A DNA stretch of 64,000 nucleotides from Candidatus Aminicenantota bacterium. GTDB lineage: Bacteria; Acidobacteriota; Aminicenantia; S016-38. Each line of letters starts with the position of its first letter. Within the stretch, counting starts at the first letter, position 1. This document shows, piece by piece, positions 1 to 64,000 of the stretch. Made by a program: the position numbers and the translations under genes. The DNA lies in contig JAMOUJ010000006.1 in NCBI GenBank assembly GCA_027068075.1, forward strand, positions 1 to 64,000. Direction: 5' to 3'. The notes below the pieces were generated by a model that was not told where the DNA came from, did not search any database, and saw only the letters and a program-made list of their open reading frames with translations.

Positions 1-119
1 ATGTGAACCTTGAGGTGGAACTTATCACTCCGATAGCCATGGAGAAGGGTCTGAGGTTTGCCATCAGGGAAGGCGGAAGGACCGTTGGAGCAGGAACCGT
101 AACGGAAATACTGGAGTAG
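1..119 (+). CDS. tuf: Elongation factor Tu, C-terminal fragment
   Basis: Last 38 codons of EF-Tu, which carries aminoacyl-tRNA to the ribosomal A site. The frame beginning at base 3 reads through the C-terminal beta-barrel (domain 3), with the family's hallmark ending: [16 protein letters not shown], then RTVGAGTV and a TAG stop at 117-119. The gene begins upstream of the window. It sits 4 bases before rpsJ, the usual junction between the str and S10 operons, so it is probably co-transcribed with the ribosomal genes that follow. Confidence 0.96.
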
Positions 120-123
120 AAAA

Positions 124-438
124 ATGGGGATAAAAATAAGGATTAAACTTAAGGGTTACGACCACAGGCAGGTGGACCGGTCTGCGGCGGAGATAATAAT
201 GAGGGCGAAGAACACCGGGGCCAAGGTGGCAGGGCCTATTCCCCTGCCCACCAAGAGGGAACTTTTTACCGTTCTCCGTTCTCCCCATGTGGACAAAAGG
301 TCCATGGAGCACTTTGAGCGCCGCATCCACAAGAGGCTCATTGAAATCAAGGAGTTCAACGACGATACCATTGACGAACTCCAGAAACTGGAACTTCCTT
401 CGGGAGTGGATGTGGAGATAAAGACCCTGGAGGATTGA
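124..438 (+). CDS. rpsJ: 30S ribosomal protein S10
   Basis: S10, 104 residues, full length. It belongs to the head of the small subunit and, as NusE, also takes part in antitermination in well-studied bacteria. The family's extended loop is recognisable ([19 protein letters not shown]), followed by the helix with [17 protein letters not shown] lies 4 bases after the tuf stop; the tuf end (CTGGAGTAG) may supply the ribosome binding site. First gene of the S10 block, 1 base before rplC. Confidence 0.98.
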
Positions 439-439
439 A

Positions 440-1078
440 ATGGTAGTAGAGGGACTTATCGGAAAGAAAATTGGAATGACCCAGGTTTTTGACGAAGAGG
501 GGAACATAATTCCCGTCACCGTATTGAAGGTGGGACCCTGCGCCGTGGTCCAGATAAAAACCGAGGAAAGGGACGGCTACAGGGCCGTTCAATTGGCTTA
601 CATAGAAGAAAAACCCCCCAGGAAGGTCAACAAACCCACCAGGGGGCACTATTCCAAGGCCGGGGTAGCCCCCCAGAGGCTCTTGAGGGAATTTAAACTG
701 GGGGAGGGTGAAGTCAAAGAGGGGGATACCCTCACCGTGGACATATTTGAGGGAGTGGAAAGGGTGGATGTTACCGGAACCTCCAAGGGGAGGGGTTTCC
801 AGGGCGTGATGAAGAGACACGGCTACGCCGGAGGGCCAGCAGCCCACGGCTCCAAGTTTCACCGGGCCCCGGGCTCCGTGGGTTCCACCACCTTCCCCGG
901 AAGGGTTCTCAAAGGCAAGGGAATGCCCGGCCACATGGGGAACGAAAGGGTGACGGTTATCGGCCTGCGGGTGGTGGATATAGACAAGGATAACAACCTC
1001 ATGCTGGTTCGGGGGGCCGTGCCGGGACCCAACGGGGGCTATGTCCTGGTTAAAAAATCCAAGAGGTGCGGGAAATGA
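440..1078 (+). CDS. rplC: 50S ribosomal protein L3
   Basis: L3, 212 residues, close to the usual bacterial length. It binds 23S rRNA near the peptidyl transferase centre. Opens with the typical [13 protein letters not shown]; the central extension shows [20 protein letters not shown] followed by a His-rich, Gly-rich segment and [12 protein letters not shown]. The Shine-Dalgarno GGAGG sits in the last codons of rpsJ. The stop overlaps the rplD start as ATGA, so translation is probably coupled. Confidence 0.98.
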
Positions 1079-1695
1079 AGAAGATAAAGGTTTACAACAT
1101 GGATGGAGAACTGGTCAGGGAAATAGAGGCTCCTGAGCATGTTTTCTCCTATCCCGTGAAAAAACACCTTATATGGGAAGCAATCCGCAGTTATCTGGAC
1201 AGCCAGAGAAAGGGCACTGCCTCCACTAAGACCAGGGGAGAGGTCCGGGGAGGAGGTCGGAAGCCCTGGAGGCAGAAGGGCCTGGGCAGGGCCAGGGCAG
1301 GGAGCATCCGTTCCCCTCTCTGGCGCCACGGAGGGGTTACCTTCGGCCCCAAGCCCCGGGATTGGTCCTGGCGTCTTCCCAAAAAGGCCCGCAGAAACGC
1401 CCTCAAGTCCGCCCTGGCGGCGAAACTTCAGGACGAGGAAATATTCCTTATAGATAAATTTGAACTGGACGAACCCAAGACAAAGAAGGCGGCGGAAGTA
1501 CTCAAAAAACTCAATGTGGACGATGCCCTTTTCGTGGAGACCGGAGACAATAGAAACCTTTTCCTCTCCCTGAGGAACATTCCGAAGGTGGAGGTTATGA
1601 GGCCGGAGCAACTCAACGCTTATTTCGTCCTCAAGCGCAGGTATTTGATATTCACGGAAAAGGCCTTTAACCAAAAAATGGAGGCGTTAAAATGA
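1075..1695 (+). CDS. rplD: 50S ribosomal protein L4
   Basis: L4, 206 residues from the chosen ATG. It reaches the exit tunnel with an extended loop, seen here as the Arg/Gly-rich [20 protein letters not shown] and [14 protein letters not shown]. In some bacteria free L4 represses its own S10 operon; no leader is visible here to test that. I prefer ATG 1075 over GTG 1066 because it overlaps the L3 stop as ATGA and has AAGAGGTG at good distance. It overlaps rplW by ATGA as well. Confidence 0.97.
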
Positions 1696-1988
1696 ACCTG
1701 GATCCGAGGCAAATAATAATAAGACCCATAATCACGGAAAAGGCCACCAGGGTCAAGGACGAAGAGCACACGGTGGTCTTTGAGGTCCATCCCAAGGCCA
1801 ACAAAATTCAGATAAAGCAGGCGGTGGAAAAACTCTTCAAGGTGAAGGTGGAGTCCGTGAGGACCGTAAAGGTCCGGGGCAAAAACCGGAGGGTAAGGTT
1901 CAGGGCCGGAAAGACCAAGGACTGGAAGAAGGCCTATGTGAAACTCAGGGAAGGCGAAAAAATGATTGAATTCATAGAGGCGGTGTGA
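1692..1988 (+). CDS. rplW: 50S ribosomal protein L23
   Basis: L23, 98 residues, the protein at the tunnel exit that docks trigger factor and SRP in known ribosomes. The N-terminal [12 protein letters not shown], the central [19 protein letters not shown] and the [12 protein letters not shown] loop are characteristic. The start overlaps the rplD stop (ATGA) with GGAGG nine bases upstream inside rplD. rplB begins 1 base after the stop. Confidence 0.98.
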
Positions 1989-1989
1989 G

Positions 1990-2814
1990 ATGGGTATAAA
2001 GACATACAAACCGGTTACACCTTCAAGAAGGTTTATGACTGGTTATACCTTTGAGGAAATAACCAGGAAGGAACCCTACTGGCCTCTGACCGCCCCCCTG
2101 CGGAAAACCGGGGGGAGAAACAACCGCGGATGGATTTCCGTCAGGTTCCGGGGAGGAGGCCACAAGCGCCGCTACAGGATAATTGACTTCAGAAGGGACA
2201 AGATCGGGGTTCCCGGAGTGGTGGAATCCATAGAATACGATCCCAACCGCTCCGCCAGGATATGCTTGATCAAGTATCCCGACGGAGAGCGGCGCTACAT
2301 TCTATGGCCCGTGGGGCTCAAGGTGGGGGATACGGTCATTTCCTCCAACACCAGGGTGGACATACTCCCGGGAAATTCTATGCCCCTTCGGGAGATTCCC
2401 GTGGGAACCACCATCCACAACATTGAACTCCGCCCCGGAAAGGGGGGACAGATAGCCCGTTCGGCTGGAAGTTGGGCCCAACTCCTGGCCAAGGAGGGGG
2501 ATTACGCACAGATAAGAATGCCCTCCGGGGAGATAAGGCTGGTCCACATCAATTGCAGAGCCACCATAGGCCAGGTGGGCAACATTGAACACGAGAACAT
2601 CGTGGTGGGCAAGGCCGGCAGGAAGAGGTGGCTGGGCCGCAGGCCCCATGTGCGCGGGACCTGCATGAACCCGGTGGATCACCCCCATGGAGGCGGTGAG
2701 GGAAAGAGTCACCCCGGACGCCATCCCGTGACCCCGTGGGGTCAGCCCACCAAGGGATACAAAACCAGAAGGAACAAGAGGACCCAGAGATTCATACTCA
2801 AGAGAAGGAGATAG
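1990..2814 (+). CDS. rplB: 50S ribosomal protein L2
   Basis: L2, 274 residues, normal length. It supports 23S folding, subunit joining and the peptidyl transferase centre. The C-terminal motif HPHGGGEG lies at about residues 231-238 and includes the conserved His equivalent to E. coli His229. The N-terminal part has [20 protein letters not shown], the RNA-binding stretch. Its Shine-Dalgarno is in the end of rplW (GAGGCGGTGTGAG). rpsS follows after 2 bases. Confidence 0.98.
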
Positions 2815-2816
2815 AA

Positions 2817-3092
2817 ATGGGAAGGTCAAAGAAAAAAGGACCCTTTGTGGACGCCCATCTTCTGGAGAAGGTCCTTGAACAGCAGAGGGATCCCTCCAGG
2901 AAGAGGGTTATAAAGACATGGTCAAGGCGCTCCACCATAATACCGGAGATGGTGGGCCTTACCATTGCCGTTCACAACGGCAGAAGGTTTATCCCCATTT
3001 ACATAACCGAGCAAATGGTGGGACATAAACTGGGGGAGTTCGCCCCCACCAGAACCTTCAAGTCCCACCCGGGCGGAAAAGGTAAGAAGTAG
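2817..3092 (+). CDS. rpsS: 30S ribosomal protein S19
   Basis: S19, 91 residues, in the head of the 30S subunit beside S13. Reads [19 protein letters not shown], then [20 protein letters not shown] and [12 protein letters not shown], all family landmarks. The frame is open further upstream (to 2736) but only the ATG at 2817 gives a standard N-terminus, and it follows the AGAAGGAGA ribosome site at the end of rplB. Nine bases separate it from rplV. Confidence 0.98.
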
Positions 3093-3101
3093 GAGGGAGA
3101 G

Positions 3102-3446
3102 ATGGCAATAGCAGTCGCCAGAGGAAAATATTTGCCCATGTCGGCCCGGAAGGTGAGGTTGGTGGCTGACCTCATCCGCGGGAAGGATGTTGGAGAAGCC
3201 TTCACCATCCTGCGGTTCGTCAGCAAGCAGAAGGCCGCCGGCCTGATAGAGAAGGTTCTCAACTCCGCCGTGGCCAACGCCAAGGTTAAATTTCCCAATG
3301 TAAACCTGGACGACCTTTACATAGAGAAAATTTATGTGGACGAGGGGCCCATGTATAGACGGCTCAGGCCTGGATTCAGGGGGGTTCCCAGGATCATCAG
3401 AAAGAAGACCTCCCACATAACCATAGAACTGGACGAAAGGAGGTAG
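3102..3446 (+). CDS. rplV: 50S ribosomal protein L22
   Basis: L22, 114 residues, lines the exit tunnel with a beta-hairpin whose mutations can give macrolide resistance in other bacteria. MSARKVRLVADLIRGK near the N-terminus and the C-terminal hairpin YVDEGPMYRRLRPGFRG are diagnostic. Shine-Dalgarno GGAGGGAG directly precedes the ATG. rpsC begins 2 bases after its TAG. Confidence 0.98.
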   Translation: MAIAVARGKYLPMSARKVRLVADLIRGKDVGEAFTILRFVSKQKAAGLIEKVLNSAVANAKVKFPNVNLDDLYIEKIYVDEGPMYRRLRPGFRGVPRIIRKKTSHITIELDERR

Positions 3447-3448
3447 AA

Positions 3449-4141
3449 GTGGGACAGAAGACTCATCCCTACGGCTTCAGGATCGGGTTTAACAAAACCT
3501 GGAAGTCCAACTGGTATGGCAAGGGCAAGCAGTTCGTGGAGGATTTCCAGAATGTCCTGACCATAAAGGACTACATCAAGAAGAATTATTACCATGCGGG
3601 AATCTCCCGGATAGATGTTAGCCTGGTAGGCAACCTCATGAAGATAACGGTTTTCTCCGCCAGGCCAGGAATAGTGGTGGGAAGGGGGAGGTCCGAACTG
3701 GACAAAATCAAGAGGTTTGCCGCAGAAAAGAGCGGTAAGGAGATCCTGGTGGAGGTCATAGAGGTCCGCCGTCCGGAACTGGATGCCCAACTGGTGGCGG
3801 AGAATGTAGCCTTTCAACTGGAAAAGAGAGTGGCCTTCCGCCGGGCCATGAAGAGGGCGGTTAACAACGCCATGAACCTGGGAGCCCGGGGAATCAAGGT
3901 CATGGTGGCAGGCAGATTGGGAGGGGCGGAGATAGCCAGGACGGAATGGTATCTCGTGGGTCGTCTTCCCCTTCAGACCATAAGGGCCGACATAGATTAC
4001 GGATTTGCCGAGGCCTTCACTACCTACGGGAAGATAGGGGTGAAGGTTTGGATTTATCTTGAAGATAAAGACAAGGAGAGATTTTCCGTTCAGGAATACA
4101 TCGGGGATAAAAAGAAGGAACCTTGGGAAGAAAGGGGGTAA
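3449..4141 (+). CDS. rpsC: 30S ribosomal protein S3
   Basis: S3, 230 residues, forms part of the mRNA entry channel. MGQKTHPYGFRIG at the N-terminus, a KH-type segment with ISRIDVSLVGNLMKI and RPGIVVGRGRSELDKIK, and the C-terminal domain with GIKVMVAGRLGGAEIART support it. GTG is the start codon, preceded by the AAAGGAGG stretch at the end of rplV. No ATG gives the right N-terminus. Confidence 0.98.
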   Translation: MGQKTHPYGFRIGFNKTWKSNWYGKGKQFVEDFQNVLTIKDYIKKNYYHAGISRIDVSLVGNLMKITVFSARPGIVVGRGRSELDKIKRFAAEKSGKEILVEVIEVRRPELDAQLVAENVAFQLEKRVAFRRAMKRAVNNAMNLGARGIKVMVAGRLGGAEIARTEWYLVGRLPLQTIRADIDYGFAEAFTTYGKIGVKVWIYLEDKDKERFSVQEYIGDKKKEPWEERG

Positions 4142-4144
4142 GCC

Positions 4145-4561
4145 ATGTTAATGCCAAGAAAAGTAAAATACCGCAAGATGCAGAGGGGCAGGATGAAGGG
4201 CAAGGCCAAGCGGGGCACCTTCGTCGCCTTCGGTGACTACGGACTTCAGGCCGTGGACAGGGGCTGGCTGACTTCAAGGCAGATAGAGGCCGGGAGAATA
4301 GCCATAACCAGGGCGGTCAAAAAGGGCGGGAAAATATGGATTAGAGTTTTCCCCTGGAAACCCGTCACCAAGAAACCCCTGGAGACCAGGATGGGAAAGG
4401 GAAAGGGAAACCCCGAATTCTGGGTGGATGTGATAAAGCCCGGCAGGATTATATACGAAATAGGGGGGGTTCCCGAAGAACTGGCCAAGAAGGCCCTGCT
4501 TCTTGCCTCCAGGAAACTTCCCTTTAAGACGAGAATCGTGGAAAGAATACATACGAGGTGA
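4145..4561 (+). CDS. rplP: 50S ribosomal protein L16
   Basis: L16, 138 residues, near the A-site tRNA elbow. [22 protein letters not shown] at the start and [19 protein letters not shown] in the middle are diagnostic; the latter covers the conserved Arg/Gly loop region near the peptidyl transferase centre. Two starts fit (ATG 4145 and ATG 4151); the second gives the more usual MPRK N-terminus, the first is nearer the GGGGGTAAG ribosome site. rpmC follows after 3 bases. Confidence 0.96.
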
Positions 4562-4564
4562 GCC

Positions 4565-4762
4565 ATGAAGGCCAGGGAACTTAGACAACTTGCCAGCGAA
4601 GAGTTGGAAAGCAGATACGAGGAATTAATGGAGCAACTCTTCAAACTTAAGATACAGAAGAGCATAGGGCAATTGGACAATCCTGCAAAAATAAAACAGG
4701 TTAAAAAGGACATAGCCAGGATCCTTACCATTCTACGGGAGAGGGAGGGACAAAATGGGTAG
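4565..4762 (+). CDS. rpmC: 50S ribosomal protein L29
   Basis: L29, 65 residues, two long helices at the tunnel exit next to L23. MKARELRQLASEELESRYEE, then MEQLFKLKIQKSIGQLDNP and a basic C-terminal helix with the conserved ARILTILRERE. GAGGTGAGCC precedes the ATG. The last 8 bases overlap the start of rpsQ, as commonly seen at this junction. Confidence 0.97.
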   Translation: MKARELRQLASEELESRYEELMEQLFKLKIQKSIGQLDNPAKIKQVKKDIARILTILREREGQNG

Positions 4763-5015
4763 AAGACAGAGAAAAATAGGAGTGGTAACCTCTGCTAAAA
4801 TGCAGAAGTCCATAGTGGTAAGCGTGGACAGGCTGGTCAAGCATCCCCTCTACAAAAAGTACATAAAGAGAAGGTCCAAGTTCATGGCCCACGACGAGGG
4901 CAACCAGGCCAGGGAAGGGGATGTGGTCCTCATTGAAGAGACCCGGCCTTTGAGCAAGCGCAAGAAGTGGAGGCTGGTGAAGATCATTGAAAGGGCCAAG
5001 AGGATAGAAGAATAA
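4755..5015 (+). CDS. rpsQ: 30S ribosomal protein S17
   Basis: S17, 86 residues, an OB-fold protein that binds 16S rRNA early in assembly. [20 protein letters not shown] is close to the standard opening, followed by [20 protein letters not shown] and [18 protein letters not shown]. Its ribosome site GGGAGGGAC is inside rpmC, with which it overlaps by 8 bases. rplN starts 10 bases downstream. Confidence 0.98.
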
Positions 5016-5025
5016 GGAGGGCGTC

Positions 5026-5394
5026 ATGCTTCAGATGCAGAGCATTTTGAAGGTGGCTGACAATTCAGGAGCCAAAAGAATAATGATGATAAGGGCCATT
5101 GGAGGAGGGGCTGGAAAATACGCCAGCGTTGGCGATGTTATCACCGCCTCCGTCAAGGAAGCAGAGCCCAACTCCAACATAAAAAAGGGAAGCGTGGTGA
5201 GGGCGGTCATCGTCAGGACCAGGAAGGAGATCAGGAGAAGAGATGGCTCCTATGTGAGGTTTGACGAAAACGCCGCCGTTATCATAGATAAATTCGGAGA
5301 CCCTGTAGGAACCCGTATATTCGGCCCCGTGGCCAGGGAACTCAGGGAAAAAAGGTTTATGAAGATAGTTTCCCTGGCCCCGGAAGTAGTGTGA
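5026..5394 (+). CDS. rplN: 50S ribosomal protein L14
   Basis: L14, 122 residues, on the subunit interface and the docking site for the silencing factor RsfS in known systems. [38 protein letters not shown] and a C-terminal [17 protein letters not shown] are family signatures. A strong AAGGAGGGCGTC precedes the ATG. First gene of the part corresponding to the spc operon in E. coli, although here there is no gap or terminator before it. Confidence 0.98.
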
Positions 5395-5402
5395 GGTGAG
5401 CC

Positions 5403-5723
5403 ATGAAGCCCAGAATTAAGAAAGGAGATTTCGTGATAGTCATCGCCGGAAAGGACAAGGGAAAAATGGGGAAGGTTCTCAGGGTCCTCCGGGACGACCA
5501 GAGGGTTCTCGTGGAGAAGGTCAACATACACATAAAACACGAAAGGCCCAACCCCCAGAAGGGAATTCAGGGCGGCCGGGCCGAAAGAGAACTCCCCGTT
5601 CACATATCCAATGTCATGTATTACTGTACCAATTGTGAAAAGGGCGTCAGGGTTAAGGTTAGGATTACCGCCGACGGCAGGAAGGTCAGGATATGCGGAA
5701 GTTGTGGAAAGGAACTGGATTAA
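5403..5723 (+). CDS. rplX: 50S ribosomal protein L24, Cys-rich C-terminal form
   Basis: L24, 106 residues, an assembly-initiator protein with a KOW domain (residues 5-35: IKKGDFVIVIAGKDKGKMGK). The C-terminal part has four cysteines in two CxxC pairs, Cys75/Cys78 and Cys98/Cys101 (YYCTNCEKG and RICGSCGKELD), a zinc-ribbon-like pattern absent from E. coli L24 but known in L24 of several other bacteria. Shine-Dalgarno is GAGGTGAGCC before the ATG. Eleven bases to rplE. Confidence 0.97.
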   Translation: MKPRIKKGDFVIVIAGKDKGKMGKVLRVLRDDQRVLVEKVNIHIKHERPNPQKGIQGGRAERELPVHISNVMYYCTNCEKGVRVKVRITADGRKVRICGSCGKELD

Positions 5724-5734
5724 GGAGGTAAGAG

Positions 5735-6283
5735 ATGGCGTATGAGCCCAGACTCCGGGAGAAATACAAAAAGGAAATCATCCCGGCCTTGATGGAAAAA
5801 TTCAAATACAAAAACATAATGCAGGTTCCCCGCCTGGACAAGATAGTCATAAACATAGGGGTTGGCGAGGCCACCCAGAACATGAAGGAACTGGAGGTGG
5901 CCATGAAGGAACTGTCCCAGATCACCGGGCAGTGGCCGGTGATAAAGAGGGCCAAGAAGTCCATTTCCAACTTCAGGGTCAGGAAGGGACAGCCCATAGC
6001 CTGCATGGTTACCCTGAGGGGGGCCAGGATGTACGAGTTTCTGGACCGTTTTATCAGCCTTGCCCTTCCCAGGGTCAGGGATTTCCGGGGCCTGAACCCC
6101 CGCAGTTTTGACGGAAGGGGCAACTACACCGTGGGGGTTAAGGATCAGTTGATTTTCCCCGAAATAGACTACACCAAGGTGGAAAAATCCAGGGGTATGA
6201 ATGTCACCTTCGTCACCACCGCCGAGACCGACGAGGAAGCCTACGAGCTTCTCCGGCTCTTTGGAATGCCCTTCAGGAGGTAA
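5735..6283 (+). CDS. rplE: 50S ribosomal protein L5
   Basis: L5, 182 residues, binds 5S rRNA in the central protuberance and contacts P-site t[18 protein letters not shown], the [20 protein letters not shown] segment and [20 protein letters not shown] are diagnostic. Preceded by TAAGGAGGTAAG, one of the best ribosome sites in the operon. rpsN begins 2 bases after the TAA. Confidence 0.98.
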
Positions 6284-6285
6284 AA

Positions 6286-6471
6286 ATGGCTACAAAGGCT
6301 AAAATAGCAAAACTTTACAAGGACCCCAAATTTAAAGTAAGGCATAGAAACCGTTGCCGCCGGTGCGGCAGGCCCCGGGGCTACATAAGGAAGTTCGGCC
6401 TGTGCAGGCTGTGCTTCAGAGAACTGGCCCTGAAGGGAGAAATTCCCGGGATAAGAAAAGCATCGTGGTAG
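6286..6471 (+). CDS. rpsN: 30S ribosomal protein S14, zinc-binding short form
   Basis: S14 type Z, 61 residues, the short zinc-binding form. Cys24/Cys27 and Cys40/Cys43 ([10 protein letters not shown] and [10 protein letters not shown]) are the expected ligands. The position between rplE and rpsH is the standard one. The ATG follows AGGAGGTAAAA at the end of rplE. No second S14 gene lies in the window. Confidence 0.98.
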
Positions 6472-6480
6472 GAGGTTAAA

Positions 6481-6879
6481 ATGAGCCAGACGGATCCCAT
6501 TGCCGACATGCTCACCATAATCAGGAACGCCCTGGAAAGGGGAAAGTCCGAGGTTTCCATCCCTTCGTCCAACATGAAGGAGGCCATAGCCAGGATTATG
6601 AAACAGGAGGGCTACATAGAGGATTACTCCGTGGAAAAGGACGACAAACAGGGGATTTTGAAGATAAGGTTGAAGTATCTCGGAAAATACAGGCCCGTGA
6701 TAAAGGGGCTGAAGAAAATAAGCAAGCCCGGACGGAGGGTTTACTGTACCAAGGACGACATTCCCAGGGTTCTGGACGGTATGGGCGTAGCCATAATCTC
6801 CACCTCCCGGGGCATTCTCACCGACAAGGAGGCGGAAAAACTGGGGGTCGGTGGGGAAGTAATTTGCTACATCTGGTAG
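6481..6879 (+). CDS. rpsH: 30S ribosomal protein S8
   Basis: S8, 132 residues, a primary 16S-binding protein and, in E. coli, the translational repressor of the spc operon. [17 protein letters not shown] is the classical N-terminus; the C-terminal half has [19 protein letters not shown] and [14 protein letters not shown]. Start is preceded by AGGAGGTTAAA. The stop is 8 bases before the rplF ATG. Confidence 0.98.
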
Positions 6880-6887
6880 GAGGAGCC

Positions 6888-7433
6888 ATGAGCAGAATAG
6901 GAAAACAACCGGTGGAAATTCCTCAGGGCATAAAGGTAACCATTGACGAAAAGTCCAGGAAGATAATATTTGAGGGTTCCAAGGGGAGGCTGGAAAGTCC
7001 CCTGCCCCCCGGAATAAAGGCGGAGATAAAGGAAAACAAACTGGTCTTCACCCGGGAGAACGACCTGAAGCAGACCAGGGCCTATCACGGTCTTGCCAGG
7101 GCCCTGGCCAACAACGCCGTGGTGGGCCTGAGCAAGGGCTTTGAAAAGAGGCTGGAAGTGGAGGGCGTGGGATACAGGGTTGACCTCAAGGGCAAGGAAC
7201 TCCACCTTCAGTTGGGATATTCCCATCCCATCGTTTACAAAATCCCGGAGGATGTGGAAATCACCGTGGAGAAACCCAACAAAATAATCATTAAGGGCAT
7301 AGATAAACAGAGGGTGGGAGCGGTGGCGGCGGAAATTCGCCGCTTCCGGGAGCCCGACCCTTACAAGGGCAAGGGAATAAGGTACGAGGGAGAAGTTCTC
7401 AGACTAAAACCAGGAAAATCGGGGGTGAGGTGA
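6888..7433 (+). CDS. rplF: 50S ribosomal protein L6
   Basis: L6, 181 residues, near the sarcin-ricin loop. MSRIGKQPVEIPQGIKVTID and the C-terminal PDPYKGKGIRYEGEVLRLK are the two signatures of the duplicated L6 fold. The frame is open 8 codons further upstream, inside rpsH, but ATG 6888 follows GTAGGAGGAGCC and gives the normal N-terminus. It overlaps or abuts rplR, depending on the rplR start. Confidence 0.98.
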   Translation: MSRIGKQPVEIPQGIKVTIDEKSRKIIFEGSKGRLESPLPPGIKAEIKENKLVFTRENDLKQTRAYHGLARALANNAVVGLSKGFEKRLEVEGVGYRVDLKGKELHLQLGYSHPIVYKIPEDVEITVEKPNKIIIKGIDKQRVGAVAAEIRRFREPDPYKGKGIRYEGEVLRLKPGKSGVR

Positions 7434-7807
7434 TGATTAAAGACAAGGTTGAAGAAAAGAAAAGAAGAAGGCTGAGGATAAAGAGGAGCATAAGGAAGAA
7501 ACTCGCCGGCACGGCGGAAAGGCCTCGCCTTACCGTTTACAAAAGCAACAGGTATCTTTATGTACAGGCGGTGGACGACGAAAGGGGCCACACCCTGGCC
7601 TTCGCCACCACCGTGACCAGTGATTTTAAAGAGTTCGGTTACAGCCGTAAAAGCATCAAGGCTGCGGAGAAACTCGGCGAGAAGATAGGGAAGATCCTCG
7701 TGGACAAGGGAATTAAAAGGGTGGTTTTTGACCGAAACGGTTATCCCTATCACGGAAGGGTTAAAGCCATAGCCGATGGAGCCAGGAAGGCTGGCCTTGA
7801 GTTTTAG
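7433..7807 (+). CDS. rplR: 50S ribosomal protein L18
   Basis: L18, 124 residues, binds 5S rRNA in the central protuberance. RRRLRIKRSIRKKLAGTAE, RPRLTVYKSNRYLYVQAVDD and the C-terminal VVFDRNGYPYHGRVKAIADG are typical. Two starts are possible: GTG 7430 and ATG 7433. I chose the ATG for its better distance from the GGGGG run at 7421. It shares a base with the rplF stop. Nine bases to rpsE. Confidence 0.97.
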   Translation: MIKDKVEEKKRRRLRIKRSIRKKLAGTAERPRLTVYKSNRYLYVQAVDDERGHTLAFATTVTSDFKEFGYSRKSIKAAEKLGEKIGKILVDKGIKRVVFDRNGYPYHGRVKAIADGARKAGLEF

Positions 7808-7816
7808 GAGGTAAAG

Positions 7817-8326
7817 ATGGAAGAACTCCAGACCTACGAAGAGATCCTTTCCATTAGGAGGGTCACGAAGGTGGTGACCGGGGGTAAGAACTTGAGGTTC
7901 TCGGTCTTCGTGGCCGTGGGGGACAAGAACGGAAGGGTAGGTATAGGTAAAGGAAAGGCCAGGGAGGTTCCTCTGGCCATCCAAAAGGCCATAGAAAAGG
8001 CCAAGAAAAACATGATCCAGGTGCCCATTATCGGAACCACCATCCCCCACGCCATCCAGGCCAAATTCGGTGCGGCAAAGGTTCTCATAAAGCCGGCCTC
8101 GGAAGGAACCGGAGTCATAGCCGGTAGTTCCGTCAGGAAGATTTTAGAACTGGCTGGAATAAGGGATGTTCTGGCAAAAATACTCGGCTCCAGAAACCCC
8201 ATCACCAACGCCTACGCCACCATGGAAGCCCTTAAGATGCTCTTAGATCCCCATAAATACGCAGAAGAAAGAGGAAAGGAGGTGGAGGAGATATGGCCAA
8301 AGTCAAGAAAAAGAAAATCAAAATAA
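7817..8326 (+). CDS. rpsE: 30S ribosomal protein S5
   Basis: S5, 169 residues, part of the mRNA entry tunnel with helicase function together with S3 and S4. The double-stranded RNA-binding domain shows [18 protein letters not shown] and [19 protein letters not shown], followed by the C-terminal [30 protein letters not shown] precedes the ATG. The last 34 bases overlap rpmD in another frame, a rather long overlap for this operon. Confidence 0.98.
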
Positions 8327-8490
8327 CCCTGGTAAGAAGCCTGGTGGGTCGCCCTAAATACCAGAGGGAAGTGGTAAGGGGACTGGGTCTCAGGAGACTT
8401 CACCATTCGGTGGTGAAGGAAGACACGCCAGCCATAAGGGGAATGATAGCCAAGGTTCCCCATTTAGTTGAAGTGGAGGAGGTAAAATGA
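8293..8490 (+). CDS. rpmD: 50S ribosomal protein L30
   Basis: L30, 65 residues, the small bacterial form. [20 protein letters not shown] then [21 protein letters not shown] and [13 protein letters not shown] are typical. The ribosome site AAGGAGGTGGAGGAG lies within rpsE, whose 3' end it overlaps by 34 bases. It overlaps rplO by ATGA. Confidence 0.97.
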
Positions 8491-8933
8491 GGCTTCACCA
8501 GATAAAACCCAAGAGAAAGTCCGTCAAGGAAAGGAAGCGGGTGGGCAGGGGCCCGGGATCCGGCCTGGGAAAAACCGCCGGTAGGGGTCACAAAGGCCAG
8601 AAGTCCCGCAGCGGATATTCCCGCAAGTGGGGCTTTGAAGGAGGCCAGATGCCCCTTTACAGGAGACTGCCCAAGCGGGGCTTCAACAACGCCATATTCG
8701 CCGTCAAGTATCAGATCGTCAACCTGGAGAGGATAGAGGGGCTGGAAGAGACGGAGATAACCCCGGAACTCCTCAAGGAGAGGGGTATAATAAAGAAACT
8801 CTCCCTTCCGGTGAAAATCCTTTCTAAGGGAGAGATCTCAAAGCCCTACACCATCCACGCTCATAAATTCAGCGAGAAGGCCAGGGAAAAAATAGAGGCG
8901 GCAGGAGGGAAGGCCGTGGTAATAGGAGGTTGA
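8487..8933 (+). CDS. rplO: 50S ribosomal protein L15
   Basis: L15, 148 residues, stabilises the 23S core. The glycine/arginine-rich N-terminal half reads [21 protein letters not shown] and [20 protein letters not shown], then the globular C-terminal domain with [33 protein letters not shown] precedes the start; ATGA overlap with rpmD. secY starts 1 base after the TGA. Confidence 0.98.
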
Positions 8934-8934
8934 G

Positions 8935-10305
8935 GTGTCCAATCCCATAAGAAACATCTTCTCCATACCCGAACTAAAAAGGAGAATAATCTTTACCCTG
9001 GGAGCCCTGGCGGTTTTCAGGGTAGGTGGGCACATACCCACGCCGGGGATAAACGGAAAGGCCCTGGCAGCCTTCTTCAAGCAGGTCCAGGGGAGTTTTC
9101 TGGGATTGGTGGACCTGTTTTCCGGAGGAAACCTTTCCCAGATGACCATATTTGCCCTGGGCGTTATGCCCTACATTTCCGCCGCCATAATCATGGAACT
9201 TCTGGTGGTGGTCTCCCCCTACATAGAAAAACTTTCCAAGGAGGGGGAATACGGGAGGAAGAAAATAACAGAATACACCAGGTACGGAACCGTCCTCATC
9301 TGCCTAATTCAATCCCTGGGAATCGCCACCATGCTGGAGGCCATGAAGGGCGGGATAGTCCTCTTTCCGGGCTGGAGTTTTAAACTCCTCACCATGCTCA
9401 CCCTGACCACCGGAAGCATCTTCCTCATGTGGCTGGGAGAGCAGATAACCGAAAAGGGCATAGGAAACGGTATCTCCCTCCTCATATTTGCCGGAATAAT
9501 TAAAAGATTCCCCTTCCAGTTCAAGCAGGTTTACCGCCAGGTGGTGAACGGGGAAATAAGCGTTATAAGCCTTATCATATTCGTGGTTTTGATGCTCCTC
9601 ATCATAGCAGCGGTGGTTTTCGTGGAAAGGGCATACCGCCGGATTCCCATTCAGTACGGTAAAATGGTCCGGGGAAGGAGAGTTTACGGAGGCCAATCCA
9701 CCTACCTTCCCATAAAGGTTAACACCGGAGGCGTTATACCCATCATCTTCGCCTCCTCCATAGTAACCATTCCCAGCGCCTTCCAGGGACTGGCCAAGAA
9801 GTATCCCTGGTTTGAATCGCTGGCCAAGCAACTGAGTTGGGGCATGCCCCTTTACAGCCTTCTCTACTTCATCGGAATTATTTTCTTCACCTATTTTTAT
9901 GTCTCCATAATTTTCAATCCCCAGGATGTGGCGGACAACATAAGGAAATACGGCGGGTTTATCCCGGGCATAAGGCCGGGCAAGCCCACGGCGGAGTTTA
10001 TTGAGAGGATCCTATCCAGGCTGACCTTCGTGGGGGCCATTTACCTGGCCCTGGTGGCCATAATCCCTGAATTCCTCTACTTCGGATTCAAGGTGGGGGC
10101 TATACCCTGGATAGGTCCGTGGCTGGAGAAGGTTACCCCCACCTGGGTCACTACCGGTCTGGGAATACAATTCTTCTTCGGCGGCACCTCCCTCCTCATC
10201 GTGGTGGGAGTTGCCATGGACACCCTCCAGCAGATAGAAGCCCAACTGGTTATGCGGAGTTACGACGGGTTCATCAAGGGAGTAAGGGTAAGGGGGAGAA
10301 GATGA
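8935..10305 (+). CDS. secY: Protein translocase subunit SecY
   Basis: SecY, 456 residues, the channel-forming subunit of the Sec translocon in the inner membrane. Ten hydrophobic segments can be followed. The N-terminal part has the plug-region motif GGHIPTPGIN, the middle has GIGNGISLLIFAGII, and the cytoplasmic loops carry RRIPIQYGKMVRGRRVYGGQ and NIRKYGGFIPGIRPGKPT, the SecA/ribosome contact regions. The start is GTG, preceded by AATAGGAGGTTGAG. It ends in ATGA overlapping adk. Slightly longer than E. coli SecY. Confidence 0.98.
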   Translation: MSNPIRNIFSIPELKRRIIFTLGALAVFRVGGHIPTPGINGKALAAFFKQVQGSFLGLVDLFSGGNLSQMTIFALGVMPYISAAIIMELLVVVSPYIEKLSKEGEYGRKKITEYTRYGTVLICLIQSLGIATMLEAMKGGIVLFPGWSFKLLTMLTLTTGSIFLMWLGEQITEKGIGNGISLLIFAGIIKRFPFQFKQVYRQVVNGEISVISLIIFVVLMLLIIAAVVFVERAYRRIPIQYGKMVRGRRVYGGQSTYLPIKVNTGGVIPIIFASSIVTIPSAFQGLAKKYPWFESLAKQLSWGMPLYSLLYFIGIIFFTYFYVSIIFNPQDVADNIRKYGGFIPGIRPGKPTAEFIERILSRLTFVGAIYLALVAIIPEFLYFGFKVGAIPWIGPWLEKVTPTWVTTGLGIQFFFGGTSLLIVVGVAMDTLQQIEAQLVMRSYDGFIKGVRVRGRR

Positions 10306-10925
10306 TATATGTGCTCCTCGGTCTCCCCGGGGCAGGAAAAGGGACCCAGGGAGAACTCCTTTCCAGGGAACTGGGAATTCCCAGGGTCTCCACCGGAGAC
10401 ATACTCCGGGAAGCGGTCAAAAAGGGCACTCCCCTGGGCTTGAAGGCCCGGGAGGCCATGGAGCGGGGAGAACTGGTGAGCGACGACATAGTCATAGGGA
10501 TCGTGGAAGAAAAACTAAAAAGTCCCGATTGTGCCAGGGGATGCATCCTGGACGGCTTCCCCAGGAACCTTAAGCAAGCGGAGGCCCTGGAAAGGATGGG
10601 GCTTGACCTCAAGGCCATTTACATAGATGTGCCGGAGGAAGAGGTCGTGCGGAGGCTTTCCGCCCGCAGGGTTTGCGCCGACTGCGGTGCGGTTTACAAC
10701 CTCCTCACCTCTCCTCCCAAGAAGGAGGGGGTTTGCGACCGCTGCGGCGGTCCCCTGATCCAGAGGGAGGACGACCGGGAAGAGGTCGTCAGGGAGAGGA
10801 TAAGAGTTTACAGAGAGCAGACGGAACCCATACTGGAGTTTTACCGGAAAAGGGGAGTTCTACTGGTGGTGAACGGGCTGGGTTCCCCCCAGGAGGTTTT
10901 CTCAAGGCTGATGAGGGTAATATGA
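10302..10925 (+). CDS. adk: Adenylate kinase, zinc-lid type
   Basis: Adenylate kinase, 207 residues, ATP + AMP = 2 ADP in the cytoplasm. P-loop GLPGAGKGTQ at about residues 7-16, AMP-binding STGDILRE, and DGFPRN at 84-89. The LID has Cys125/Cys128 and Cys145/Cys148 (VCADCGAVY and VCDRCGGPL), the zinc-binding version common in Gram-positives and thermophiles. ATG overlaps the secY stop (ATGA); it in turn overlaps map by ATGA. A longer upstream frame inside secY is not needed. Confidence 0.98.
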   Translation: MIYVLLGLPGAGKGTQGELLSRELGIPRVSTGDILREAVKKGTPLGLKAREAMERGELVSDDIVIGIVEEKLKSPDCARGCILDGFPRNLKQAEALERMGLDLKAIYIDVPEEEVVRRLSARRVCADCGAVYNLLTSPPKKEGVCDRCGGPLIQREDDREEVVRERIRVYREQTEPILEFYRKRGVLLVVNGLGSPQEVFSRLMRVI

Positions 10926-11692
10926 TCGTGATAAAGGAAGAGGAAGAGATAGAGAAAATGAGGGAAGCAGGAAGGATAACCGCCCTTATTCTCAGGGAGG
11001 TGGCGGAGATGGTAAAACCCGGGGTCTCTGCACACCAACTCAACGAATATGCCGAAAGGAGGCTCCGGGAACTGAAGGCCATTCCGGCCTTCAAGAATTA
11101 TCCCCATCCCTCCGGGGGCAAAAAATACCCTGCCGCCCTCTGCGTTTCCGTCAACCACGAGGTGGTCCACGGAATACCCACCAGGGATAAGGTCTTCAAG
11201 GAAGGGGACATAGTGAGCCTGGACTTCGGCGTTTTGAAGAACGGATACTACGGAGATTCGGCCCTGACCGTGGGAATAGAACCCCTCACCAAGAGGGCCC
11301 GTCAACTCATAAAGACCACCCGGGAAGCCCTATACCAGGCCATAAAAAAAGCCGTGGCCGGGGCCAGGCTGGGGGACATCTCCCATGCGGTTCAGACCTA
11401 TGTGGAGAGGAGGGGTTTTTCCGTGGTCAGGGATTTCGCCGGCCACGGCATAGGTACCCACCTCCACGAGGAGCCCCAGGTTCCCAATTTTGGTATTCCG
11501 GGAAGGGGGCCCCTTCTGAAGGAAAGAATGACCATGGCCATAGAGCCCATGGTGAACATGGGGGATTGGAGGGTTAGGGTGGAGAGCGACGGCTGGACCG
11601 TGGTTACGGCCGACGGTCAGCCCTCGGCCCATTTTGAACACACGGTGGTGGTAAGGGATGGCGAAGCAGAGATACTAACGGTGGTGGAATGA
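10922..11692 (+). CDS. map: Methionine aminopeptidase, type I
   Basis: MetAP, 256 residues, removes the initiator Met from nascent proteins. The five metal ligands are in place: Asp101 ([10 protein letters not shown]), Asp112, His175 ([12 protein letters not shown]), Glu208 (MAIEPM) and Glu239 (HFEHTVVV), with the substrate-binding His83 (HEVVHGIPT). No SH3-like N-terminal extension. Start ATG overlaps the adk stop. Its position between adk and infA is classical. Confidence 0.97.
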
Positions 11693-11916
11693 TGGCCAGA
11701 TCAGACGACTTCATCCAGTTGAAGGGCACCATAACGGAGGCCCTGCCCAACGCCACCTTCCGTGTAAAACTTGAAACGGGTCATATAATATTAGCGCATG
11801 TCTCTGGAAGGATGAGGAAGAACTTTATAAGGCTTCTTCCCGGAGACAAGGTCCTTCTGGAGATATCCAAATACGACCCCAAGAAGGGTAGGATAATATA
11901 TAGATTTAGCAGGTGA
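11692..11916 (+). CDS. infA: Translation initiation factor IF-1
   Basis: IF-1, 74 residues from the second of two adjacent ATGs (11689 or 11692). A single S1/OB-fold domain that blocks the A site during initiation: [21 protein letters not shown], then [20 protein letters not shown] and [18 protein letters not shown]. The 11692 start gives the family's usual M-A-(K/R)-x-D-D N-terminus. It touches the map stop by one base, implying coupled translation. Confidence 0.97.
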
Positions 11917-11925
11917 GGTGAAAAG

Positions 11926-12039
11926 ATGAAGGTAAGATCTTCAGTAAAAAAGATTTGTAAGGATTGCAAGATAATAAGGCGAAGGGGTGTGGTCATGGTA
12001 ATTTGCAAGAACCCCAAGCACAAACAAAGACAGGGATAG
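11926..12039 (+). CDS. rpmJ: 50S ribosomal protein L36, zinc form
   Basis: L36, 37 residues, the smallest ribosomal protein. [20 protein letters not shown] followed by [17 protein letters not shown]. Zinc ligands Cys11, Cys14, Cys27 and His32 are all present. The ATG at 11926 follows AGGTGAGGTGAAAAG. Located in its standard place between infA and rpsM. Confidence 0.98.
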
Positions 12040-12049
12040 GAGGGAAATC

Positions 12050-12421
12050 ATGCCGAGAATCGCTGGAGTGAACATCCCGGACAACAAGAGGATTTTCGTA
12101 TCCCTGACATACATCTACGGCATCGGAAGGTCCAAGGCTATGGACATCCTCCGCCGGGCAGGGGTGGACCCCATGAAGAGGGCCAACGAACTCACCCCGG
12201 AGGAACTTACCAAAATAAGGAAAATAATTGAGACCGAAGAAAAGGTGGAGGGTGAACTTCGCAAGGAAATAGCCATGAACATAAAGAGGCTTATAGAAAT
12301 AGGGTCCTACAGGGGACTGAGGCACAAGGCCGGTCTCCCCGTCCGCGGACAGCGCACCCATTCCAACGCCAGAACCAGAAAGGGACCCAGGGGCAACATG
12401 CTAAAAAGAAGGAAGAAATAG
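12050..12421 (+). CDS. rpsM: 30S ribosomal protein S13
   Basis: S13, 123 residues, contacts P-site tRNA and makes intersubunit bridges. [20 protein letters not shown], the helix-hairpin-helix [18 protein letters not shown], and the basic tail [20 protein letters not shown] typify the family. AGGAGGGAAATC precedes the ATG. First member of the alpha-operon section; no gap separates it from the spc section. Confidence 0.98.
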
Positions 12422-12431
12422 GGGGTAAACT

Positions 12432-12827
12432 ATGGCCCAGAGAAGGAGAAGAACCAGGAAAAAGAGGAAAGAAAAGAAGGTGGTCCCCCATGGGATAGCC
12501 CACATTCAGGCCACCTTCAACAACACCATCATCACCATCAGCGATCCCGACGGGAATGTTCTCTGCTGGTCCAGCGCCGGCAAGGTGGGGGTTAAGGGAA
12601 CCAGGAAGGGAACCCCCTGGGCTGCTCAGATGGCGGCTCGGCAGGCGGCCCAGGAGGCCATGCAGATGGGAATGCGCAGCATTGACATAAGGGTAAAGGG
12701 ACCGGGACCCGGAAGGGAGGCGGCCATAAGGACCCTCCACCAGGCCGGGCTTCAGGTGAAGTCCATAAAGGATGTGACGCCCATTCCCCACAATGGGTGC
12801 AGGCCCAGAAGACCCAGGAGAGTTTAA
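12432..12827 (+). CDS. rpsK: 30S ribosomal protein S11
   Basis: S11, 131 residues, platform of the 30S subunit. [40 protein letters not shown] and the C-terminal [20 protein letters not shown] are clear signatures. The N-terminal tail is highly basic. The ATG follows a modest GGGGGTAAAC site. Eleven bases separate it from rpsD. Confidence 0.98.
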
Positions 12828-12838
12828 GGAGGTAAAAA

Positions 12839-13471
12839 ATGGCGAGATATACAGGCCCGGTTTGCAGACTATGTAGAGCAGAAGGGGTTAAACTCTTTCT
12901 CAAGGGGGCCAAGTGCCTTTCGGAAAAATGCCCCCTGGAAAAGAGACACACCAGGCCCGGTCAGCACGGCAGGACTCCCCAGAGGAAAATATCGCCCTAC
13001 GGCAGGCAGTTGAGGGAAAAACAGAAGGTTAAGAGGTTTTACGGGGTCCTGGAGCGGCAGTTCCGCCGCTATTTTGAGATGGCCGAGCGGATGAGGGGAA
13101 GGACCGGCGATAACCTGCTGATTCTCCTGGAAAGAAGGCTGGACAATGTGGTTTACAGGGCTGGCTTTGCCTATTCCCGCCGCCACGCCCGCCAGTTGGT
13201 CAACCACGGCCACTTCAGGGTCAACGGCCGCAATGTTAACATACCCTCCTATCTGGTCAGGGAAGGGGATGTCATAGAGTTCGTGGACAGGTCCAAAAAC
13301 AACGAGAACCTCAAGGCCATGCTGGAGGACCTGAAGACCAAGGCCAACACCCCCAGTTGGATAGAGGTGGATTGGGACGCCATGAAGGCCAGGATAATAG
13401 CCCTGCCCACCAGGGAGGATGTAAGCCTGCCCGTGGAAGAGCATCTAATAGTGGAGCTTTACTCCAAATAA
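12839..13471 (+). CDS. rpsD: 30S ribosomal protein S4, zinc form
   Basis: S4, 210 residues, nucleates 16S assembly and in E. coli represses the alpha operon. The N-terminus carries Cys9, Cys12, Cys26 and Cys31 (VCRLCRAEG and [11 protein letters not shown]), the zinc-binding C+ form. The S4 RNA-binding domain reads [20 protein letters not shown] then [33 protein letters not shown] precedes the start. The location just before rpoA is standard. Confidence 0.98.
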
Positions 13472-13482
13472 GGAGGTAAGGG

Positions 13483-14493
13483 ATGATATTTGCACTGGAA
13501 TTCCAGAGGCCCAGGCTGGTGGAAATAGAGGAGATGACGGAGAAATACGGAAGGTTCTCCGCATCCCCCTTTGAAAAGGGCTACGCCACCACCATGGGTA
13601 ACGCCCTGAGAAGGGTTCTTCTCTCTTCCATAGAGGGGGCGGCCATCACGGCGATAAAGATAGAAGGGGCCCCCCACGAGTTCACCTCCCTCCCCGGAGT
13701 TCGGGAAGATGTGCTGGACATAATACTTAACCTCAAGGCCATTCCCATACTCCTAAAGGTCCCCTACGAAAAGACCATGAGGCTCAAGGTGAAGGGCCCC
13801 GGGGAAGTTTTCTCCAGGGACATAGAGCACGACGGGGACATAGAGATAAAGGACCCCAATGTTTACATAGCCTCCCTGGACGAGGACGGGGAACTGGAGA
13901 TGGAAATGCGGGTAAAGAACGGCAGGGGATATGTTCAGGCAGCCGACAACTACGACCCGGACCTTCCCGTGGGATACATTCCCCTGGACTCCTCCCATTC
14001 TCCGGTGAAAAAGGTCAACTTCACCGTGGAACCCGCCAGGGTGGGACGCAGAACCGACTACGAAAAACTCATCCTGGAGATATGGACCAACGGGGTCGTT
14101 CCTCCGGACCAGGCCCTTATAAGGGCGGCCCAGATCCTTCAGGAGCACCTGTCCATTTTCTTCGGTGTTTCCGAAAAGGAGAACATAAAGACGCCCCAGA
14201 AGGTTCAGGAGCCGCGGGTTAGGTATGCGGTGGACTTCCTCAAGAAGAAAATAGACGAGTTCAACCTACATGTACGCTCCATTAACGCCCTCAAGTCCAT
14301 TGGCATTGAAAGGATTTATCAACTGGTTCAGAAGACCCGCAACGAACTCCTCAAGGCTAAGAACTTCGGCCAGAAGTCCCTGGCGGAGGTGGAAGCCCTC
14401 CTGGAGAGCCATGGACTTTCCCTGGCCACGGAACTTCCCCCGGACCTGGTCAAGCAAATAGAGGCAGAGATAAAAAACGAAACGGAGGGATGA
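13483..14493 (+). CDS. rpoA: RNA polymerase subunit alpha
   Basis: RpoA, 336 residues. The N-terminal dimerisation domain (about 1-230) shows KGYATTMGNALRRVLLSSIE and HEFTSLPGVREDVLDIILNL; the C-terminal domain (about 260-325) holds the helix-hairpin-helix region NALKSIGIERIYQLVQKTRN and KNFGQKSLAEVEALLESHGL, which binds UP elements and activators. The domains are joined by a KTPQKVQEPR linker. ATAAGGAGGTAAGGG gives a strong ribosome site. rplQ follows after 1 base. Confidence 0.98.
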   Translation: MIFALEFQRPRLVEIEEMTEKYGRFSASPFEKGYATTMGNALRRVLLSSIEGAAITAIKIEGAPHEFTSLPGVREDVLDIILNLKAIPILLKVPYEKTMRLKVKGPGEVFSRDIEHDGDIEIKDPNVYIASLDEDGELEMEMRVKNGRGYVQAADNYDPDLPVGYIPLDSSHSPVKKVNFTVEPARVGRRTDYEKLILEIWTNGVVPPDQALIRAAQILQEHLSIFFGVSEKENIKTPQKVQEPRVRYAVDFLKKKIDEFNLHVRSINALKSIGIERIYQLVQKTRNELLKAKNFGQKSLAEVEALLESHGLSLATELPPDLVKQIEAEIKNETEG

Positions 14494-14494
14494 A

Positions 14495-14881
14495 ATGAGG
14501 CACAGGAAAGGGTATAGAAAACTTCGCAGGGATTCCGCCCACAGGATGGCATTGCTTAGGAACCTGGTGACTTCCCTGATAGAGAACGAAAGGATAATTA
14601 CCACCGTGGCCAAGGCCAAGGAGGCCCGCAAATTCGCCGACTGGATGGTGAACATAGCCAAGGAGGACAACCTGGTCAACCGCCGGAAGGCCCACCGTTT
14701 CCTCTTCAAAAAGGAGGCCGTGTGGAAACTCTTTGAGGTGATAGCCCCCAGGTTTCAGGACAGGCAGGGCGGTTATACCAGGGTTCTCCGCCTGGCCCAC
14801 CGCAGGAAGGGGGACGGAGCCGAACTGGCCATCTTAGAATTCGTGGATTACGAATTCAAGCCCAAAGAAAAGAAGGAATAG
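14495..14881 (+). CDS. rplQ: 50S ribosomal protein L17
   Basis: L17, 128 residues, on the solvent side near the tunnel exit. MRHRKGYRKLRRDSAHRMAL and LLRNLVTSLIENERIITTVA identify it; the C-terminal VLRLAHRRKGDGAELAILEF is also typical. The ACGGAGGGATGAA site overlaps the end of rpoA. Last gene of the superoperon: a small hairpin and a new promoter lie directly after it. Confidence 0.98.
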   Translation: MRHRKGYRKLRRDSAHRMALLRNLVTSLIENERIITTVAKAKEARKFADWMVNIAKEDNLVNRRKAHRFLFKKEAVWKLFEVIAPRFQDRQGGYTRVLRLAHRRKGDGAELAILEFVDYEFKPKEKKE

Positions 14882-14893
14882 GGGATTTCCTCC

Positions 14894-14911
14894 GGGGCTT
14901 CCTTCAGCCCC
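14894..14911 (+). other. Hairpin after the ribosomal operon
   Basis: GGGGCT and AGCCCC form a perfect 6-pair stem around a 6-base loop, 12 bases after the rplQ stop. It is not followed by a T run, so an intrinsic terminator is doubtful; it could be a 3'-end-stabilising or pause structure. Confidence 0.35.
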
Positions 14912-14920
14912 CACCCGTAG

Positions 14921-14932
14921 TAAAATAGGAGC
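14921..14932 (+). promoter_or_regulatory. Candidate -10 element directly before the 14933 gene
   Basis: TAAAAT at 14921-14926 is followed by AGGAGC and then the ATG. With a start site about 7 bases after the hexamer, transcription would begin at the ATG. No convincing -35 is visible, and AGGAGC could equally act as a ribosome site on a read-through message. Confidence 0.4.
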
Positions 14933-15589
14933 ATGAGTAAATTTTTTAAATCGGTGGGGGTCTTGCTCTGCCTTTATCCCCTGCTGGGGGATGGGGTGGA
15001 AAAATCCCTGGAAGTTTGGAGCCTCATGGGATTTTTTGAAATTTCCCTGCTCCTTCTCCTTCTGGGATTTATCCTTCATGCGGCTTCCCCCTATTATCGC
15101 CGCGCCACTTCGGAGTTCAAACTCAAAATCAGTTCGGAGAACTTCGGAATAATATTCCTCTGGATCCGGGACCTGGCCCTCTTTGCCTCCTTCGGAATAG
15201 GGGCTATGCTCATAAACCCCGACATCTTCGCCGACATAAAACTGGCCCTCCCCTTCGTTCCCCTGGGGGTGGTTTTACTGGGCTTTGCCCTGGTGGTGAA
15301 GGTTCACAGGAACCTGGAGGGGGACCGGAGAGATAGAAAACTTTTCATGTGGCTGCTTTCCCTATCTGCCCTTCTCCAGTACTTCGGCTTCGTTTTCGTC
15401 ATGGAGGCGGCCCCTTCGGAATGGGTCTCCTCTGGAAAGGCCGGGAGGTTCTGGGCCTTTCTGAGGGGCCTCAGGTCCAACCTGAACCCTGACCTTTCCA
15501 TGTGGACCTTTTACCTGGTTTTCCCACTTCTGGCGGTGGTTTTTCTCCTATTGATCCTGGGAGGAGTTCGCCGGGGAACTCGCCCTTAA
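14933..15589 (+). CDS. Integral membrane protein of unknown function
   Basis: 218 residues, not recognised. About five hydrophobic segments: near residues 34-53, 73-95, 105-123, 139-157 and 194-213, separated by short charged loops. No cysteine pairs, His clusters or other cofactor motifs. Between the last two segments is a longer hydrophilic loop (APSEWVSSGKAGRFW, then LRGLRSNLNPDLS). It is the only plus-strand gene between the ribosomal operon and the minus-strand block. It converges with the polyferredoxin gene, whose stop shares the TTAA at 15586-15589. A protein of this size and topology could be a membrane anchor, but nothing in the sequence shows a partner. Confidence 0.8.
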   Translation: MSKFFKSVGVLLCLYPLLGDGVEKSLEVWSLMGFFEISLLLLLLGFILHAASPYYRRATSEFKLKISSENFGIIFLWIRDLALFASFGIGAMLINPDIFADIKLALPFVPLGVVLLGFALVVKVHRNLEGDRRDRKLFMWLLSLSALLQYFGFVFVMEAAPSEWVSSGKAGRFWAFLRGLRSNLNPDLSMWTFYLVFPLLAVVFLLLILGGVRRGTRP

Positions 15590-17028
15590 CTCCCGGAGGA
15601 CCTGAGGGGATAAACCCTGATGGCCCTGGGGGATTGGGGGCATTTGTTCTCGCATATTCCGCATCCTATGCAAAGGTCGTCTACCACCACCGGGGCCTTC
15701 ATCCTCACCTTCTCCCCCCGTGGGGTGATGGCCTCCACCTCTATGAGTTTTATGGCCTTGGTGGGAACCGGGCAGTGTTCCTCGCACACTATGCATTCTT
15801 CCCCGTAGGCAAAGGGCAGGCATATGGAGCGGTCCACCCGGGCAACACCCATTTTTTTCGTCTCCGGGGTGAAGGGACCTATGGCGCCGGTGGGGCATAG
15901 GTACTGACACAGGAGGCAATCGTATTCGCAGTAACTCAACTCCGTGGCCAGGCGGGGGGTGGAGTAATTCTCCAGGCCGTAGAGGAGCCCCATGGGTTGA
16001 AGGACCCCCGTGGGGCATCCCTTCACACACTCTCCACACCTTATACAACGGGATGTAAAGTCCTGAACGGCCCCCGGTGGCCTTAGGACTTCCCGGTTTC
16101 CCCTGACCAGAGGGAGAGCAAGGAGGGAGGAAGCGGCGGTCAGCAGGACCTCCCTCCTCCGGAGGTCTATGCCCTGGGCCTCCGCCTTTGAGGTCGTGGA
16201 AAATTCCGAAAGAATGGCCTTTTCAGGGCAGAGGTCGTGGCATCGGAAGCATTGATAACATTCCCCGGCCTTCCATCCCAGAAAGGGGGTGGCGGAGGCC
16301 GGACACACGGCATCGCATATTCCGCACTTGGTGCATTTTTCGGGATCAATCCTCAACCTCAGGAGGTTGGACCTGGATAGGAGGGAGAGGAGGGCTCCGT
16401 AGGGGCAGAGGTATCGGCACCAGAAGCGTTCCTCCACCAGGTTGAGGAGAAGGATTGCCAGGAGCAGAACTCCTGACCCCAGGGCCCCGTAGAAAAAGTG
16501 GGGTTCCACCAGGGTGTAGGATTCTAAGGCCGGGAATATTCTGGCCAGCCCTTCCAGAACGAGGTTGGCCCCGGGATGAATGGCCGTGGCCATGGCCCTG
16601 AAGAGAAGTCCCAGGGGATCCAGGAGGGTGCCTATCCCCATGCCGTAGAGGGCCGCCGCAAAAAAGACCACCAGAAGGAGGTATTTGTACTTGAGGGGCG
16701 GTGGGCGGAACCTCCTTTTTTTGACCCGGAAGGCCCACGAAAAAAGGGCGTTCAGGGTTCCCAGGGGACAGACCCAGCCGCAGAAGAACCTCCCCAGGAA
16801 AAGGGTGAAAAGGAGCATGGCCAGGGAAAAAAGGGAGAGGACGGCCAGGGTTCTGGAGGCCAGGAGAGATATGGCCACGGCGTAGAGGTCGGAGCGGAAG
16901 AAAAGGGAGAGCCACGGAGAGACCTCGTCGGTGCCGAAGAACCCCGTTCTTAAAAACAGGTAGATAAAGAGAAGGAAGAAAACGGCCTGGGAAAACCTCC
17001 TCAGCCAGCGGAGTGCCCTGTATTTCAT
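15586..17028 (-). CDS. NapH-NapG-like polyferredoxin fusion, membrane-bound
   Basis: 480 residues. The N-terminal 240 resemble NapH/MauN: four or five membrane segments and two CxxxCP motifs, Cys83-Cys87 (CGWVCPLG) and Cys204-Cys208 (CRYLCPYG). Two ferredoxin motifs follow (Cys232/235/238/242 and Cys257/260/263/267). Residues 289-310 (LRRREVLLTAASSLLALPLV) look like a twin-Arg leader in the middle of the chain. Beyond it are four more Cys clusters (328-338, 367-378, 403-419, 453-463) as in NapG/MauM, itself a Tat-exported ferredoxin. I read it as a quinol-linked electron carrier with a cytoplasmic first half and a periplasmic second half. The fusion order is visible; topology and role are inferred. 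Its ATG overlaps the DUF362 stop. Confidence 0.87.
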   Translation of the reverse strand: MKYRALRWLRRFSQAVFFLLFIYLFLRTGFFGTDEVSPWLSLFFRSDLYAVAISLLASRTLAVLSLFSLAMLLFTLFLGRFFCGWVCPLGTLNALFSWAFRVKKRRFRPPPLKYKYLLLVVFFAAALYGMGIGTLLDPLGLLFRAMATAIHPGANLVLEGLARIFPALESYTLVEPHFFYGALGSGVLLLAILLLNLVEERFWCRYLCPYGALLSLLSRSNLLRLRIDPEKCTKCGICDAVCPASATPFLGWKAGECYQCFRCHDLCPEKAILSEFSTTSKAEAQGIDLRRREVLLTAASSLLALPLVRGNREVLRPPGAVQDFTSRCIRCGECVKGCPTGVLQPMGLLYGLENYSTPRLATELSYCEYDCLLCQYLCPTGAIGPFTPETKKMGVARVDRSICLPFAYGEECIVCEEHCPVPTKAIKLIEVEAITPRGEKVRMKAPVVVDDLCIGCGICENKCPQSPRAIRVYPLRSSGS

Positions 17029-17870
17029 GCCTTTAAAATCTTCAATTTCGCCTTGCCCAGTCCCCTTTCCCCGGCTATTTTTACCCAGGGAGGGTTCCGG
17101 AGGCCCAGAAATTCAGCCCCCCAGGCATCGGCCCCCACCGGGTCCCCGGTGACCAGAACCCTTTTCATCAGTGCCACATCGGATAGATTCCCGCCCACGG
17201 GGCCGTGGGCCTTCAGGATTCTGTAAGCGTCTACCACATAAAGGCTGGGTTTGAAGAAGGCGGCAAGGTCCACCACCGCCGTGTGAATGCGGCGGTGAAG
17301 GTATCCCCTTCTACCCCCGATGAGTCCCATGAGGTTTTTCATGGCGATGGTGGCTCCGGCCAGGGAATGGTGCTTAACTATGGGAACATCAATTATCCTG
17401 TCCACCTCCAGGGCCTGGCGGTAAACCTCCCATTCCTTCAAGAATTCCCCACCTATCCTTTTCTTCACCAGATGGTTTTCCCGGAGAAATACGATCTCGG
17501 CCCCGGCTTTTCTGGCTTCCCTGGCTATTCCAGAGCGGTAATATGTCCTTTTGGCAGGATTGCATGGATTGTCAAAGACCATAACCCTTTTGGCCCCGGC
17601 TTCGTAGGCTGTTTCCACCACCGCCCTCACCACCAGAGGGTTGGTATCCGCCGCCTGTTCGGGCCTCCGGTCCCAGCCCATGTTGGGCTTCACCAGAACC
17701 ACATCCCCCCGGGAGGCCACCCTTTTTACGCCGAAGGCCCTGAGGGCCCTCCGGGTGATCTCGTAGGGATCGCCTCCCTCTACCTCCACCGCTTCGGGTT
17801 CCCTTGCCTCCCCAAGAAGGAGGGAGGCCACAGAACCCGCCACCAGCCTGAAAAACTCCCTCCTTTTCAT
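17025..17870 (-). CDS. DUF362 family protein with Tat-type leader
   Basis: 281 residues. The N-terminus MKRREFFRLVAGSVASLLLG is a twin-arginine leader (RREFFR plus a hydrophobic core). The body matches the DUF362 family: GDVVLVKPNMGW, TNPLVVRAVVETAYEAGAKR, MVFDNPCN, IIDVPIVKHHSLAGATIAMK followed by NLMGLIGGRRG, and LVTGDPVGADAW. The biochemical activity of the family is, to my knowledge, poorly defined; members often accompany ferredoxins. It sits between amidase and polyferredoxin with ATGA overlaps on both sides, so all three are made from one message, and it probably works with the polyferredoxin outside the membrane. A second DUF362 gene lies at 42895-43713. Confidence 0.88.
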   Translation of the reverse strand: MKRREFFRLVAGSVASLLLGEAREPEAVEVEGGDPYEITRRALRAFGVKRVASRGDVVLVKPNMGWDRRPEQAADTNPLVVRAVVETAYEAGAKRVMVFDNPCNPAKRTYYRSGIAREARKAGAEIVFLRENHLVKKRIGGEFLKEWEVYRQALEVDRIIDVPIVKHHSLAGATIAMKNLMGLIGGRRGYLHRRIHTAVVDLAAFFKPSLYVVDAYRILKAHGPVGGNLSDVALMKRVLVTGDPVGADAWGAEFLGLRNPPWVKIAGERGLGKAKLKILKA

Positions 17871-18949
17871 TTTCCCTCCACCTCCCTTATAAATTCCTTT
17901 ATGCCCAGGTAGAGGCCGTAGGCCACCCTGGCCCTGTAGAGGGGATCCCTCAGCCTCCGGGCCTCCTGGGGGTTGGAAATAAAGGAGATTTCAACCAGCA
18001 CGGCGGGCATTTCCGCCCCCATCAGAACGAAGAAGGGGGCTCCCCGGGCCCCCAGGTCCCGGATGTCGGGGTAAAAACGCCGCAGGTGTCGGACGAGAAC
18101 CTTCTGGACGGTTCTGGCCATGGTCCTGGACTGGCGTATTTTTTCGTTGAGGACGATTTTCTTAAGGATGTCCCCCAGTTGGGACAGGGTTTTGCCTGAA
18201 GTTTCGTTTTCCAGGGCCGCCACCCTTTCCGCCTCCGGGTCCGCCGCCAGGTTCAAGTAAAAGGTTTCCAGGCCCCTGGCCCTGGGGTTTCTGGAGGAGT
18301 TCACATGGAGGGAAACGAAGAGATCCGCCCCCTGGCCGTTGGCTATGGCGGTTCTTTTTTCCAGGGAAAGGAAGGTGTCGTCCTTTCGGGTCAATATTAC
18401 CTCGTAGCCGTCGTTCTCCAGCAGGGATTTCAAAATATAGGCCAGGTCCAGGACGATGTGCTTTTCCTGAAGGTGCAGGGCGGGATTTACGCAGCCCGAG
18501 TCCTTCCCCCCGTGGCCCGGGTCCAGGGCGATCTTCTTTATCTTCAAGCCCAGTTGTCTCAACAGGGGAATTTCCCGGTGGCGGAAGAAGATGTCCACCA
18601 CCACCCTGGGCGGGGAGGGTAGAAAGAAGACCCGGTATTTGCGCAGGTTTCTGAGGTAAAGCACGGCCCGCAGTCTTCTGCGGTCCTTCCTGGAAACCCT
18701 TATGAGGTAAAGGTTGGGGTTTTGAAAGGAATACCTGCTTTTTATCCTTCCCGGGTAAGTCCCGTAGAAGTCCACATAGAGGAGGGTTTTATCCCCGTAT
18801 CTTATTCTTCCCGTTCTAAACTTCACCCGGGAGGATAGGGTGAATATTGCCCTGGCATAACTGGGTCCTTCGCTGAGGTCCACCTTCTTCAGGGTGGCGG
18901 CGAGAAGGAGTTGGGCCCCCAGAAACAAGGTCAAGGCCCTTTTAACCAT
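17867..18949 (-). CDS. N-acetylmuramoyl-L-alanine amidase (AMIN + Amidase_3)
   Basis: 360 residues, cleaves the amide bond between MurNAc and the stem peptide of peptidoglycan in the periplasm. Signal peptide in the first 20 residues, an AMIN-like beta domain (about 25-125), then an Amidase_3 catalytic domain with zinc ligands His146 (LDPGHGGKD), Glu162 (LQEKHIVLD) and His215 (FVSLHVNSS), and the catalytic Glu in LVEISFISNPQEA. No C-terminal LysM or SPOR domain. It starts an operon with DUF362 and the polyferredoxin. The ATG lies exactly 6 bases after a good -10 hexamer and has no Shine-Dalgarno, so the mRNA is probably leaderless. Confidence 0.93.
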   Translation of the reverse strand: MVKRALTLFLGAQLLLAATLKKVDLSEGPSYARAIFTLSSRVKFRTGRIRYGDKTLLYVDFYGTYPGRIKSRYSFQNPNLYLIRVSRKDRRRLRAVLYLRNLRKYRVFFLPSPPRVVVDIFFRHREIPLLRQLGLKIKKIALDPGHGGKDSGCVNPALHLQEKHIVLDLAYILKSLLENDGYEVILTRKDDTFLSLEKRTAIANGQGADLFVSLHVNSSRNPRARGLETFYLNLAADPEAERVAALENETSGKTLSQLGDILKKIVLNEKIRQSRTMARTVQKVLVRHLRRFYPDIRDLGARGAPFFVLMGAEMPAVLVEISFISNPQEARRLRDPLYRARVAYGLYLGIKEFIREVEGK

Positions 18950-18984
18950 GGTTATATGATAAAAGTCCTTTTTGCCCCGGTCAA
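18950..18984 (-). promoter_or_regulatory. Sigma-70-type promoter for a leaderless amidase message
   Basis: On the minus strand: TTGACC (18984-18979), a 17-base spacer, TATCAT (18961-18956), six bases, then the ATG of the amidase gene. This places the expected transcription start on the A of the ATG. It separates the amidase operon from the upstream gene, which ends at 18990. Confidence 0.75.
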
Positions 18985-18989
18985 GGGGG

Positions 18990-21617
18990 TTAGCGGAGGG
19001 TTACCCTAAACCATGAGGCCCGGCTTCGGTTCCAAAGTATCAACCTGTAGTTTCTGGGGACGCTAACTTCTCCCCTGAAGGGTCCCCGGGAAAGGACCTT
19101 GAAGGGCCTGCCCCCCAGGAAATTTTTGATCTGGGCCTCCGGGCATACGAAGTAGAAAAGTTTTCCCCGGGAGGGTACCGTGTATTCGTTTCCCGTGATG
19201 TAGTGGTATTTTGCCGGATAGTTCAGTGGAACCCTGGCCTTCTGGAAGGAAGAAAGGTGTTCTGCCCTCCACTTCCTTCCCCGGGAGGGGCCTGAGGAGA
19301 TGCGGGGTGTTCCGTAGGCCCTTTCCCGCCCGGGGGAGGAAAGGGTGATCTTCAGAGAATAATCCTTCCCCTCCAGGATGTGCCCATCCATCCCCCGGGA
19401 GTCCTCCAGGAAAACTTCTTTAATGAGGCCCTCCCGGGAGGCCACCATCAGTTTATATCTGTTTTCACCCAGTTGAAAAACCGTCCGGCCCTCTTCGTCG
19501 GTGAGGGCCCAGGTGGAAAGCAGGGGAACCTTGTCGTATTTTTTCTCCACCGCCCAGAAGGAAAGAACTATCACCATGGCCCCGGCCACGGGATTTCCCC
19601 TGGGGTCGGAGACGGTGATGTTTACCCGGGCCAGCCCGGTGTATTTCCCGGGGATGGGAAGAGGTCTGTCGTCTCCCCTTATGGTCCAGACGGTGGATAC
19701 GCTTTTCTTCCATTGGGTTTCGTATATCTCCGGCCTATCCATGGATGTCTCCGGGGGGAAGTTGAGGTCCCAGCGGTGCCATCCCCCCACTTCGTAAAAT
19801 TCGTTCCACACATGGTCCTCTCCCCAATCGTTGGCAAGCCTCATGGGGATGAGAAGCGATCTTCCCAGGGCCACCCCGAAGATGCTCCATTCCCCGCAGG
19901 AGCCGTAGTTGGCGTAGTATGGTTCCCGGGGCAGTTTGTCGTGGCTCTCCTCCCCCCATTCCACGAAATTCCTGGACCAGAGGGAAAGTTTCTCCATGGC
20001 CTGGCGAACGCTGCGGGCACCTTTCACGGCTTCCACCGCCGAGGAGCCGTATTTTCTGTCCCTGAGGAAAAATTCTCGCCAGAAATTTCCCAGGTAGCGG
20101 ACCGGGGCCTCAAAGCGAAGCCTGGGGTGGACCACATACCAGTAGTAAATCTCAGGGGGCAATTCGTGCCACTTCCCGTCCGAAAGAAGCAGGGAGAGGG
20201 TGGTGTGGTCCCCCTTCTCCACCAGCCTGGCGTAGGGAAGAAGGCGGGAAAGGCGGTAAATCCACCGGGCGTTTTCCTCAAGAACCCGGGTGGTATAGGT
20301 TATTCCGTCCTTGTCCGGCGGAGCGTCCACCATGGCCCTCAGGACTGCGGTGGCCGTGTGGGCTATGGAGAATCCCACCTCGTCCACCAGTTTTTTCTCG
20401 GCGTCCAGGAGAAGACCTGAGTATTTAAGGGCGTAGAAGGGGTTGAATACCTTAACGAAGGTGAGGGATCGCGTTCCTCCCCTTATCAGGTCGTATCCCC
20501 CCAACCACTGGCTTCCCGCCACCAGGTCAGAGCCCCCGGAGGTTTCACCTGGGCCGTTTTTGAGGGCGATGTCTTCCACCAGGTGAACCCGGCCGGAGGA
20601 TGTGCCCAGCAGGGCGTCCCTGTGTCCATCTCCATTTACATCCACCACCGATGGGATTACGCTTCCCCTTTCCGGTGGCCAGGGCCTGATCCTGGCTCCG
20701 GCCTCCGGGGACGGCACCCACCTTCCCTCCCTGTAAAAATACCCCCTGGCCTTTCCTTTACCGTCAAAGACCAGGAGGGTCAGGAGGCTCTTCCCCCTGA
20801 AATCCGAGACGAAAACCGCCGGGGAGGCGTTTCCTGAAACCTTTATTTCCCGGAAGGGGGATTTTTCCGTGGCCTCCTTCCATAGGGGTTTCTCCGGGTT
20901 GCCTTCGTTGACGAAGAACCTTACCCTTCCGTCGCCGGTCCCCACCACCAGGTCCAGGTCCCCGTCGCCGTCCCAGTCGTAGAGAAGAGGGCAGGAATTC
21001 TGTCCAACATCAATTATCACCTTCTTTTCTTTTCCGTCCTTTTTCTTCTCCGGTGGAGCCTTCACTGTGAAGTAGTCCTGTCTTTCGCCAAACCGGACGA
21101 ATTTTCCCTTTATACCCTGATTTTCGTAGAGAAATACCTGCCCCCTGCTGTTTCCCACCACCAGGTCCAGGTCCCCGTCGCCGTCCACATCCGCCGCAAA
21201 GGGCACCGCCCGGTCCACCACATCTATTTCCGGGGGAACATAGGTCTCCACCCCGCTGAACACCGGGTGAAAACGGGAGCCTTTGTTTAAAAAGAACTTC
21301 ACCAGCCCATCGGAGGTTCCCACCGCCAGATCCTGAAGCCCATCGCCGTTCACATCCAGAAGGGTGGCTCCGGTCTGGCCGTTGAGTTTCAACTCCACCA
21401 TGGAGAGGTCCCTCATCTTCCAGTAGAAGTCTTCCCTGAGCCATCGGGGGACCCTTTCCACGGCGCGCATTACCACCGGGGGAAGGGACGGTTCCTTCTC
21501 CCCCAGCATCTTCCATCCCCCGGGGGGGATTTCCAGCCGGATGGGTCGGTCTGTGGACGCAAACAAACCAGATCCCGTAATAACCGTGAACAAAAAGAAC
21601 AAAACAGTTCTCTTCAT
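18990..21617 (-). CDS. Secreted FG-GAP/VCBS protein with transglutaminase-like domain
   Basis: 875 residues with a signal peptide (1-20, ending GLFAS). The N-terminal 300 residues carry Asp-rich FG-GAP repeats (DVNGDGLQDLAVG, DVDGDGDLDLVVG, DWDGDGDLDLVVG, DVNGDGHRDALLG), a calcium-binding propeller pattern. Residues about 540-630 form a transglutaminase-like core with a full Cys-His-Asp triad: Cys574 (YGSCGEW), His602 (EDHVWNEF) and Asp617 (RWDLN). An Ig-like or carboxypeptidase-regulatory stretch follows (NITVSDPRGNPVAGAMV). Such domains include proteases and cross-linking enzymes; the substrate is unknown. No anchor is visible. Good ribosome site (GGAGGG); last gene of the RmuC-epimerase-EamA operon. 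Confidence 0.85.
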   Translation of the reverse strand: MKRTVLFFLFTVITGSGLFASTDRPIRLEIPPGGWKMLGEKEPSLPPVVMRAVERVPRWLREDFYWKMRDLSMVELKLNGQTGATLLDVNGDGLQDLAVGTSDGLVKFFLNKGSRFHPVFSGVETYVPPEIDVVDRAVPFAADVDGDGDLDLVVGNSRGQVFLYENQGIKGKFVRFGERQDYFTVKAPPEKKKDGKEKKVIIDVGQNSCPLLYDWDGDGDLDLVVGTGDGRVRFFVNEGNPEKPLWKEATEKSPFREIKVSGNASPAVFVSDFRGKSLLTLLVFDGKGKARGYFYREGRWVPSPEAGARIRPWPPERGSVIPSVVDVNGDGHRDALLGTSSGRVHLVEDIALKNGPGETSGGSDLVAGSQWLGGYDLIRGGTRSLTFVKVFNPFYALKYSGLLLDAEKKLVDEVGFSIAHTATAVLRAMVDAPPDKDGITYTTRVLEENARWIYRLSRLLPYARLVEKGDHTTLSLLLSDGKWHELPPEIYYWYVVHPRLRFEAPVRYLGNFWREFFLRDRKYGSSAVEAVKGARSVRQAMEKLSLWSRNFVEWGEESHDKLPREPYYANYGSCGEWSIFGVALGRSLLIPMRLANDWGEDHVWNEFYEVGGWHRWDLNFPPETSMDRPEIYETQWKKSVSTVWTIRGDDRPLPIPGKYTGLARVNITVSDPRGNPVAGAMVIVLSFWAVEKKYDKVPLLSTWALTDEEGRTVFQLGENRYKLMVASREGLIKEVFLEDSRGMDGHILEGKDYSLKITLSSPGRERAYGTPRISSGPSRGRKWRAEHLSSFQKARVPLNYPAKYHYITGNEYTVPSRGKLFYFVCPEAQIKNFLGGRPFKVLSRGPFRGEVSVPRNYRLILWNRSRASWFRVTLR

Positions 21618-21628
21618 TTTACCCTCCG

Positions 21629-22522
21629 TTAACCCTTCAGGGCTTTTTTTATGCTGGCCCTGTTTCCTAAGATCAGAATGTTTATCCCGATTATTATCAA
21701 AACACCCCCCAGGATCTGGGAAGGACGGAGCCCCTGTCCCAGGAGCGTATAACTCAGCAGAAGAACCATGAAGGGTTGAACGCTTTTTATTATGGAAACA
21801 TTGGCGGCCTTCAGGTACTTAAGGGCCAAAAACACCAGGGTTGTGGCCAGCACCGGTCCGAAGAGGGAACCCAGCATTATGTTCAGGAAGGAGAAGGTGG
21901 TGGGAAACTGAAACCGGCGGGAGAGGAAGACCATCCCGGCATAGAGGGTGAAGAGGACATACACCCGGAAAACGGTTATGTATATGGGGGGAATCCCCCG
22001 GACCTTCATCCTGACGATGACGGTGTTCAGGGAGAATATGCCCACCATGAGGAGGAGAAGGAACAGGTGTAAGCCGCTGACATCGGCCTCGGCGTGGGTG
22101 AGGATGGCCGTGCCGGCGATGGCCACCGCCGCCCCCGTTCCCTCGTAGAGGTTAAGTTTTTCCGAAAGGATGAGGTAGCCCCAGAAAATGACGAAGAGGG
22201 GCTGGAGGTTCACGATGAAGGAGATGAAGGAGGGATTCAGGAGTTTTACCAGGTAAAAGAAAAGGAATGTGGCGAAGGCCTCGGAAAATCCGAAGTAGAG
22301 GAAGAAGAGGGGGTGTTTCTTAATGAAGTTCAGCAGATTTTTGAAGCCCTCCTTCCTGGATACCACTATTATGCTGCTCCAGAGGGAAGCCATGAGGAAC
22401 CACCAGAACAGGAAGGGTTCGGTGGGGAGTTCTCTCTGGGCGAATTTTGCGAAAATGTAAACCAGGGAGTAGCCCAGGGCAGAGCCCAGGGCGGCCAGAA
22501 TCCCCTTGATTTTTGGATTCAA
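21629..22522 (-). CDS. EamA/DMT-superfamily transporter
   Basis: 297 residues, ten hydrophobic helices as two EamA repeats (about 6-140 and 150-290). Repeat landmarks: the first half ends with FVIFWGYLILSEKLNLYEGT then GAAVAIAGTAIL; the second ends with FMVLLLSYTLLGQGLRPSQI then LGGVLIIIGINILIL. Family members export or import metabolites such as amino acids, nucleotides or sugars; the substrate cannot be read from sequence. Start is TTG, overlapping the epimerase stop (TTGA), so it probably depends on coupled translation. Twelve bases separate it from the FG-GAP/transglutaminase gene. Confidence 0.87.
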   Translation of the reverse strand: MNPKIKGILAALGSALGYSLVYIFAKFAQRELPTEPFLFWWFLMASLWSSIIVVSRKEGFKNLLNFIKKHPLFFLYFGFSEAFATFLFFYLVKLLNPSFISFIVNLQPLFVIFWGYLILSEKLNLYEGTGAAVAIAGTAILTHAEADVSGLHLFLLLLMVGIFSLNTVIVRMKVRGIPPIYITVFRVYVLFTLYAGMVFLSRRFQFPTTFSFLNIMLGSLFGPVLATTLVFLALKYLKAANVSIIKSVQPFMVLLLSYTLLGQGLRPSQILGGVLIIIGINILILGNRASIKKALKG

Positions 22523-23448
22523 CGCTGTCCCCGGAAGTAGTCAAAGGTGGACTTCAGGCCCTTTTCCAGGGAGGTCTGGGGTTTCCAGCCCAGGACTTCC
22601 CTGGCCCTTTCCGGGGAGAGAACCGAGTATTTTATGTCTCCGGGCCGGGGAGGGGCCATCCGGTATTCCACCCTCCTTCCCCCCACCTTCATGAGGTTTT
22701 CCAGCAGGTCCAGGGTGGGGGTGCCCACGCCGGTGGATATGTTTACGGTGATGTCGTCTTTGCCGGAAGAGGCCAGGAGATTTGCCCGGGCCACATCCTT
22801 CACATAAATGTAATCCCTCACCATTCCCCTTTCCATCTCCGGGTAGGTGTAGATTTTGACCTCGCGACCTTCCAGAAGGGCCAGGGAGAATATGGCCACC
22901 ACCCCTGCCTCTCCGTGGGGAATTTGCCGGGGACCGTAAACATTGGAGTAGCGGAGGACGGCGTAGGAGAACTTCCCCCGGCTGAGGAGTTTGATGTACC
23001 CCTCGGCGCTGAGTTTTGACTGGGCGTAGGGGCTTTCCGGGGCCGGGGGCCAGTCTTCCGTGGCCTTTCCCCCCCGGGTATCCCCGTATATGGCTCCACC
23101 GGTGGAGGCGAAGACGAACCTTTCCACCCCCGCATCCCCCGCTGCCTTCAACAGGTTCACGGTTCCCAGTATGTTTTCCCCGGCGTCCAGGGCCGGATCC
23201 TGAACCGAGAGGGGAACGGAAATCTGGGCCGCCTGGTGGTTTATAACGGCGGGCTTTTCAAGTTTTATCAGCCGGACCGCCTCCGGGGATTTGATGTCAA
23301 GAAGATAAAACCTTGCTCCTTCCGGGATGTTTTCCGCCTTTCCCGTGGACAGGTTGTCCACCACTATTACTTCGTGTCCCTCCTCCAGGTAAGCCTCCGC
23401 CACATGGGAGCCGATAAAACCGGCCCCTCCTGTTACGAGAACCTTCAT
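22519..23448 (-). CDS. NDP-sugar epimerase/dehydratase, extended SDR family
   Basis: 309 residues, cytoplasmic NAD-dependent enzyme acting on a nucleotide sugar, probably a UDP-glucose 4-epimerase-like protein. Rossmann motif GGAGFIGS at residues 7-14, VVDNLSTGK, catalytic Ser/Thr in FASTGGAIYGD and the Tyr-Lys pair in SPYAQSKLSAE; then LRYSNVYGPRQ and the C-terminal GWKPQTSLEKGL. Exact sugar specificity cannot be called. ATG is preceded by AAAGGAGGAAGA and overlaps the rmuC stop; it is coupled to the EamA gene downstream. Probably serves surface polysaccharide synthesis. Confidence 0.9.
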   Translation of the reverse strand: MKVLVTGGAGFIGSHVAEAYLEEGHEVIVVDNLSTGKAENIPEGARFYLLDIKSPEAVRLIKLEKPAVINHQAAQISVPLSVQDPALDAGENILGTVNLLKAAGDAGVERFVFASTGGAIYGDTRGGKATEDWPPAPESPYAQSKLSAEGYIKLLSRGKFSYAVLRYSNVYGPRQIPHGEAGVVAIFSLALLEGREVKIYTYPEMERGMVRDYIYVKDVARANLLASSGKDDITVNISTGVGTPTLDLLENLMKVGGRRVEYRMAPPRPGDIKYSVLSPERAREVLGWKPQTSLEKGLKSTFDYFRGQR

Positions 23449-24410
23449 TCTTCCTCCTTTATTGTTTTTTCCAGGGTGTTTCTCAGGTTTTTATTTTGTT
23501 TTTCTATCTTGGATATGACGCCATCGGCGTTTTTGATGTGGGTGGCCAGGCGCTTCAACTCCTCCTCCAGGCTTATGCTGTAGGAGATGGCGGTCTTTAT
23601 GAACCTCCTTATTTCGTCCACCCTGGATAGCATGATTTCCGCCTCGGATATGGAGGCCGCCATGGAAATGATGGCCAGGATGGAATAGGGACCCGCCATA
23701 AACACCCTTTTTCCCAGGGCGTAGGACCAGAGGTCGTTGGTTTCTCCGAAGGGGTCCCGGGGGGATGTCACCAGGGAAAAAACTGCCTCCGAGGGAAGGA
23801 AAAGCACGGCGAAGTCCGTGGTCCCGTATTCCGGTTTTATGTACTTGGAGGCTATGGAGTCAATCTGCTTCTTCAGGTCCCTGACCAGGGCCTTCCAGTC
23901 CTGCCTGGAGCCGCTGGAGTGAAATTTTCTGAAGGATTCCCGGGGAAACTTGGAGTCTATGGGGAGAAATTTCTTCCCCACCTTCACCAGAGCGTCCACC
24001 CTTTCCCCCGAGGGCCAGGGCCCGCTCTGTCTTTTCCAGAGATAATCCGGCAGGGCAGAGGACAGTATGGCCTCCAGGAGGAATTCCCCCATTTCTCCCC
24101 TTTCCCGGGCGGAGGAAAAGAGGTCCTTCATTTTTTCGGTGACTTCTATCACCCGGCGGGTCTGTTCCGAGAGTTGGGCCAGGGTCCGCTGGGCTTCCAC
24201 CAATTGCTGGGTGGCCTGGCGGCTTTCCATGCTCAGAAAGTTCAGCCCTTCCCCGAGCCTGGTTTCCGTGGAATGGAGTTTTTCCCGGATGGGCATGAGT
24301 TCCTTGAGGAGTTCTTCCTTCCACCGGTTCTGGCGGCTGTTCCACAGGATCATGAAGACCACCAGAAGGATTACCAGAAGGATCAGAAGGGCTAAAATGG
24401 AGTAAAGCAT
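23445..24410 (-). CDS. rmuC: RmuC-family protein
   Basis: 321 residues. One N-terminal membrane segment (about 3-24), a helical coiled-coil region to about 110, then the RmuC domain: SARERGEMGEFLLEAILSSA, LVKVGKKFLPIDSKFPRESF, DFAVLFLPSEAVFSLVTSPR and FMAGPYSILAIISMAASISE. The family has a PD-(D/E)XK-like nuclease fold and is linked genetically to limiting DNA inversions; biochemistry is poorly known. First gene of a four-gene minus operon. TAAAAT ends 7 bases before its ATG; a GGAGGG lies between, so the message could be leaderless or very short-leadered. Confidence 0.92.
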   Translation of the reverse strand: MLYSILALLILLVILLVVFMILWNSRQNRWKEELLKELMPIREKLHSTETRLGEGLNFLSMESRQATQQLVEAQRTLAQLSEQTRRVIEVTEKMKDLFSSARERGEMGEFLLEAILSSALPDYLWKRQSGPWPSGERVDALVKVGKKFLPIDSKFPRESFRKFHSSGSRQDWKALVRDLKKQIDSIASKYIKPEYGTTDFAVLFLPSEAVFSLVTSPRDPFGETNDLWSYALGKRVFMAGPYSILAIISMAASISEAEIMLSRVDEIRRFIKTAISYSISLEEELKRLATHIKNADGVISKIEKQNKNLRNTLEKTIKEEE

Positions 24411-24423
24411 CCCTCCAATTTTA
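24411..24423 (-). promoter_or_regulatory. Candidate -10 close to the rmuC start
   Basis: On the minus strand TAAAAT (24423-24418) is followed by TGGAGGG and the ATG. Spacing fits a start site at or next to the ATG. No clear -35 is seen. Confidence 0.4.
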
Positions 24424-24461
24424 ACCCAAAAACCTCCCGGCAGAAACCCCGGGCACAGGCC

Positions 24462-24490
24462 TTGGCCACGGAAGGATTTTTTGGTAAAAA
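24462..24490 (+). promoter_or_regulatory. Promoter of the CNT transporter gene
   Basis: TTGGCC (24462-24467), 17 bases, TAAAAA (24485-24490), with TGG just before the hexamer (extended -10). The predicted start leaves about 17 bases of leader with CAGGAGG before the ATG at 24514, so this unit is not leaderless. Confidence 0.5.
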
Positions 24491-24513
24491 TTACCCTGAC
24501 TCAGGAGGTTTCC

Positions 24514-25713
24514 ATGGAAAGATTGGTTTCTTTGCTGGGGGTGGCGGTTTTCGTTTTCATCGCTTACCTTCTCTCCCTTAACCGGAGGAGGATACCCTGG
24601 AAGACCGTGGGAATAAGTTTGGCCCTTCAGTTCTTCATCGCCCTGTTTATGCTTAGAACCCCTCTGGGTTACAGGCTTTTCGGAGTTCTGAACCGGGTCT
24701 TTATGGCCTTCCTGGGTTATTCAGATCGGGGGGCGGAGTTTCTGTTCGGCTCCCTGGTAAAGGATACGAAAATAGGGGCCATAGTAGCCTTTAAGGTCCT
24801 GCCGGTGATAATATTCGTCTCCTCCTTCATGGCCATCCTGGCCCATCTTCGGATAATTGAATACACCATCAGGTTTCTGGCCCACATATTCTACAGGACC
24901 CTGGGCATTTCAGGAGCCGAAGCCTTTGCCTCCTCCCTGTTCATCTTTATGGGCATTGAGACGGTGACCGGCCTCAAGGAATACCTGGAGGACATGACCG
25001 ATTCCGAGATATTTCTCATCATGACCACCTTTCTGGCCACCATTGCTGGCTCCGTCATGGCCACCTATGTGAGTTTCGGGGCTTCGGCGGGCCACCTCAT
25101 GGCCGCCTCCCTCATGTCGGCCCCGGCGGCGGTGGCCCTGGCCAAGATAATGGTCCCCGAAACCTCCACCCCCAGAACCGCCGGGGACCTGGCCGGCGTT
25201 CACTACCGCAGGCCGAGCCAAAACCTCATAGAGGCGGCGGCCCAGGGGGCCTCCGACGGCATGAACCTTGCCCTACAAATTGCCGCCATGCTCATAGCCT
25301 TCGTAGCCCTCATATACATGGTCAACTCGTGGCTTTCCCCCACGGGACTCACCCTGGAAAAACTCCTGGGATGGATTTTTTCTCCCTTTGCCCTTCTCAT
25401 GGGAATCCCATGGCACGAGGCCCGGGATGTGGGGATGCTCCTGGGGATAAAAACCGTGTTCAACGAATTTCTGGCCTATCTTCAACTTCACCAGCACATA
25501 GTAAACCACACCCTTTCCCCCCGGTCCATTGCCGTGGCCTCCTACGCCCTCTGCGGTTTCGCCAACTTCGGCTCCATTGCCATAATGATAGGTGGAATAG
25601 GGGCCTTAGCCCCGTCCAAAAAGGAGGTGGTGGCCCGTTTAAGCGTAAGGGCCCTGGTGGCGGGCACTCTGGCCAGTTTTATGACGGCTTCCTTTGCCTC
25701 TATTCTCCTTTAG
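24514..25713 (+). CDS. CNT-family nucleoside transporter
   Basis: 399 residues from the ATG preceded by CAGGAGG (the frame is open to 24481, but that start is poor). Inner-membrane cation-coupled transporter fold: N-terminal helices, the gate-like LVKDTKIGAIVAFKVLPVII, and the C-terminal core with KTVFNEFLAYLQL and CGFANFGSIAIMIGGIGALA, which match the concentrative nucleoside transporter signature. One substrate loop is odd: the usual G-Q-(S/T)-E is FMGIETV here (Gly147-Thr150). Substrate could therefore differ from a standard nucleoside. It converges with the kinase gene and overlaps it by 14 bases. Confidence 0.9.
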   Translation: MERLVSLLGVAVFVFIAYLLSLNRRRIPWKTVGISLALQFFIALFMLRTPLGYRLFGVLNRVFMAFLGYSDRGAEFLFGSLVKDTKIGAIVAFKVLPVIIFVSSFMAILAHLRIIEYTIRFLAHIFYRTLGISGAEAFASSLFIFMGIETVTGLKEYLEDMTDSEIFLIMTTFLATIAGSVMATYVSFGASAGHLMAASLMSAPAAVALAKIMVPETSTPRTAGDLAGVHYRRPSQNLIEAAAQGASDGMNLALQIAAMLIAFVALIYMVNSWLSPTGLTLEKLLGWIFSPFALLMGIPWHEARDVGMLLGIKTVFNEFLAYLQLHQHIVNHTLSPRSIAVASYALCGFANFGSIAIMIGGIGALAPSKKEVVARLSVRALVAGTLASFMTASFASILL

Positions 25714-27313
25714 GGAGTTTTTTCAGGTTGAACCTGAGTTCAGGGATCCTCTCCCCATCCTTCAGGTTTATCCTTTTCACCGCAGAGGCGAAGCCCTTTC
25801 TCACGATTTTCACGGTGTGAGGACCCGGAAGGAGCCTAAGGTTTTTCACCGGGGTAGGTCCCAGAAGGTGGCCGTCTAAATAAACCTCCGCCGTGGGCGT
25901 GGAGTCTATCTTCCCTATGGAGGCGGTCTTGAAGAGCACCGCCACCTTCTTCATGTCCCTGCGAACCTTAACCTTCCTGTACTTGACTCCGGCGGAGGAG
26001 ACGAATTTGAAGGTGTAGGTTCCCGGAGGTAGTTTTACCTGAAGGGGGGTGGAACCTAAGAGGCGGTTTTCCCGGTAAACCCTGGCGGGGAGGTCGCTGA
26101 AGAGGGTGAAGGAAACCGGGGACCGACGGGGAATGGGGGGAAGGGAAGCCCCGGTGGAGGATGGTCTGGATACCACCGAGCGTATCCATTCCATGGCTCT
26201 GCGGGAATAGGTCCTGAGTTCGCTCCCGTATTTGAGAACCCCGGCAAAAAAGACGATGAGGAGGAGAAGAAGCACCAGGTTCTTCAGGGAAAAAATCCTG
26301 GGCCTGGAGGAGTAAACCCCCATGCCCCTGGAGCGGAGTTTGAGCCTCTCAATGTCCTTCATCATCTCCAGGGCCGACCGGTAGCGGTTCTTGGGCTTTT
26401 TGTCGGTGGCCTTCAGAATGATCCTCTCCAGTTCCGGGTCTATCTCCGGGTTATATCGGGAGGGGGAGGGCAGGGGTTCCCTTACATGCTTCATGAGAAT
26501 TTGAAAGGGGGTTTCGCCTATGAAGGGGACCTTGCCCGTGGCCATCTCAAAGAGGGTTATTCCGAAGGAGTAGATGTCCGATTGGGGTGTGGTCTTTTCC
26601 CCCTTGGCCTGCTCCGGCGAGACATAGTAGGGGGTTCCCAGCATCTCCCCGGAGCGGGTGAGGCTACCGCTTTCGTCCAGCCTCTTGGCCAGACCGAAGT
26701 CCGCCAGGATGGCCCTTCCCGTCTGCTTGTCAATTATCACATTGGCGGGCTTTACATCCCTGTGTATTATTCCCCGGGAATGCATGTAGTGGAGGGCCGA
26801 GAGAACATCCCGGCTTATCTTTGCGATCTCGTCTATAGGCAGGGGTTTGTGGTGTTTTTTCATGTATTGCTTTATGTAATCCTTGAGGGTAATACCGTCT
26901 ATGTACTTCATGAGGATGTAGGCCAGGTTCCGGTAAATCCCCACTTCGTATATGGGCACTATGTTGGGGTGCTCCAGGGAGGCGTAAATCTTGGCTTCCC
27001 TGCGGAACCTTTCCAGCATTTCGGAGTCGGATAGGATCTTCGGGGAGAGAACCTTCAAGGCGCATTTTCTGTCCAGGAGTTTATCCCGAACCAGAAAAAC
27101 CTTGGAGAAACCGCCCTTGCCTATGACCTGGAGGAATTCGTATTTGTCCCCGATTTTTTCTATTATTGGGACAACTTCCTCGTAGTCAGATTTTACCTTC
27201 ACCCTTACCTTGTCGGTATCTTCCTCCTCGTCAAAGGAATAACCGCAGAAGGGGCATGTAGGCGAGGTGGCTTCTACCTCATTACCACAGCGAGGACATC
27301 TTTTTAAGGCCAT
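25700..27313 (-). CDS. Membrane Ser/Thr protein kinase with zinc ribbon and PEGA domains
   Basis: 537 residues. Zinc ribbon at the N-terminus (Cys6/Cys9, Cys20/Cys23). Kinase domain about 57-325: Gly loop GKGGFSKV (65-72), Lys87, catalytic HRDVKPAN (184-191), DFG at 205-207, activation segment ending GTPYYVSPEQA. One membrane helix near 345-365, then two extracytoplasmic PEGA-type repeats (SDLPARVYRENRLLGSTPLQ and STPTAEVYLDGHLLGPTPV). All catalytic residues are present, so an active kinase is likely. The outside part probably senses or binds an envelope component. Single-gene unit with a consensus-like promoter. Confidence 0.94.
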   Translation of the reverse strand: MALKRCPRCGNEVEATSPTCPFCGYSFDEEEDTDKVRVKVKSDYEEVVPIIEKIGDKYEFLQVIGKGGFSKVFLVRDKLLDRKCALKVLSPKILSDSEMLERFRREAKIYASLEHPNIVPIYEVGIYRNLAYILMKYIDGITLKDYIKQYMKKHHKPLPIDEIAKISRDVLSALHYMHSRGIIHRDVKPANVIIDKQTGRAILADFGLAKRLDESGSLTRSGEMLGTPYYVSPEQAKGEKTTPQSDIYSFGITLFEMATGKVPFIGETPFQILMKHVREPLPSPSRYNPEIDPELERIILKATDKKPKNRYRSALEMMKDIERLKLRSRGMGVYSSRPRIFSLKNLVLLLLLIVFFAGVLKYGSELRTYSRRAMEWIRSVVSRPSSTGASLPPIPRRSPVSFTLFSDLPARVYRENRLLGSTPLQVKLPPGTYTFKFVSSAGVKYRKVKVRRDMKKVAVLFKTASIGKIDSTPTAEVYLDGHLLGPTPVKNLRLLPGPHTVKIVRKGFASAVKRINLKDGERIPELRFNLKKLPKGE

Positions 27314-27350
27314 ATAATATAAAAATAAACTAAGAACTTTCGGTTGTCAA
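27314..27350 (-). promoter_or_regulatory. Sigma-70 promoter of the kinase gene, almost no leader
   Basis: On the minus strand: TTGACA (27350-27345, perfect -35), 17 bases, TATTTT, then 8 bases to the ATG at 27313. The predicted start is one or two bases before the ATG and no Shine-Dalgarno is present. Confidence 0.7.
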
Positions 27351-27361
27351 TCGGGTATTTG

Positions 27362-27389
27362 GAAAAAACCGTTAAGGGAGAAAACCCTT
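27362..27389 (-). terminator. Weak terminator at the end of the cystathionine beta-synthase-like gene
   Basis: Read on the minus strand, AAGGG, a 6-base loop and CCCTT (overlapping the stop codon) are followed by AACGG and a run of six T. The stem is short, so termination may be partial. The kinase promoter lies directly downstream. Confidence 0.35.
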
Positions 27390-28331
27390 CTTTTTCATCC
27401 AGGAGTCGTTGAAGATTTTGGAGAGGTACTTAAATCCGGTATCTGGGACCACCGTCACCACCACCTCATCCTTCCCCAGGTCCTGCGCCACCTTCAGGGC
27501 GCCGTAGATGTTGGCTCCGGCAGAGCCCCCGGCGAAGATCCCCTCCTCCCTGGCCAGCCTTCTGGTCAGAAGGAAGGCCTCCTTGTCGGTGACCTTTATC
27601 ATCCTGTCAATGATGGAGAAATCTATTATGGGAAGTATCCTTTCGTCGCCCAGACCCTCTATCTCGTAGTCTCCGGGTTTTACGACTTTTCCGGTCTGGT
27701 AGTAATCGTAGAACACCGACCCCTCCGGGTCAACGCACACGCATTTAATTTCAGGGTTCATTTCCTTGAGGTATTTGCACACCCCCATGAGGGTTCCTCC
27801 GGTTCCCATGCCGGCGACGAAGTGGGTTATTTTCCCCTGGGTTTGTCTCCAGATTTCCGGTCCCGTAAGGTTGTAGTGGGCCTCCACATTTCCGTAGTTT
27901 TCGTGCTGGTCCACATAGAAGGCCCCTTCTATGCTTTCTGCTATTTCTCTGGCCCTCCGGTCCCGATCCTCCAGGCTTCCCTTCACCACCACCACTTCGG
28001 CCCCGAAGGCCCGCAGGTGGTCCAGTTTTTCCTGGGAGATTTTGTCTATCACCGTGATTATCACCCGGTAGCCCATCACCGCCCCGTACATGGCTATGGC
28101 CACCCCGGTGTTTCCGGAGGTGGCCTCCACGATGGTTCCTCCGGGCTTCAATTTACCTTCCCTCCGGGCCTTTTCCAGGATGTAGAAGGCCATTCTGTCC
28201 TTGATGCTGCCGCCGGGATTCACCGTCTCCAGTTTGACCAGGATAGGAACCTTCAGGTGCTGGGCCAGCCGGTTTAATTTCACCAGGGGGGTTTCCCCTA
28301 TGGTGAAGAGTATGTTTTCGTAGTAAAGCAT
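27372..28331 (-). CDS. Cystathionine beta-synthase/cysteine synthase-like PLP enzyme
   Basis: 319 residues, fold type II PLP enzyme. The PLP Lys is Lys44 in NPGGSIKDR, the phosphate-binding region TSGNTG is at 71-76, then GMGTGGTLMG. The start YENILFTIGETPLVKLNR and the end PDTGFKYLSKIFNDSWM resemble cystathionine beta-synthases more than O-acetylserine sulfhydrylases, but there is no C-terminal CBS-pair domain. It should replace the hydroxyl or acetyl group of a serine derivative with a thiol in Cys or cystathionine synthesis. The exact donor cannot be decided. It is transcribed away from the Clp1-like gene from overlapping promoters. Confidence 0.88.
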   Translation of the reverse strand: MLYYENILFTIGETPLVKLNRLAQHLKVPILVKLETVNPGGSIKDRMAFYILEKARREGKLKPGGTIVEATSGNTGVAIAMYGAVMGYRVIITVIDKISQEKLDHLRAFGAEVVVVKGSLEDRDRRAREIAESIEGAFYVDQHENYGNVEAHYNLTGPEIWRQTQGKITHFVAGMGTGGTLMGVCKYLKEMNPEIKCVCVDPEGSVFYDYYQTGKVVKPGDYEIEGLGDERILPIIDFSIIDRMIKVTDKEAFLLTRRLAREEGIFAGGSAGANIYGALKVAQDLGKDEVVVTVVPDTGFKYLSKIFNDSWMKKKGFLP

Positions 28332-28352
28332 GGAAGGAAATTATATTAAAAT
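28332..28352. promoter_or_regulatory. Overlapping divergent promoters between two start codons 27 bases apart
   Basis: Minus strand: TATAAT (28345-28340), 8 bases before the ATG of the PLP enzyme. Plus strand: TAAAAT (28347-28352), exactly 6 bases before the ATG of the Clp1-like gene. The two -10 elements nearly abut, so polymerases could not occupy both at once. Neither gene has room for a leader. Confidence 0.6.
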
Positions 28353-28358
28353 TCTCCT

Positions 28359-29126
28359 ATGGATGAAAGAGTTTTTTTAATCCACCGAAGAATCCTCATC
28401 GTGGGACCTGTGGACAGCGGGAAGTCCCACCTCTTCCGCCGGGTGATGGAGGTGTGGAGAAGGAGGGGATACAGGTTTTCCGCCCTGGACCTGGATGTGG
28501 GCCAGTCCACCCTGGGTGTTCCCACCACCATAAATTGCCTCTGCGGAAAGGTTCACCGCTATTTTTTCTACGGATTCACCTCCCCCAGGGCTTATCCCTA
28601 CCGCTTTCTGGCCGGGGCCTGTCGGCTCAACCGGGGGGGCAGAATGGTGGTGGACACCACCGGATATGTGGAATTTCCCCAGGGGCTGGAACTCAAAGCC
28701 AATATAATGGAGATCCTCAGGCCGGATCTGGTGATAGCCGTGGACCTGGGGAAACCGCCCTGGGAACCCTTCCTCCGTTCCCTCCCCTTCCGGGTGGTTT
28801 TCGCCGAGAAGTCCCCCCGGGTTAGGGTAAGGGGAAGCCAGGAGAGGGAGGCCTATAGGGAGGGAAAATTTCGGGAGTATTTCCGTGAAACGGAGCAGGG
28901 GAAAATCCCCCGCAGAAGTTTGATTCCCATCCGGCCGGGACGCCATCCTGAGCCCGGGAACCTGGTGAGTTTCAGGAGGGCCGGCGAAGACCTTTTCCTG
29001 GGATGGATAGAGGATGTGGGAAAGGAAACCGTCCAGGTGAGTTATCCCGCCGGTAAGGAGCCCACGGAGGAGGTGGTTTTTTCGTATTATAATATCAGGA
29101 GGGCCAAGCAGCCCACTTTGTTTTAA
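28359..29126 (+). CDS. Clp1/Grc3-like P-loop polynucleotide kinase domain protein
   Basis: 255 residues. Walker A GPVDSGKS (16-23), then LDLDVGQSTLG (43-53), the Asp-x-Asp-x-Gly-Gln signature of the Clp1/Grc3/Nol9 kinases, which 5'-phosphorylate RNA or DNA ends in eukaryotes and archaea. The middle has MVVDTTGYVEFPQG and LVIAVDLGKPP, both usual in this family. The C-terminal 60 residues (FRRAGEDLFLGWIED) resemble a small beta domain. Substrate in bacteria is unknown. First gene of an operon with UbiA-type enzyme, uvrC and acpS; a DNA or RNA end-processing role is possible. ATG lies 6 bases after TAAAAT, apparently leaderless. Confidence 0.8.
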   Translation: MDERVFLIHRRILIVGPVDSGKSHLFRRVMEVWRRRGYRFSALDLDVGQSTLGVPTTINCLCGKVHRYFFYGFTSPRAYPYRFLAGACRLNRGGRMVVDTTGYVEFPQGLELKANIMEILRPDLVIAVDLGKPPWEPFLRSLPFRVVFAEKSPRVRVRGSQEREAYREGKFREYFRETEQGKIPRRSLIPIRPGRHPEPGNLVSFRRAGEDLFLGWIEDVGKETVQVSYPAGKEPTEEVVFSYYNIRRAKQPTLF

Positions 29127-29136
29127 GGAGGGCGAG

Positions 29137-30042
29137 ATGAAAGATTGGATCAGGCTGGCCAGGTTGCCCTTTTTATCCGTTACCGTGGGGGCCATTACCG
29201 TGGGTGCCCTTTATTCCCTCTGGCACGACGGGGTCTTCAGTTTGGCGAGGTTTTTTATGGCCCTGGCGGCGGGGGTTTTCCTTCACCTGGCGGTAAACAT
29301 ATCCAACGATTATTTTGACTACAGAGCGGGGACGGATGAAGCCAACACCAGGGCTATCCCTCCCTTTTCCGGGGGAAGCCGGGTCCTTCTGGAGGGGAAA
29401 GTTTCCCCTTCGGCGGCCCTGGTGGTCTCCGTAGTCCTCGTGATATTGGGAGGGGGAATAGGGCTTTATCTCAACCACATCCTTCCCGGAAATTTCCTCC
29501 TTTACCTTGGGCTGGTGGGGGTGGCCCTCATCTTCTCCTATAATTCCGGCATCAAACTGGTGAATTTTTACCTGGGAGAGGTGGTGGTAGTGGTGGCCTG
29601 GGGCCTGATGGTGGTGGGCTCCTATTATGTACAGAGCGGAAAGTTTACCCCGGACATCCTGCCCCTGGCGCTTTTTCTGGGAATACTAACCCTCCTGATT
29701 CTCTTCATAAACGAATTTGCCGACGAGGAGGCGGATCGCCGGAGCGGCCGGAGGATGTGGATTCACCTTTTCGGAAGGGATGGGGCCCCCTATGTTTATC
29801 TGGTTCTGGTGGCCGTGGCCTACGGATTCCTCCTCTACGGAGTTTTTACCGGCGCCGTTCCACCCCTTGCCCTGATCTCCCTGGTGGGGGTTTTCCCCCT
29901 GGTGGGGGCGGCCCTCCACGCCAGGAAAAACCTTAACGAGCCCCAGGAAAAATTCCTGCCGGCGGTTCTCAAGACCATAAACGGCTACAACCTCAATTTC
30001 CTTCTGCTGGCCGTGGCCCTTATCTTCTCTAAGTTTGTATGA
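29137..30042 (+). CDS. UbiA-family prenyltransferase (MenA-like)
   Basis: 301 residues, about nine membrane helices. The two Asp-rich prenyl-diphosphate motifs are NDYFDYRAGTD (57-67) and NEFADEEADRRSGRR (192-206). The second motif form and RAIPPFSGGSRVLLEGK resemble 1,4-dihydroxy-2-naphthoate polyprenyltransferases (MenA), so it probably attaches the isoprenoid tail in menaquinone synthesis; other aromatic acceptors cannot be ruled out. TAAGGAGGGCGAG precedes the ATG, 10 bases after the Clp1-like gene. ATGA overlap with uvrC. Confidence 0.88.
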   Translation: MKDWIRLARLPFLSVTVGAITVGALYSLWHDGVFSLARFFMALAAGVFLHLAVNISNDYFDYRAGTDEANTRAIPPFSGGSRVLLEGKVSPSAALVVSVVLVILGGGIGLYLNHILPGNFLLYLGLVGVALIFSYNSGIKLVNFYLGEVVVVVAWGLMVVGSYYVQSGKFTPDILPLALFLGILTLLILFINEFADEEADRRSGRRMWIHLFGRDGAPYVYLVLVAVAYGFLLYGVFTGAVPPLALISLVGVFPLVGAALHARKNLNEPQEKFLPAVLKTINGYNLNFLLLAVALIFSKFV

Positions 30043-31760
30043 AGGGACTGAGGAAGAGAATAGAGGAGGCTCCCTTGGCACCGGGGGTTTACATTTTTCT
30101 GGACGGGGATTCCCGTCCGATTTACATAGGGAAGGCAGCCAGGATAAGGGAAAGGCTCAGAAGTTACCTCTCCTCCCGGGAGCCCAGGACCCTGAGGATG
30201 CTCAGCCAGGCCCGCTTTCTCCGCTGGGAGGTCACCCCCACCGAAAAGGACGCCTTTTTTCTGGAAAACGAACTAATAAGAAGGCATCAGCCCAAGTTCA
30301 ACATAAAACTCAGGGACGACAAAACTTATCCTTACCTGGAGATTACCTGGGGGGAGGACTACCCGGGCATATACATAGCCCGGAGGGCCAGGAAGGAGGG
30401 GAGTCTTTACTTCGGGCCCTTCGTTCCGGCCTCCTGGGCCAGGAGGCTCAAGGGAATGGTCTCAGTTTTATTCGGGGTGAGGCAGTGCCGGGAAAGGATG
30501 GACGGCCGAAGGTCCAGGCCTTGCCTTGATTACTACATAGGAAGGTGTGCGGCTCCCTGCGTGGGCCTCGTTTCCAGGAAGGATTATCGGGAAAGGGTAA
30601 AGGAGGCCGTGGAGTTTCTTCGGGGAAATGTGGGGGCGGTCCGGGCAAAACTGGAGGAGGAGATGTGGAGGGCCTCCCGGGAAAGAAACTTTGAAAGGGC
30701 CGCCTATTTCAGGGACCTTCTCCTGGCGGTGGACGAATTTTCCCGGGCCCCCTCCTTTAAATTCAATGGTTCCGTGGACTTTTTCGGCTTCGCCTCCCGG
30801 GGGGAAAGGTGGGCCCTGCGGGTGGAGAAAAGGGATGGGGGGAGGAGGGAATCCTTTTCTTATCAGGGGGAGGACCTTTCCCCCAATCCTGCCACGGCCC
30901 TGGCCCAGTTCTACCAAGCCCATCCCAGGATACCGGAGAGAATAGTAACGGGGTTCACCTTCGTGGGCTGGGAGAGGCTCCGGGAGTTTCTCCGGGAGAA
31001 GTTCTCCGCCTCCCCCGCCATTGAAACCCCCCGGGGGGATGAGGAGAATTTTCTGGCCTCCTCCCTTCAGAGGGAGGCAGAGGCCCTGGTGGAGGAGGAA
31101 AGACCCGAGGAGGCCCTGGCCAGGTCCCTTTCCCTGAAAAGCGTCCCCTACCGGATAGAGGGCGTGGACATTTCCCACTTCTCCGGCAGGGAGGTGGTGG
31201 GCTCCCTGGTGGTTTTTGAAGGGGGAAAGGCTCTCCGGCACCAGTACCGTCACTACCGCCTGGGGGAGCGCAACGACGATTTTGCCAACATAAGGGAACT
31301 GGTTGAGAGGAGGTATTCCAGGCATCCCCTGCCGGACCTTCTGGTGGTGGACGGTGGCCGGGGACAACTTTCCGCCGCCCTGGAGGCCCTTAGGGGATTG
31401 GGTCTGGAAGCCCAGGTGGTGGCCCTGGCCAAGGGGGAGGAGAGGGTCTTCACCCCGGACAGGGACCTGGTTCTTCCCGAAGGGGACCCCGGCCGGGCCC
31501 TCCTTCAGAGGATAAGGGACGAGGCCCACCGCTTCGCCGTGGGTTTCCACCGAAGGGTAAGAAGAAAACGGGAGTTCAAAACCATACTGGAGGAGGTCCC
31601 CGGAATAGGGAAAAAGAAACTTCTGGCCCTTTTGAGAAAATACAGGACCCTGGAAGACATAAAGGCCGCCTCCCCGGAGGAACTGGCTTCCGTGGTGGGA
31701 AAAAGGGCGGCCCGGGCCCTGAAGGAGCGTCTTGATGAAACTGGGAATAGACATAGTTGA
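30039..31760 (+). CDS. uvrC: UvrABC system protein C
   Basis: 573 residues, the dual-incision nuclease of nucleotide excision repair. GIY-YIG domain at the N-terminus (APGVYIF, IYIGKA; residues 14-32), a Cys-bearing RPCLDYYIGRCAAPCVG region, UVR motif (ERNFERAAYFRDLL), the RNase H-like 5' nuclease domain (GVDISHFSGREVVGSLVVF, DLLVVDGGRGQLSAALEAL) and C-terminal helix-hairpin-helix (VPGIGKKKLLALLRKYRTLE). All catalytic segments are intact. It overlaps UbiA by ATGA and acpS by 26 bases. Confidence 0.97.
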   Translation: MKGLRKRIEEAPLAPGVYIFLDGDSRPIYIGKAARIRERLRSYLSSREPRTLRMLSQARFLRWEVTPTEKDAFFLENELIRRHQPKFNIKLRDDKTYPYLEITWGEDYPGIYIARRARKEGSLYFGPFVPASWARRLKGMVSVLFGVRQCRERMDGRRSRPCLDYYIGRCAAPCVGLVSRKDYRERVKEAVEFLRGNVGAVRAKLEEEMWRASRERNFERAAYFRDLLLAVDEFSRAPSFKFNGSVDFFGFASRGERWALRVEKRDGGRRESFSYQGEDLSPNPATALAQFYQAHPRIPERIVTGFTFVGWERLREFLREKFSASPAIETPRGDEENFLASSLQREAEALVEEERPEEALARSLSLKSVPYRIEGVDISHFSGREVVGSLVVFEGGKALRHQYRHYRLGERNDDFANIRELVERRYSRHPLPDLLVVDGGRGQLSAALEALRGLGLEAQVVALAKGEERVFTPDRDLVLPEGDPGRALLQRIRDEAHRFAVGFHRRVRRKREFKTILEEVPGIGKKKLLALLRKYRTLEDIKAASPEELASVVGKRAARALKERLDETGNRHS

Positions 31761-32067
31761 CCTGGACAGGTTCCGGAAAAAGGTTTCAAAGAACCCCTCC
31801 CTGGAGCGGAGGCTCTTTACCCAGGCCGAGGTGGAATACTGCCGGAGTTTCTCCGACCCCATTCCCCACCTCGCCGGCACCTTCGCCGCCAAGGAGGCGG
31901 TGATCAAAACCCTGGGCAGGAACCCCGGGTGGAAGGCCATTGAGATAAGGAGGGAGGGGGGAAGACCCGTGGCCTACCTCCACGGAAGGGCCCTGCGGGG
32001 AAGCCTGTCCATTTCCCATTCCCGACTTTCAGCGGTGGCCGCCTTCCTTCTGGAGGAAGTGGTATAA
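31735..32067 (+). CDS. acpS: Holo-[acyl-carrier-protein] synthase
   Basis: 110 residues, transfers 4'-phosphopantetheine from CoA to the serine of acyl carrier protein. GIDIVDLDRF at the N-terminus and GTFAAKEAVIKTLG carry the conserved magnesium-binding Asp and Glu; SLSISHSRLSAVAAFLLE closes the fold. I chose ATG 31735 over the TTG three bases earlier, as it gives the family N-terminus. It overlaps the uvrC end by 26 bases, and the promoter of the next gene lies over its last codons. Confidence 0.95.
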   Translation: MKLGIDIVDLDRFRKKVSKNPSLERRLFTQAEVEYCRSFSDPIPHLAGTFAAKEAVIKTLGRNPGWKAIEIRREGGRPVAYLHGRALRGSLSISHSRLSAVAAFLLEEVV

Positions 32068-32068
32068 T
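32060..32068 (+). promoter_or_regulatory. Extended -10 promoter of the GWxTD operon
   Basis: TGG directly followed by TATAAT (32063-32068), overlapping the acpS stop. A start near 32075 would leave about 22 bases of leader containing AAAAGGAGG before the TTG start at 32097. No good -35, as expected for an extended -10. Confidence 0.55.
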
Positions 32069-32096
32069 TCTTTTCAGGAGAGAAAAGGAGGAACAC

Positions 32097-34106
32097 TTGA
32101 AGACAAGAGCGTTAATCATGTCCCTTGTTTTTTCCTACGGCATCCTCCTGGCCGGAGGTATCAAGGACCTTCCCAAAAAATACCGCATGTGGCTGGTAAG
32201 GGATGTCCGCTACATTATCACGGAGAAGGAGAAAAAGGCCTTCCTTAAACTGAAAACGGACAAGCAGAGAGAACTCTTTATAAAGATGTTCTGGAAGATG
32301 AGGGATCCTACCCCGGGAACCCCCAGAAACGAATACAAAGAAGAGCATTATAAACGCCTGGCCATGGCGGAAAAACTCTTCCGCGACGAAGGGAAGCCCG
32401 GCTGGATGACGGACCGGGGAAGGTTTTACATCATCCTCGGCAAACCCCAGGACATAGAGAGATACGACGGAATGGGCAGGTTTTACCCCGTGGAAGTCTG
32501 GTATTACCAGGGGGACCCCGCCAAGGGTCTGCCCTCCCAATTCCGCTTGGTCTTCTACCAGGACCCCGGCACCTTTGAATACAAACTTTATTATCCGGGG
32601 ATAGATTCTCCCCAGAAGTTGATTCCCACCTGGGGGGGAGATCCCTTTGATAAAATGCAGGGTTACAAAACGATAAGGCAGTATGCCCCGGCCCTGGCCG
32701 ATGCTTTGATGAGCATGATCCCCGGCGAGGCGGCCAGCGGCTACTCCTCCGCCCGCTCTTCCCTTATACTTTCGGAAATAGAGCGGTCCCCTTACGAGGG
32801 GGTAAACACCGAATACGCCGATAGAATAGCCAGCATGGAGGGGATGGTGGAGGTGGAGGAATCGGTCATATATGTTCCCAACCAGACCAGACTGGATCTC
32901 TTCCGCCATCCCGAGGGATTTTACGCCCTCCACTTCGCCATTTCGCCCAAGAAATTTTCCATCACCCGCTACGACGAGCGCTACTACGCCCCCCTGGAGA
33001 TTTACGCCAAACTGGTGAACTCCAGGGGTGAGGGGATCTGGGAGAGCACCCAGCCCCTGGAACTTTACTTCACCCCGGCCCAGGTGGATTTGCTTAAAAA
33101 ATCCTCGGTGGAGATAGAGGGCCTCATCCCGGTGATTCCCGGAGATTACTCCCTGGTCCTAATACTGAAAAACAAGTCCTCCAGAGAATTTTCCCTGGTG
33201 GAAAAAAGGATAAAAATACCGCCGGAAGACAGAATTTCCATTCTTTCCCTGGCCACCAGTAATTCCCTCAAGCCCAGACCTTCCGGGCTTTTCCTCAAGC
33301 CTTACCTTATAGGAAGAACCCAGTTTTACCCCTATGCGGACGAAATTTACAAAACCACCGAAGAGGTGGTGGTATTCGGCCAGGTGAACATTCCCCTGGG
33401 GGAGGACCCCTCCAAAATCTCCATGACCCTTACCCTTTCCGACGAGGACGGAAACATTCTGGAAAAGGTTGACCTTCCCTTCCAGGATCCGAAACTGGGG
33501 CTTTTCTACCACAAACTGGGAAGACGGGGGTCCGGTTCTTACATCGTGAAACTTTCCCTCTACTACGCCGGGGTAAAACTGGGGGAGAGAACCGCAGAGT
33601 TCATGGTGACTCCCCTGGCCTACAAGCCGGTGCCCTTCCTCATTTCAAAGATCGTGGAAGCCCGGGAACTTCCGGGATTTTATCACTCCCTGGCCACCCA
33701 GTTTTACGAGGTGGGCAAGTATCAACGGGCCATTTATTACTACAAGAGGGAACTTACCCTTTCTCCCTCCGCCGCCCAGGCCCGGGAAGGGCTTATGAGG
33801 GCCTACCTTAAATCTGGAAAACCAGAAGAAGCCCTGAAGGTCTTTCTGGAAACGGAGGCCCCCACGGTGGAAATGTTTTACCTGGCTGGAAAGATCTATT
33901 ACGAAAAGGGGGATTTGGACAGGGCGGTGGAAGTCCTCCACCGGGGTTACCGGAGAAATTCGGTGAACCTCAAGATAATAAACCTCCTGGCCGAGGTTTA
34001 CCTTCAGAAGGGGAACAGGGAAAACGCCAGGCTCCTCTTAAAGCGCTCCTTGGAAATTGACCCCAACCAGGATATAATCAAGAGGAAACTGGAGATGCTG
34101 AGGTGA
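32097..34106 (+). CDS. GWxTD domain protein with C-terminal TPRs
   Basis: 669 residues. Signal peptide to about residue 20, then a GWxTD domain (about 25-200) with the name motif GWMTD at 102-106 (PGWMTDRGRFYIILGKP). The middle is beta-rich. The last 150 residues hold TPR-like helix pairs (YEVGKYQRAIYYYKREL, LAGKIYYEKGDLDRAVEVL, AEVYLQKGNRENARLLLKRS). The domain is known mainly from Acidobacteria and Bacteroidetes relatives; I know no proven function. The start is TTG, chosen for its AAAAGGAGG and signal peptide. Followed with a GTGA overlap by a lipoprotein of the same family, suggesting an envelope complex. Confidence 0.87.
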   Translation: MKTRALIMSLVFSYGILLAGGIKDLPKKYRMWLVRDVRYIITEKEKKAFLKLKTDKQRELFIKMFWKMRDPTPGTPRNEYKEEHYKRLAMAEKLFRDEGKPGWMTDRGRFYIILGKPQDIERYDGMGRFYPVEVWYYQGDPAKGLPSQFRLVFYQDPGTFEYKLYYPGIDSPQKLIPTWGGDPFDKMQGYKTIRQYAPALADALMSMIPGEAASGYSSARSSLILSEIERSPYEGVNTEYADRIASMEGMVEVEESVIYVPNQTRLDLFRHPEGFYALHFAISPKKFSITRYDERYYAPLEIYAKLVNSRGEGIWESTQPLELYFTPAQVDLLKKSSVEIEGLIPVIPGDYSLVLILKNKSSREFSLVEKRIKIPPEDRISILSLATSNSLKPRPSGLFLKPYLIGRTQFYPYADEIYKTTEEVVVFGQVNIPLGEDPSKISMTLTLSDEDGNILEKVDLPFQDPKLGLFYHKLGRRGSGSYIVKLSLYYAGVKLGERTAEFMVTPLAYKPVPFLISKIVEARELPGFYHSLATQFYEVGKYQRAIYYYKRELTLSPSAAQAREGLMRAYLKSGKPEEALKVFLETEAPTVEMFYLAGKIYYEKGDLDRAVEVLHRGYRRNSVNLKIINLLAEVYLQKGNRENARLLLKRSLEIDPNQDIIKRKLEMLR

Positions 34107-34984
34107 AGAGAGAGATTTTTTCCGCCCTGATTCTCGTCCTGCTCTTGAGCGGATGCGGCCTCAAGACCACCCCATCCCTGGACCCCCAGAGCAGACTCTT
34201 CCTTTCCCAGGTGAAGTACATCATCACCTCCAGGGAGAAGAAGGAGTTTCTTTCTCTGAAAACCCCCCAGGAAAGGAAAAAATTTATAGAGGAATTCTGG
34301 AAGGCCCGGGACCCGGACCCGTCCACCCCGGAAAACGAATTTAAGGAAGCCTACATGAGGAGGCTGGCGGCCGCCGACAGGCTGTTTCGGGAGGGCTCGC
34401 TCCCGGGATGGGAAACGGACCGGGGAATGGTTTACATCCTCCTGGGACCTCCTTCGGAAAGGTATGTCCAGCCCATGGCCAACCATCCCCAATACAAGGG
34501 CTACGAGATATGGGTGTATCCCAACCTGGGCTTCAGGGTGCTCTTCGTGGACCGGATCGGAACGGGCCACTACGAGATTTTGTGGGAGCAGGCCTCGGCG
34601 GCCTTCATTGACGCCCTGAACTCCGCCTCCAGGGCCTTCAAAAACTTCGGAAGGGTCGGTCTGTTCAATTTCACCGTAAAGCCCAGGGTGGCGGAGGATG
34701 CCCTGGTCCTTGAACTGGAACTTCCGCCTAAAAAACTGAGTTACACCAAGGAAAAAGGGGTGTTTTACGCCCGGGTGAAGGTGGAGGTCTCCGGCACCGC
34801 AGGGGGAGAGAAGGTGAGGGTCTCCAGGGAATACAAACTCCCCATGAAGGAGGGTAAACTTCCCCCCGTGGCTCTCCGCCTTCCCCTGAGACCCGGTCAA
34901 TACGACCTCAAGGTAAAGGTGAAGGACCTGGTGGGGGGTGTGGTTTCCGTCAAGAAAGTCAAATTTAACTTAAAGGAGGAATAA
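34103..34984 (+). CDS. GWxTD domain lipoprotein
   Basis: 293 residues. The N-terminus is a lipoprotein leader with lipobox LSGC, Cys18 being the lipidation site. Residues 30-190 are a GWxTD domain with GWETD at 102-106, at the same residue numbers as in the preceding paralog, and both share VKYIIT/VRYIIT and FWK(A/M)RDP segments, so the two arose by duplication. The C-terminal 100 residues look like an Ig-like beta domain (LRLPLRPGQYDLKVKVKDLV). GTG start overlaps the previous stop. It probably sits on the inner face of the outer membrane or outer face of the inner one; sorting is not evident. Confidence 0.87.
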   Translation: MKREIFSALILVLLLSGCGLKTTPSLDPQSRLFLSQVKYIITSREKKEFLSLKTPQERKKFIEEFWKARDPDPSTPENEFKEAYMRRLAAADRLFREGSLPGWETDRGMVYILLGPPSERYVQPMANHPQYKGYEIWVYPNLGFRVLFVDRIGTGHYEILWEQASAAFIDALNSASRAFKNFGRVGLFNFTVKPRVAEDALVLELELPPKKLSYTKEKGVFYARVKVEVSGTAGGEKVRVSREYKLPMKEGKLPPVALRLPLRPGQYDLKVKVKDLVGGVVSVKKVKFNLKEE

Positions 34985-35857
34985 ATGAAGAAGTTTATCT
35001 GGGGTTTCATACTCCTCTGGAGTTTTGGAATCCTTCTGGCCAAGGAGAACAAGTTTCCTAAATCGGTATCCAAGGCCCTGGACAAGGCGGTGAAGGGAGA
35101 ACTTGCCAGGGACGACCTGAAGGTCAACTTCGTGAAGGACCTCTACTATCCCGCCCAGGGTGGGGCCATATACTTCGTTCAGTTCATGAAGGCAGAAATA
35201 CCCGCCATAGAGGAGGGCAAACCCGCCCACATCTTCCTCAGACTCTACGATAAAAAGGGGAAAAAGGTGGAGGACCTTTACGCTCCCATAGACAGCGTAT
35301 CCGAGGTCTACACCCTCCCCATAAGTTTCCTCCCCGGAAAGTACAAGGTGGCGGTGCTACTGGCCACCAACGACTTCAAGCAGTATTCGGTAAAGGTCCG
35401 GGAAATAGACGGGGAAAACTTGCTGGACTTCCGCAAACTTTCCACCACCCCCATAGTTTTCCTCAAGGGCATGGAGAAACTCCCGGAGCCCATCACGGAA
35501 TTTCGGGTATACCACGGGGAATTTCCCCTGGGCCTCTACATGGTAAAACCCTATCTTGAGGAGAAACTCCGTGTGGGCGACACCCCGGCGGTATTCTTCT
35601 TCATCCTTGGAGCCCAGGCCCAGAAGCCGGCCAACACCTACAACATAGTCATCACCTACCTCATCAAAAAAGACGGCCAGGAAGTTACCAAATTCCCCAA
35701 ACAGCAACTCACATATTCCGTGGTCTATCAGCCCATCCCCCTCAAGAGCCACGGGCTGCCCCTGGAGCCGGGAAACTACGAACTCCACATAAAAATCCAG
35801 GACATGAACGCCAGGGAGGGGATAGAGAAGGTGGTTCCCTTTGAGATAATCCAGTAG
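34985..35857 (+). CDS. Secreted protein of unknown function in the GWxTD operon
   Basis: 290 residues, not recognised. Signal peptide at 1-19 (FGILLA). The rest alternates short beta-strand-like runs without cysteines: FVKDLYYPAQGGAIYFVQF, LPISFLPGKYKVAVLLATND and LPLEPGNYELHIKIQDMNA. The phrase 'PGKYKVAVLL / PGNYELHIKI' recurs, resembling the Ig-like end of the preceding GWxTD lipoprotein (PGQYDLKVKV). It may be two Ig-like domains. It begins 1 base after that gene, with TTAAAGGAGGAATAA overlapping its stop, so it is surely co-expressed. The role is probably structural, within the same envelope assembly. Confidence 0.8.
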   Translation: MKKFIWGFILLWSFGILLAKENKFPKSVSKALDKAVKGELARDDLKVNFVKDLYYPAQGGAIYFVQFMKAEIPAIEEGKPAHIFLRLYDKKGKKVEDLYAPIDSVSEVYTLPISFLPGKYKVAVLLATNDFKQYSVKVREIDGENLLDFRKLSTTPIVFLKGMEKLPEPITEFRVYHGEFPLGLYMVKPYLEEKLRVGDTPAVFFFILGAQAQKPANTYNIVITYLIKKDGQEVTKFPKQQLTYSVVYQPIPLKSHGLPLEPGNYELHIKIQDMNAREGIEKVVPFEIIQ

Positions 35858-35866
35858 GGGGATGCG

Positions 35867-36868
35867 ATGAAAAGAGGCTGGATTTTATTTGTATCCCTTT
35901 TGCTGGCCCTCTCCCTTCCCCTGATGGCTCAGCATACCCCCCGGGGAAAGGGTAGGATTCAGGGCGTGGTCCTGGACCAGTTCGGAAAACCCATCCCCGA
36001 CGCCACCGTGGAGGCGGTTCACCTGGAAAGCGGGTTCAAAAGGACCACCAAGACGGACGAGGAGGGCAAGTGGGCCATTTTAGGCCTGGGAACGGGAATG
36101 TGGAGAATAACCGCCCGGGCCAAGGGCTACTTCCCGGCTTCCACCGAGCAGTTCGTTCGCCAACTCAGCCGGAATCCCGACATAACCCTCACCCTCAGGA
36201 AGATGTCCGGCCTGGAAGCCCTCATGAGCGACAAGAAGGCCATGAAGAACCTGGAGGAGGGGAACAAACTCTTTGAAGAAGGGAAATACCAGGAGGCCCT
36301 GGAAAAATTCCAGGAAATACTCAAGGAGCACCCCGATGTCTTTGAACTCCACATAAACCTGGGGAACATATACTACGAGTTGAAGGACTACGACCGGGCG
36401 GAGCAGGAGTTCAAATATGTGATCCAGGAGGCCGAAAAGCACAGGGAAAAACTGGGCGACGATGTGGTGAACGACATAATAGCCAGAGCCTATGCCGGCA
36501 TAGGGAACTGCTATGTGAAGAAGAAGGATTACGCCAGGGCCAAGGAGTACTACGAGAAGTCCATAAAAACCTACGCCAACAACGCCGGGGTGGCCTTTAA
36601 CCTGGGGGAGATTTACTACGCCGAAAACAACCTGGACAAGGCCCTGGAGATGTACAAATTGGCCACCAGGATTAAGCCCTCCTGGGCGCTTCCCTACTAC
36701 AAACTGGGCTATGTTTACCTGGCCAAGGCAGAACTTGAGAAGAGTTTAGAGGCCTTCAAGAAATTCCTTTCCCTGGCCGACGAAAACTCCCCTAAATACA
36801 AGGAAGTAAAGGGTCTAATCCCGGAAATAGAGGGCATGCTCAAGCCCGCCAAGAAGTGCAAGGATTAA
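35867..36868 (+). CDS. Periplasmic protein with carboxypeptidase-regulatory domain and TPRs
   Basis: 333 residues. Signal peptide (1-21, MAQ), a CarboxypepD_reg-like beta domain (about 29-112: GRIQGVVLDQFGKPIPDATV), then five or six tetratricopeptide repeats (LFEEGKYQEALEKFQEIL, NLGNIYYELKDYDRAEQEF, IGNCYVKKKDYARAKEYYE, NLGEIYYAENNLDKALEMY, KLGYVYLAKAELEKSLEAF). TPRs bind partners, so it could scaffold the GWxTD proteins. It ends the operon; a 136-base regulatory gap separates it from the TonB receptor, whose N-terminus has the same regulatory domain. Confidence 0.87.
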   Translation: MKRGWILFVSLLLALSLPLMAQHTPRGKGRIQGVVLDQFGKPIPDATVEAVHLESGFKRTTKTDEEGKWAILGLGTGMWRITARAKGYFPASTEQFVRQLSRNPDITLTLRKMSGLEALMSDKKAMKNLEEGNKLFEEGKYQEALEKFQEILKEHPDVFELHINLGNIYYELKDYDRAEQEFKYVIQEAEKHREKLGDDVVNDIIARAYAGIGNCYVKKKDYARAKEYYEKSIKTYANNAGVAFNLGEIYYAENNLDKALEMYKLATRIKPSWALPYYKLGYVYLAKAELEKSLEAFKKFLSLADENSPKYKEVKGLIPEIEGMLKPAKKCKD

Positions 36869-36875
36869 ATATTTT

Positions 36876-36893
36876 GATTCAAAAAACTGAATC
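36876..36893. promoter_or_regulatory. Inverted repeat 57 bases upstream of the sigma-54 promoter
   Basis: GATTCA, six A/C bases, TGAATC: an 18-base dyad just after the TPR gene. It could be an upstream activator site for a sigma-54 enhancer-binding protein or a weak transcript-end hairpin; it has no T run. Confidence 0.4.
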
Positions 36894-36916
36894 GGGGCCG
36901 GGATGTGGTTTTTTCA

Positions 36917-36931
36917 CCGCTTTATAAGCGG
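36917..36931. promoter_or_regulatory. Perfect 15-base palindrome before the sigma-54 promoter
   Basis: CCGCTT TAT AAGCGG, 18 bases before the -24 element. As a candidate operator it could bind a dimeric regulator. Function is inferred from position only. Confidence 0.4.
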
Positions 36932-36949
36932 GGGGAAATCCCGGAAAAA

Positions 36950-36967
36950 TGGCACGGTTTTTGCTTC
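36950..36967 (+). promoter_or_regulatory. Sigma-54 (RpoN) promoter of the TonB receptor gene
   Basis: TGGCACG at 36950-36956 and TTGCT at 36961-36965: the -24 GG and -12 GC are separated by exactly 10 bases, matching the RpoN consensus. Transcription would start near 36975, giving a leader of about 30 bases with AGGAGGTG. Expression therefore should need RpoN plus an ATP-dependent activator. Confidence 0.8.
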
Positions 36968-37004
36968 TAAAGTAATCTGATTGAAACCAAAATAGGAGGT
37001 GTAT

Positions 37005-39767
37005 ATGCGAAAGGTCCTAATTGGACTCGTAGCCCTGTTGATGGTCGTGGGCTTTGCTTTCTCCCAGGCCACCACAGGGAACATTAAGGGCGTGGTTACG
37101 GATACCGCCGGAAATCCCCTTCCCGGCGTGTCCGTAACGGTTAAAGGGCCCAAACTCATAGGCGAAAGGGTGGTGGTAACCGACGCCAACGGAAACTTCG
37201 TGGTGCCTGGAATTCCACCTGGAACCTACACCATCACCGCCACACTTCAGGGCTTCAAGAAGGCCGAGAAGAAGGGCGTGGTGGTTTACCTGGAAAAGAC
37301 CACCTTCGTGAAACTGGTGATGGAGCAGGGTGAACTTTCCGAGACCATTGAAGTTACCGCTGCCGCTCCCGCCGTGGACATCACCGACACCAAGGTGGCC
37401 ATGAATGTTAAGAAGGAGTTCTTTGACGCCCTTCCCAAAGGCAGGAACTTCGCCGCCATGGTGCTGATGGCGCCCTCCGTGGTCTCCGGGCGCTTCGGAA
37501 TCTCCGTGGGCGGAGCCACCGGTCTGGAGAACCGCTACATCATTGACGGACTGGACACCACCGATGTCAACCTGGGACATGTGGGAACCAACATCGTTTA
37601 CGAGTACATTGAAGAAGTCCAGGTGAAGACCGGTGGATACGAAGCGGAATTCCCCGGAGCCCTGGGCGGCGTGGTGAACATCATCACCAAGAGCGGTGGA
37701 AACGAATTCCACGGCAGTTTCCTCTTCAACTACAGGTCCGACAAACTCTATGCAGAGCCCAAGGTCACCATCTTCGGCGGCGGAGCCATTGACAAGTTCA
37801 ACTACTACGACTTCGGACTGGGCGTTGGTGGATACATCATCAAGGACAAGATATGGTTCTTCATCGCCGGAACCCCCTCCTTCAGGACCACCTACTTCAA
37901 CCCGGTGAACAAGGTCACCGGAGAGGTGGTTCACGCCGACTACAAGCAGACCACCTACAACTTCTCCGGAAAACTGACCTTCCTCCTGACCAGGAACCAC
38001 ACCTTCACCCTCTCCGTCTTCGGAGACCCCCGTCACGGCGAGGGAGGAAACCCTGGAACCCTCAGGGACCCCAACAGCGATTACCGGGCCAAGAACACCG
38101 GCGGAACCTACAACTTCTCTGCCAAGTACGAGGGAATGCTGGGGACCGACTGGATAGTTACCGCCATGGTGGGAAGGTATTTTGACCACACCAAGAGGCT
38201 TCCCGCCAGCGGAGACCTGGATACTCCGGTTTTCATCTATCAGTACGGTTCCTTCGGATATCCCCACGGGTGGAGGACCGGCGGCTTCGGATGGTATTCC
38301 GACCCCTTTGACAAGAGCCGTTGGACCGCCAAGTTTGACATCACCCGCTTCTGGGGTAACCACACCATAAAGGCCGGAGTTCAGTTCTTCCGTTCCATAG
38401 AGGACAGGAACGACCACTACACCGGAGGTTTCTACAGGGTTTACAGGGAGCCCTTCGGCTACTACTACGAGCGCTACAGAACCACCAAGGGAAATGCCTT
38501 CACCGACGACTACGCCATCTTCATCCAGGATTCCTGGCAGATCGGAAGACTTCACCTTAACCTGGGTCTCAGGGCCGAGAGCGAAATTCTCCACGCCACC
38601 GACCCCTCCATACACTTCAAGCCCCACGAGGCCGTCATTTCCTGGAACTTTTCCGACATGCTGGCCCCCAGGCTGGGATTCGCCCTGGATGTCTTCGGCG
38701 ACGGAACCACCAAACTCTTCGGATCCTACGGAAGGTTCTTTGAAATAGTCCCCATGGACATAAACGCCAGGACCTTCGGATACGAAGAGGACACCATTTA
38801 CTTCTACACCATGGACGGGACCCTCTTCTACACCTGGCGCATCGGCCACGAGCCCCCTCCAATCCAGCCGGGAATCAAACCTCCCTACCAGAACGAGTAT
38901 GTCCTGGGAATTGAAAGGGAACTCAGCAAGGACTTCACCATAAGCGTCAGGGGAATATACAGGAAACTGGGAAGGATCGTGGAGGACGGCTCCTTTGACG
39001 GTGGAGAGATGTACTTCCTCTTCAACCCCGGAGAATGGGAGCCCACCAACATAGAGAGGCCGGCGGACTATGCCCGCTGCCCCGATGAGTACCTCCACTT
39101 CCCCAAGGCCCTCAGGTGGTATAAGGCCCTGGAGGTGGTGCTGACCAAGCACTTCTCCAACAACTACCAGTTCGTGGCCTCCTACACCTACGGAAGGGCC
39201 TACGGGAACATCCCAGGACTGGCCTTTGAGGAATACGGACAGGCGGATCCCAACATAACCGCCGAGTTTGACTTCCCCGAACTGATGTACAACGCCGAGG
39301 GTTATCTGCCCAACGACAGGAAGCACCAGTTCAAGTTTGACGGCGCCTATGTCTTCCCCTTCGGCCTCTCTCTGGGAGTTGCCGTAAGGTACATCACCGG
39401 AAAGCCCTACACGGCCATGGGAAGGAACGAGTGGTACGGACCCATCGCCTTCCTGGACCAGAGGGGAACCACCGGAAGGATGCCCAACCAGTTCCACATA
39501 GCGCTCCACCTAGCCTACACCTATAAGATCGCCGACAAGTACAAACTCACCTTCCTGGCCGACATCTTCAACCTGAACAACGCCAAGGAGATAACCTCCC
39601 TTTACACCATCTACGACAACGAGCACTACTACGGTTACTCCAACAATCCCAACACCATCTATCCTCCCTGGACCAAGCCGGCCGAGCCCTCCAACCCCTA
39701 CTACGGAGAGGCCACCGGTTATCACGGACCCAGGTCCGCCATACTGGGCGTAAGGTTCGAGTTCTAA
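37005..39767 (+). CDS. TonB-dependent receptor, Oar-like, with N-terminal regulatory domain
   Basis: 920 residues, outer-membrane beta-barrel. Signal peptide 1-21 (GFAFSQA), CarboxypepD_reg-like domain (about 25-105, GNIKGVVTDTAGNPLPGVSV), plug domain (about 120-230: RNFAAMVLMAPSVVSGR, RYIIDGLDTTDVN, VQVKTGGYEAEFPGALGGVV NIITK), then a barrel of Tyr/Phe-rich strands that ends in the outer-membrane signal GVRFEF. ATG 37005 is chosen because AGGAGGTG precedes it; GTG 36999 is less likely. Probably imports a large nutrient such as a peptide, glycan or metal complex with TonB-ExbBD, none of which is in the window. It has the strongest terminator and a sigma-54 promoter, so it is a single-gene regulated unit. 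Confidence 0.93.
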   Translation: MRKVLIGLVALLMVVGFAFSQATTGNIKGVVTDTAGNPLPGVSVTVKGPKLIGERVVVTDANGNFVVPGIPPGTYTITATLQGFKKAEKKGVVVYLEKTTFVKLVMEQGELSETIEVTAAAPAVDITDTKVAMNVKKEFFDALPKGRNFAAMVLMAPSVVSGRFGISVGGATGLENRYIIDGLDTTDVNLGHVGTNIVYEYIEEVQVKTGGYEAEFPGALGGVVNIITKSGGNEFHGSFLFNYRSDKLYAEPKVTIFGGGAIDKFNYYDFGLGVGGYIIKDKIWFFIAGTPSFRTTYFNPVNKVTGEVVHADYKQTTYNFSGKLTFLLTRNHTFTLSVFGDPRHGEGGNPGTLRDPNSDYRAKNTGGTYNFSAKYEGMLGTDWIVTAMVGRYFDHTKRLPASGDLDTPVFIYQYGSFGYPHGWRTGGFGWYSDPFDKSRWTAKFDITRFWGNHTIKAGVQFFRSIEDRNDHYTGGFYRVYREPFGYYYERYRTTKGNAFTDDYAIFIQDSWQIGRLHLNLGLRAESEILHATDPSIHFKPHEAVISWNFSDMLAPRLGFALDVFGDGTTKLFGSYGRFFEIVPMDINARTFGYEEDTIYFYTMDGTLFYTWRIGHEPPPIQPGIKPPYQNEYVLGIERELSKDFTISVRGIYRKLGRIVEDGSFDGGEMYFLFNPGEWEPTNIERPADYARCPDEYLHFPKALRWYKALEVVLTKHFSNNYQFVASYTYGRAYGNIPGLAFEEYGQADPNITAEFDFPELMYNAEGYLPNDRKHQFKFDGAYVFPFGLSLGVAVRYITGKPYTAMGRNEWYGPIAFLDQRGTTGRMPNQFHIALHLAYTYKIADKYKLTFLADIFNLNNAKEITSLYTIYDNEHYYGYSNNPNTIYPPWTKPAEPSNPYYGEATGYHGPRSAILGVRFEF

Positions 39768-39785
39768 GCACCCGAACATAGAAAA

Positions 39786-39815
39786 GGCCCCGCCCCCCGT
39801 GGGCGGGGCCTTTTT
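39786..39815 (+). terminator. Strong intrinsic terminator after the TonB receptor
   Basis: GGCCCCGCCC, loop CCCGT, GGGCGGGGCC, then five T. Flanking A and T runs extend the stem, so it may also stop the minus-strand operon that ends at 39883. Confidence 0.9.
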
Positions 39816-39882
39816 CATTTTGCCAGAAATTGAAGGGGCTAATCTTATAGGCCCTCATTTTCCTGCTTCCCTCACCGGAGGT

Positions 39883-41844
39883 TTAAAAAAAGGAGAGGAC
39901 GAGCAGGAGGGCAATCCCTGCGAAGAGGCAGTTAAAGCCGAATAGAGGTATGTAGGCCAACCCTAAAAGAAGGCCCGCCAGGGAAGAGCCCACCAGATCC
40001 CAGAAAAACATTCTGGCCGGAGATTTTATCCTCCGGGAGAGATAACCGAAGAATCCCCCTTCCCCCATACCCAGAAGGGCAAAGATGAGGTAAAAGGCCC
40101 AGGGGGAAAAACCCTCCAGGGCCAGGGGAAGGGCCGAGGCGGCCAGGAGAAGGAGGAGGGCACCCCTTTTCCTGAAGAACAGGGACCCCAGCCCCAGAAA
40201 GGCCATCATCAGGCCCACGAAGAGGCTGACCTGAAGGTAAACATACCCGAACCTGTACTGGAAGAGAAGAAGATAGAGGAGTTCCAGGGAGAAGGCTGCG
40301 AAACTCACGGAACCCATCAGGTATTCCCTCCGGAGAATTACCCCCGGAAGGAGAAGGGCCAGGGGAAGAAGGATAAAAAGATTTTTTCTGGGAAGGGGGA
40401 AGGAAGGAAAGTATTGCCTCAGCCACTTGACCAGGGAGAAGAGGTAGGTCACCGGATGGCGCATTCTGTTGGGGGGAATTTCCTTTTCCAGGGCGGCCTT
40501 CAATTTTTCCATTTCCAGGGGGCCGGTTTCAAATTCCATCTGCGCCGGGAGGTAAACTTCCGGCTCAATCCCCGTCCTCCGCAGAAAATCCTCGTAATCC
40601 CCCGGGGTGAGTTTGATGGCCTCCGTGCTCCCCATCATGAAAAGACTCTGGCCTGGAACGATTACCGTGTGGGGAAAGGCTCCCCGCAGGGAGGAATACA
40701 TGGAACTCAGAACGGCCGAGTCCACATCGGAGTAGTATTCCCCCGCCGGCAGGGAAAGGGCCACCCTCCGGAACCGGGAGGCGGCCTTGCGGAAGAACTC
40801 CTCCGTGTAAAACCTCACGGCGGTGGAAGAGGAAGGGGGAGGAAGGTCCAGGATGAGGAGGTCCCGGCGGCGAGGGGCCTTTTCCACGGCCCTCATCCCG
40901 TCTTCCCTGAGCAGTTTCACGCCCCGCAGGTCAAAGAACACGGCGGCCAGGGAGGCCAGGGCAGGGTTGGGCTCCGCATAGGTTATTTCCAGACCCTTTA
41001 CCTTTCTCAAGTAGCGGAGGCACCTTCCTCCTCCCCCTATGAGGAGAACCTCCCTTCCTCCAGGCACCAGGGACAAAAGGGCCAGTTTTTCCGCCGGGGA
41101 TGGGGGAAAGTCGTAGAGTTTCTCTGAGTTTACCCATATGGTTTTCTGTCCATGATATTCGGTGAGGGTTATTTTTCCGTAGGGGGACTCCATAACTTCC
41201 TTCACCCTCAGGGGCTTGAAAAGCCTTTCCCAGGAGGGTTTTTCCAGGAAGGGCAGGGGCAGGAGAAGAAGGATGGTCAGTATGGCCTCCCACTTCAGGC
41301 CGTGGAGGAGGAGAAGGAGGGAGAAGATAAGGAAACTGAGGGCGGCGGCGGTGAAGGAGTGGAAGTTCGGGAGCAGAATCAGATAGAGGAGAAGCGAGGA
41401 GGCAAAGGACCCCAGGGAATCGGCTCCATAGACCAGGGCGGGATTTTTAAACCTCCGGGAAAGGGACGAGAAGAAACCGCCCGAAATGGACGAAAACCAC
41501 GCCATTAAAAGGAAAACCGCCGGGTAAAACCATGGGGAGGGAAGGGCTCCCACCGAGGCCCTGGACTTCCAGTAGAGAAGGCGGGTTGCGTAAAGGGCCA
41601 GGAAAAAGGAGGGCCCCATAAGCAAAAACAACCGCCGGTGGTGGACCCTTTTTAGAATAACCGCTCCCAGGCCCGCCCACAGGAGGTAGAAGGTTAGGTA
41701 AAGGGCTAAGACCAGTTCGTTGGCGGGAAGCAGGGCGAGAACTTCCCTCAGGAAGATTATCTGGGCGGAGAAGGAGGCGAAACCGGCGGCAAAACTAAGC
41801 CCAAACCCCGGGGATTTTTTCCCCGCAGAACTTGCATTTTCCAT
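39883..41844 (-). CDS. Membrane protein with spermidine-synthase-like domain
   Basis: 653 residues. About six membrane helices (about 12-190), a Rossmann domain related to spermidine synthase (about 215-400), then about six more helices. The domain has SPYGKITLTEYHGQKTIWVN, VLLIGGGGRCLRYL (SAM-type Gly loop), AEPNPALA and DLPPPSSSTAVRFYTEEFF. In aminopropyltransferases the equivalent is D-L-P-D-P, and a catalytic Asp is expected there; here Pro replaces it, so true spermidine synthase activity is doubtful. The flanking helices put it in the inner membrane. It overlaps the radical SAM gene by 50 bases and is last in its operon. Confidence 0.82.
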   Translation of the reverse strand: MENASSAGKKSPGFGLSFAAGFASFSAQIIFLREVLALLPANELVLALYLTFYLLWAGLGAVILKRVHHRRLFLLMGPSFFLALYATRLLYWKSRASVGALPSPWFYPAVFLLMAWFSSISGGFFSSLSRRFKNPALVYGADSLGSFASSLLLYLILLPNFHSFTAAALSFLIFSLLLLLHGLKWEAILTILLLLPLPFLEKPSWERLFKPLRVKEVMESPYGKITLTEYHGQKTIWVNSEKLYDFPPSPAEKLALLSLVPGGREVLLIGGGGRCLRYLRKVKGLEITYAEPNPALASLAAVFFDLRGVKLLREDGMRAVEKAPRRRDLLILDLPPPSSSTAVRFYTEEFFRKAASRFRRVALSLPAGEYYSDVDSAVLSSMYSSLRGAFPHTVIVPGQSLFMMGSTEAIKLTPGDYEDFLRRTGIEPEVYLPAQMEFETGPLEMEKLKAALEKEIPPNRMRHPVTYLFSLVKWLRQYFPSFPLPRKNLFILLPLALLLPGVILRREYLMGSVSFAAFSLELLYLLLFQYRFGYVYLQVSLFVGLMMAFLGLGSLFFRKRGALLLLLAASALPLALEGFSPWAFYLIFALLGMGEGGFFGYLSRRIKSPARMFFWDLVGSSLAGLLLGLAYIPLFGFNCLFAGIALLLVLSFF

Positions 41845-42898
41845 GTTTTATGTTGTTCTCCTTGATTTCAAAGCCCACCCTCTTTATCAGGGGTTTTTTA
41901 CAGCGGGGGCAGTAGGTGGTTTCGGCGGGATGGCCCGGCACATTTCCCACATATACGAACTTGAGGCCCTCCTCCATGGCCACTTCCCTGGCCCTTTCCA
42001 GGGTGGATATGGGGGTGGCCGGCAGGTTTTTAAGGAGGTACATGGGGAAGAACCGGGAAAAATGGACAGGGACCTGGGGGCCTGCGTTTTTGACCATCCA
42101 CCGGCTCATTTTCCTTATCTCGTCCATGCCGTCGTTGAGCCCGGGGATCACCAGGTAAACTATTTCCAGCCATTTTCCGCTTTCGGCGGACAGAACGATG
42201 GCGTCCAGCACCGGTTTGAGTTTGCCCCGGACTATTTTTTTGTAGAAATCCTCGCTGAAGGCCTTGAGGTCTATCTTAACCGCATCCATGGCCGCCAGTA
42301 TGTCCTTCCAGGGCCTGGGGTTCACATGGGCTCCGGTGATCACCACATTTCTTATCCCCAGCCTGGAGGCTTCCCGGGCGGTATCCAGCATGTATTCCAC
42401 GAAGATTACGGGTTCGGTGTAGGTGTAGGCTAAGATGGGGGCGTGGTACCTGTAGGCCAGGTGGGCCGTCCTTTCAGGAGGGATTTTGTAAAATCTGACC
42501 TGCTCCGGCCTTACCTGGGAAATCTGCCAGTTCTGGCAGAACTTGCAGTTGACATTGCATCCGGCGGTGGCTATGGAAAAGGCCTTTCTTCCGGGAAGAA
42601 AGTGAAAAAGGGGTTTCTTCTCCACCGGGTCCAGGGCCAGGGTAACGGGTCTTCCGTAAACCAGGGATATGTATTCTCCCCCCCGGTTCTCCCTCACCCC
42701 ACAGTATCCCCTTTCCCTGTCTCCCACCACGCAGTACCTGGGGCAGAGGAGGCATCTAACCCTCCTGTCCGGTAGTTTTTCCCAGTATAGGGCCCGGTGT
42801 CTGGAGAGGTCCGGGGCCGGGGAGGCCTCCGCTTCAAAATCCAGGCCCGAGAGGACCAGCCCGGTCCCCACCAGTTTTATGAAATCCCTTCTCTTCAT
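41795..42898 (-). CDS. AmrS-type radical SAM enzyme with Tat-like leader
   Basis: 367 residues. The body matches the radical SAM protein of the AmmeMemoRadiSam system: N-terminal Cys49/52/56/66, then the radical SAM cluster Cys114-x3-Cys118-x2-Cys121 (AGCNVNCKFCQNW), TYTEPVIFVEYMLDTA, VKIDLKAFSEDFYKKI and a C-terminal zinc-ribbon-like pair (YCPRCKK, KCKFCGEK). The product has not been defined for the family, to my knowledge. It is unusual in that MKRRDFIKLVGTGLVLSGLD at the N-terminus is a twin-arginine leader pattern. Start ATG overlaps the DUF362 stop. No Memo or AMMECR1 gene is adjacent. Confidence 0.88.
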   Translation of the reverse strand: MKRRDFIKLVGTGLVLSGLDFEAEASPAPDLSRHRALYWEKLPDRRVRCLLCPRYCVVGDRERGYCGVRENRGGEYISLVYGRPVTLALDPVEKKPLFHFLPGRKAFSIATAGCNVNCKFCQNWQISQVRPEQVRFYKIPPERTAHLAYRYHAPILAYTYTEPVIFVEYMLDTAREASRLGIRNVVITGAHVNPRPWKDILAAMDAVKIDLKAFSEDFYKKIVRGKLKPVLDAIVLSAESGKWLEIVYLVIPGLNDGMDEIRKMSRWMVKNAGPQVPVHFSRFFPMYLLKNLPATPISTLERAREVAMEEGLKFVYVGNVPGHPAETTYCPRCKKPLIKRVGFEIKENNIKHGKCKFCGEKIPGVWA

Positions 42899-43713
42899 AA
42901 TTCCACCACCTGATAACTGGTTTTTCCCAGGCCCATTTTTTCGGCGGTGATGAGCCAGTGGGGAAACCTCTTTTCCTCCTTCAGGGAGGGCAGTCCCGCC
43001 CTGGCCCTGAACTTCTCTACGAGGCTCCAGCCGAAGTGGTCCACCGCCACGGGGTCCTCCCCCATGATGATGAGACCCGGGGTGGCGAACCACCGGGAGT
43101 GGTAGGATGGTCCCCGGTGGAATTGAACCCGGGTGGCGTCTATCACGGTGAGGGTGTGGTGGGAGGATACGGGCTCTGAGGCGAAGACCTGGGGAATGAA
43201 GGGATCGCACCCGTCGTCGTGATACTTATTGGGGTTGTGGATGGCTCCGTAGTAGTTCTTCATGCCCAGGGTAACCCCGGCTATGTCGTGATCCTTGAGC
43301 ACCGCCAGGGAGATGGAGGCCCGGGAAAAGACCTGGATTTTTGAGAACAGGGACCCCACTTCCCCGTAGGAGTAGAGTTCTTCGGAAAAGCCCACCCTGG
43401 GGGAGTCGGTGGCCAGAACCTTTATCCGTCCCCTTCTCTTTATCCGGTATCCCGCCCTCCTAAGTTCCCATTCGCTCCTGTCCCATATTATCGCCTCCTC
43501 TGCTCCGGCTTCCACGGCCAGTTGAGCCAGGGCGTTGGCCAGGCCCGGGGATGTGGAGATTTTTCTCCCTCCCAGGGTGTTTACCTTGAGGGACAGGGTT
43601 CCTCTGGGAAAAAGCCTGCGGAGGCAGGTCCTATTGGACTTGCAGAGGGCCGAAATCCCCTTTTTCAGGGCCGAGGAGAAGTCCCCCCTCACCCTTACGA
43701 CTAAAACCCTCAT
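42895..43713 (-). CDS. DUF362 family protein, no leader
   Basis: 272 residues, second DUF362 member in the window. Landmarks: LSLKVNTLGGRKISTSPGLA, VLKDHDIAGVTLGMKNYYGA followed by IHNPNKYHDDGCDPFIPQVF, and ATPGLIIMGEDPVAVDHFGW. There is no Tat leader, unlike the paralog at 17025-17870, so it is probably cytoplasmic. It is followed by the AmrS-like gene with an ATGA overlap. Its start is 12 bases after the PQQ-like gene and has its own extended -10 promoter exactly 6 bases before the ATG. The family's activity is not settled; pairing with a radical SAM gene suggests an electron or metal-cofactor role. Confidence 0.87.
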   Translation of the reverse strand: MRVLVVRVRGDFSSALKKGISALCKSNRTCLRRLFPRGTLSLKVNTLGGRKISTSPGLANALAQLAVEAGAEEAIIWDRSEWELRRAGYRIKRRGRIKVLATDSPRVGFSEELYSYGEVGSLFSKIQVFSRASISLAVLKDHDIAGVTLGMKNYYGAIHNPNKYHDDGCDPFIPQVFASEPVSSHHTLTVIDATRVQFHRGPSYHSRWFATPGLIIMGEDPVAVDHFGWSLVEKFRARAGLPSLKEEKRFPHWLITAEKMGLGKTSYQVVEL

Positions 43714-43728
43714 AATAAGATTTTATCA
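43714..43728 (-). promoter_or_regulatory. Extended -10 promoter for a leaderless DUF362-AmrS message
   Basis: On the minus strand TGA then TAAAAT (43725-43720), six bases, then the ATG. It overlaps the end of the PQQ-like gene. The spacing puts the start on the ATG. Confidence 0.6.
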
Positions 43729-44712
43729 CCTTTTGAACACGGTGACCTTTCCGTCAAGAGTTAAAAGAAGGAGGAAGCCCCGGGTAACCAGGGGCGGAGA
43801 GTAGGAGGGGCCGCCGGCATAGGCCGTTTTCAGGAGACTTCCCCGAAAATCCAGTTGATAGAGGAAGCCGGAACTGTCCACCACGAAGATAAAGGAGTTC
43901 TTTACCAGGGGCTTTGCCACCACCCTGGACCTGGTTTTGAACCTCCAGCGGACCCTTCCCCCTTCATCCAGGAGGAGCACTTCCCTGCCCGGGGCCAGGA
44001 CCATGGAGTTTTTCAGGGCCGCGGGGGGAGCCACCAGGGGGGCCCCGAAGACCTTTTTCCACTTTATTTTACAGTCTTCGTCGGAGAAAAGGAGGGTTTT
44101 TCCCATGGTGAAGGCGAGGCGGTCCCCCCGGGGGGATATGTGAAGGGGACCCGGCCATGGCCTGGAAAAGGTGCAAAACACCCTTCCCTGGGAGGAAAGA
44201 CCGTAGAGGTCCCCCCTTATGTTTCCTATGTAAACGGCCTTCCCCATTTTTACAGGGGCCGAATAAAAGGGACCCGAAAGCCTCTTTCTCCACAGAACCC
44301 TTCCGGTCTCCAGGGAGAGTTTGTATAAGATACCCCGGGCGGTTCCCGCGTAAAGAGCCCCACCGTCCACCAGGGCCTTAGCCAGAAAGGAATCCCGCCT
44401 TCTCAGGGACCAGAGGGGTTTTGCCCCCTTCAGGTCAAAACAGTGGAGGAAACCCCGGAGGGTGGGGACGACGAGGAGGTCGTGGACGAGGCTTTCCCCC
44501 ATGAGCCGGGTCCCGGGAAACCTCCGATGCAGGGAAACCGTCCTTTTCTCCAGGTCCAGGACGAAAAACCCGGCGGTTCCCACCAGGACCGCCTTCCCTC
44601 GCCAGAGGAGGGGGGTGGAGTGGGTGAAGTTGTCCCTCAGGTGGAGTTCCCAGTAGGGGGTAAGGGCCGCCATGGGAAAAACCAGGAATAGGATCAGGAT
44701 TTTACGAAACAT
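43726..44712 (-). CDS. PQQ-like beta-propeller protein, secreted
   Basis: 328 residues with a signal peptide (1-17, PMAAL). The body is a series of 35-45-residue units with Trp-docking-like endings: FVLDLEKRTVSLHRRF, LHCFDLKGAKPLWSLRR, LYKLSLETGRVLWRKRL, CKIKWKKVFGAPLVAP, LDEGGRVRWRFKTRSRV. This fits a PQQ_2/BamB-like propeller of about seven blades. It lacks cofactor-binding residues of true quinoproteins, so a scaffold role is more likely. It overlaps the glycosyltransferase end by 11 bases. Confidence 0.85.
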   Translation of the reverse strand: MFRKILILFLVFPMAALTPYWELHLRDNFTHSTPLLWRGKAVLVGTAGFFVLDLEKRTVSLHRRFPGTRLMGESLVHDLLVVPTLRGFLHCFDLKGAKPLWSLRRRDSFLAKALVDGGALYAGTARGILYKLSLETGRVLWRKRLSGPFYSAPVKMGKAVYIGNIRGDLYGLSSQGRVFCTFSRPWPGPLHISPRGDRLAFTMGKTLLFSDEDCKIKWKKVFGAPLVAPPAALKNSMVLAPGREVLLLDEGGRVRWRFKTRSRVVAKPLVKNSFIFVVDSSGFLYQLDFRGSLLKTAYAGGPSYSPPLVTRGFLLLLTLDGKVTVFKR

Positions 44713-46627
44713 CCTTCCACCCCTTCAGGGAGAATAGGTAAACAAAGGGAGAGAAGGGCGAAGTGTATCTGGGCAGACCGAAGAACAGCAGAACCATCAG
44801 GATAAATCCTCCGAGGGTCACCAGGGGAAACCTGAATTTTCCCGGGTTTTTCAGGGATGTTAAGACCCCCACCAGGGCCAGAAGGTAAAGAACCAGTTTA
44901 ACCCCTTCGGAAAAGGGGGTGTAGAACTTGAACCTCAGGAGGGAGATTCCGTAATGCTTTTCGCCGGGAACCCCCGGGGGATGCCATTGGCGGTTCTTAG
45001 GTTCCTTCCAGAAGGCCCAGTAAAGTTTCAGGGGGATCAGGCGGAGGATGTTGCCGGGATGGCGGAGGTTGTAGGCGATGATTTCCCGGACGGAGGTGGG
45101 GTCGTGGCCCATCCTCTCCCATTTCCTTATCACCGAGGCCGGCACCAGCCACCCTCCGTTGGAGAAGGGGGAATTCCCCTCCAGGAAGGTGTAGGGTCCG
45201 GCCCTGCTGACGGGGACGAGCCTTTTTTCCTTCAGGGAGCACCTGATGGACCACGGACCCACCACCAGGAGAAGGGCGAAGAGCAGAGCCAGACCTTCCC
45301 TCCTCTTTTTAACGGCGGGCCACAGTGGGGCGAAGACCAGGGCAATGGGCCTTATGAGGGAGGACAACCCCAGGAGTCCTCCGGTCCAGAACGCCGCCCT
45401 CCCTTCCGTCCTTCCCAGGAGGTAGAAGCCCAGGAGAAAGAAGGGCAGGAATAGGCCTTCAGATTCCACGCTGGCGAAGTATATGGTGTATCCTGACAGA
45501 CCCGTAAGGACCACCAGGGCCGCAGGAGGCAACCGATATTCCTCCCCTATCTTCTTCAAGACGAGGAGGGCCATAAGAAAGAGAAGGGTTTTAAAAAAAA
45601 TGTAGGCGGTCCAGTTTCTGGAGAAAAGCCATACGAAGAGGGCGTTGTAGTAAATCGTCCCCGGTGGCCAGTGGCAGGGTCCGTTTCCCCCCACCAGTAT
45701 TTCCTCGCCGAAGGAGAAACCCCGCAGGAGGCTTTCCGCCCGTATCAGGTATTCCCATGTATCAAAGTAGAGAAAACCTCCGGGACTGACCCTGTAGAAA
45801 TAGAGCCCCTGGAGAAGGAACAGGAAACCCAGGATTACCAGAAGTAAAACTAAAGAAAATCTGAGGCCTCGCACCCTTTTCCACATAAAAAGAAAAAGAA
45901 GGGAAAAAGGCAGGAGAAAAATCTCCAGCAGATGCCAGGGGAAAAATACTGGAAAGGTTCTGTCGCCTACCCGAATAAGCGTCCCTTCCTTTTTGATCAA
46001 AAGGGTATCCACCCTGACTATCTTGAAGTTTTTGAGGGAGAACAGGATGCCTTTGGGGACCCACATGTGAACTCCCCGGGGTGTTTTCCTGGCTCTTCCC
46101 ACGAAGGTTATCACCCGGTGCCCTTTTCCCCTCAACCCCATTACCGGATGCCCGTCCACGAAAATTTTCCCCCGCCCCACGGAAAACCTGATGCTTCCCC
46201 GGTAAAAATTGAGGGCGTAAATCCCCACCAGGAGGGCCATGGCCACGAGGGCCGCATACCGTAGGTTTTTCCGGAGGCGCAGGGCCAGGCGGAGGGTCGT
46301 GGCCAGAACCAGGGCCGAAAGGAGAAAATACCAGTAGAAGTAAAAAGTCGGTTTCCCCCGGAGCAGGAGTTCGGACTCAAGCATAAAGGGTCTGGAGAAG
46401 TAAATTGCCCTGGAGGAGAGGAACAGGGCGTAAAGGTTGAAGGCAAAGAGAAAGAGGGCCGTTTTTCGGTCCTTTTTTGAGACCAGGTAGATGGAGGTCA
46501 GAAGGGCCAGTTGGGCGGCCAGGAAAAACGGTGTGGCGGCAAAGGGAAAGGAGTAAAACCCGGGATAGTTCACCGTGCCGATGGCGGCCAGGAGAAGGAA
46601 GGGGCCCCATTTTTTCGTTGAAACCAT
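44702..46627 (-). CDS. GT-C fold glycosyltransferase, multi-pass membrane protein
   Basis: 641 residues. Two hydrophobic halves. The N-terminal 250 residues have about six helices with a basic soluble insert (residues about 145-215, GKIFVDGHPVMGLRGKG). From about 270 a GT-C-like core begins: FDTWEYLIRAESLLRG (with the acidic residue expected in the first loop), FASVESEGLFLPFFLLGFYL, GLLGLSSLIRPIALVFAPLW, and a C-terminal helix set. It resembles ArnT/PMT-type transferases that use a polyprenyl-phosphate sugar. Sugar and acceptor are unknown. First gene of the minus operon. Confidence 0.82.
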   Translation of the reverse strand: MVSTKKWGPFLLLAAIGTVNYPGFYSFPFAATPFFLAAQLALLTSIYLVSKKDRKTALFLFAFNLYALFLSSRAIYFSRPFMLESELLLRGKPTFYFYWYFLLSALVLATTLRLALRLRKNLRYAALVAMALLVGIYALNFYRGSIRFSVGRGKIFVDGHPVMGLRGKGHRVITFVGRARKTPRGVHMWVPKGILFSLKNFKIVRVDTLLIKKEGTLIRVGDRTFPVFFPWHLLEIFLLPFSLLFLFMWKRVRGLRFSLVLLLVILGFLFLLQGLYFYRVSPGGFLYFDTWEYLIRAESLLRGFSFGEEILVGGNGPCHWPPGTIYYNALFVWLFSRNWTAYIFFKTLLFLMALLVLKKIGEEYRLPPAALVVLTGLSGYTIYFASVESEGLFLPFFLLGFYLLGRTEGRAAFWTGGLLGLSSLIRPIALVFAPLWPAVKKRREGLALLFALLLVVGPWSIRCSLKEKRLVPVSRAGPYTFLEGNSPFSNGGWLVPASVIRKWERMGHDPTSVREIIAYNLRHPGNILRLIPLKLYWAFWKEPKNRQWHPPGVPGEKHYGISLLRFKFYTPFSEGVKLVLYLLALVGVLTSLKNPGKFRFPLVTLGGFILMVLLFFGLPRYTSPFSPFVYLFSLKGWKDVS

Positions 46628-46642
46628 ACGCTCCCCCGGAAA

Positions 46643-46671
46643 TTTTAAAATCTTATAGAGGGCGGTTCAAG
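46643..46671 (-). promoter_or_regulatory. Sigma-70 promoter of the glycosyltransferase operon
   Basis: On the minus strand TTGAAC (46671-46666), 17 bases, TAAAAT (46648-46643), then 14 bases with GGGGGAG before the ATG. Its leader would be about 8 bases. It faces and overlaps the SpoIID-like promoter. Confidence 0.65.
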
Positions 46672-46675
46672 GTTT

Positions 46676-46690
46676 TGTTATAATGGGTCT
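46676..46690 (+). promoter_or_regulatory. Extended -10 promoter for a leaderless SpoIID-like message
   Basis: TGT then TATAAT (46679-46684), six bases, ATG at 46691. No Shine-Dalgarno fits in the six bases. Confidence 0.7.
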
Positions 46691-48568
46691 ATGAAAAAAG
46701 CACTGATATTCTTGTTGCCCATACTGTGGATTCTCTGGGGATGCTCGCCGAGACAGACCCCATCCCGTTTTTCCTCCCCGCCGGTGGAGGTGAAGATATT
46801 TGAGGGTCAGAAGGTGGAGGTGGGTGGAAATGAATTCCTCATAGGAATAGAAAAAAAGAAGTTTCGCCTGAGTTCTCCCGTGGTCTTCTATGCGGCAAAG
46901 GGGAGTAAGTATTATTCCCTGGACCTGGGGGAGATAACCGGAGACAGGGTAAATCTGGACCCCGGGGAGTTCATCCTGGAAAAGGACGGAAAACTTCACC
47001 TATTTTACGGGAAATACAAAACCCGGGAGGAGGTCCAGAAGGAAATAAAAAAGAGGGGGGAGGGGGTTCCCGTTCTGCTCTGGGAGAAGGAGGAGAAGGG
47101 AGTCAAGGTGAACCTGGGGGGAGAGTGGTATCAGGCGCCAAGAATGGAAATTTATCCTGAGGCTGGACTGCTGAGGGTGGGAAAGGGGAGGTACCGGGGA
47201 AGTTTGGAGATAAGGGAGAGCGCCCGGGGGCTGGAGGTGGTAAACCGGTTGAGGGTGGAGGATTTCCTTAAGGGTTGCGGAATGCGGTGGAAGGACCTCG
47301 GGGCGGAAGCCTCCAGGGCCATGGCGGTGGTCCTCAGAACCAACGCCTTGGTGGAGCACTCCCCCCTGGATCCGGAGAAGTTCGGCTACCAGGGCGTAAA
47401 GGGGGAAAGGGCCGATTTTTCCCGCGCCGTGGAGGATACCAGGGGATTGGTCCTTCGCTACCGGGGAGAGATGGAGAAGGTGCCCTTCACCCTCTCCTGC
47501 GGGGGGCAGACCGAGGACGGGGGACTTCCCTATCTCCGCAGTTACAGGTGCTGGAAGAGGGGAAGGGCGGTAATCACATCGGAAATTCCCCATTTTTCCC
47601 CCGGGCTTTCGGTAATGGAGGCCCTGGGCATTTTGAGGGTGGACGAGGAGGACGCAGAGATGCCGAATTCCCAACTTCAGGAATGGCTCTGGAGTTTCTC
47701 CAGATTCGTCTCCGCCCCCAGATTTTACCCCCTGGAGGGGGAAGGCAAAAGGGCTTTCCTTCAGGCCCTGGGAAAGACTTTGATGGATTTAAAAGCCGGG
47801 GAGACCCCGGAACCCCTGGAGTATCTTCTGGACGCCTCCATCATAAGGGAGGACGACCTCAGGGAAGAAGGCATAACCCAGGAGGATGCGGCCTCCATCC
47901 TCTATTCTTCCCTGGTCTATCTGAACGCCGTTCCCTGGAAAAGGGGGGAAATTAAAATCGTTCAGAGCAGGGTTACGGTGGATGGGAAGGAAATAAGGTC
48001 TCCCCTTCTTTTCAGAGCCAACAAGGAGGGGTTGATCCCCGCTTCCGTTCTTCTGGTCTTTGACGGGGAAAAAATAACCTTCCTCCGGGATGCCTCCGGA
48101 AGAATAACGGCCCTGCTGGGGGACGGTTTCTCCGGGGCCGGGGAGGAGGTGGTTTGGAGGAAACGGTACAGCCTGGACGCCCTCAAGGCCAGGCTCAATT
48201 ACTTTTTTCCCGTGGGGGAGGTCCAGGATCTGGTGGTAAAGGACAGGTATCCATCCGGGAGGGTGAAGTCCCTGGAGGTGGAGGGGGAAAGCGATTTTTA
48301 CCTCCTTAACGAGGACGAAATACTGAAGTTTCTGGCCCTGCCCTCCACCTGGTTTGTTCTGGACAGGGAATACGACGAAGACGGCAACATTGAGGGCTTT
48401 TTCTTCATCGGCGTGGGAAGGGGAAAGGGCCTGGGCATGTGCCTCATGGGGGCCCGGAGGATGGCAAGGAAGGGTAAAAACTTCCGCCAGATATTGGGAG
48501 CGTTCTATAACATGGAAATAAAGGGGGTAAAAATTGGAGGAGAAGGCAAAAAGAGAAAAAGAAATTGA
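46691..48568 (+). CDS. SpoIID-like lipoprotein, divergent active region
   Basis: 625 residues. Lipoprotein leader with Cys18 (LWGCSP). A SpoIID-type domain (about 160-300) can be followed: GSLEIRESARGLEVVNRLRV then EDFLKGCG, EASRAMAVVLRTNALVEH and a C-terminal GRGKGLGMCLMGARRMARKG at about 575-595, which match 'VEDYLKGV...EALKAQAVAARTYAL' and 'GHGVGMSQWGA' of SpoIID. Two usual key features differ: the Glu expected after VEDYLKGV is missing, and GHGVGMSQ is GKGLGMCL. Peptidoglycan lytic activity is therefore questionable. It heads an operon of five overlapping genes. Confidence 0.8.
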   Translation: MKKALIFLLPILWILWGCSPRQTPSRFSSPPVEVKIFEGQKVEVGGNEFLIGIEKKKFRLSSPVVFYAAKGSKYYSLDLGEITGDRVNLDPGEFILEKDGKLHLFYGKYKTREEVQKEIKKRGEGVPVLLWEKEEKGVKVNLGGEWYQAPRMEIYPEAGLLRVGKGRYRGSLEIRESARGLEVVNRLRVEDFLKGCGMRWKDLGAEASRAMAVVLRTNALVEHSPLDPEKFGYQGVKGERADFSRAVEDTRGLVLRYRGEMEKVPFTLSCGGQTEDGGLPYLRSYRCWKRGRAVITSEIPHFSPGLSVMEALGILRVDEEDAEMPNSQLQEWLWSFSRFVSAPRFYPLEGEGKRAFLQALGKTLMDLKAGETPEPLEYLLDASIIREDDLREEGITQEDAASILYSSLVYLNAVPWKRGEIKIVQSRVTVDGKEIRSPLLFRANKEGLIPASVLLVFDGEKITFLRDASGRITALLGDGFSGAGEEVVWRKRYSLDALKARLNYFFPVGEVQDLVVKDRYPSGRVKSLEVEGESDFYLLNEDEILKFLALPSTWFVLDREYDEDGNIEGFFFIGVGRGKGLGMCLMGARRMARKGKNFRQILGAFYNMEIKGVKIGGEGKKRKRN

Positions 48569-48977
48569 GAGGGTAATCGGTCTTATTATGGAGCGGTGCC
48601 ACATTCCCGAGGAGGATGTGGCCATTCTGGCCTATGTTCCGGAGGAGGACATGCTGGAATTCCTGTACCCTCCTGCCCTGGTGGATTCGGGGACCATACC
48701 GGTGAATTCCCCGGATTCCCTGGCCGCCCGGGTTTTCCGCTCTGGAAAATCCTTCCTGTCCAATAATTTTCAGGATGTGAGGCATCTGAGTTTCTTCACC
48801 AGGTTTACCAAGGACAAAAGGCCTATTCTTAAAATAATGGCGGTTCCCATCCTGAAGGACGGCAAGCCCGTGGGCGTGATAGAGGTTTCCAGCCGGGAGG
48901 TCCACCGCAACTTCACCCGGGAGGAACTTCTGTCCCTGGAGCAGGTGGCGGAGATTCTGGGGAAGGTTCTGGGATGA
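48534..48977 (+). CDS. GAF domain protein
   Basis: 147 residues, a single GAF domain: VAILAYVPEEDMLEFLYPPA, then SPDSLAARVFRSGKSFLSNN and MAVPILKDGKPVGVIEVSSR. It has no output domain, so it may bind a small ligand and act on a partner. Start TTG is chosen for the GGGGG run 6 bases upstream; a later ATG at 48588 would remove the first helix. It overlaps the SpoIID-like gene by 35 bases and pyrE by ATGA. Confidence 0.82.
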   Translation: MEEKAKREKEIERVIGLIMERCHIPEEDVAILAYVPEEDMLEFLYPPALVDSGTIPVNSPDSLAARVFRSGKSFLSNNFQDVRHLSFFTRFTKDKRPILKIMAVPILKDGKPVGVIEVSSREVHRNFTREELLSLEQVAEILGKVLG

Positions 48978-49507
48978 AGGAGAGGCTGCGGAACCTCATA
49001 AGGGAGGTGTCCCTGACCTTTGGGGATTTCCTTCTGGCCTCCGGGGAACGGTCCAATTATTACATTGACCTTAGAATGACCAGCCTCCATCCTGAGGGTT
49101 TGGCCCTGGCCTCCAGCCTCCTTGCCGACATGCTGAGGGAGGATGTGGATGCCGTGGGGGGAATGGGTCTGGGAGCCTACCCTCTGGTGAGCGGGATAAT
49201 CTTAGAGACCTACCGGAGGGGAAGGCCGGTGAAGGGTTTTCTCATCCGAAAGGAGAAGAAGGCCTACGGACGGGGAAAGAAGGTGGAAGGGTGGCTTGAG
49301 AGGGGCCAAAGGGTGGCCCTGGTGGAGGATGTGGTTACCACCGGCGGTTCTCTACTGCGGGCCGCCGGGGAGGTGGAGGCCGCCGGGGGAGAGGTGGTCC
49401 AGGTCCTGGCGGTGCTGGACCGGGGGGGAGGTCCCAGGATAACTCCCCTTTATCCCTTCTCCAGCATATTCACCGTGGAGGAAATATTAGGAGGTAAAGA
49501 TGGATAG
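48974..49507 (+). CDS. pyrE: Orotate phosphoribosyltransferase
   Basis: 177 residues. Joins orotate and PRPP to orotidine monophosphate in pyrimidine synthesis, in the cytoplasm. LLASGERSNYYIDLRMTSL is the orotate-binding start, GFLIRKEKKAYGRGKKVEG the flexible catalytic loop, and VALVEDVVTTGGSL the PRPP-binding motif. A complete short-form enzyme. It is the only pyr gene here, so the pathway is dispersed. It overlaps the SPFH gene by 8 bases. Confidence 0.94.
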   Translation: MKERLRNLIREVSLTFGDFLLASGERSNYYIDLRMTSLHPEGLALASSLLADMLREDVDAVGGMGLGAYPLVSGIILETYRRGRPVKGFLIRKEKKAYGRGKKVEGWLERGQRVALVEDVVTTGGSLLRAAGEVEAAGGEVVQVLAVLDRGGGPRITPLYPFSSIFTVEEILGGKDG

Positions 49508-50345
49508 ATTAAAGGGGTACTTAAAAATAGCCGGTTTCTTCTTTGCGGTGCTTTTTCTGCTGGTGTTCATCTTCCGAACCTACATCATAGTGGACCCCGG
49601 CGAAAGGGCCGTCATTTTCAACAAAATCACGGGAAACCTCCGGGTGGCCGAGCCCGGATTTCACATATTGGTTCCCTTCGTGGAGACTCCCACCGTATAC
49701 GATGTGAAGGTTCAAACCTACACCATGAGCAAGACCCAGTGGGAGGGGGAAGTAAAGGGGGACGATAGCCTCAAGGCCCTCACCAGGGAAGGTTTAATAG
49801 TCTTCCTGGACATTTCCGTCCGGTTTCATCCCGATCCGGAAAGGCTGGCGGAACTCCACCGGAAAATAGGACCCGAATACATAAACAAGGTGGTGAGGCC
49901 CCAGGTCAGGAGCATCGCCCGCCTCACCATTTCGGGATACTCGGTGGAGGAGATATACTCCGGAAAAAGGGAACTCATCCAGAGAACCATAGAGGAAAAA
50001 CTCCGAAAGAGGTTTGAGGAGAACTTCGTGGTTCTGGACGAGGTCCTCCTCCGGGATGTTCGGTTCACTCCCGACTTTGAAAAGGCCATAGAGCGGAAGC
50101 AGATAGCCCAGCAGGAGGCCCAGCGCATGAAGTATGTTCTTCAGAAGGAGGAAATGGAGAAGAAGAGAAAAATCATTGAGGCCCAGGGCGAGGCCGAGGC
50201 CCTGAGGCTTAAGGGAAAGGCCCTGGCGGAAAATCCCCAACTCATCCAGTACGAATACATAAAGAAGATAGCCCCCACCGTCCAGACCATAATCACCGAC
50301 GGTAAAACCATAATAAGCCTTGGGGATATTTTTAAGAAAAAATAG
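49500..50345 (+). CDS. SPFH/prohibitin family membrane protein
   Basis: 281 residues. One N-terminal membrane helix (about 10-28), then the SPFH domain (about 30-215): YIIVDPGERAVIFNKITGNL, PGFHILVPFVETPTVYDVKV, VNKVVRPQVRSIAR-like and ELIQRTIEEKLRKRFEENFV. A coiled coil (AQQEAQRMKYVLQKEEMEKK) follows and the protein ends in Lys. It is closest to prohibitin; such proteins form ring assemblies that regulate membrane proteases. Ribosome site AGGAGGTAAAG; overlaps pyrE and tsaC. Confidence 0.9.
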   Translation: MDRLKGYLKIAGFFFAVLFLLVFIFRTYIIVDPGERAVIFNKITGNLRVAEPGFHILVPFVETPTVYDVKVQTYTMSKTQWEGEVKGDDSLKALTREGLIVFLDISVRFHPDPERLAELHRKIGPEYINKVVRPQVRSIARLTISGYSVEEIYSGKRELIQRTIEEKLRKRFEENFVVLDEVLLRDVRFTPDFEKAIERKQIAQQEAQRMKYVLQKEEMEKKRKIIEAQGEAEALRLKGKALAENPQLIQYEYIKKIAPTVQTIITDGKTIISLGDIFKKK

Positions 50346-50919
50346 CCCGGAGGCCCTCTCTGCCTTCCTTAGGACGGTGGAGGGGGAAGGGGTGGTTTTT
50401 CATCCCACGGATACCGTTTACGGCCTGGGGGCCTGTGCCTTTTCCCGGCGTGCCCTCAGGAGGGTTTTCCTCCTGAAGGGAAGGAGGCAGGAAAATCCCC
50501 TGCTAATTTTGACGACCCCCGGAAGGCTTCTGGAGGTGGCTTCCCACATCCCCAATTCCCTCCGGAGGATCTGGGATGAATTCCTGGCCGAGCCCATCAC
50601 CGCCATACTCCCTGCCCGCCATCCCCGGCCATACATCACCGCCCGGGGTAAAATAGGCGTGAGGATCCCGGCGGAGCCCTTTCTTCTTGAGGCCCTGAGC
50701 ATCCTCAAGTGCCCCCTGGCCTCCACCAGCGCCAACCCCTCGGGCAGGGTTCTTTCCCTTCCCCGGGCCCTGGAGTATTTCCAGGACAAGGTGGACCTGG
50801 TGCTTTTGGGGGAAGACCCCGGGACCCTGCCCTCCACCGTAATTGACTTCACGCAGAACCCTCCCCGGCTGGTGAGGAGGGGAGCGTATTTGCCTAAGTC
50901 CTTTCCGCTAAAACGATGA
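50320..50919 (+). CDS. tsaC: TsaC/YrdC-like threonylcarbamoyl-AMP synthase
   Basis: 199 residues, makes the activated intermediate for t6A37 in tRNA. GVVFHPTDTVYGLGACAFS, the KGRRQENPLLI ATP-binding segment, VRIPAEPFLLEALSILKCPL then ASTSANPSGR are typical. Short form without the C-terminal Sua5 domain. The start is TTG inside the SPFH gene; no ATG gives a complete N-terminus, so start confidence is moderate. It converges with the methyltransferase gene and overlaps it by 26 bases. Confidence 0.88.
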   Translation: MGIFLRKNSPEALSAFLRTVEGEGVVFHPTDTVYGLGACAFSRRALRRVFLLKGRRQENPLLILTTPGRLLEVASHIPNSLRRIWDEFLAEPITAILPARHPRPYITARGKIGVRIPAEPFLLEALSILKCPLASTSANPSGRVLSLPRALEYFQDKVDLVLLGEDPGTLPSTVIDFTQNPPRLVRRGAYLPKSFPLKR

Positions 50920-51517
50920 ACCCCTCCGCCGGGTTTCCGTGCATGGTGGTGAAGGGGCGTTTTTTAAATTTAAGGACTTTGAAGCGGGCGAGGCCCAGAA
51001 GGCCCATAAGTTCCTCCTGGCTTACATGGCGGAAGATGCCCCCGTGGGAGGAGCGGAAGACCCCGTATTTCCCGAATTCCCGCCGTCCCGCCTCGTATTT
51101 TTCCCGGTAAAATTCGTTCAAGGCGAAGGCCGCCAGAAACAACCTTCCCCCCTCCTTAAGAACCCTGTGGGCCTCAAGAAAAACCCTTTTTCTGAGTTCG
51201 TCCTCTATAAGGGAGGAGAGGACCCCCACCAGGAACGCGGCGGAGAATTTTTCCCCGGCAAAGGGCAGGGCTTCTGCCCTTCCCTGGACCACCCGGGCGA
51301 AATCTATTTTCAACAGTGGGGGGAAGACGAAGTCCACCCCGAAAAGTCGGCGGAAGCCCATGCGGCGAAGATGCAAGAGTAGTCGGCCCGGACCGCAACC
51401 GATGTCCAGAAGGGCCGAAGAGGCCGGGATACCCTCCAGGTCTTCCTCCCGGGGAAGGGGAGCCGAATAATCCCCGCCCTTTTCCCAGATTGGACTGTTT
51501 CTAAAATTCTTTTCCAT
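50894..51517 (-). CDS. Class I SAM-dependent methyltransferase
   Basis: 207 residues. SAM motif I LLDIGCGPGRLLLHLRRMGF, VDFVFPPLLKIDF, VQGRAEALPF, and VLKEGGRLFLAAFALNEFY place it in the Methyltransf_11/25 group. The acceptor is not predictable. It stands alone, divergent from the large secreted protein. A TAAAAT ends 10 bases before the ATG, which has no Shine-Dalgarno. Confidence 0.87.
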   Translation of the reverse strand: MEKNFRNSPIWEKGGDYSAPLPREEDLEGIPASSALLDIGCGPGRLLLHLRRMGFRRLFGVDFVFPPLLKIDFARVVQGRAEALPFAGEKFSAAFLVGVLSSLIEDELRKRVFLEAHRVLKEGGRLFLAAFALNEFYREKYEAGRREFGKYGVFRSSHGGIFRHVSQEELMGLLGLARFKVLKFKKRPFTTMHGNPAEGFIVLAERT

Positions 51518-51523
51518 TTAAAC

Positions 51524-51551
51524 TTGAATTTTATCTTTTAAGGATTATAAT
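51524..51551 (+). promoter_or_regulatory. Promoter of the large secreted protein gene, facing the methyltransferase promoter
   Basis: TTGAAT (51524-51529), 16 bases, TATAAT (51546-51551). An in-frame ATG lies 5 bases after it (51557) and a second, with AAGGAGG, at 51584. On the minus strand TAAAAT (51533-51528) overlaps the plus -35, so the two units compete. Confidence 0.65.
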
Positions 51552-51583
51552 GAAGGATGGAATTATCTTCAAGGAGGTTTTGC

Positions 51584-54500
51584 ATGAAAGGGAGGACAAG
51601 CCCGAGAATTTGGGCCTTGCTTCTTTTGGTTTTTCTTATGGTTCCAGCCTGGGCATCCAGGCCCAGGCCCAGGGTTCACAGGCCGGGCAGCATCCTGAGA
51701 AACCTCAAGGCTGCCGTGCGGAACATTGACCTGAGGAGGCTCCGCAGGATTCCTCCGGGAAGGATGCACCAGTTTAAAAGAAGGGTGTTTCCCCTGAGGA
51801 AAATCAAGCGGAAATTGGGGGGTGGGAGTGGTTTTGACCCGGTGGTTCAGTTGCGGCCTTCCGGCAGGTTGATGCCGGCGCCCCTTATCACCTTTGAAGG
51901 GCTTGACATGTCCAACTGGGGATCAGGTTGGCCCCCGGACACCAACGGCGATGTGGGAAAGAGCAATGTGGGGGCGAACAACAAGGGGTACTACATTCAG
52001 ACCGTCAACACCTCCATAGGGATTTTTGACAAGTCCGACGGAACCCGGGTGGCGGCCTTCACCTTTGACGACTTCTTTGACGGGACCAACACTCCCTGCG
52101 ACGACAATAATGTGGGCGACCCGGTGGTTCTCTACGACCGCTACCTGGATCGCTGGATAATAACCGATTTCGCATGGACCAGTCAGAGCGATCCGTACGA
52201 ATGTTTTGCCATGAGCAAGACCAACGACCCGGTAAGCGGCGGATGGTACATGTGGGGGGTTAGGTTCAACGAACACAGCGGAACTTCCAGTTACAGCAAT
52301 CTTTTCAACGATTACCCCAAAATGGGGGTTTGGAATAACGGATATTATGTTACCTTCAACGATTTTACCAGCAGTTTCGTAGGGGTTACCGTCTGGGCTC
52401 TGGACAAAAACTCCTTGGCCAGCGGGAGCATGACCCTGGTGGCTTTTTTCCTTGATATTAACGACGATAATTACGCCGCTTCCCTTCTTCCCGCCAACGC
52501 CAAGAGTCCTACCGGACCTCCCTCCGGGTCTCCCAATTATCTTGTTTCCATAGGAGATGATGCCTGGGGAGGAAATATAAGCAGCGACTCCATAGCCATT
52601 TACAGATGTAGCGTGGACTGGAATAACCCTTCGGGGGCCACCCTTACCGGTCCCACGGTGGTGGATGTGGCTTCCTTTGATTACAATATGTGCGGAGGCT
52701 GGGGCGATTCCTGTATTCCCCAGAAGAATTCTAGCGAAAAACTGGATGCTATTTCAGATAGGGCCATGTATTCTGCTTTTTACTGGAATTACGGGGATCA
52801 CGAGACCATAGTCTTCGTACACACGGTGGATGCCGACGGAAACGACCACGCCGGCGTAAGGTGGTATGAACTACGGAACCCCGGCGGAACCAACCCCTCG
52901 GTTTACCAGCAGGGGACCTACGCCCCGGATTCCAACCACCGGTGGATGGGGTCCGCCGCCTGCGATGCCAACGGAAACATAGCCATAGGCTACAGCGTAT
53001 CTTCTTCTAACATGTATCCCGACATAAGGTATGCAGGACACAAGGCCGGAGATCCTCTGGGAGAGATGACCCAGGGTGAAAGCGTTCTTCAGGCAGGAGG
53101 AGGATCCCAGAGTTCAGGATATGGTCGCTGGGGTGATTACTCCATGCTAACTATAGATCCCGACGACAACCTTACCTTCTGGTACACCACCGAATACTAT
53201 CAAACGACGGGCAATCAGTGGCACACTAAAATCGGTTCCTTTAAATTCGCCCCTGCTGACGATCATCCTCCCAGCGTCAGCATTACCAACCCCTCCAACG
53301 GCGATACCGTGTCCGGAAATGTCACTATAACCGCCGACGCCTCCGACGACAACGGGATCGCCAAGGTGGAGTTTTACATAGACGGCACGCTTAAATACAC
53401 GGACACTTCCTCCCCCTACGAGTACACCTGGGATAGTTCCTCCACCTACGACGACGACCATACTATAAAGGTCATAGCCTACGACACAGCCAGCCAGTTA
53501 GGCCAGGACGAAATCACCGTGACCACCGACAACGGGGTGGCTCCGCCCATGCTGGTGGTGGACCTGGACGGAAACACCAACAGTTGTACCTACATAAGGG
53601 ACCTTTTGGAAAACAAGGGCTACAGCGTGGATTACGAAACCTCCATGCCTTCTAAGATACCCAATGGAACCCCTGCCACCTGGGTTTGTTTAGGGATATA
53701 CAGCCAGAACCATCAACTTACCGACGGCGAAGGTGACCTCCTGAAGTCTTACCTTGACTCGGGGGGAAGGGTTTACATGGAAGGAGGGGACACCTGGTGC
53801 TACGACGACTCCACATCGGTACATCCCTACTTCGGCACCTGGCTCAAGGGGGATAGTGGATGTGAGGATGGTAACAAAGACCTGGCCACTATAAACGGAG
53901 TTTCAGGTACCTTTACGGATGGTATGAGTTGGGACTACAGCGGGGATAATAATTGGATAGATCACATAGGGGCCAACCAGAGCGATTCCTTCAACATATG
54001 GGACAACTCCTCGCCGTCCTACCACACGGGGGTTGCCCGGGACAACGCCACCTCCGGCTACAGGACCATAGCGGCCTCCCACGAGTTTGGCGGGGCCGAA
54101 AGTTCCGACCGCTCCGACATCATGGACAAATACCTGGAGTTCTTCTTCGGAGGGGGCACAGACAACCCGCCCACCGTCTCCTTCCAGTATCCCCAGGATG
54201 GCTACGCCGTCTACTCCGTCATAAAGGTAAGGGCCCATGCGGAGGACGACCAGGGCGTTTCCAAGGTGGAGTTCTATCTGGACGATACCCTCCAGAGCAC
54301 CTATACCTGCAGCGGCACCACCTGCGATGCCGTATGGACCTGGGATACCACCCAGAGTTCCGTGGGCAACCACACCCTCAAAGCCATCGCCTACGACACC
54401 GCCAACCAGACCGGTGACCAGTCCATAACCGTCAATGTCCATCCGGGCTACGGCGCCCACTTCGGAGGACCCAACGACGACTTCGGGTATTCCATAGCCA

Positions 54501-55564
54501 TAGACCAGAGCAGGTCCTATGTTTACATGGCAGGGCTCACCTACAGTTATGGGTCCAATCCTCCCAACTACATGATTTACAGGGTTCTTACCAACGGAAT
54601 CGTCCAGGGACGCTATTTCAACTCCGGAGGCCAGAAGGAATACGGCTACGGCGTGGCGGTGGACGGGTCCGGAAATGTTTACCTGGCGGGCTATACTTCC
54701 GACGGAACCCAGAACGACATCCTGGTGTATAAATTTGACTCCTCCATGAACGAACTCTGGAGCAAAACCCTGGGGGGAAGCGGAAACGAGGTGGGCTACG
54801 ACATCGCCGTGGACAGCGACGGCAATGTCATCGTGGTGGGTTATTCCGAGAGTTACAGCAACGGAAGCACCGATGCCATAGTTTACAAACTCAACGGCTC
54901 CGACGGCAGCGTTATCTGGATGAGGCACTACGGAGGAGGCGGAGTGGAAGAGGGCCGCGGCGTCGCCGTAGACAGTTCCAAGAACATCTATGTGGTGGGC
55001 TACACTTCAAGTTTCAGTTACGGTGAGAGGGATGTGGCCATATGGAAGGTAGACCCCGACGGAACCAGGCTCTGGGGCAGGCACTTTGGAGGAACCGACT
55101 ACGACGAAGGCCGGGCGGTGGCGGTTTCCGGAAGTTATGTTTACATAACCGGATGGACCCAGAGTTTCACCTGGGGAGGGCACGACATAGTGGTTTACAA
55201 GATCAACGCATCCAACGGGGCAAGGGTGGCAGCCAAGCACTACGGAGGCTCCAGCGACGACAACGGAGAATCCATCGTCGTGGACGGCAACGGCAATGTC
55301 ATCGTGGTGGGTGAGACCCAGAGTTTCGGCCACGGAGGCATTGACATAGCGGTTTATTCCTTGGCCTCCAGCAACCTGGCCCGCAACTGGGCCAAGCCCC
55401 TGGGTGGCTCCAACTCCGAATTTGGCCTGGATGTGGCGGTGGATTCCGACAACAACATTTACATCGTGGGCTACGGAAACAGTTACACCTACGGTTCCAA
55501 CGACTTCATCCTCTACAAACTGAACTCCAGCGGCGTCAAACTTCCCGTAAGTTCCGGTCAGTAA
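51584..55564 (+). CDS. Large secreted beta-propeller/Ig-like protein
   Basis: 1326 residues from the ATG preceded by AAGGAGG. Signal peptide (about 1-24, VPAWAS). An N-terminal beta-rich region to about 555 (VGDPVVLYDRYLDRWIITD; SGYGRWGDYSMLTID) resembles a sialidase/BNR-like propeller. Then an Ig-like Big_9-type domain (about 561-645, SVSITNPSNGDTVSGNVTIT), a region of unknown fold (about 655-850), a second such domain (about 860-952, HAEDDQGVSKVEFYLDD), and seven 52-residue SBBP-type repeats to the end. No C-terminal sorting motif. Domains suggest adhesion or surface scaffold. Terminated by a strong hairpin. An alternative ATG at 51557 adds nine residues. Confidence 0.86.
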   Translation: MKGRTSPRIWALLLLVFLMVPAWASRPRPRVHRPGSILRNLKAAVRNIDLRRLRRIPPGRMHQFKRRVFPLRKIKRKLGGGSGFDPVVQLRPSGRLMPAPLITFEGLDMSNWGSGWPPDTNGDVGKSNVGANNKGYYIQTVNTSIGIFDKSDGTRVAAFTFDDFFDGTNTPCDDNNVGDPVVLYDRYLDRWIITDFAWTSQSDPYECFAMSKTNDPVSGGWYMWGVRFNEHSGTSSYSNLFNDYPKMGVWNNGYYVTFNDFTSSFVGVTVWALDKNSLASGSMTLVAFFLDINDDNYAASLLPANAKSPTGPPSGSPNYLVSIGDDAWGGNISSDSIAIYRCSVDWNNPSGATLTGPTVVDVASFDYNMCGGWGDSCIPQKNSSEKLDAISDRAMYSAFYWNYGDHETIVFVHTVDADGNDHAGVRWYELRNPGGTNPSVYQQGTYAPDSNHRWMGSAACDANGNIAIGYSVSSSNMYPDIRYAGHKAGDPLGEMTQGESVLQAGGGSQSSGYGRWGDYSMLTIDPDDNLTFWYTTEYYQTTGNQWHTKIGSFKFAPADDHPPSVSITNPSNGDTVSGNVTITADASDDNGIAKVEFYIDGTLKYTDTSSPYEYTWDSSSTYDDDHTIKVIAYDTASQLGQDEITVTTDNGVAPPMLVVDLDGNTNSCTYIRDLLENKGYSVDYETSMPSKIPNGTPATWVCLGIYSQNHQLTDGEGDLLKSYLDSGGRVYMEGGDTWCYDDSTSVHPYFGTWLKGDSGCEDGNKDLATINGVSGTFTDGMSWDYSGDNNWIDHIGANQSDSFNIWDNSSPSYHTGVARDNATSGYRTIAASHEFGGAESSDRSDIMDKYLEFFFGGGTDNPPTVSFQYPQDGYAVYSVIKVRAHAEDDQGVSKVEFYLDDTLQSTYTCSGTTCDAVWTWDTTQSSVGNHTLKAIAYDTANQTGDQSITVNVHPGYGAHFGGPNDDFGYSIAIDQSRSYVYMAGLTYSYGSNPPNYMIYRVLTNGIVQGRYFNSGGQKEYGYGVAVDGSGNVYLAGYTSDGTQNDILVYKFDSSMNELWSKTLGGSGNEVGYDIAVDSDGNVIVVGYSESYSNGSTDAIVYKLNGSDGSVIWMRHYGGGGVEEGRGVAVDSSKNIYVVGYTSSFSYGERDVAIWKVDPDGTRLWGRHFGGTDYDEGRAVAVSGSYVYITGWTQSFTWGGHDIVVYKINASNGARVAAKHYGGSSDDNGESIVVDGNGNVIVVGETQSFGHGGIDIAVYSLASSNLARNWAKPLGGSNSEFGLDVAVDSDNNIYIVGYGNSYTYGSNDFILYKLNSSGVKLPVSSGQ
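54452..55540 (+). repeat. Seven in-frame repeats forming one propeller
   Basis: Seven units of about 52 codons each. Each begins with a Gly-Gly phrase (HFGGPNDDFGYSIAID; GGSGNEVGYDIAVD; GGTDYDEGRAVAV) and has VYLAGYT-like and D-I/V-x-V-Y-K strands. Copies are divergent, not identical at base level, so this is an old protein repeat. Seven such units make one closed propeller. Confidence 0.8.
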
Positions 55565-55584
55565 AGACAGACTGAAATAGAGAA

Positions 55585-55609
55585 GGGGGGCTTCGGCCCC
55601 CCTTTTTTT
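55585..55609 (+). terminator. Intrinsic terminator with UUCG tetraloop
   Basis: GGGGGGC, TTCG, GCCCCCC and seven T, 21 bases after the large secreted protein's stop. The C(UUCG)G tetraloop is especially stable. The reverse orientation has a poor T tract. Confidence 0.9.
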
Positions 55610-55648
55610 ATGAGTAAATCTGGGGGCGGAGAGGAAAAAATCCGTAAT

Positions 55649-56203
55649 TTAAAATAGGGTGGGTATTCCCTTCTTCTCCCGGAGGCGTTGCCTGGCTCCC
55701 CTCAGGAGGATTTCCTCCTTTACTTCCGGCGGGGCGTCCAGGTTCTTCAGCCTTTCCCGGGCCCAGGCCAGGGCGCTTTCCCTTTCCTCCTCGCTGGCTT
55801 CTTTCCATACCCGGGCGGTTATTTCTTCGTCCAGGGCCGTGGCCCGGTCAAATTCCCCCTCCTCCAGCAGGGCATAGGCCCTTTCCAGCACCTCCCGATA
55901 TTGGGGCGGGGTTTTTCTGGAAAATTTTTTCCCCTTTCCCGCCTCCATGGTCAGCGCTTTCCGGGCCTCCTTCTCTATTCTCCTTTTCAAACTCCACAGG
56001 GAGAGCATCCGCTTCTTCTTCCTCTTGAAAACGGAAACGAAGCCCTCTTCAATGGCCTTCAAAACGGCCGTTATGGGAATTTCCCTTTCCCAGAGGTCCT
56101 CCAGGAGTTCCATGTCCCGGCTGGAGAGGAATAGAAGACGACTCCATTTTCTCCAGGCCTCCTCCGCCCTGCGGAAGTAGGTATCCTTATCTGTTGAGTT
56201 CAT
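55649..56203 (-). CDS. Conserved-looking helical protein of unknown function
   Basis: 184 residues, not recognised. Mostly charged helices: MNSTDKDTYFRRAEEAWRKW, then DMELLEDLWEREIPITAVLK and ERESALAWARERLKNLDAP. No cysteines, membrane segment or signal peptide. Its start overlaps the coaX end by 17 bases, so it is the last gene of the PAP2-mtnA-coaX operon and probably translationally coupled. A soluble adaptor or regulator is possible, but nothing shows it. Confidence 0.75.
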   Translation of the reverse strand: MNSTDKDTYFRRAEEAWRKWSRLLFLSSRDMELLEDLWEREIPITAVLKAIEEGFVSVFKRKKKRMLSLWSLKRRIEKEARKALTMEAGKGKKFSRKTPPQYREVLERAYALLEEGEFDRATALDEEITARVWKEASEEERESALAWARERLKNLDAPPEVKEEILLRGARQRLREKKGIPTLF

Positions 56204-56907
56204 AGATTATGCGGAGTCCGTGGAGGGTCAGGTTTTCGTCGTAAAATTGGATTTCCTGGCTGGCCCGGGATATTTCCCCTCCTTCCCCTCCGGTCCCCAC
56301 CACAGAGCAGTCTCCAACTTCTTCCTTTATGGCCCGTATGGTCCCGTCCACCATGGACTTAAAACCCAAAAACAGGCCTTTTTCAATGCTGTCGGCGGTG
56401 TTTCTTCCGATGGCTCCCTTCTTCTCCTTGAATTCCACCTGGGGAAGTTTGGCGGCCCTGGCATACAGGGCCTGGGATGAGGTTTTGATTCCGGGAAATA
56501 TAAGGCCACCCAGGTATTCTCCCCGGTGGGAGAGAACATCAAAGGTTATGGCGGTTCCGAAGTCCACGATTATGAGGGGGGTTCCGTATTTGGCCTTTCC
56601 ACCCACGGCGTTGGCTATTCTGTCGGCCCCCACGGCGGTGGGAGGGTCGTAGAGGATGGGAAGCCCGGTTTTAATCCCCGGGGCCACGAAGATGGGATCC
56701 AGGTTCAGCCTCTCCCTGAAGAACCTCCTAAGTTCTCCGCTGATGGTGGGAACCACCGAGGATATGATTCCCCCCTCCACGCCGTCCAGAAATTCCCGGA
56801 GGAGTATCCACCACTCGTCGGAGGTCCGGTCCGTGCTTTTCAGCCGGATTTTCCAGACGAGGTCTTCGCCCCTGAACAGTCCCAGGACGGTGTTGGTGTT
56901 TCCCACA

Positions 56908-56924
<17 letters not shown>
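56187..56924 (-). CDS. coaX: Type III pantothenate kinase
   Basis: 245 residues. Phosphorylates pantothenate, the first step of CoA synthesis. ASKHA-fold motifs: IDVGNTNTVLGLF at the start (Asp6), GADRIANAVGG, VDFGTAITFDVL and GTGGEGGEISR. ATG 56924 preferred over the upstream TTG because it follows GGAGG by 7 bases; it overlaps mtnA by 17 bases. No type I enzyme is visible in the window. Confidence 0.94.
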
Positions 56925-57900
<976 letters not shown>

Positions 57901-57901
57901 G

Positions 57902-58561
57902 TCAACCTCCTGTAAACGCAAAACTTATTGTGAGGCCGTCGCCGGTGGGGATTACGGCTATGAATCCCCCTTTTCTCACCACCAGCGAGGCCGCCCCGTA
58001 TCCCACCACCGCCCCCGCCACGGTGTCGGAAAGCCAGTGGGCGTTTTTCCTCATCCTGGCGAAGGCCGTAAGGACCGGTATTATGTAAAGAACCTTGAGT
58101 CCGTATTCCTTGGCGAAAACCGAACAAACTGCGGTGGCCACCGTCACATGGCCCGAGGGAAAACTGCGGCTTCCCCACTGAAACTCAAAGGGAGAACTGG
58201 CCTCGGAGGGCCTCTTTCTCATGGTGACGGTTTTCAAAAGGTTGGTTACCGCCCCGGATATCAGGAAGGCCTCCCCGGCCTCCAGGGAGACCTTCGCCAG
58301 CCTTTTCTTGCCCAGGGCCAGACCTCCCAGCCCCACCACCGCCACCCCGGGGGCCAGATATTTCCCCTCTCCGAAGGCGTTTCCCACCTCCGCCAGGTGG
58401 TCCGCCAGGGAACTTCCCCCGTCCATCCAGGTCCTTACCTGGGAGTCCAGGGGCAGGCTCAGGACCACCGCCAGGGTGCCGAAGAGGAGCGTCTTGCCTT
58501 CGGAAAGACCCGCCCTCAGGGGAAGGCTGAGGATAAGAAGCGAGAGGAAAACTCCCTTCAT
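57902..58561 (-). CDS. PAP2-type phosphatase
   Basis: 219 residues with signal-anchor and three or four further hydrophobic segments. The three phosphatase motifs are complete: K-x6-R-P as KTVTMRKRP, PSGH in SFPSGHVTVA and R-x5-H-x3-D in ARMRKNAHWLSD. Such enzymes dephosphorylate lipids such as undecaprenyl diphosphate or phosphatidic acid in the inner membrane, with the active site outside. First gene of the operon; its start lies 7 bases after an extended -10. Confidence 0.88.
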   Translation of the reverse strand: MKGVFLSLLILSLPLRAGLSEGKTLLFGTLAVVLSLPLDSQVRTWMDGGSSLADHLAEVGNAFGEGKYLAPGVAVVGLGGLALGKKRLAKVSLEAGEAFLISGAVTNLLKTVTMRKRPSEASSPFEFQWGSRSFPSGHVTVATAVCSVFAKEYGLKVLYIIPVLTAFARMRKNAHWLSDTVAGAVVGYGAASLVVRKGGFIAVIPTGDGLTISFAFTGG

Positions 58562-58586
58562 GGATTAAAGGATACCAGGGTATAAT
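58562..58586. promoter_or_regulatory. Divergent promoters between PAP2 and ggt
   Basis: Minus: TGG then TATCCT (58574-58569), 7 bases before the PAP2 ATG. Plus: TATAAT (58581-58586), giving a leader of about 17 bases with GGGAGG before ggt. The two -10 elements lie about 10 bases apart. Confidence 0.55.
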
Positions 58587-58609
58587 GGGAAAGTAAAAGG
58601 GAGGCAGAC

Positions 58610-60280
58610 ATGAAAAGGGTAGGCGTTTTTCTCATGATGGCCCTTGCGATGTGGGCCTCGGCGGTGGTAAGCGACAATTACTACGCCACCGAAGCCGGAG
58701 CCAGGGTTCTGGCAGAGGGAGGAAATGCGGTGGATGCGGCGGTGGCCGTGGGCTTTGCCCTGGCGGTGGTCTATCCCTCCGCCGGCAACATAGGTGGAGG
58801 TGGTTTTATGCTGGTGTGGGACGGAAAGAAGGCCTATTTTCTGGATTACCGGGAGACTGCCCCCACGGGAGCCCGGGTGGATATGTTCGTCAGGGAAGGT
58901 AAATTTCAGCCCCAACTTTCCACGGTGGGAGCCCTGGCCGCCGGGGTTCCCGGGACCGTGGCAGGTCTCCTGGAGGCCCACCGAAGGTTCGGCCAACTTC
59001 CCCTGGATAGGGTGATGGCCCCGGCCATTGACCTGGCGGAGAGGGGCTTCCGCCTCAGCGTTTTCCAGGCCAGAAGGTTTAAGAGGATGGAAAAACTCCT
59101 GAGGCGGTTTCCTGAAACTTCCCGGATTTTTCTCCCCGGGGGCAGGGTTCCCCTACCGGGCCAACTCCTGGTCCAGAAGGATCTGGCCAGAACCCTCCGC
59201 CTCATTGCCAGGAAAGGAAGAAGTGGATTTTATTCGGGTAGGACGGCGGGACTCATCCTCAACACCATGAAGAGGTGGGGAGGGCTCATTACCCTGAAGG
59301 ACCTCCAGAACTACCGTCCCCGGTGGAGGGAGCCCGAGGAGATAAACTTTCTGGGTCTGAAGGTTTACTCTCCTTCTCTTCCATCCAGCGGAGGGCTCAT
59401 ATTGAGGACGGTCCTGGGGGCCGTGGAAGCCTCGGGCTTCCGCAGGCCCGGACCCCTTTATCACCATGCCCTCATAGAAGCCCTGAAACTGGCCTTTTAC
59501 GATCGGGCGAAGTTCATGGGGGATCCCGACTTCGCCAGGGTTCCCCTGAGGGGACTTCGCTCCAGGGCCTATTTAATGGAAAGGTTGAGGAGGATTCCCC
59601 TTCTTTCCCCCCTCCCCCCGGAAAAATTTGAGTTCAACCCCTGGAAATACGAAAGGGAAGAAACCACTCATTTTTCCGTCTACGACGGGAAAATGGCCGT
59701 CTCCAACACATACACGATAAACGGGCTCTTTGGAAGTGGACTCGTGGTGGAGGGGGCAGGTTTTCTCCTGAACAACGAAATGGACGATTTCTCCACCCCC
59801 GGGGTTGCCAATCAATTCGGAGCCCTGGGGAGCCAGGCCAACTACATCCAGGAGGGAAAGCGGATGCTCTCCTCCATGACCCCCACCCTGGTGCTCAGGG
59901 AGGGGAGGGTGGAGGCGGTGCTGGGAAGCCCCGGAGGCACCACCATACCCAGCGTGGTGGCCCAGGTGCTCCTCAACCTCTACCTGCTGAAGATGGACCC
60001 TTGGGAGGCGGTGGTGGCCCCAAGGTTGCACCACCAGTGGTATCCTGACCTGGTTTTCCTGGGGAGGGACTTCAGCCCCTCCGCCGCAAGAGCCCTTGAA
60101 AAAATGGGGTACCGACTCCGCTGGAGAAGGCCTCTGGGCGATGTCAACGGAATTTACCTGTGGGCAGGCAGGTATTATCCCATTGCTGACCCCCGGGGGG
60201 ACGGCCGGGGAGCGGTGGTGCGTTCCTCCACCGGAAAGTACGAGGGAATCATAATGAAAACCCGGGGGCATACGCCGTAA
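58610..60280 (+). CDS. ggt: Gamma-glutamyltransferase
   Basis: 556 residues with a signal peptide (1-18, MWASA). Hydrolyses or transfers gamma-glutamyl groups, e.g. from glutathione, in the periplasm. Ntn-hydrolase processed in cis: the nucleophile is Thr352 in EETTHFSVYDG, so cleavage should occur after Glu351. Other landmarks are EGGNAVDAAVAVGFALAVVY, YRETAPTGA and LSSMTPTLVLREGR, GSPGGTTIPS. All key residues look intact. Own promoter and a GGGAGG site; single gene. The nfeD promoter follows directly. Confidence 0.95.
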   Translation: MKRVGVFLMMALAMWASAVVSDNYYATEAGARVLAEGGNAVDAAVAVGFALAVVYPSAGNIGGGGFMLVWDGKKAYFLDYRETAPTGARVDMFVREGKFQPQLSTVGALAAGVPGTVAGLLEAHRRFGQLPLDRVMAPAIDLAERGFRLSVFQARRFKRMEKLLRRFPETSRIFLPGGRVPLPGQLLVQKDLARTLRLIARKGRSGFYSGRTAGLILNTMKRWGGLITLKDLQNYRPRWREPEEINFLGLKVYSPSLPSSGGLILRTVLGAVEASGFRRPGPLYHHALIEALKLAFYDRAKFMGDPDFARVPLRGLRSRAYLMERLRRIPLLSPLPPEKFEFNPWKYEREETTHFSVYDGKMAVSNTYTINGLFGSGLVVEGAGFLLNNEMDDFSTPGVANQFGALGSQANYIQEGKRMLSSMTPTLVLREGRVEAVLGSPGGTTIPSVVAQVLLNLYLLKMDPWEAVVAPRLHHQWYPDLVFLGRDFSPSAARALEKMGYRLRWRRPLGDVNGIYLWAGRYYPIADPRGDGRGAVVRSSTGKYEGIIMKTRGHTP

Positions 60281-60302
60281 AGTTTTCTCACGGGAGCGGC
60301 AC

Positions 60303-60317
60303 TGTTATAATTATAAA
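60303..60317 (+). promoter_or_regulatory. Extended -10 promoter for a leaderless nfeD message
   Basis: TGT then TATAAT (60306-60311), six bases, GTG at 60318. Confidence 0.7.
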
Positions 60318-61574
60318 GTGAGGAAACTTGGCCTTCTCCTCGTAGTTCAGATGCTCTGGGCCTCGCAGGTTTACCTGGCCCGGGTGGAAGCCCCCATCCA
60401 TCCCATAACCGAGGAGTACATTCTCAGGGCCCTTTCCCTGGCGGAGATGAATTCCTCCCCCTTCATCCTTCAACTTAACACCCCCGGGGGTCTGGATACT
60501 TCCATGAGAAACATAATGAAGAGGATGATGAACTCCTCGGTGCCCGTGGTGGTGTATGTGGCTCCTTCCGGAGGTCGGGCCGCTTCGGCGGGATTTTTCA
60601 TAGCCCTTTCGGCGGACTTCGTGGCCATGGCCCCCGGCACCAGCATGGGAGCCGCCCATCCCGTGGCCATGGGCCAGAAGATGGACAAGGTGATGAGCGA
60701 AAAGGTAGCCCAGGACGCTTCGGCCCTGGTTCGCTCCCTGGCCCGGATGAGGGGAAGGGATGTGAAGGCAGCGGAGGAGGCCGTCACCAAAAGCAGATCT
60801 TACAACGAAAAGGAGGCCCTGGACCTTCACCTGGCCGATGCCGTGGCGGAGGACCTTCCGCGGCTTCTGGAAGTTCTGGACGGCCGGGTGGTAAGCAAAC
60901 CCGACGGAAGGGAGTTTAAACTGAAAACCGCCGGGGCTGAGGTAAAAACCGTGGAGATGACCTTCAGGGAGAAGTTCCTCACGGTGATAGCCAATCCTTC
61001 CCTGGCCTATTTTCTCCTGATGCTCGGTTTGCTGGGGCTTTATTTTGAGTTTTCCCATCCCGGGGCCGTGATACCGGGGGTGGTGGGGGGGATTTCCCTG
61101 ATCCTGGCCTTTTTCGCCTTTCAAATCCTCCCCATCAGCATTGCCGGTCTTCTCCTCATCCTCCTGGGTATAGGGCTTTTCGTGGCAGAGGCCAAGGTTC
61201 AGGGTTTTGGACTTCTTGGAATGGGAGGTGGAGTGGCTTTGTTCATAGGGTCACTGATGTTAATTAAGTCCCCGGACCCATCCATGAGGCCCTCCCTTTC
61301 GGTGATAACTTCCACGGTCATCGGGGTAACGCTTATAGCGTTGTTTCTCATCTACCTTGTGGCCAGGGCCATAAGGGAAAAACCCATGACCGGACCCGAG
61401 GGGATGCTCGGTGAGGAGGGGGAGGTTTTTTCGGACTTCGTGGAGGGAAGGGGCAAGGTGTTCGTCCACGGCGAACTCTGGAACGCCGTATCCACGGAGG
61501 ACCTGAAGCGGGGCGACCGGGTGGTGGTGAAGGGGGTAAAGGGTATGGTCCTGATGGTGGAGAAAAAGGCCTGA
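60318..61574 (+). CDS. NfeD-family membrane serine protease (ClpP class)
   Basis: 418 residues, long NfeD form. Signal-like N-terminus, a ClpP-like protease domain (about 20-215) with catalytic Ser90 in GGRAASAGFF and a Lys near 129 in MSEKVAQDASA, then four membrane helices (about 235-345), and a C-terminal OB-fold domain (GPEGMLGEEGEVFSDFVEGR). Related archaeal enzymes cut stomatin-like proteins. The SPFH gene in this window is 10 kb away rather than adjacent. Start GTG is exactly 6 bases after TATAAT, so the message is probably leaderless. Confidence 0.92.
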   Translation: MRKLGLLLVVQMLWASQVYLARVEAPIHPITEEYILRALSLAEMNSSPFILQLNTPGGLDTSMRNIMKRMMNSSVPVVVYVAPSGGRAASAGFFIALSADFVAMAPGTSMGAAHPVAMGQKMDKVMSEKVAQDASALVRSLARMRGRDVKAAEEAVTKSRSYNEKEALDLHLADAVAEDLPRLLEVLDGRVVSKPDGREFKLKTAGAEVKTVEMTFREKFLTVIANPSLAYFLLMLGLLGLYFEFSHPGAVIPGVVGGISLILAFFAFQILPISIAGLLLILLGIGLFVAEAKVQGFGLLGMGGGVALFIGSLMLIKSPDPSMRPSLSVITSTVIGVTLIALFLIYLVARAIREKPMTGPEGMLGEEGEVFSDFVEGRGKVFVHGELWNAVSTEDLKRGDRVVVKGVKGMVLMVEKKA

Positions 61575-61580
61575 TTTCCC

Positions 61581-61609
61581 TTGACAAAACCTCCGGGATT
61601 CCTTAATTT
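61581..61609 (+). promoter_or_regulatory. Consensus sigma-70 promoter for a leaderless 2Fe-2S gene
   Basis: TTGACA (61581-61586, perfect -35), 17 bases, TAATTT (61604-61609), six bases, GTG at 61616. The predicted start is the G of the start codon. Confidence 0.75.
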
Positions 61610-61615
61610 TATCCT

Positions 61616-61861
61616 GTGGAAACAGTCCATATCAGGGTAAACGGAAGGGAGATAGAGGCCCGGGAAGGGGAGATGCTGGCGGCGGCCCTGCTGAGGGCCG
61701 GATTTAAGGTCTTTAGAAAAAGTCCCGGTGGAAGTCCCCGTTCCCTATTCTGCGGCATGGGAACATGCTTTGAGTGTTTGATTAAGGTGGACGGCTCCTG
61801 GGTCCGCTCCTGCATAACCCCCGTCAGGGAAGGCATGGAGGTGGAAGTTGAAGAGGATTGA
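61616..61861 (+). CDS. 2Fe-2S subunit of an HcnA/SoxA-like dehydrogenase
   Basis: 81 residues, small ferredoxin-like subunit. VHIRVNGREIEAREGEMLAA is the beta-grasp start; the cluster ligands are in RSLFCGMGTCFECLIKV and a final Cys in VRSCITPV. In HcnABC and heterotrimeric sarcosine or proline dehydrogenases such a subunit passes electrons from the flavin subunits. It overlaps the next gene by 14 bases. GTG start, apparently leaderless. Confidence 0.88.
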   Translation: METVHIRVNGREIEAREGEMLAAALLRAGFKVFRKSPGGSPRSLFCGMGTCFECLIKVDGSWVRSCITPVREGMEVEVEED

Positions 61862-63170
61862 ACCCCGTCATCTCCAGGTTCAGGTGCTGGTGGTGGGGGG
61901 AGGGATTGCAGGTCTTTCCGCCGCCAGAACCCTGGCGGAGGAGGGAAGCGAATTCCTGGTGGTGGAGGAATACCCCTTCTTAGGGGGGCAATACCTCAGA
62001 AACCGGGAGGGATATCGGCCCCGGGATACCAGAACCCGCAGAAGGGGATTTAAACTTCTGGACTGGGCCCTGGAGAGGGACGAGTTCTGGACTTCCTCCC
62101 TGGTCCTGGGCTGTTACACGGAGAACGGGGAAAGACAGGTGGCGGTGAGCCGCGGGGGTGAAGTTTTTCTGATAAGGCCCGGGAAGATGATAATCGCCAC
62201 CGGGGCCAGGGAGAAGTTTCTCCCCTTTCCGGGATGGACCCTTCCCGGAGTCGTCAGCGTGGGGGCGGTTCAGGCCCTGATTAAAACCAGCGGAACCCTC
62301 CCCGGCCGGGAGGGCATTTTTGCCGGCACCGGCCCCTTTCTCTTAGCGTCCGCCCACGAGTTCAAGAAGGCCGGGGGAAGGGTGGCGGGAATTTTTGAAC
62401 TTAACTCCCGGGGGAGGGCCATGTCGTTTATGCCCTTCCTCCTGGACGGGGAAAAACTGAGGGAGGGCATGAAATACCTGCTTTCTCTGGGGAATCGTTT
62501 GAAGTTCGGCTGGAGGGTGGAGAGGGTTGAGAAGAAGGGCGATGGTCTGGAAGTGAGGCTGGTGAAGGGAAGGAAGCGGCATAGGGCCGTGGTGGATTTT
62601 CTGGCCATAGGCCACGGCTTTTCCCCAAATACGGAACTGGCCCAACTCTGCGGATGTCCCGTGGAGTATTCGGCGGGACTGGGTGGATTCGTGGTGAAGA
62701 CCGGGGAGGACCTCGGCTGCGGCTACGGAATTTACGCCTGCGGGGAGGTAACGGGAATAGGAGGGGCCCGAAAGTCCTTGATTGAAGGGAGGATTGCCGC
62801 CCTCTCCGCCTTAGGCAAGAAGGTGCCCTCCGCCCTTTTGAAGAGGAGGGAGAGGGAACTCAGATTCGCCCGGGCCCTAAACACGGTCTTTTCCGTCCCC
62901 TCGCACCTGTGGAAGGAAATCCCCGACGAGACGGTGATCTGCCGTTGTGAGGATGTGACCATGGGCGATATAAAAAAGGCGGTGAAGGAGGGCTTCTACC
63001 TTCTGAGGGAACTCAAGGAAACCACCAGGATCACCATGGGAAATTGTCAGGGGAGAACCTGTTTCCCCATACTGACCGAGTATTTGAGAAGTTCGGGAAT
63101 ATCCCCCCAGCCCATGTCCGTGAGGCCCCCGGTTAAACCGGTGGAGATGGGTATTTTCGTTTCCCGGTAA
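61848..63170 (+). CDS. HcnB-like FAD oxidoreductase subunit
   Basis: 440 residues. FAD-binding GxGxxG motif VVGGGIAGLSAARTL, then a glycine-rich VEEYPFLGGQYLRN, a second dinucleotide region (FAGTGPFLLASAHEFKKAGG), CGEVTGIGGARKSLIEGR, and a BFD-type C-terminal domain with four Cys (VICRCEDVTMGDI and GNCQGRTCFPIL). In the family it works with a 2Fe-2S subunit and a D-amino acid or proline oxidase-like subunit. No third subunit follows. Start TTG is inside the previous gene; substrate is unknown. Confidence 0.87.
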   Translation: MKRIEPRHLQVQVLVVGGGIAGLSAARTLAEEGSEFLVVEEYPFLGGQYLRNREGYRPRDTRTRRRGFKLLDWALERDEFWTSSLVLGCYTENGERQVAVSRGGEVFLIRPGKMIIATGAREKFLPFPGWTLPGVVSVGAVQALIKTSGTLPGREGIFAGTGPFLLASAHEFKKAGGRVAGIFELNSRGRAMSFMPFLLDGEKLREGMKYLLSLGNRLKFGWRVERVEKKGDGLEVRLVKGRKRHRAVVDFLAIGHGFSPNTELAQLCGCPVEYSAGLGGFVVKTGEDLGCGYGIYACGEVTGIGGARKSLIEGRIAALSALGKKVPSALLKRRERELRFARALNTVFSVPSHLWKEIPDETVICRCEDVTMGDIKKAVKEGFYLLRELKETTRITMGNCQGRTCFPILTEYLRSSGISPQPMSVRPPVKPVEMGIFVSR

Positions 63171-63228
63171 AACATGGCCCTAAAATTGGACACTCCTCCA
63201 GGGCCCTCCGTGAACTGGCCCCGCCATC

Positions 63229-63245
63229 TGGCACGAAAATTGCTT
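63229..63245 (+). promoter_or_regulatory. Second sigma-54 (RpoN) promoter
   Basis: TGGCACG (63229-63235) and TTGCT (63240-63244): -24 GG and -12 GC are again 10 bases apart. The block TGGCACG-N4-TTGCTTCTA is shared with the TonB receptor promoter at 36950. Start near 63255 leaves a leader with AAAGGAGGG before the ATG at 63279. Confidence 0.8.
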
Positions 63246-63278
63246 CTATCATGCGAAAACTTTTTAAAGGAGGGCAAT

Positions 63279-64000
63279 ATGAGGAGAGTTTTGTTCCTGG
63301 CTATTCTTCTCCTTCCCCTTTTCGGGGTTTCCAAGTATAAGGACGGGATCTGGTGGGAGAAGCCCGTGTTTACGGCTTCTCCTGTGGATGTGGGGCCCTT
63401 TATGGTATACAAAACCCCTTTGAAGGTGGACAATTTCTTCCTCACCCGGGGAGGGATTCTGGTCTACGGAAACTGGCAACTCACCCTCTTCTCCCCGGCC
63501 TTTGAGAAGAGGGGGGCCATGGGAGGGCTGGACCAGGTCGTCCATAGCGTGTGTAAGAGCGCCTGCGAGGTTAATTTAATCCTGCCTTCCAGGGATGGGA
63601 AAAGGGCGGTCCTGGGTCTTGAAGACCAGGATGTGGGGGTCTACCACCTGATCATGGTGGACCTGATCCCGGGGACCTGGAAGAAAATAGGGGAATTCAA
63701 GGGAGAGAAATACCCGGGCTACGCCCCCAACGAAAGGTTCAAAAAAATGTACAGGAAGGATAAGGGGATGCTTAAAGATTACCTGTGGATAGTTTTCCAC
63801 GGCAACGCCTTCAGTCCCTCTTCCTCCTGGGTGGGCGACAAACTTTACCTGTGGTTTCCTCCCGATTACGGCACAAGTTTCGGAGGTCTTTACATCTTTG
63901 ACCTCAAAACCGGCAAGTCGGAGTTCCCCTTCAAGAACCTGGACCTGATAATCGGGGTAAACGAGAAATTCTTGGTTTATTCGCTTTTGAAGGATCCGGA
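63279..64000 (+). CDS. Secreted protein of unknown function, truncated by the window end
   Basis: At least 240 residues, open to the end of the window. Signal peptide (MRRVLFLAILLLPLFG). The visible part is beta-rich with aromatic residues (KYKDGIWWEKPVFTASPVDV; GGLYIFDLKTGKSEFPFKNL), resembling a propeller-like protein but without a named family. Two cysteines, Cys92 and Cys96 (HSVCKSACEV), may form a disulfide. Preceded by AAAGGAGGG and a sigma-54 promoter, so it is probably controlled with the TonB receptor. Not recognised otherwise. Confidence 0.8.
   Translation, partial: MRRVLFLAILLLPLFGVSKYKDGIWWEKPVFTASPVDVGPFMVYKTPLKVDNFFLTRGGILVYGNWQLTLFSPAFEKRGAMGGLDQVVHSVCKSACEVNLILPSRDGKRAVLGLEDQDVGVYHLIMVDLIPGTWKKIGEFKGEKYPGYAPNERFKKMYRKDKGMLKDYLWIVFHGNAFSPSSSWVGDKLYLWFPPDYGTSFGGLYIFDLKTGKSEFPFKNLDLIIGVNEKFLVYSLLKDP

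Follow-up and report, generated by a model that had tools for sequence, protein, structure and literature searches.

The operon analysed here belongs, at a rough probability of 0.6, to a second AmmeMemoRadiSam system that acts outside the cytoplasm. AmmeMemoRadiSam is a broadly distributed enzyme system of unknown function, and two of its components, Memo and AMMECR1, have human homologues with disease links. Judged by their predicted signals, genomes of the bacterial class of the window (Aminicenantes-like; the window is the whole 64,000-nt stretch of DNA that was analysed) carry two AmmeMemoRadiSam sets, one cytoplasmic and one export-marked, because a Memo-AMMECR1 fusion has a signal peptide, whereas the lone AMMECR1, the lone Memo, and the second AmrS are mostly or wholly unmarked. 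Set 1 consists of a leaderless AmrS, a lone Memo, and a lone AMMECR1. Set 2 consists of an AmrS with a twin-arginine (Tat) leader and the signal-peptide Memo-AMMECR1 fusion, linked to a DUF362 protein and a membrane protein with a SpeE-fold domain, and its parts co-occur and share operons across phyla.

Layout and conservation of the operon

The genes lie on the minus strand in the order DUF362, AmrS, and SpeE-fold membrane protein, with overlaps of 4 nt (ATGA) between DUF362 and AmrS and of 50 nt between AmrS and the membrane protein. The features are as follows:

42895..43713, minus strand: DUF362 protein, 272 aa, first operon gene (PF04015, 63 bits, E 4.8e-17)
43258..43290, minus strand: DUF362 motif H142-x2-AG-x-T-x-G-x-K152, corresponding to LarA HxxAGx[ST]xGxK
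41795..42898, minus strand: AmrS-type radical SAM enzyme, 367 aa (TIGR04337, E 2.9e-113; PF04055)
42824..42898, minus strand: twin-arginine leader MKRRDFIKLVGTGLVLSGLDFEAEA, likely cleaved after AEA (RR conserved in relatives; TatC in genome)
42536..42559, minus strand: radical SAM cluster motif C114-NVN-C118-KF-C121 (CxxxCxxC), invariant in the alignment
39883..41844, minus strand: integral membrane protein, 653 aa, with ~7 transmembrane helices, a SpeE-fold domain, and 7 further helices (from the model, SpeE matches, and hydropathy and positive-inside analysis)
40465..41208, minus strand: SAM-binding-like domain with a SpeE fold, spanning residues 213-460 and predicted to lie outside the cytoplasm

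A sequence-only reading had placed three genes here, and all three are confirmed at the stated positions, on the minus strand and with overlapping ends. It had also described an AmrS that keeps every radical SAM cysteine behind an RR/hydrophobic leader, and this description holds as well: besides the cluster motif, the protein retains the CxxCx3C...C set at its N-terminal end and the CxxC pairs at its C-terminal end, in columns that are invariant in the alignment. AmrS scored 378 bits against TIGR04337 (cut-off 220).

The operon is kept throughout the class. AmrS with a leader is accompanied by DUF362, the SpeE-fold protein, and/or Memo-AMMECR1 at all 35 class loci and at 54 of the 72 named leader loci. 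The second AmrS paralogue, compared at 20 loci, never has DUF362, Memo, or AMMECR1 nearby and has a SpeE-fold gene nearby once. We are highly confident that the module is real and conserved, and the proposal of an unstudied membrane-associated system is supported both by this wide co-location and by the RR leader kept in relatives. Two upstream genes, encoding a PQQ-like propeller (43726-44712) and a membrane protein (44702-46627), were dropped as parts since they are conserved beside the operon only within the genus. A search of viral contigs gave a single weak match, and a search of plasmids gave distant AmrS only.

Export signals and the two AmmeMemoRadiSam sets

The predicted leader suggests that AmrS is a Tat substrate: the N-terminus, which runs from MKRRDFIKLVGTGLVLSGLDFEAEA into SPA, combines an RR motif, a moderate hydrophobic stretch, and an AxA-like site, and the genome encodes TatC. 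Leader and signal-peptide calls throughout were made with heuristics rather than SignalP. By these calls, the leader is present at 72 of the 80 named AmrS loci, in at least 15 phyla, and its label changes 3 times on the AmrS tree versus 25.9 times for shuffles. The second AmrS paralogue is leaderless in 21/21 cases within the class.

As the sequence-only reading had stated, no Memo or AMMECR1 gene adjoins AmrS in the window genome. That genome nevertheless encodes, elsewhere, a Memo-AMMECR1 fusion that is likely the export-marked partner of the Tat-leader AmrS, together with stand-alone copies of Memo and of AMMECR1, and in many other lineages the fusion lies inside the operon. Partner genes adjoin AmrS in one family (f5) and at 28 of the 72 named leader loci. 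Among cultured bacteria, Desulfoferrobacter suflitae DRH4 (L151) has a leader-bearing AmrS next to a Memo-AMMECR1 fusion with a signal peptide. The fusion L068 matched Memo-like protein B (TIGR04336) with 245 bits (cut-off 26) and AMMECR1-like protein A (TIGR04335) with 187 bits (cut-off 99). A signal peptide was called on 67/70 fusions versus 1/12 lone Memo and 0/11 lone AMMECR1 proteins, and some partner proteins carry lipoboxes instead of plain signal peptides. The signal-marked fusions retain the signature motifs of Memo (30/30) and of AMMECR1 (28/30).

Of 60 genomes compared, 45 had both Tat-AmrS and the fusion, 3 had Tat-AmrS alone, 4 had the fusion alone, and 8 had neither (p 2.6e-5; Fisher tests, here and below, ignore kinship, and most of the genomes are MAGs). 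The absence of the fusion from the three Tat-AmrS genomes that lack it (G006, G042, and G051) may reflect contig breaks.

Collectively, all three families (TIGR04335, TIGR04336, and TIGR04337) score above their NCBIfam cut-offs and retain their catalytic and signature motifs. The module differs from AmmeMemoRadiSam as known in that AMMECR1 and Memo are fused behind a signal peptide, AmrS bears a Tat leader, DUF362 and the SpeE-fold membrane protein are linked to it, and a leaderless set stands in the same genome. Since export signals on AmrS and on the fusion depart from a system of cytoplasmic components, we regard the module as a variant of AmmeMemoRadiSam. Our literature search returned no account of an exported AmmeMemoRadiSam or of a Tat-exported radical SAM enzyme; a study of Memo-Ammecr1 systems that lay outside this search (Burroughs et al. 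2019, cited in PMC7159879) may hold prior notice.

The membrane protein and DUF362

By sequence, the membrane protein is weakly a spermidine synthase (PRK03612, E 5e-12; Pfam under cut-off), and its model (pLDDT 90.4) has the SpeE fold, with matches at E 1e-9. The SAM-binding-like domain that had been recognized inside it was thus recovered in the model, with a weak sequence match, and the twelve helices first counted give way to 14 in the family prediction. Two strongly hydrophobic segments flank the SpeE-fold domain in 96-100% of the 52 members, and the charge bias between inside and outside is 1.9 versus 0.5; the domain is accordingly predicted, from sequence, to lie outside the cytoplasmic membrane. 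Helices around a SpeE-fold domain are shared with the fused MFS/spermidine synthase NF037959 (matched by 38/52 members) and the aminopropyltransferase PRK03612 (52/52), from which the family differs in its altered Asp pair, its 14-helix arrangement, and the linked AmmeMemoRadiSam module. The SAM-type nucleotide motif is conserved (G270, G271, E291, and D315), whereas the catalytic Asp pair (D-S-[ST]-D-P) is Asn/Glu in most members and reads D-L-P-P-P in the window. More specifically, 28 of the 52 members have Asn at the catalytic position and 12 have Asp, and the second Asp is mostly Glu or Asp, with Pro in the window. Given the loss of this pair, we rejected spermidine synthesis for most members.

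DUF362 shares Pfam clan CL0471 with the LarA/DUF2088 lactate racemase superfamily (PMC11770544). Searches of PDB sequences with the DUF362 protein, as a single sequence and as a profile, gave no match, and only the fold search succeeded: the model (pLDDT 96.7) matched lactate/malate racemase in Foldseek (prob 1.00, E 6e-5, TM ~0.5). The ends of the DUF362 motif have putative LarA counterparts with the same His-x9-Lys spacing, H142 corresponding to the catalytic His174 and K152 to Lys184, which tethers the nickel-pincer nucleotide; hhalign placed this motif in register, but weakly (E 0.0036, Prob 9). H142, G146, K152, and H165 are invariant in 45/45 sequences, and H165 was matched to the Ni-ligand His200 by order only. 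DUF362 thus resembles LarA/DUF2088 in its fold and in HxxAGx[ST]xGxK followed by a His, and differs from it in being shorter, in weak sequence similarity, in often being Tat-marked, and in that an equivalent of the first catalytic His of LarA (H108) was not seen.

In the window genome, LarC and LarE were found and LarA was not. The operon DUF362 associates with LarC (p 3e-5), although 10 genomes that lack the operon DUF362 have LarC too, which weakens LarC as a simple marker. We tentatively put forward the nickel-pincer nucleotide as a candidate DUF362 cofactor; the fold link to LarA offers a testable cofactor for this large family of unknown function.

Site of action

The sequence-only reading had called export of a radical SAM enzyme surprising and suggested that the leader may instead anchor AmrS to the membrane. 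We share the surprise, yet the sequence evidence points to export. A leader that merely tethers AmrS inside, where it would act with cytoplasmic SAM on its partners before or during their export, has a modest chance of being correct: SAM and electrons are cytoplasmic, and at 4 Nitrospirota loci a leaderless AmrS adjoins a signal-peptide or lipoprotein Memo-AMMECR1, so that export of AmrS is not required in every case. However, the charges of AmrS leaders precede the hydrophobic stretch (N-in, remainder out), a Chloroflexota AmrS (L125) combines RR with a lipobox and a Pro-rich linker, and the partner proteins each bear a separate signal peptide or lipobox; we therefore prefer export to a cytoplasmic tether. 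RRxF is also conserved well past the needs of an anchor, Tat-type leaders occur on DUF362 as well (~25/65 cases), and the SpeE-fold domain is outside by predicted topology. Counting against export, DUF362 is leaderless in the genus of the window, and 4 genomes have the fusion without Tat-AmrS.

Alternatively, AmrS could act once in the cytoplasm, as an activase would, and then leave with or in the finished complex, with no turnover outside. The SAM supply problem would then disappear, Tat could carry the folded enzyme, and the nearest relatives of AmrS are indeed glycyl-radical-enzyme activases by profile and PFL-AE in the PDB. We consider this improbable, since separate signals (Tat for AmrS, Sec or lipoprotein for Memo-AMMECR1) argue against a joint exit as one complex, and the AmrS cluster cysteines are all retained. 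That there is no distinct system, only an ordinary AmrS paralogue with a meaningless inherited extension and unrelated neighbours, accords with the unknown function of every component but is scarcely credible: it is already contradicted by the phyletic breadth and few label changes of the leader and by co-location with partners that bear matching export signals.

Under the preferred extracytoplasmic reading, AmrS, and often DUF362, would fold and take up cofactors in the cytoplasm and exit via Tat, which exports folded, cofactor-bearing proteins, and the fusion would exit via Sec, sometimes as a lipoprotein. The AmrS domain, which we place outside the membrane with somewhat better than even confidence, would then cooperate with DUF362 and the fusion on the outer side of the cytoplasmic membrane, together with the outward SpeE-fold domain. 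DUF362 would probably be a LarA-like hydride-transfer enzyme sharing its substrate with the module, and the 14-helix protein might, speculatively, supply or recycle SAM-derived nucleotides across the membrane. Against this reading, the operon shows no source of SAM or low-potential electrons for the outside, and we know of no such extracytoplasmic source. A supply of SAM by the membrane protein is unlikely, and it is equally doubtful that all elements combine into a widespread radical SAM pathway outside the cell membrane, with AmrS, a LarA-like nickel DUF362, Memo-AMMECR1, and SAM via the 14-helix carrier.

If AmrS does work outside, the assumed cytoplasmic confinement of SAM-dependent radical chemistry would be wrong, and this would be, to our knowledge, the first extracytoplasmic case. 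An exported AmmeMemoRadiSam would also narrow the location of the substrate to the envelope, a lipid, or an exported protein, and brings two new partners to the system.

The window operon and its AmrS

The window shows one part of an export-marked AmmeMemoRadiSam module, an operon on the minus strand, and this module is a conserved variant of the known AmmeMemoRadiSam system. The three genes that the sequence-only reading had placed at 39883-43713 were all found as described:

42895-43713, minus strand, DUF362 protein, upstream of AmrS and overlapping it by 4 nt
41795-42898, minus strand, AmrS, the AmmeMemoRadiSam radical SAM enzyme
39883-41844, minus strand, SpeE-fold membrane protein, downstream of AmrS and overlapping it by 50 nt

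The AmrS N-terminus, MKRRDFIKLVGTGLVLSGLDFEAEASPA, is a good twin-arginine (Tat) leader with an AxA-type site. The protein retains all of its cluster cysteines, which agrees with that earlier reading, and it is a full member of TIGR04337. The class of the window genome (1.9 Mb) is Aminicenantes-like, since one record in its family matches Candidatus Aminicenantes AUK249 identically at the operon locus (L050 and L161). The genome contains a TatC gene, as well as a second AmrS that lacks the leader (C3:142671). The leader form (46-91% identical) is distinct from the leaderless form across 60 related genomes. In a quick maximum-likelihood tree with 116 sequences, all 21 leaderless paralogues of the class fell on one side of a starred branch (98). 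On this tree, the leader label required 3 changes, versus 25.9 when labels were shuffled. One exception among the paralogue loci is L203 (G057:C214), in which two tandem AmrS genes, both encoding RR leaders, occur in addition to the operon copy.

Conserved neighborhood and the Memo-AMMECR1 fusion

The gene order DUF362, AmrS, SpeE-fold membrane protein is found at most leader loci of the class, and family f5 carries a Memo-AMMECR1 fusion in place of the membrane protein. A scan of named genomes yielded 80 AmrS loci, of which 72 encode a leader, usually RRxF, in some cases plain hydrophobic, and in a few with KR or RK; the scan ordered loci by how closely they resemble a leader form, so they are not a census. 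Leader AmrS was found in Acidobacteriota, Planctomycetota, Poribacteria, Zixiibacteriota, KSB1, Calditrichota, Thermodesulfobacteriota, Myxococcota, Omnitrophota, Elusimicrobiota, Lentisphaerota, Verrucomicrobiota, Kiritimatiellota, Latescibacterota, Krumholzibacteriota, and Chloroflexota, among others. DUF362 is present at 38 of the 72 named leader loci, a Memo-AMMECR1 fusion or Memo at 28, and a SpeE-fold protein at 25, with all four components together at 6; the 18 loci with no partner gene include several on short contigs.

The window genome encodes four Memo homologues and two AMMECR1 homologues. Its Memo-AMMECR1 fusion, whose true start was overlooked by simple gene calling, begins with MRRLFLLLFFSLAVAS followed by TRPPYVAGSFYP, so that a signal peptide precedes Memo. 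The Memo PHxG and AMMECR1 LRGCIG motifs are retained in the exported fusions. When a single objective rule was used on all loci, signal-like starts were called in 67 of 70 fusions, versus 1 of 12 lone Memo proteins and none of 11 lone AMMECR1 proteins. The three fusions that failed the rule have starts that resemble signal peptides by eye, several fusions carry lipoboxes, and the sole signal-like lone Memo is a Chloroflexota lipoprotein that adjoins a leader AmrS. In addition, a hand-compiled table of the 60 genomes revealed that Tat-AmrS and the fusion co-occur (both in 45, only one in 3 and 4, neither in 8; p = 2.6e-5, with kinship not controlled).

Two further kinds of Memo homologue were observed. 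In family f2, the Memo-AMMECR1 fusions L219, L220, and L221 are divergent and have hydrophobic leaders; Tat-AmrS and LarC are both missing from the genomes that encode them. On contig C2 of the window genome (G000), locus L071 (6406-7449, minus strand) encodes a divergent Memo homologue that starts with the signal-peptide-like MKKVLTLFMTLSFVVGAG and has no AMMECR1 partner in its vicinity.

DUF362 and lactate racemase

DUF362 and lactate racemase (LarA) belong to a common Pfam clan (PMC11770544). The structural model of the operon DUF362 protein (pLDDT 96.7) matches lactate and malate racemases. The motif HxxAGx[ST]xGxK, which in LarA contains His174 and the nickel-pincer-tether residue Lys184, is retained in DUF362, and neither H142 nor K152 varies across 45 sequences. 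The retention of this LarA-type motif in DUF362 is new here. It lies in register with that of LarA (hhalign, E 0.0036 but Prob 9), and the likewise invariant H165 may occupy the place of a LarA nickel ligand, an equivalence by order in the same Prob 9 alignment.

The nickel-pincer cofactor genes LarC (G000:C5:676795) and LarE (G000:C3:94244) are present in the window genome, and no LarA was found in this genome or in the window's family. LarC tends to be present where the operon DUF362 is (32/3/10/15; p = 3e-5, and 1.5e-4 when restricted to genomes without LarA), but some genomes have LarC without the operon DUF362.

Predicted location of the module

The AmrS leader carries its charges ahead of the hydrophobic stretch; given the established positive-inside rule, its insertion would therefore put AmrS outside. 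In the Chloroflexota AmrS L125, the RR is accompanied by a lipobox (LSC) and a linker rich in proline; this lipoprotein architecture is meaningful only for a protein on the outside. About 25 of 65 DUF362 relatives have Tat leaders. A fold search with the membrane protein matched spermidine synthases; nucleotide-site residues are retained and the catalytic Asp pair is mostly not. Its segments 184-201 and 488-504 equal the other helices in hydrophobicity in 96-100% of 52 members, and the in-loops carry 1.9 K/R against 0.5 in the out-loops. With both segments hydrophobic, the positive-inside rule therefore predicts the SpeE-fold domain to be outside. It would be inside were neither segment transmembrane, and parity leaves no mixed answer.

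Against an outside AmrS stand four Nitrospirota loci (L135, L140, L145, and L158), where a leaderless AmrS adjoins a signal-peptide or lipoprotein-like Memo-AMMECR1 fusion; these loci offer a natural test of the need for AmrS export. The need for SAM and electrons on the outside also counts against it. Judged from the sequences, an outside location of the module nevertheless appears well supported.

The window also contains a second Tat-leader DUF362 (17025-17870, minus strand), followed directly by a NapH/NapG-like membrane polyferredoxin (15586-17028, minus strand); this pair (15586-17870) is a possible electron route to the outer face. In the Chloroflexota leader AmrS of L155 (3174-4475, plus strand), a haem c-like CxxCH lies between the leader and the first Cys cluster.
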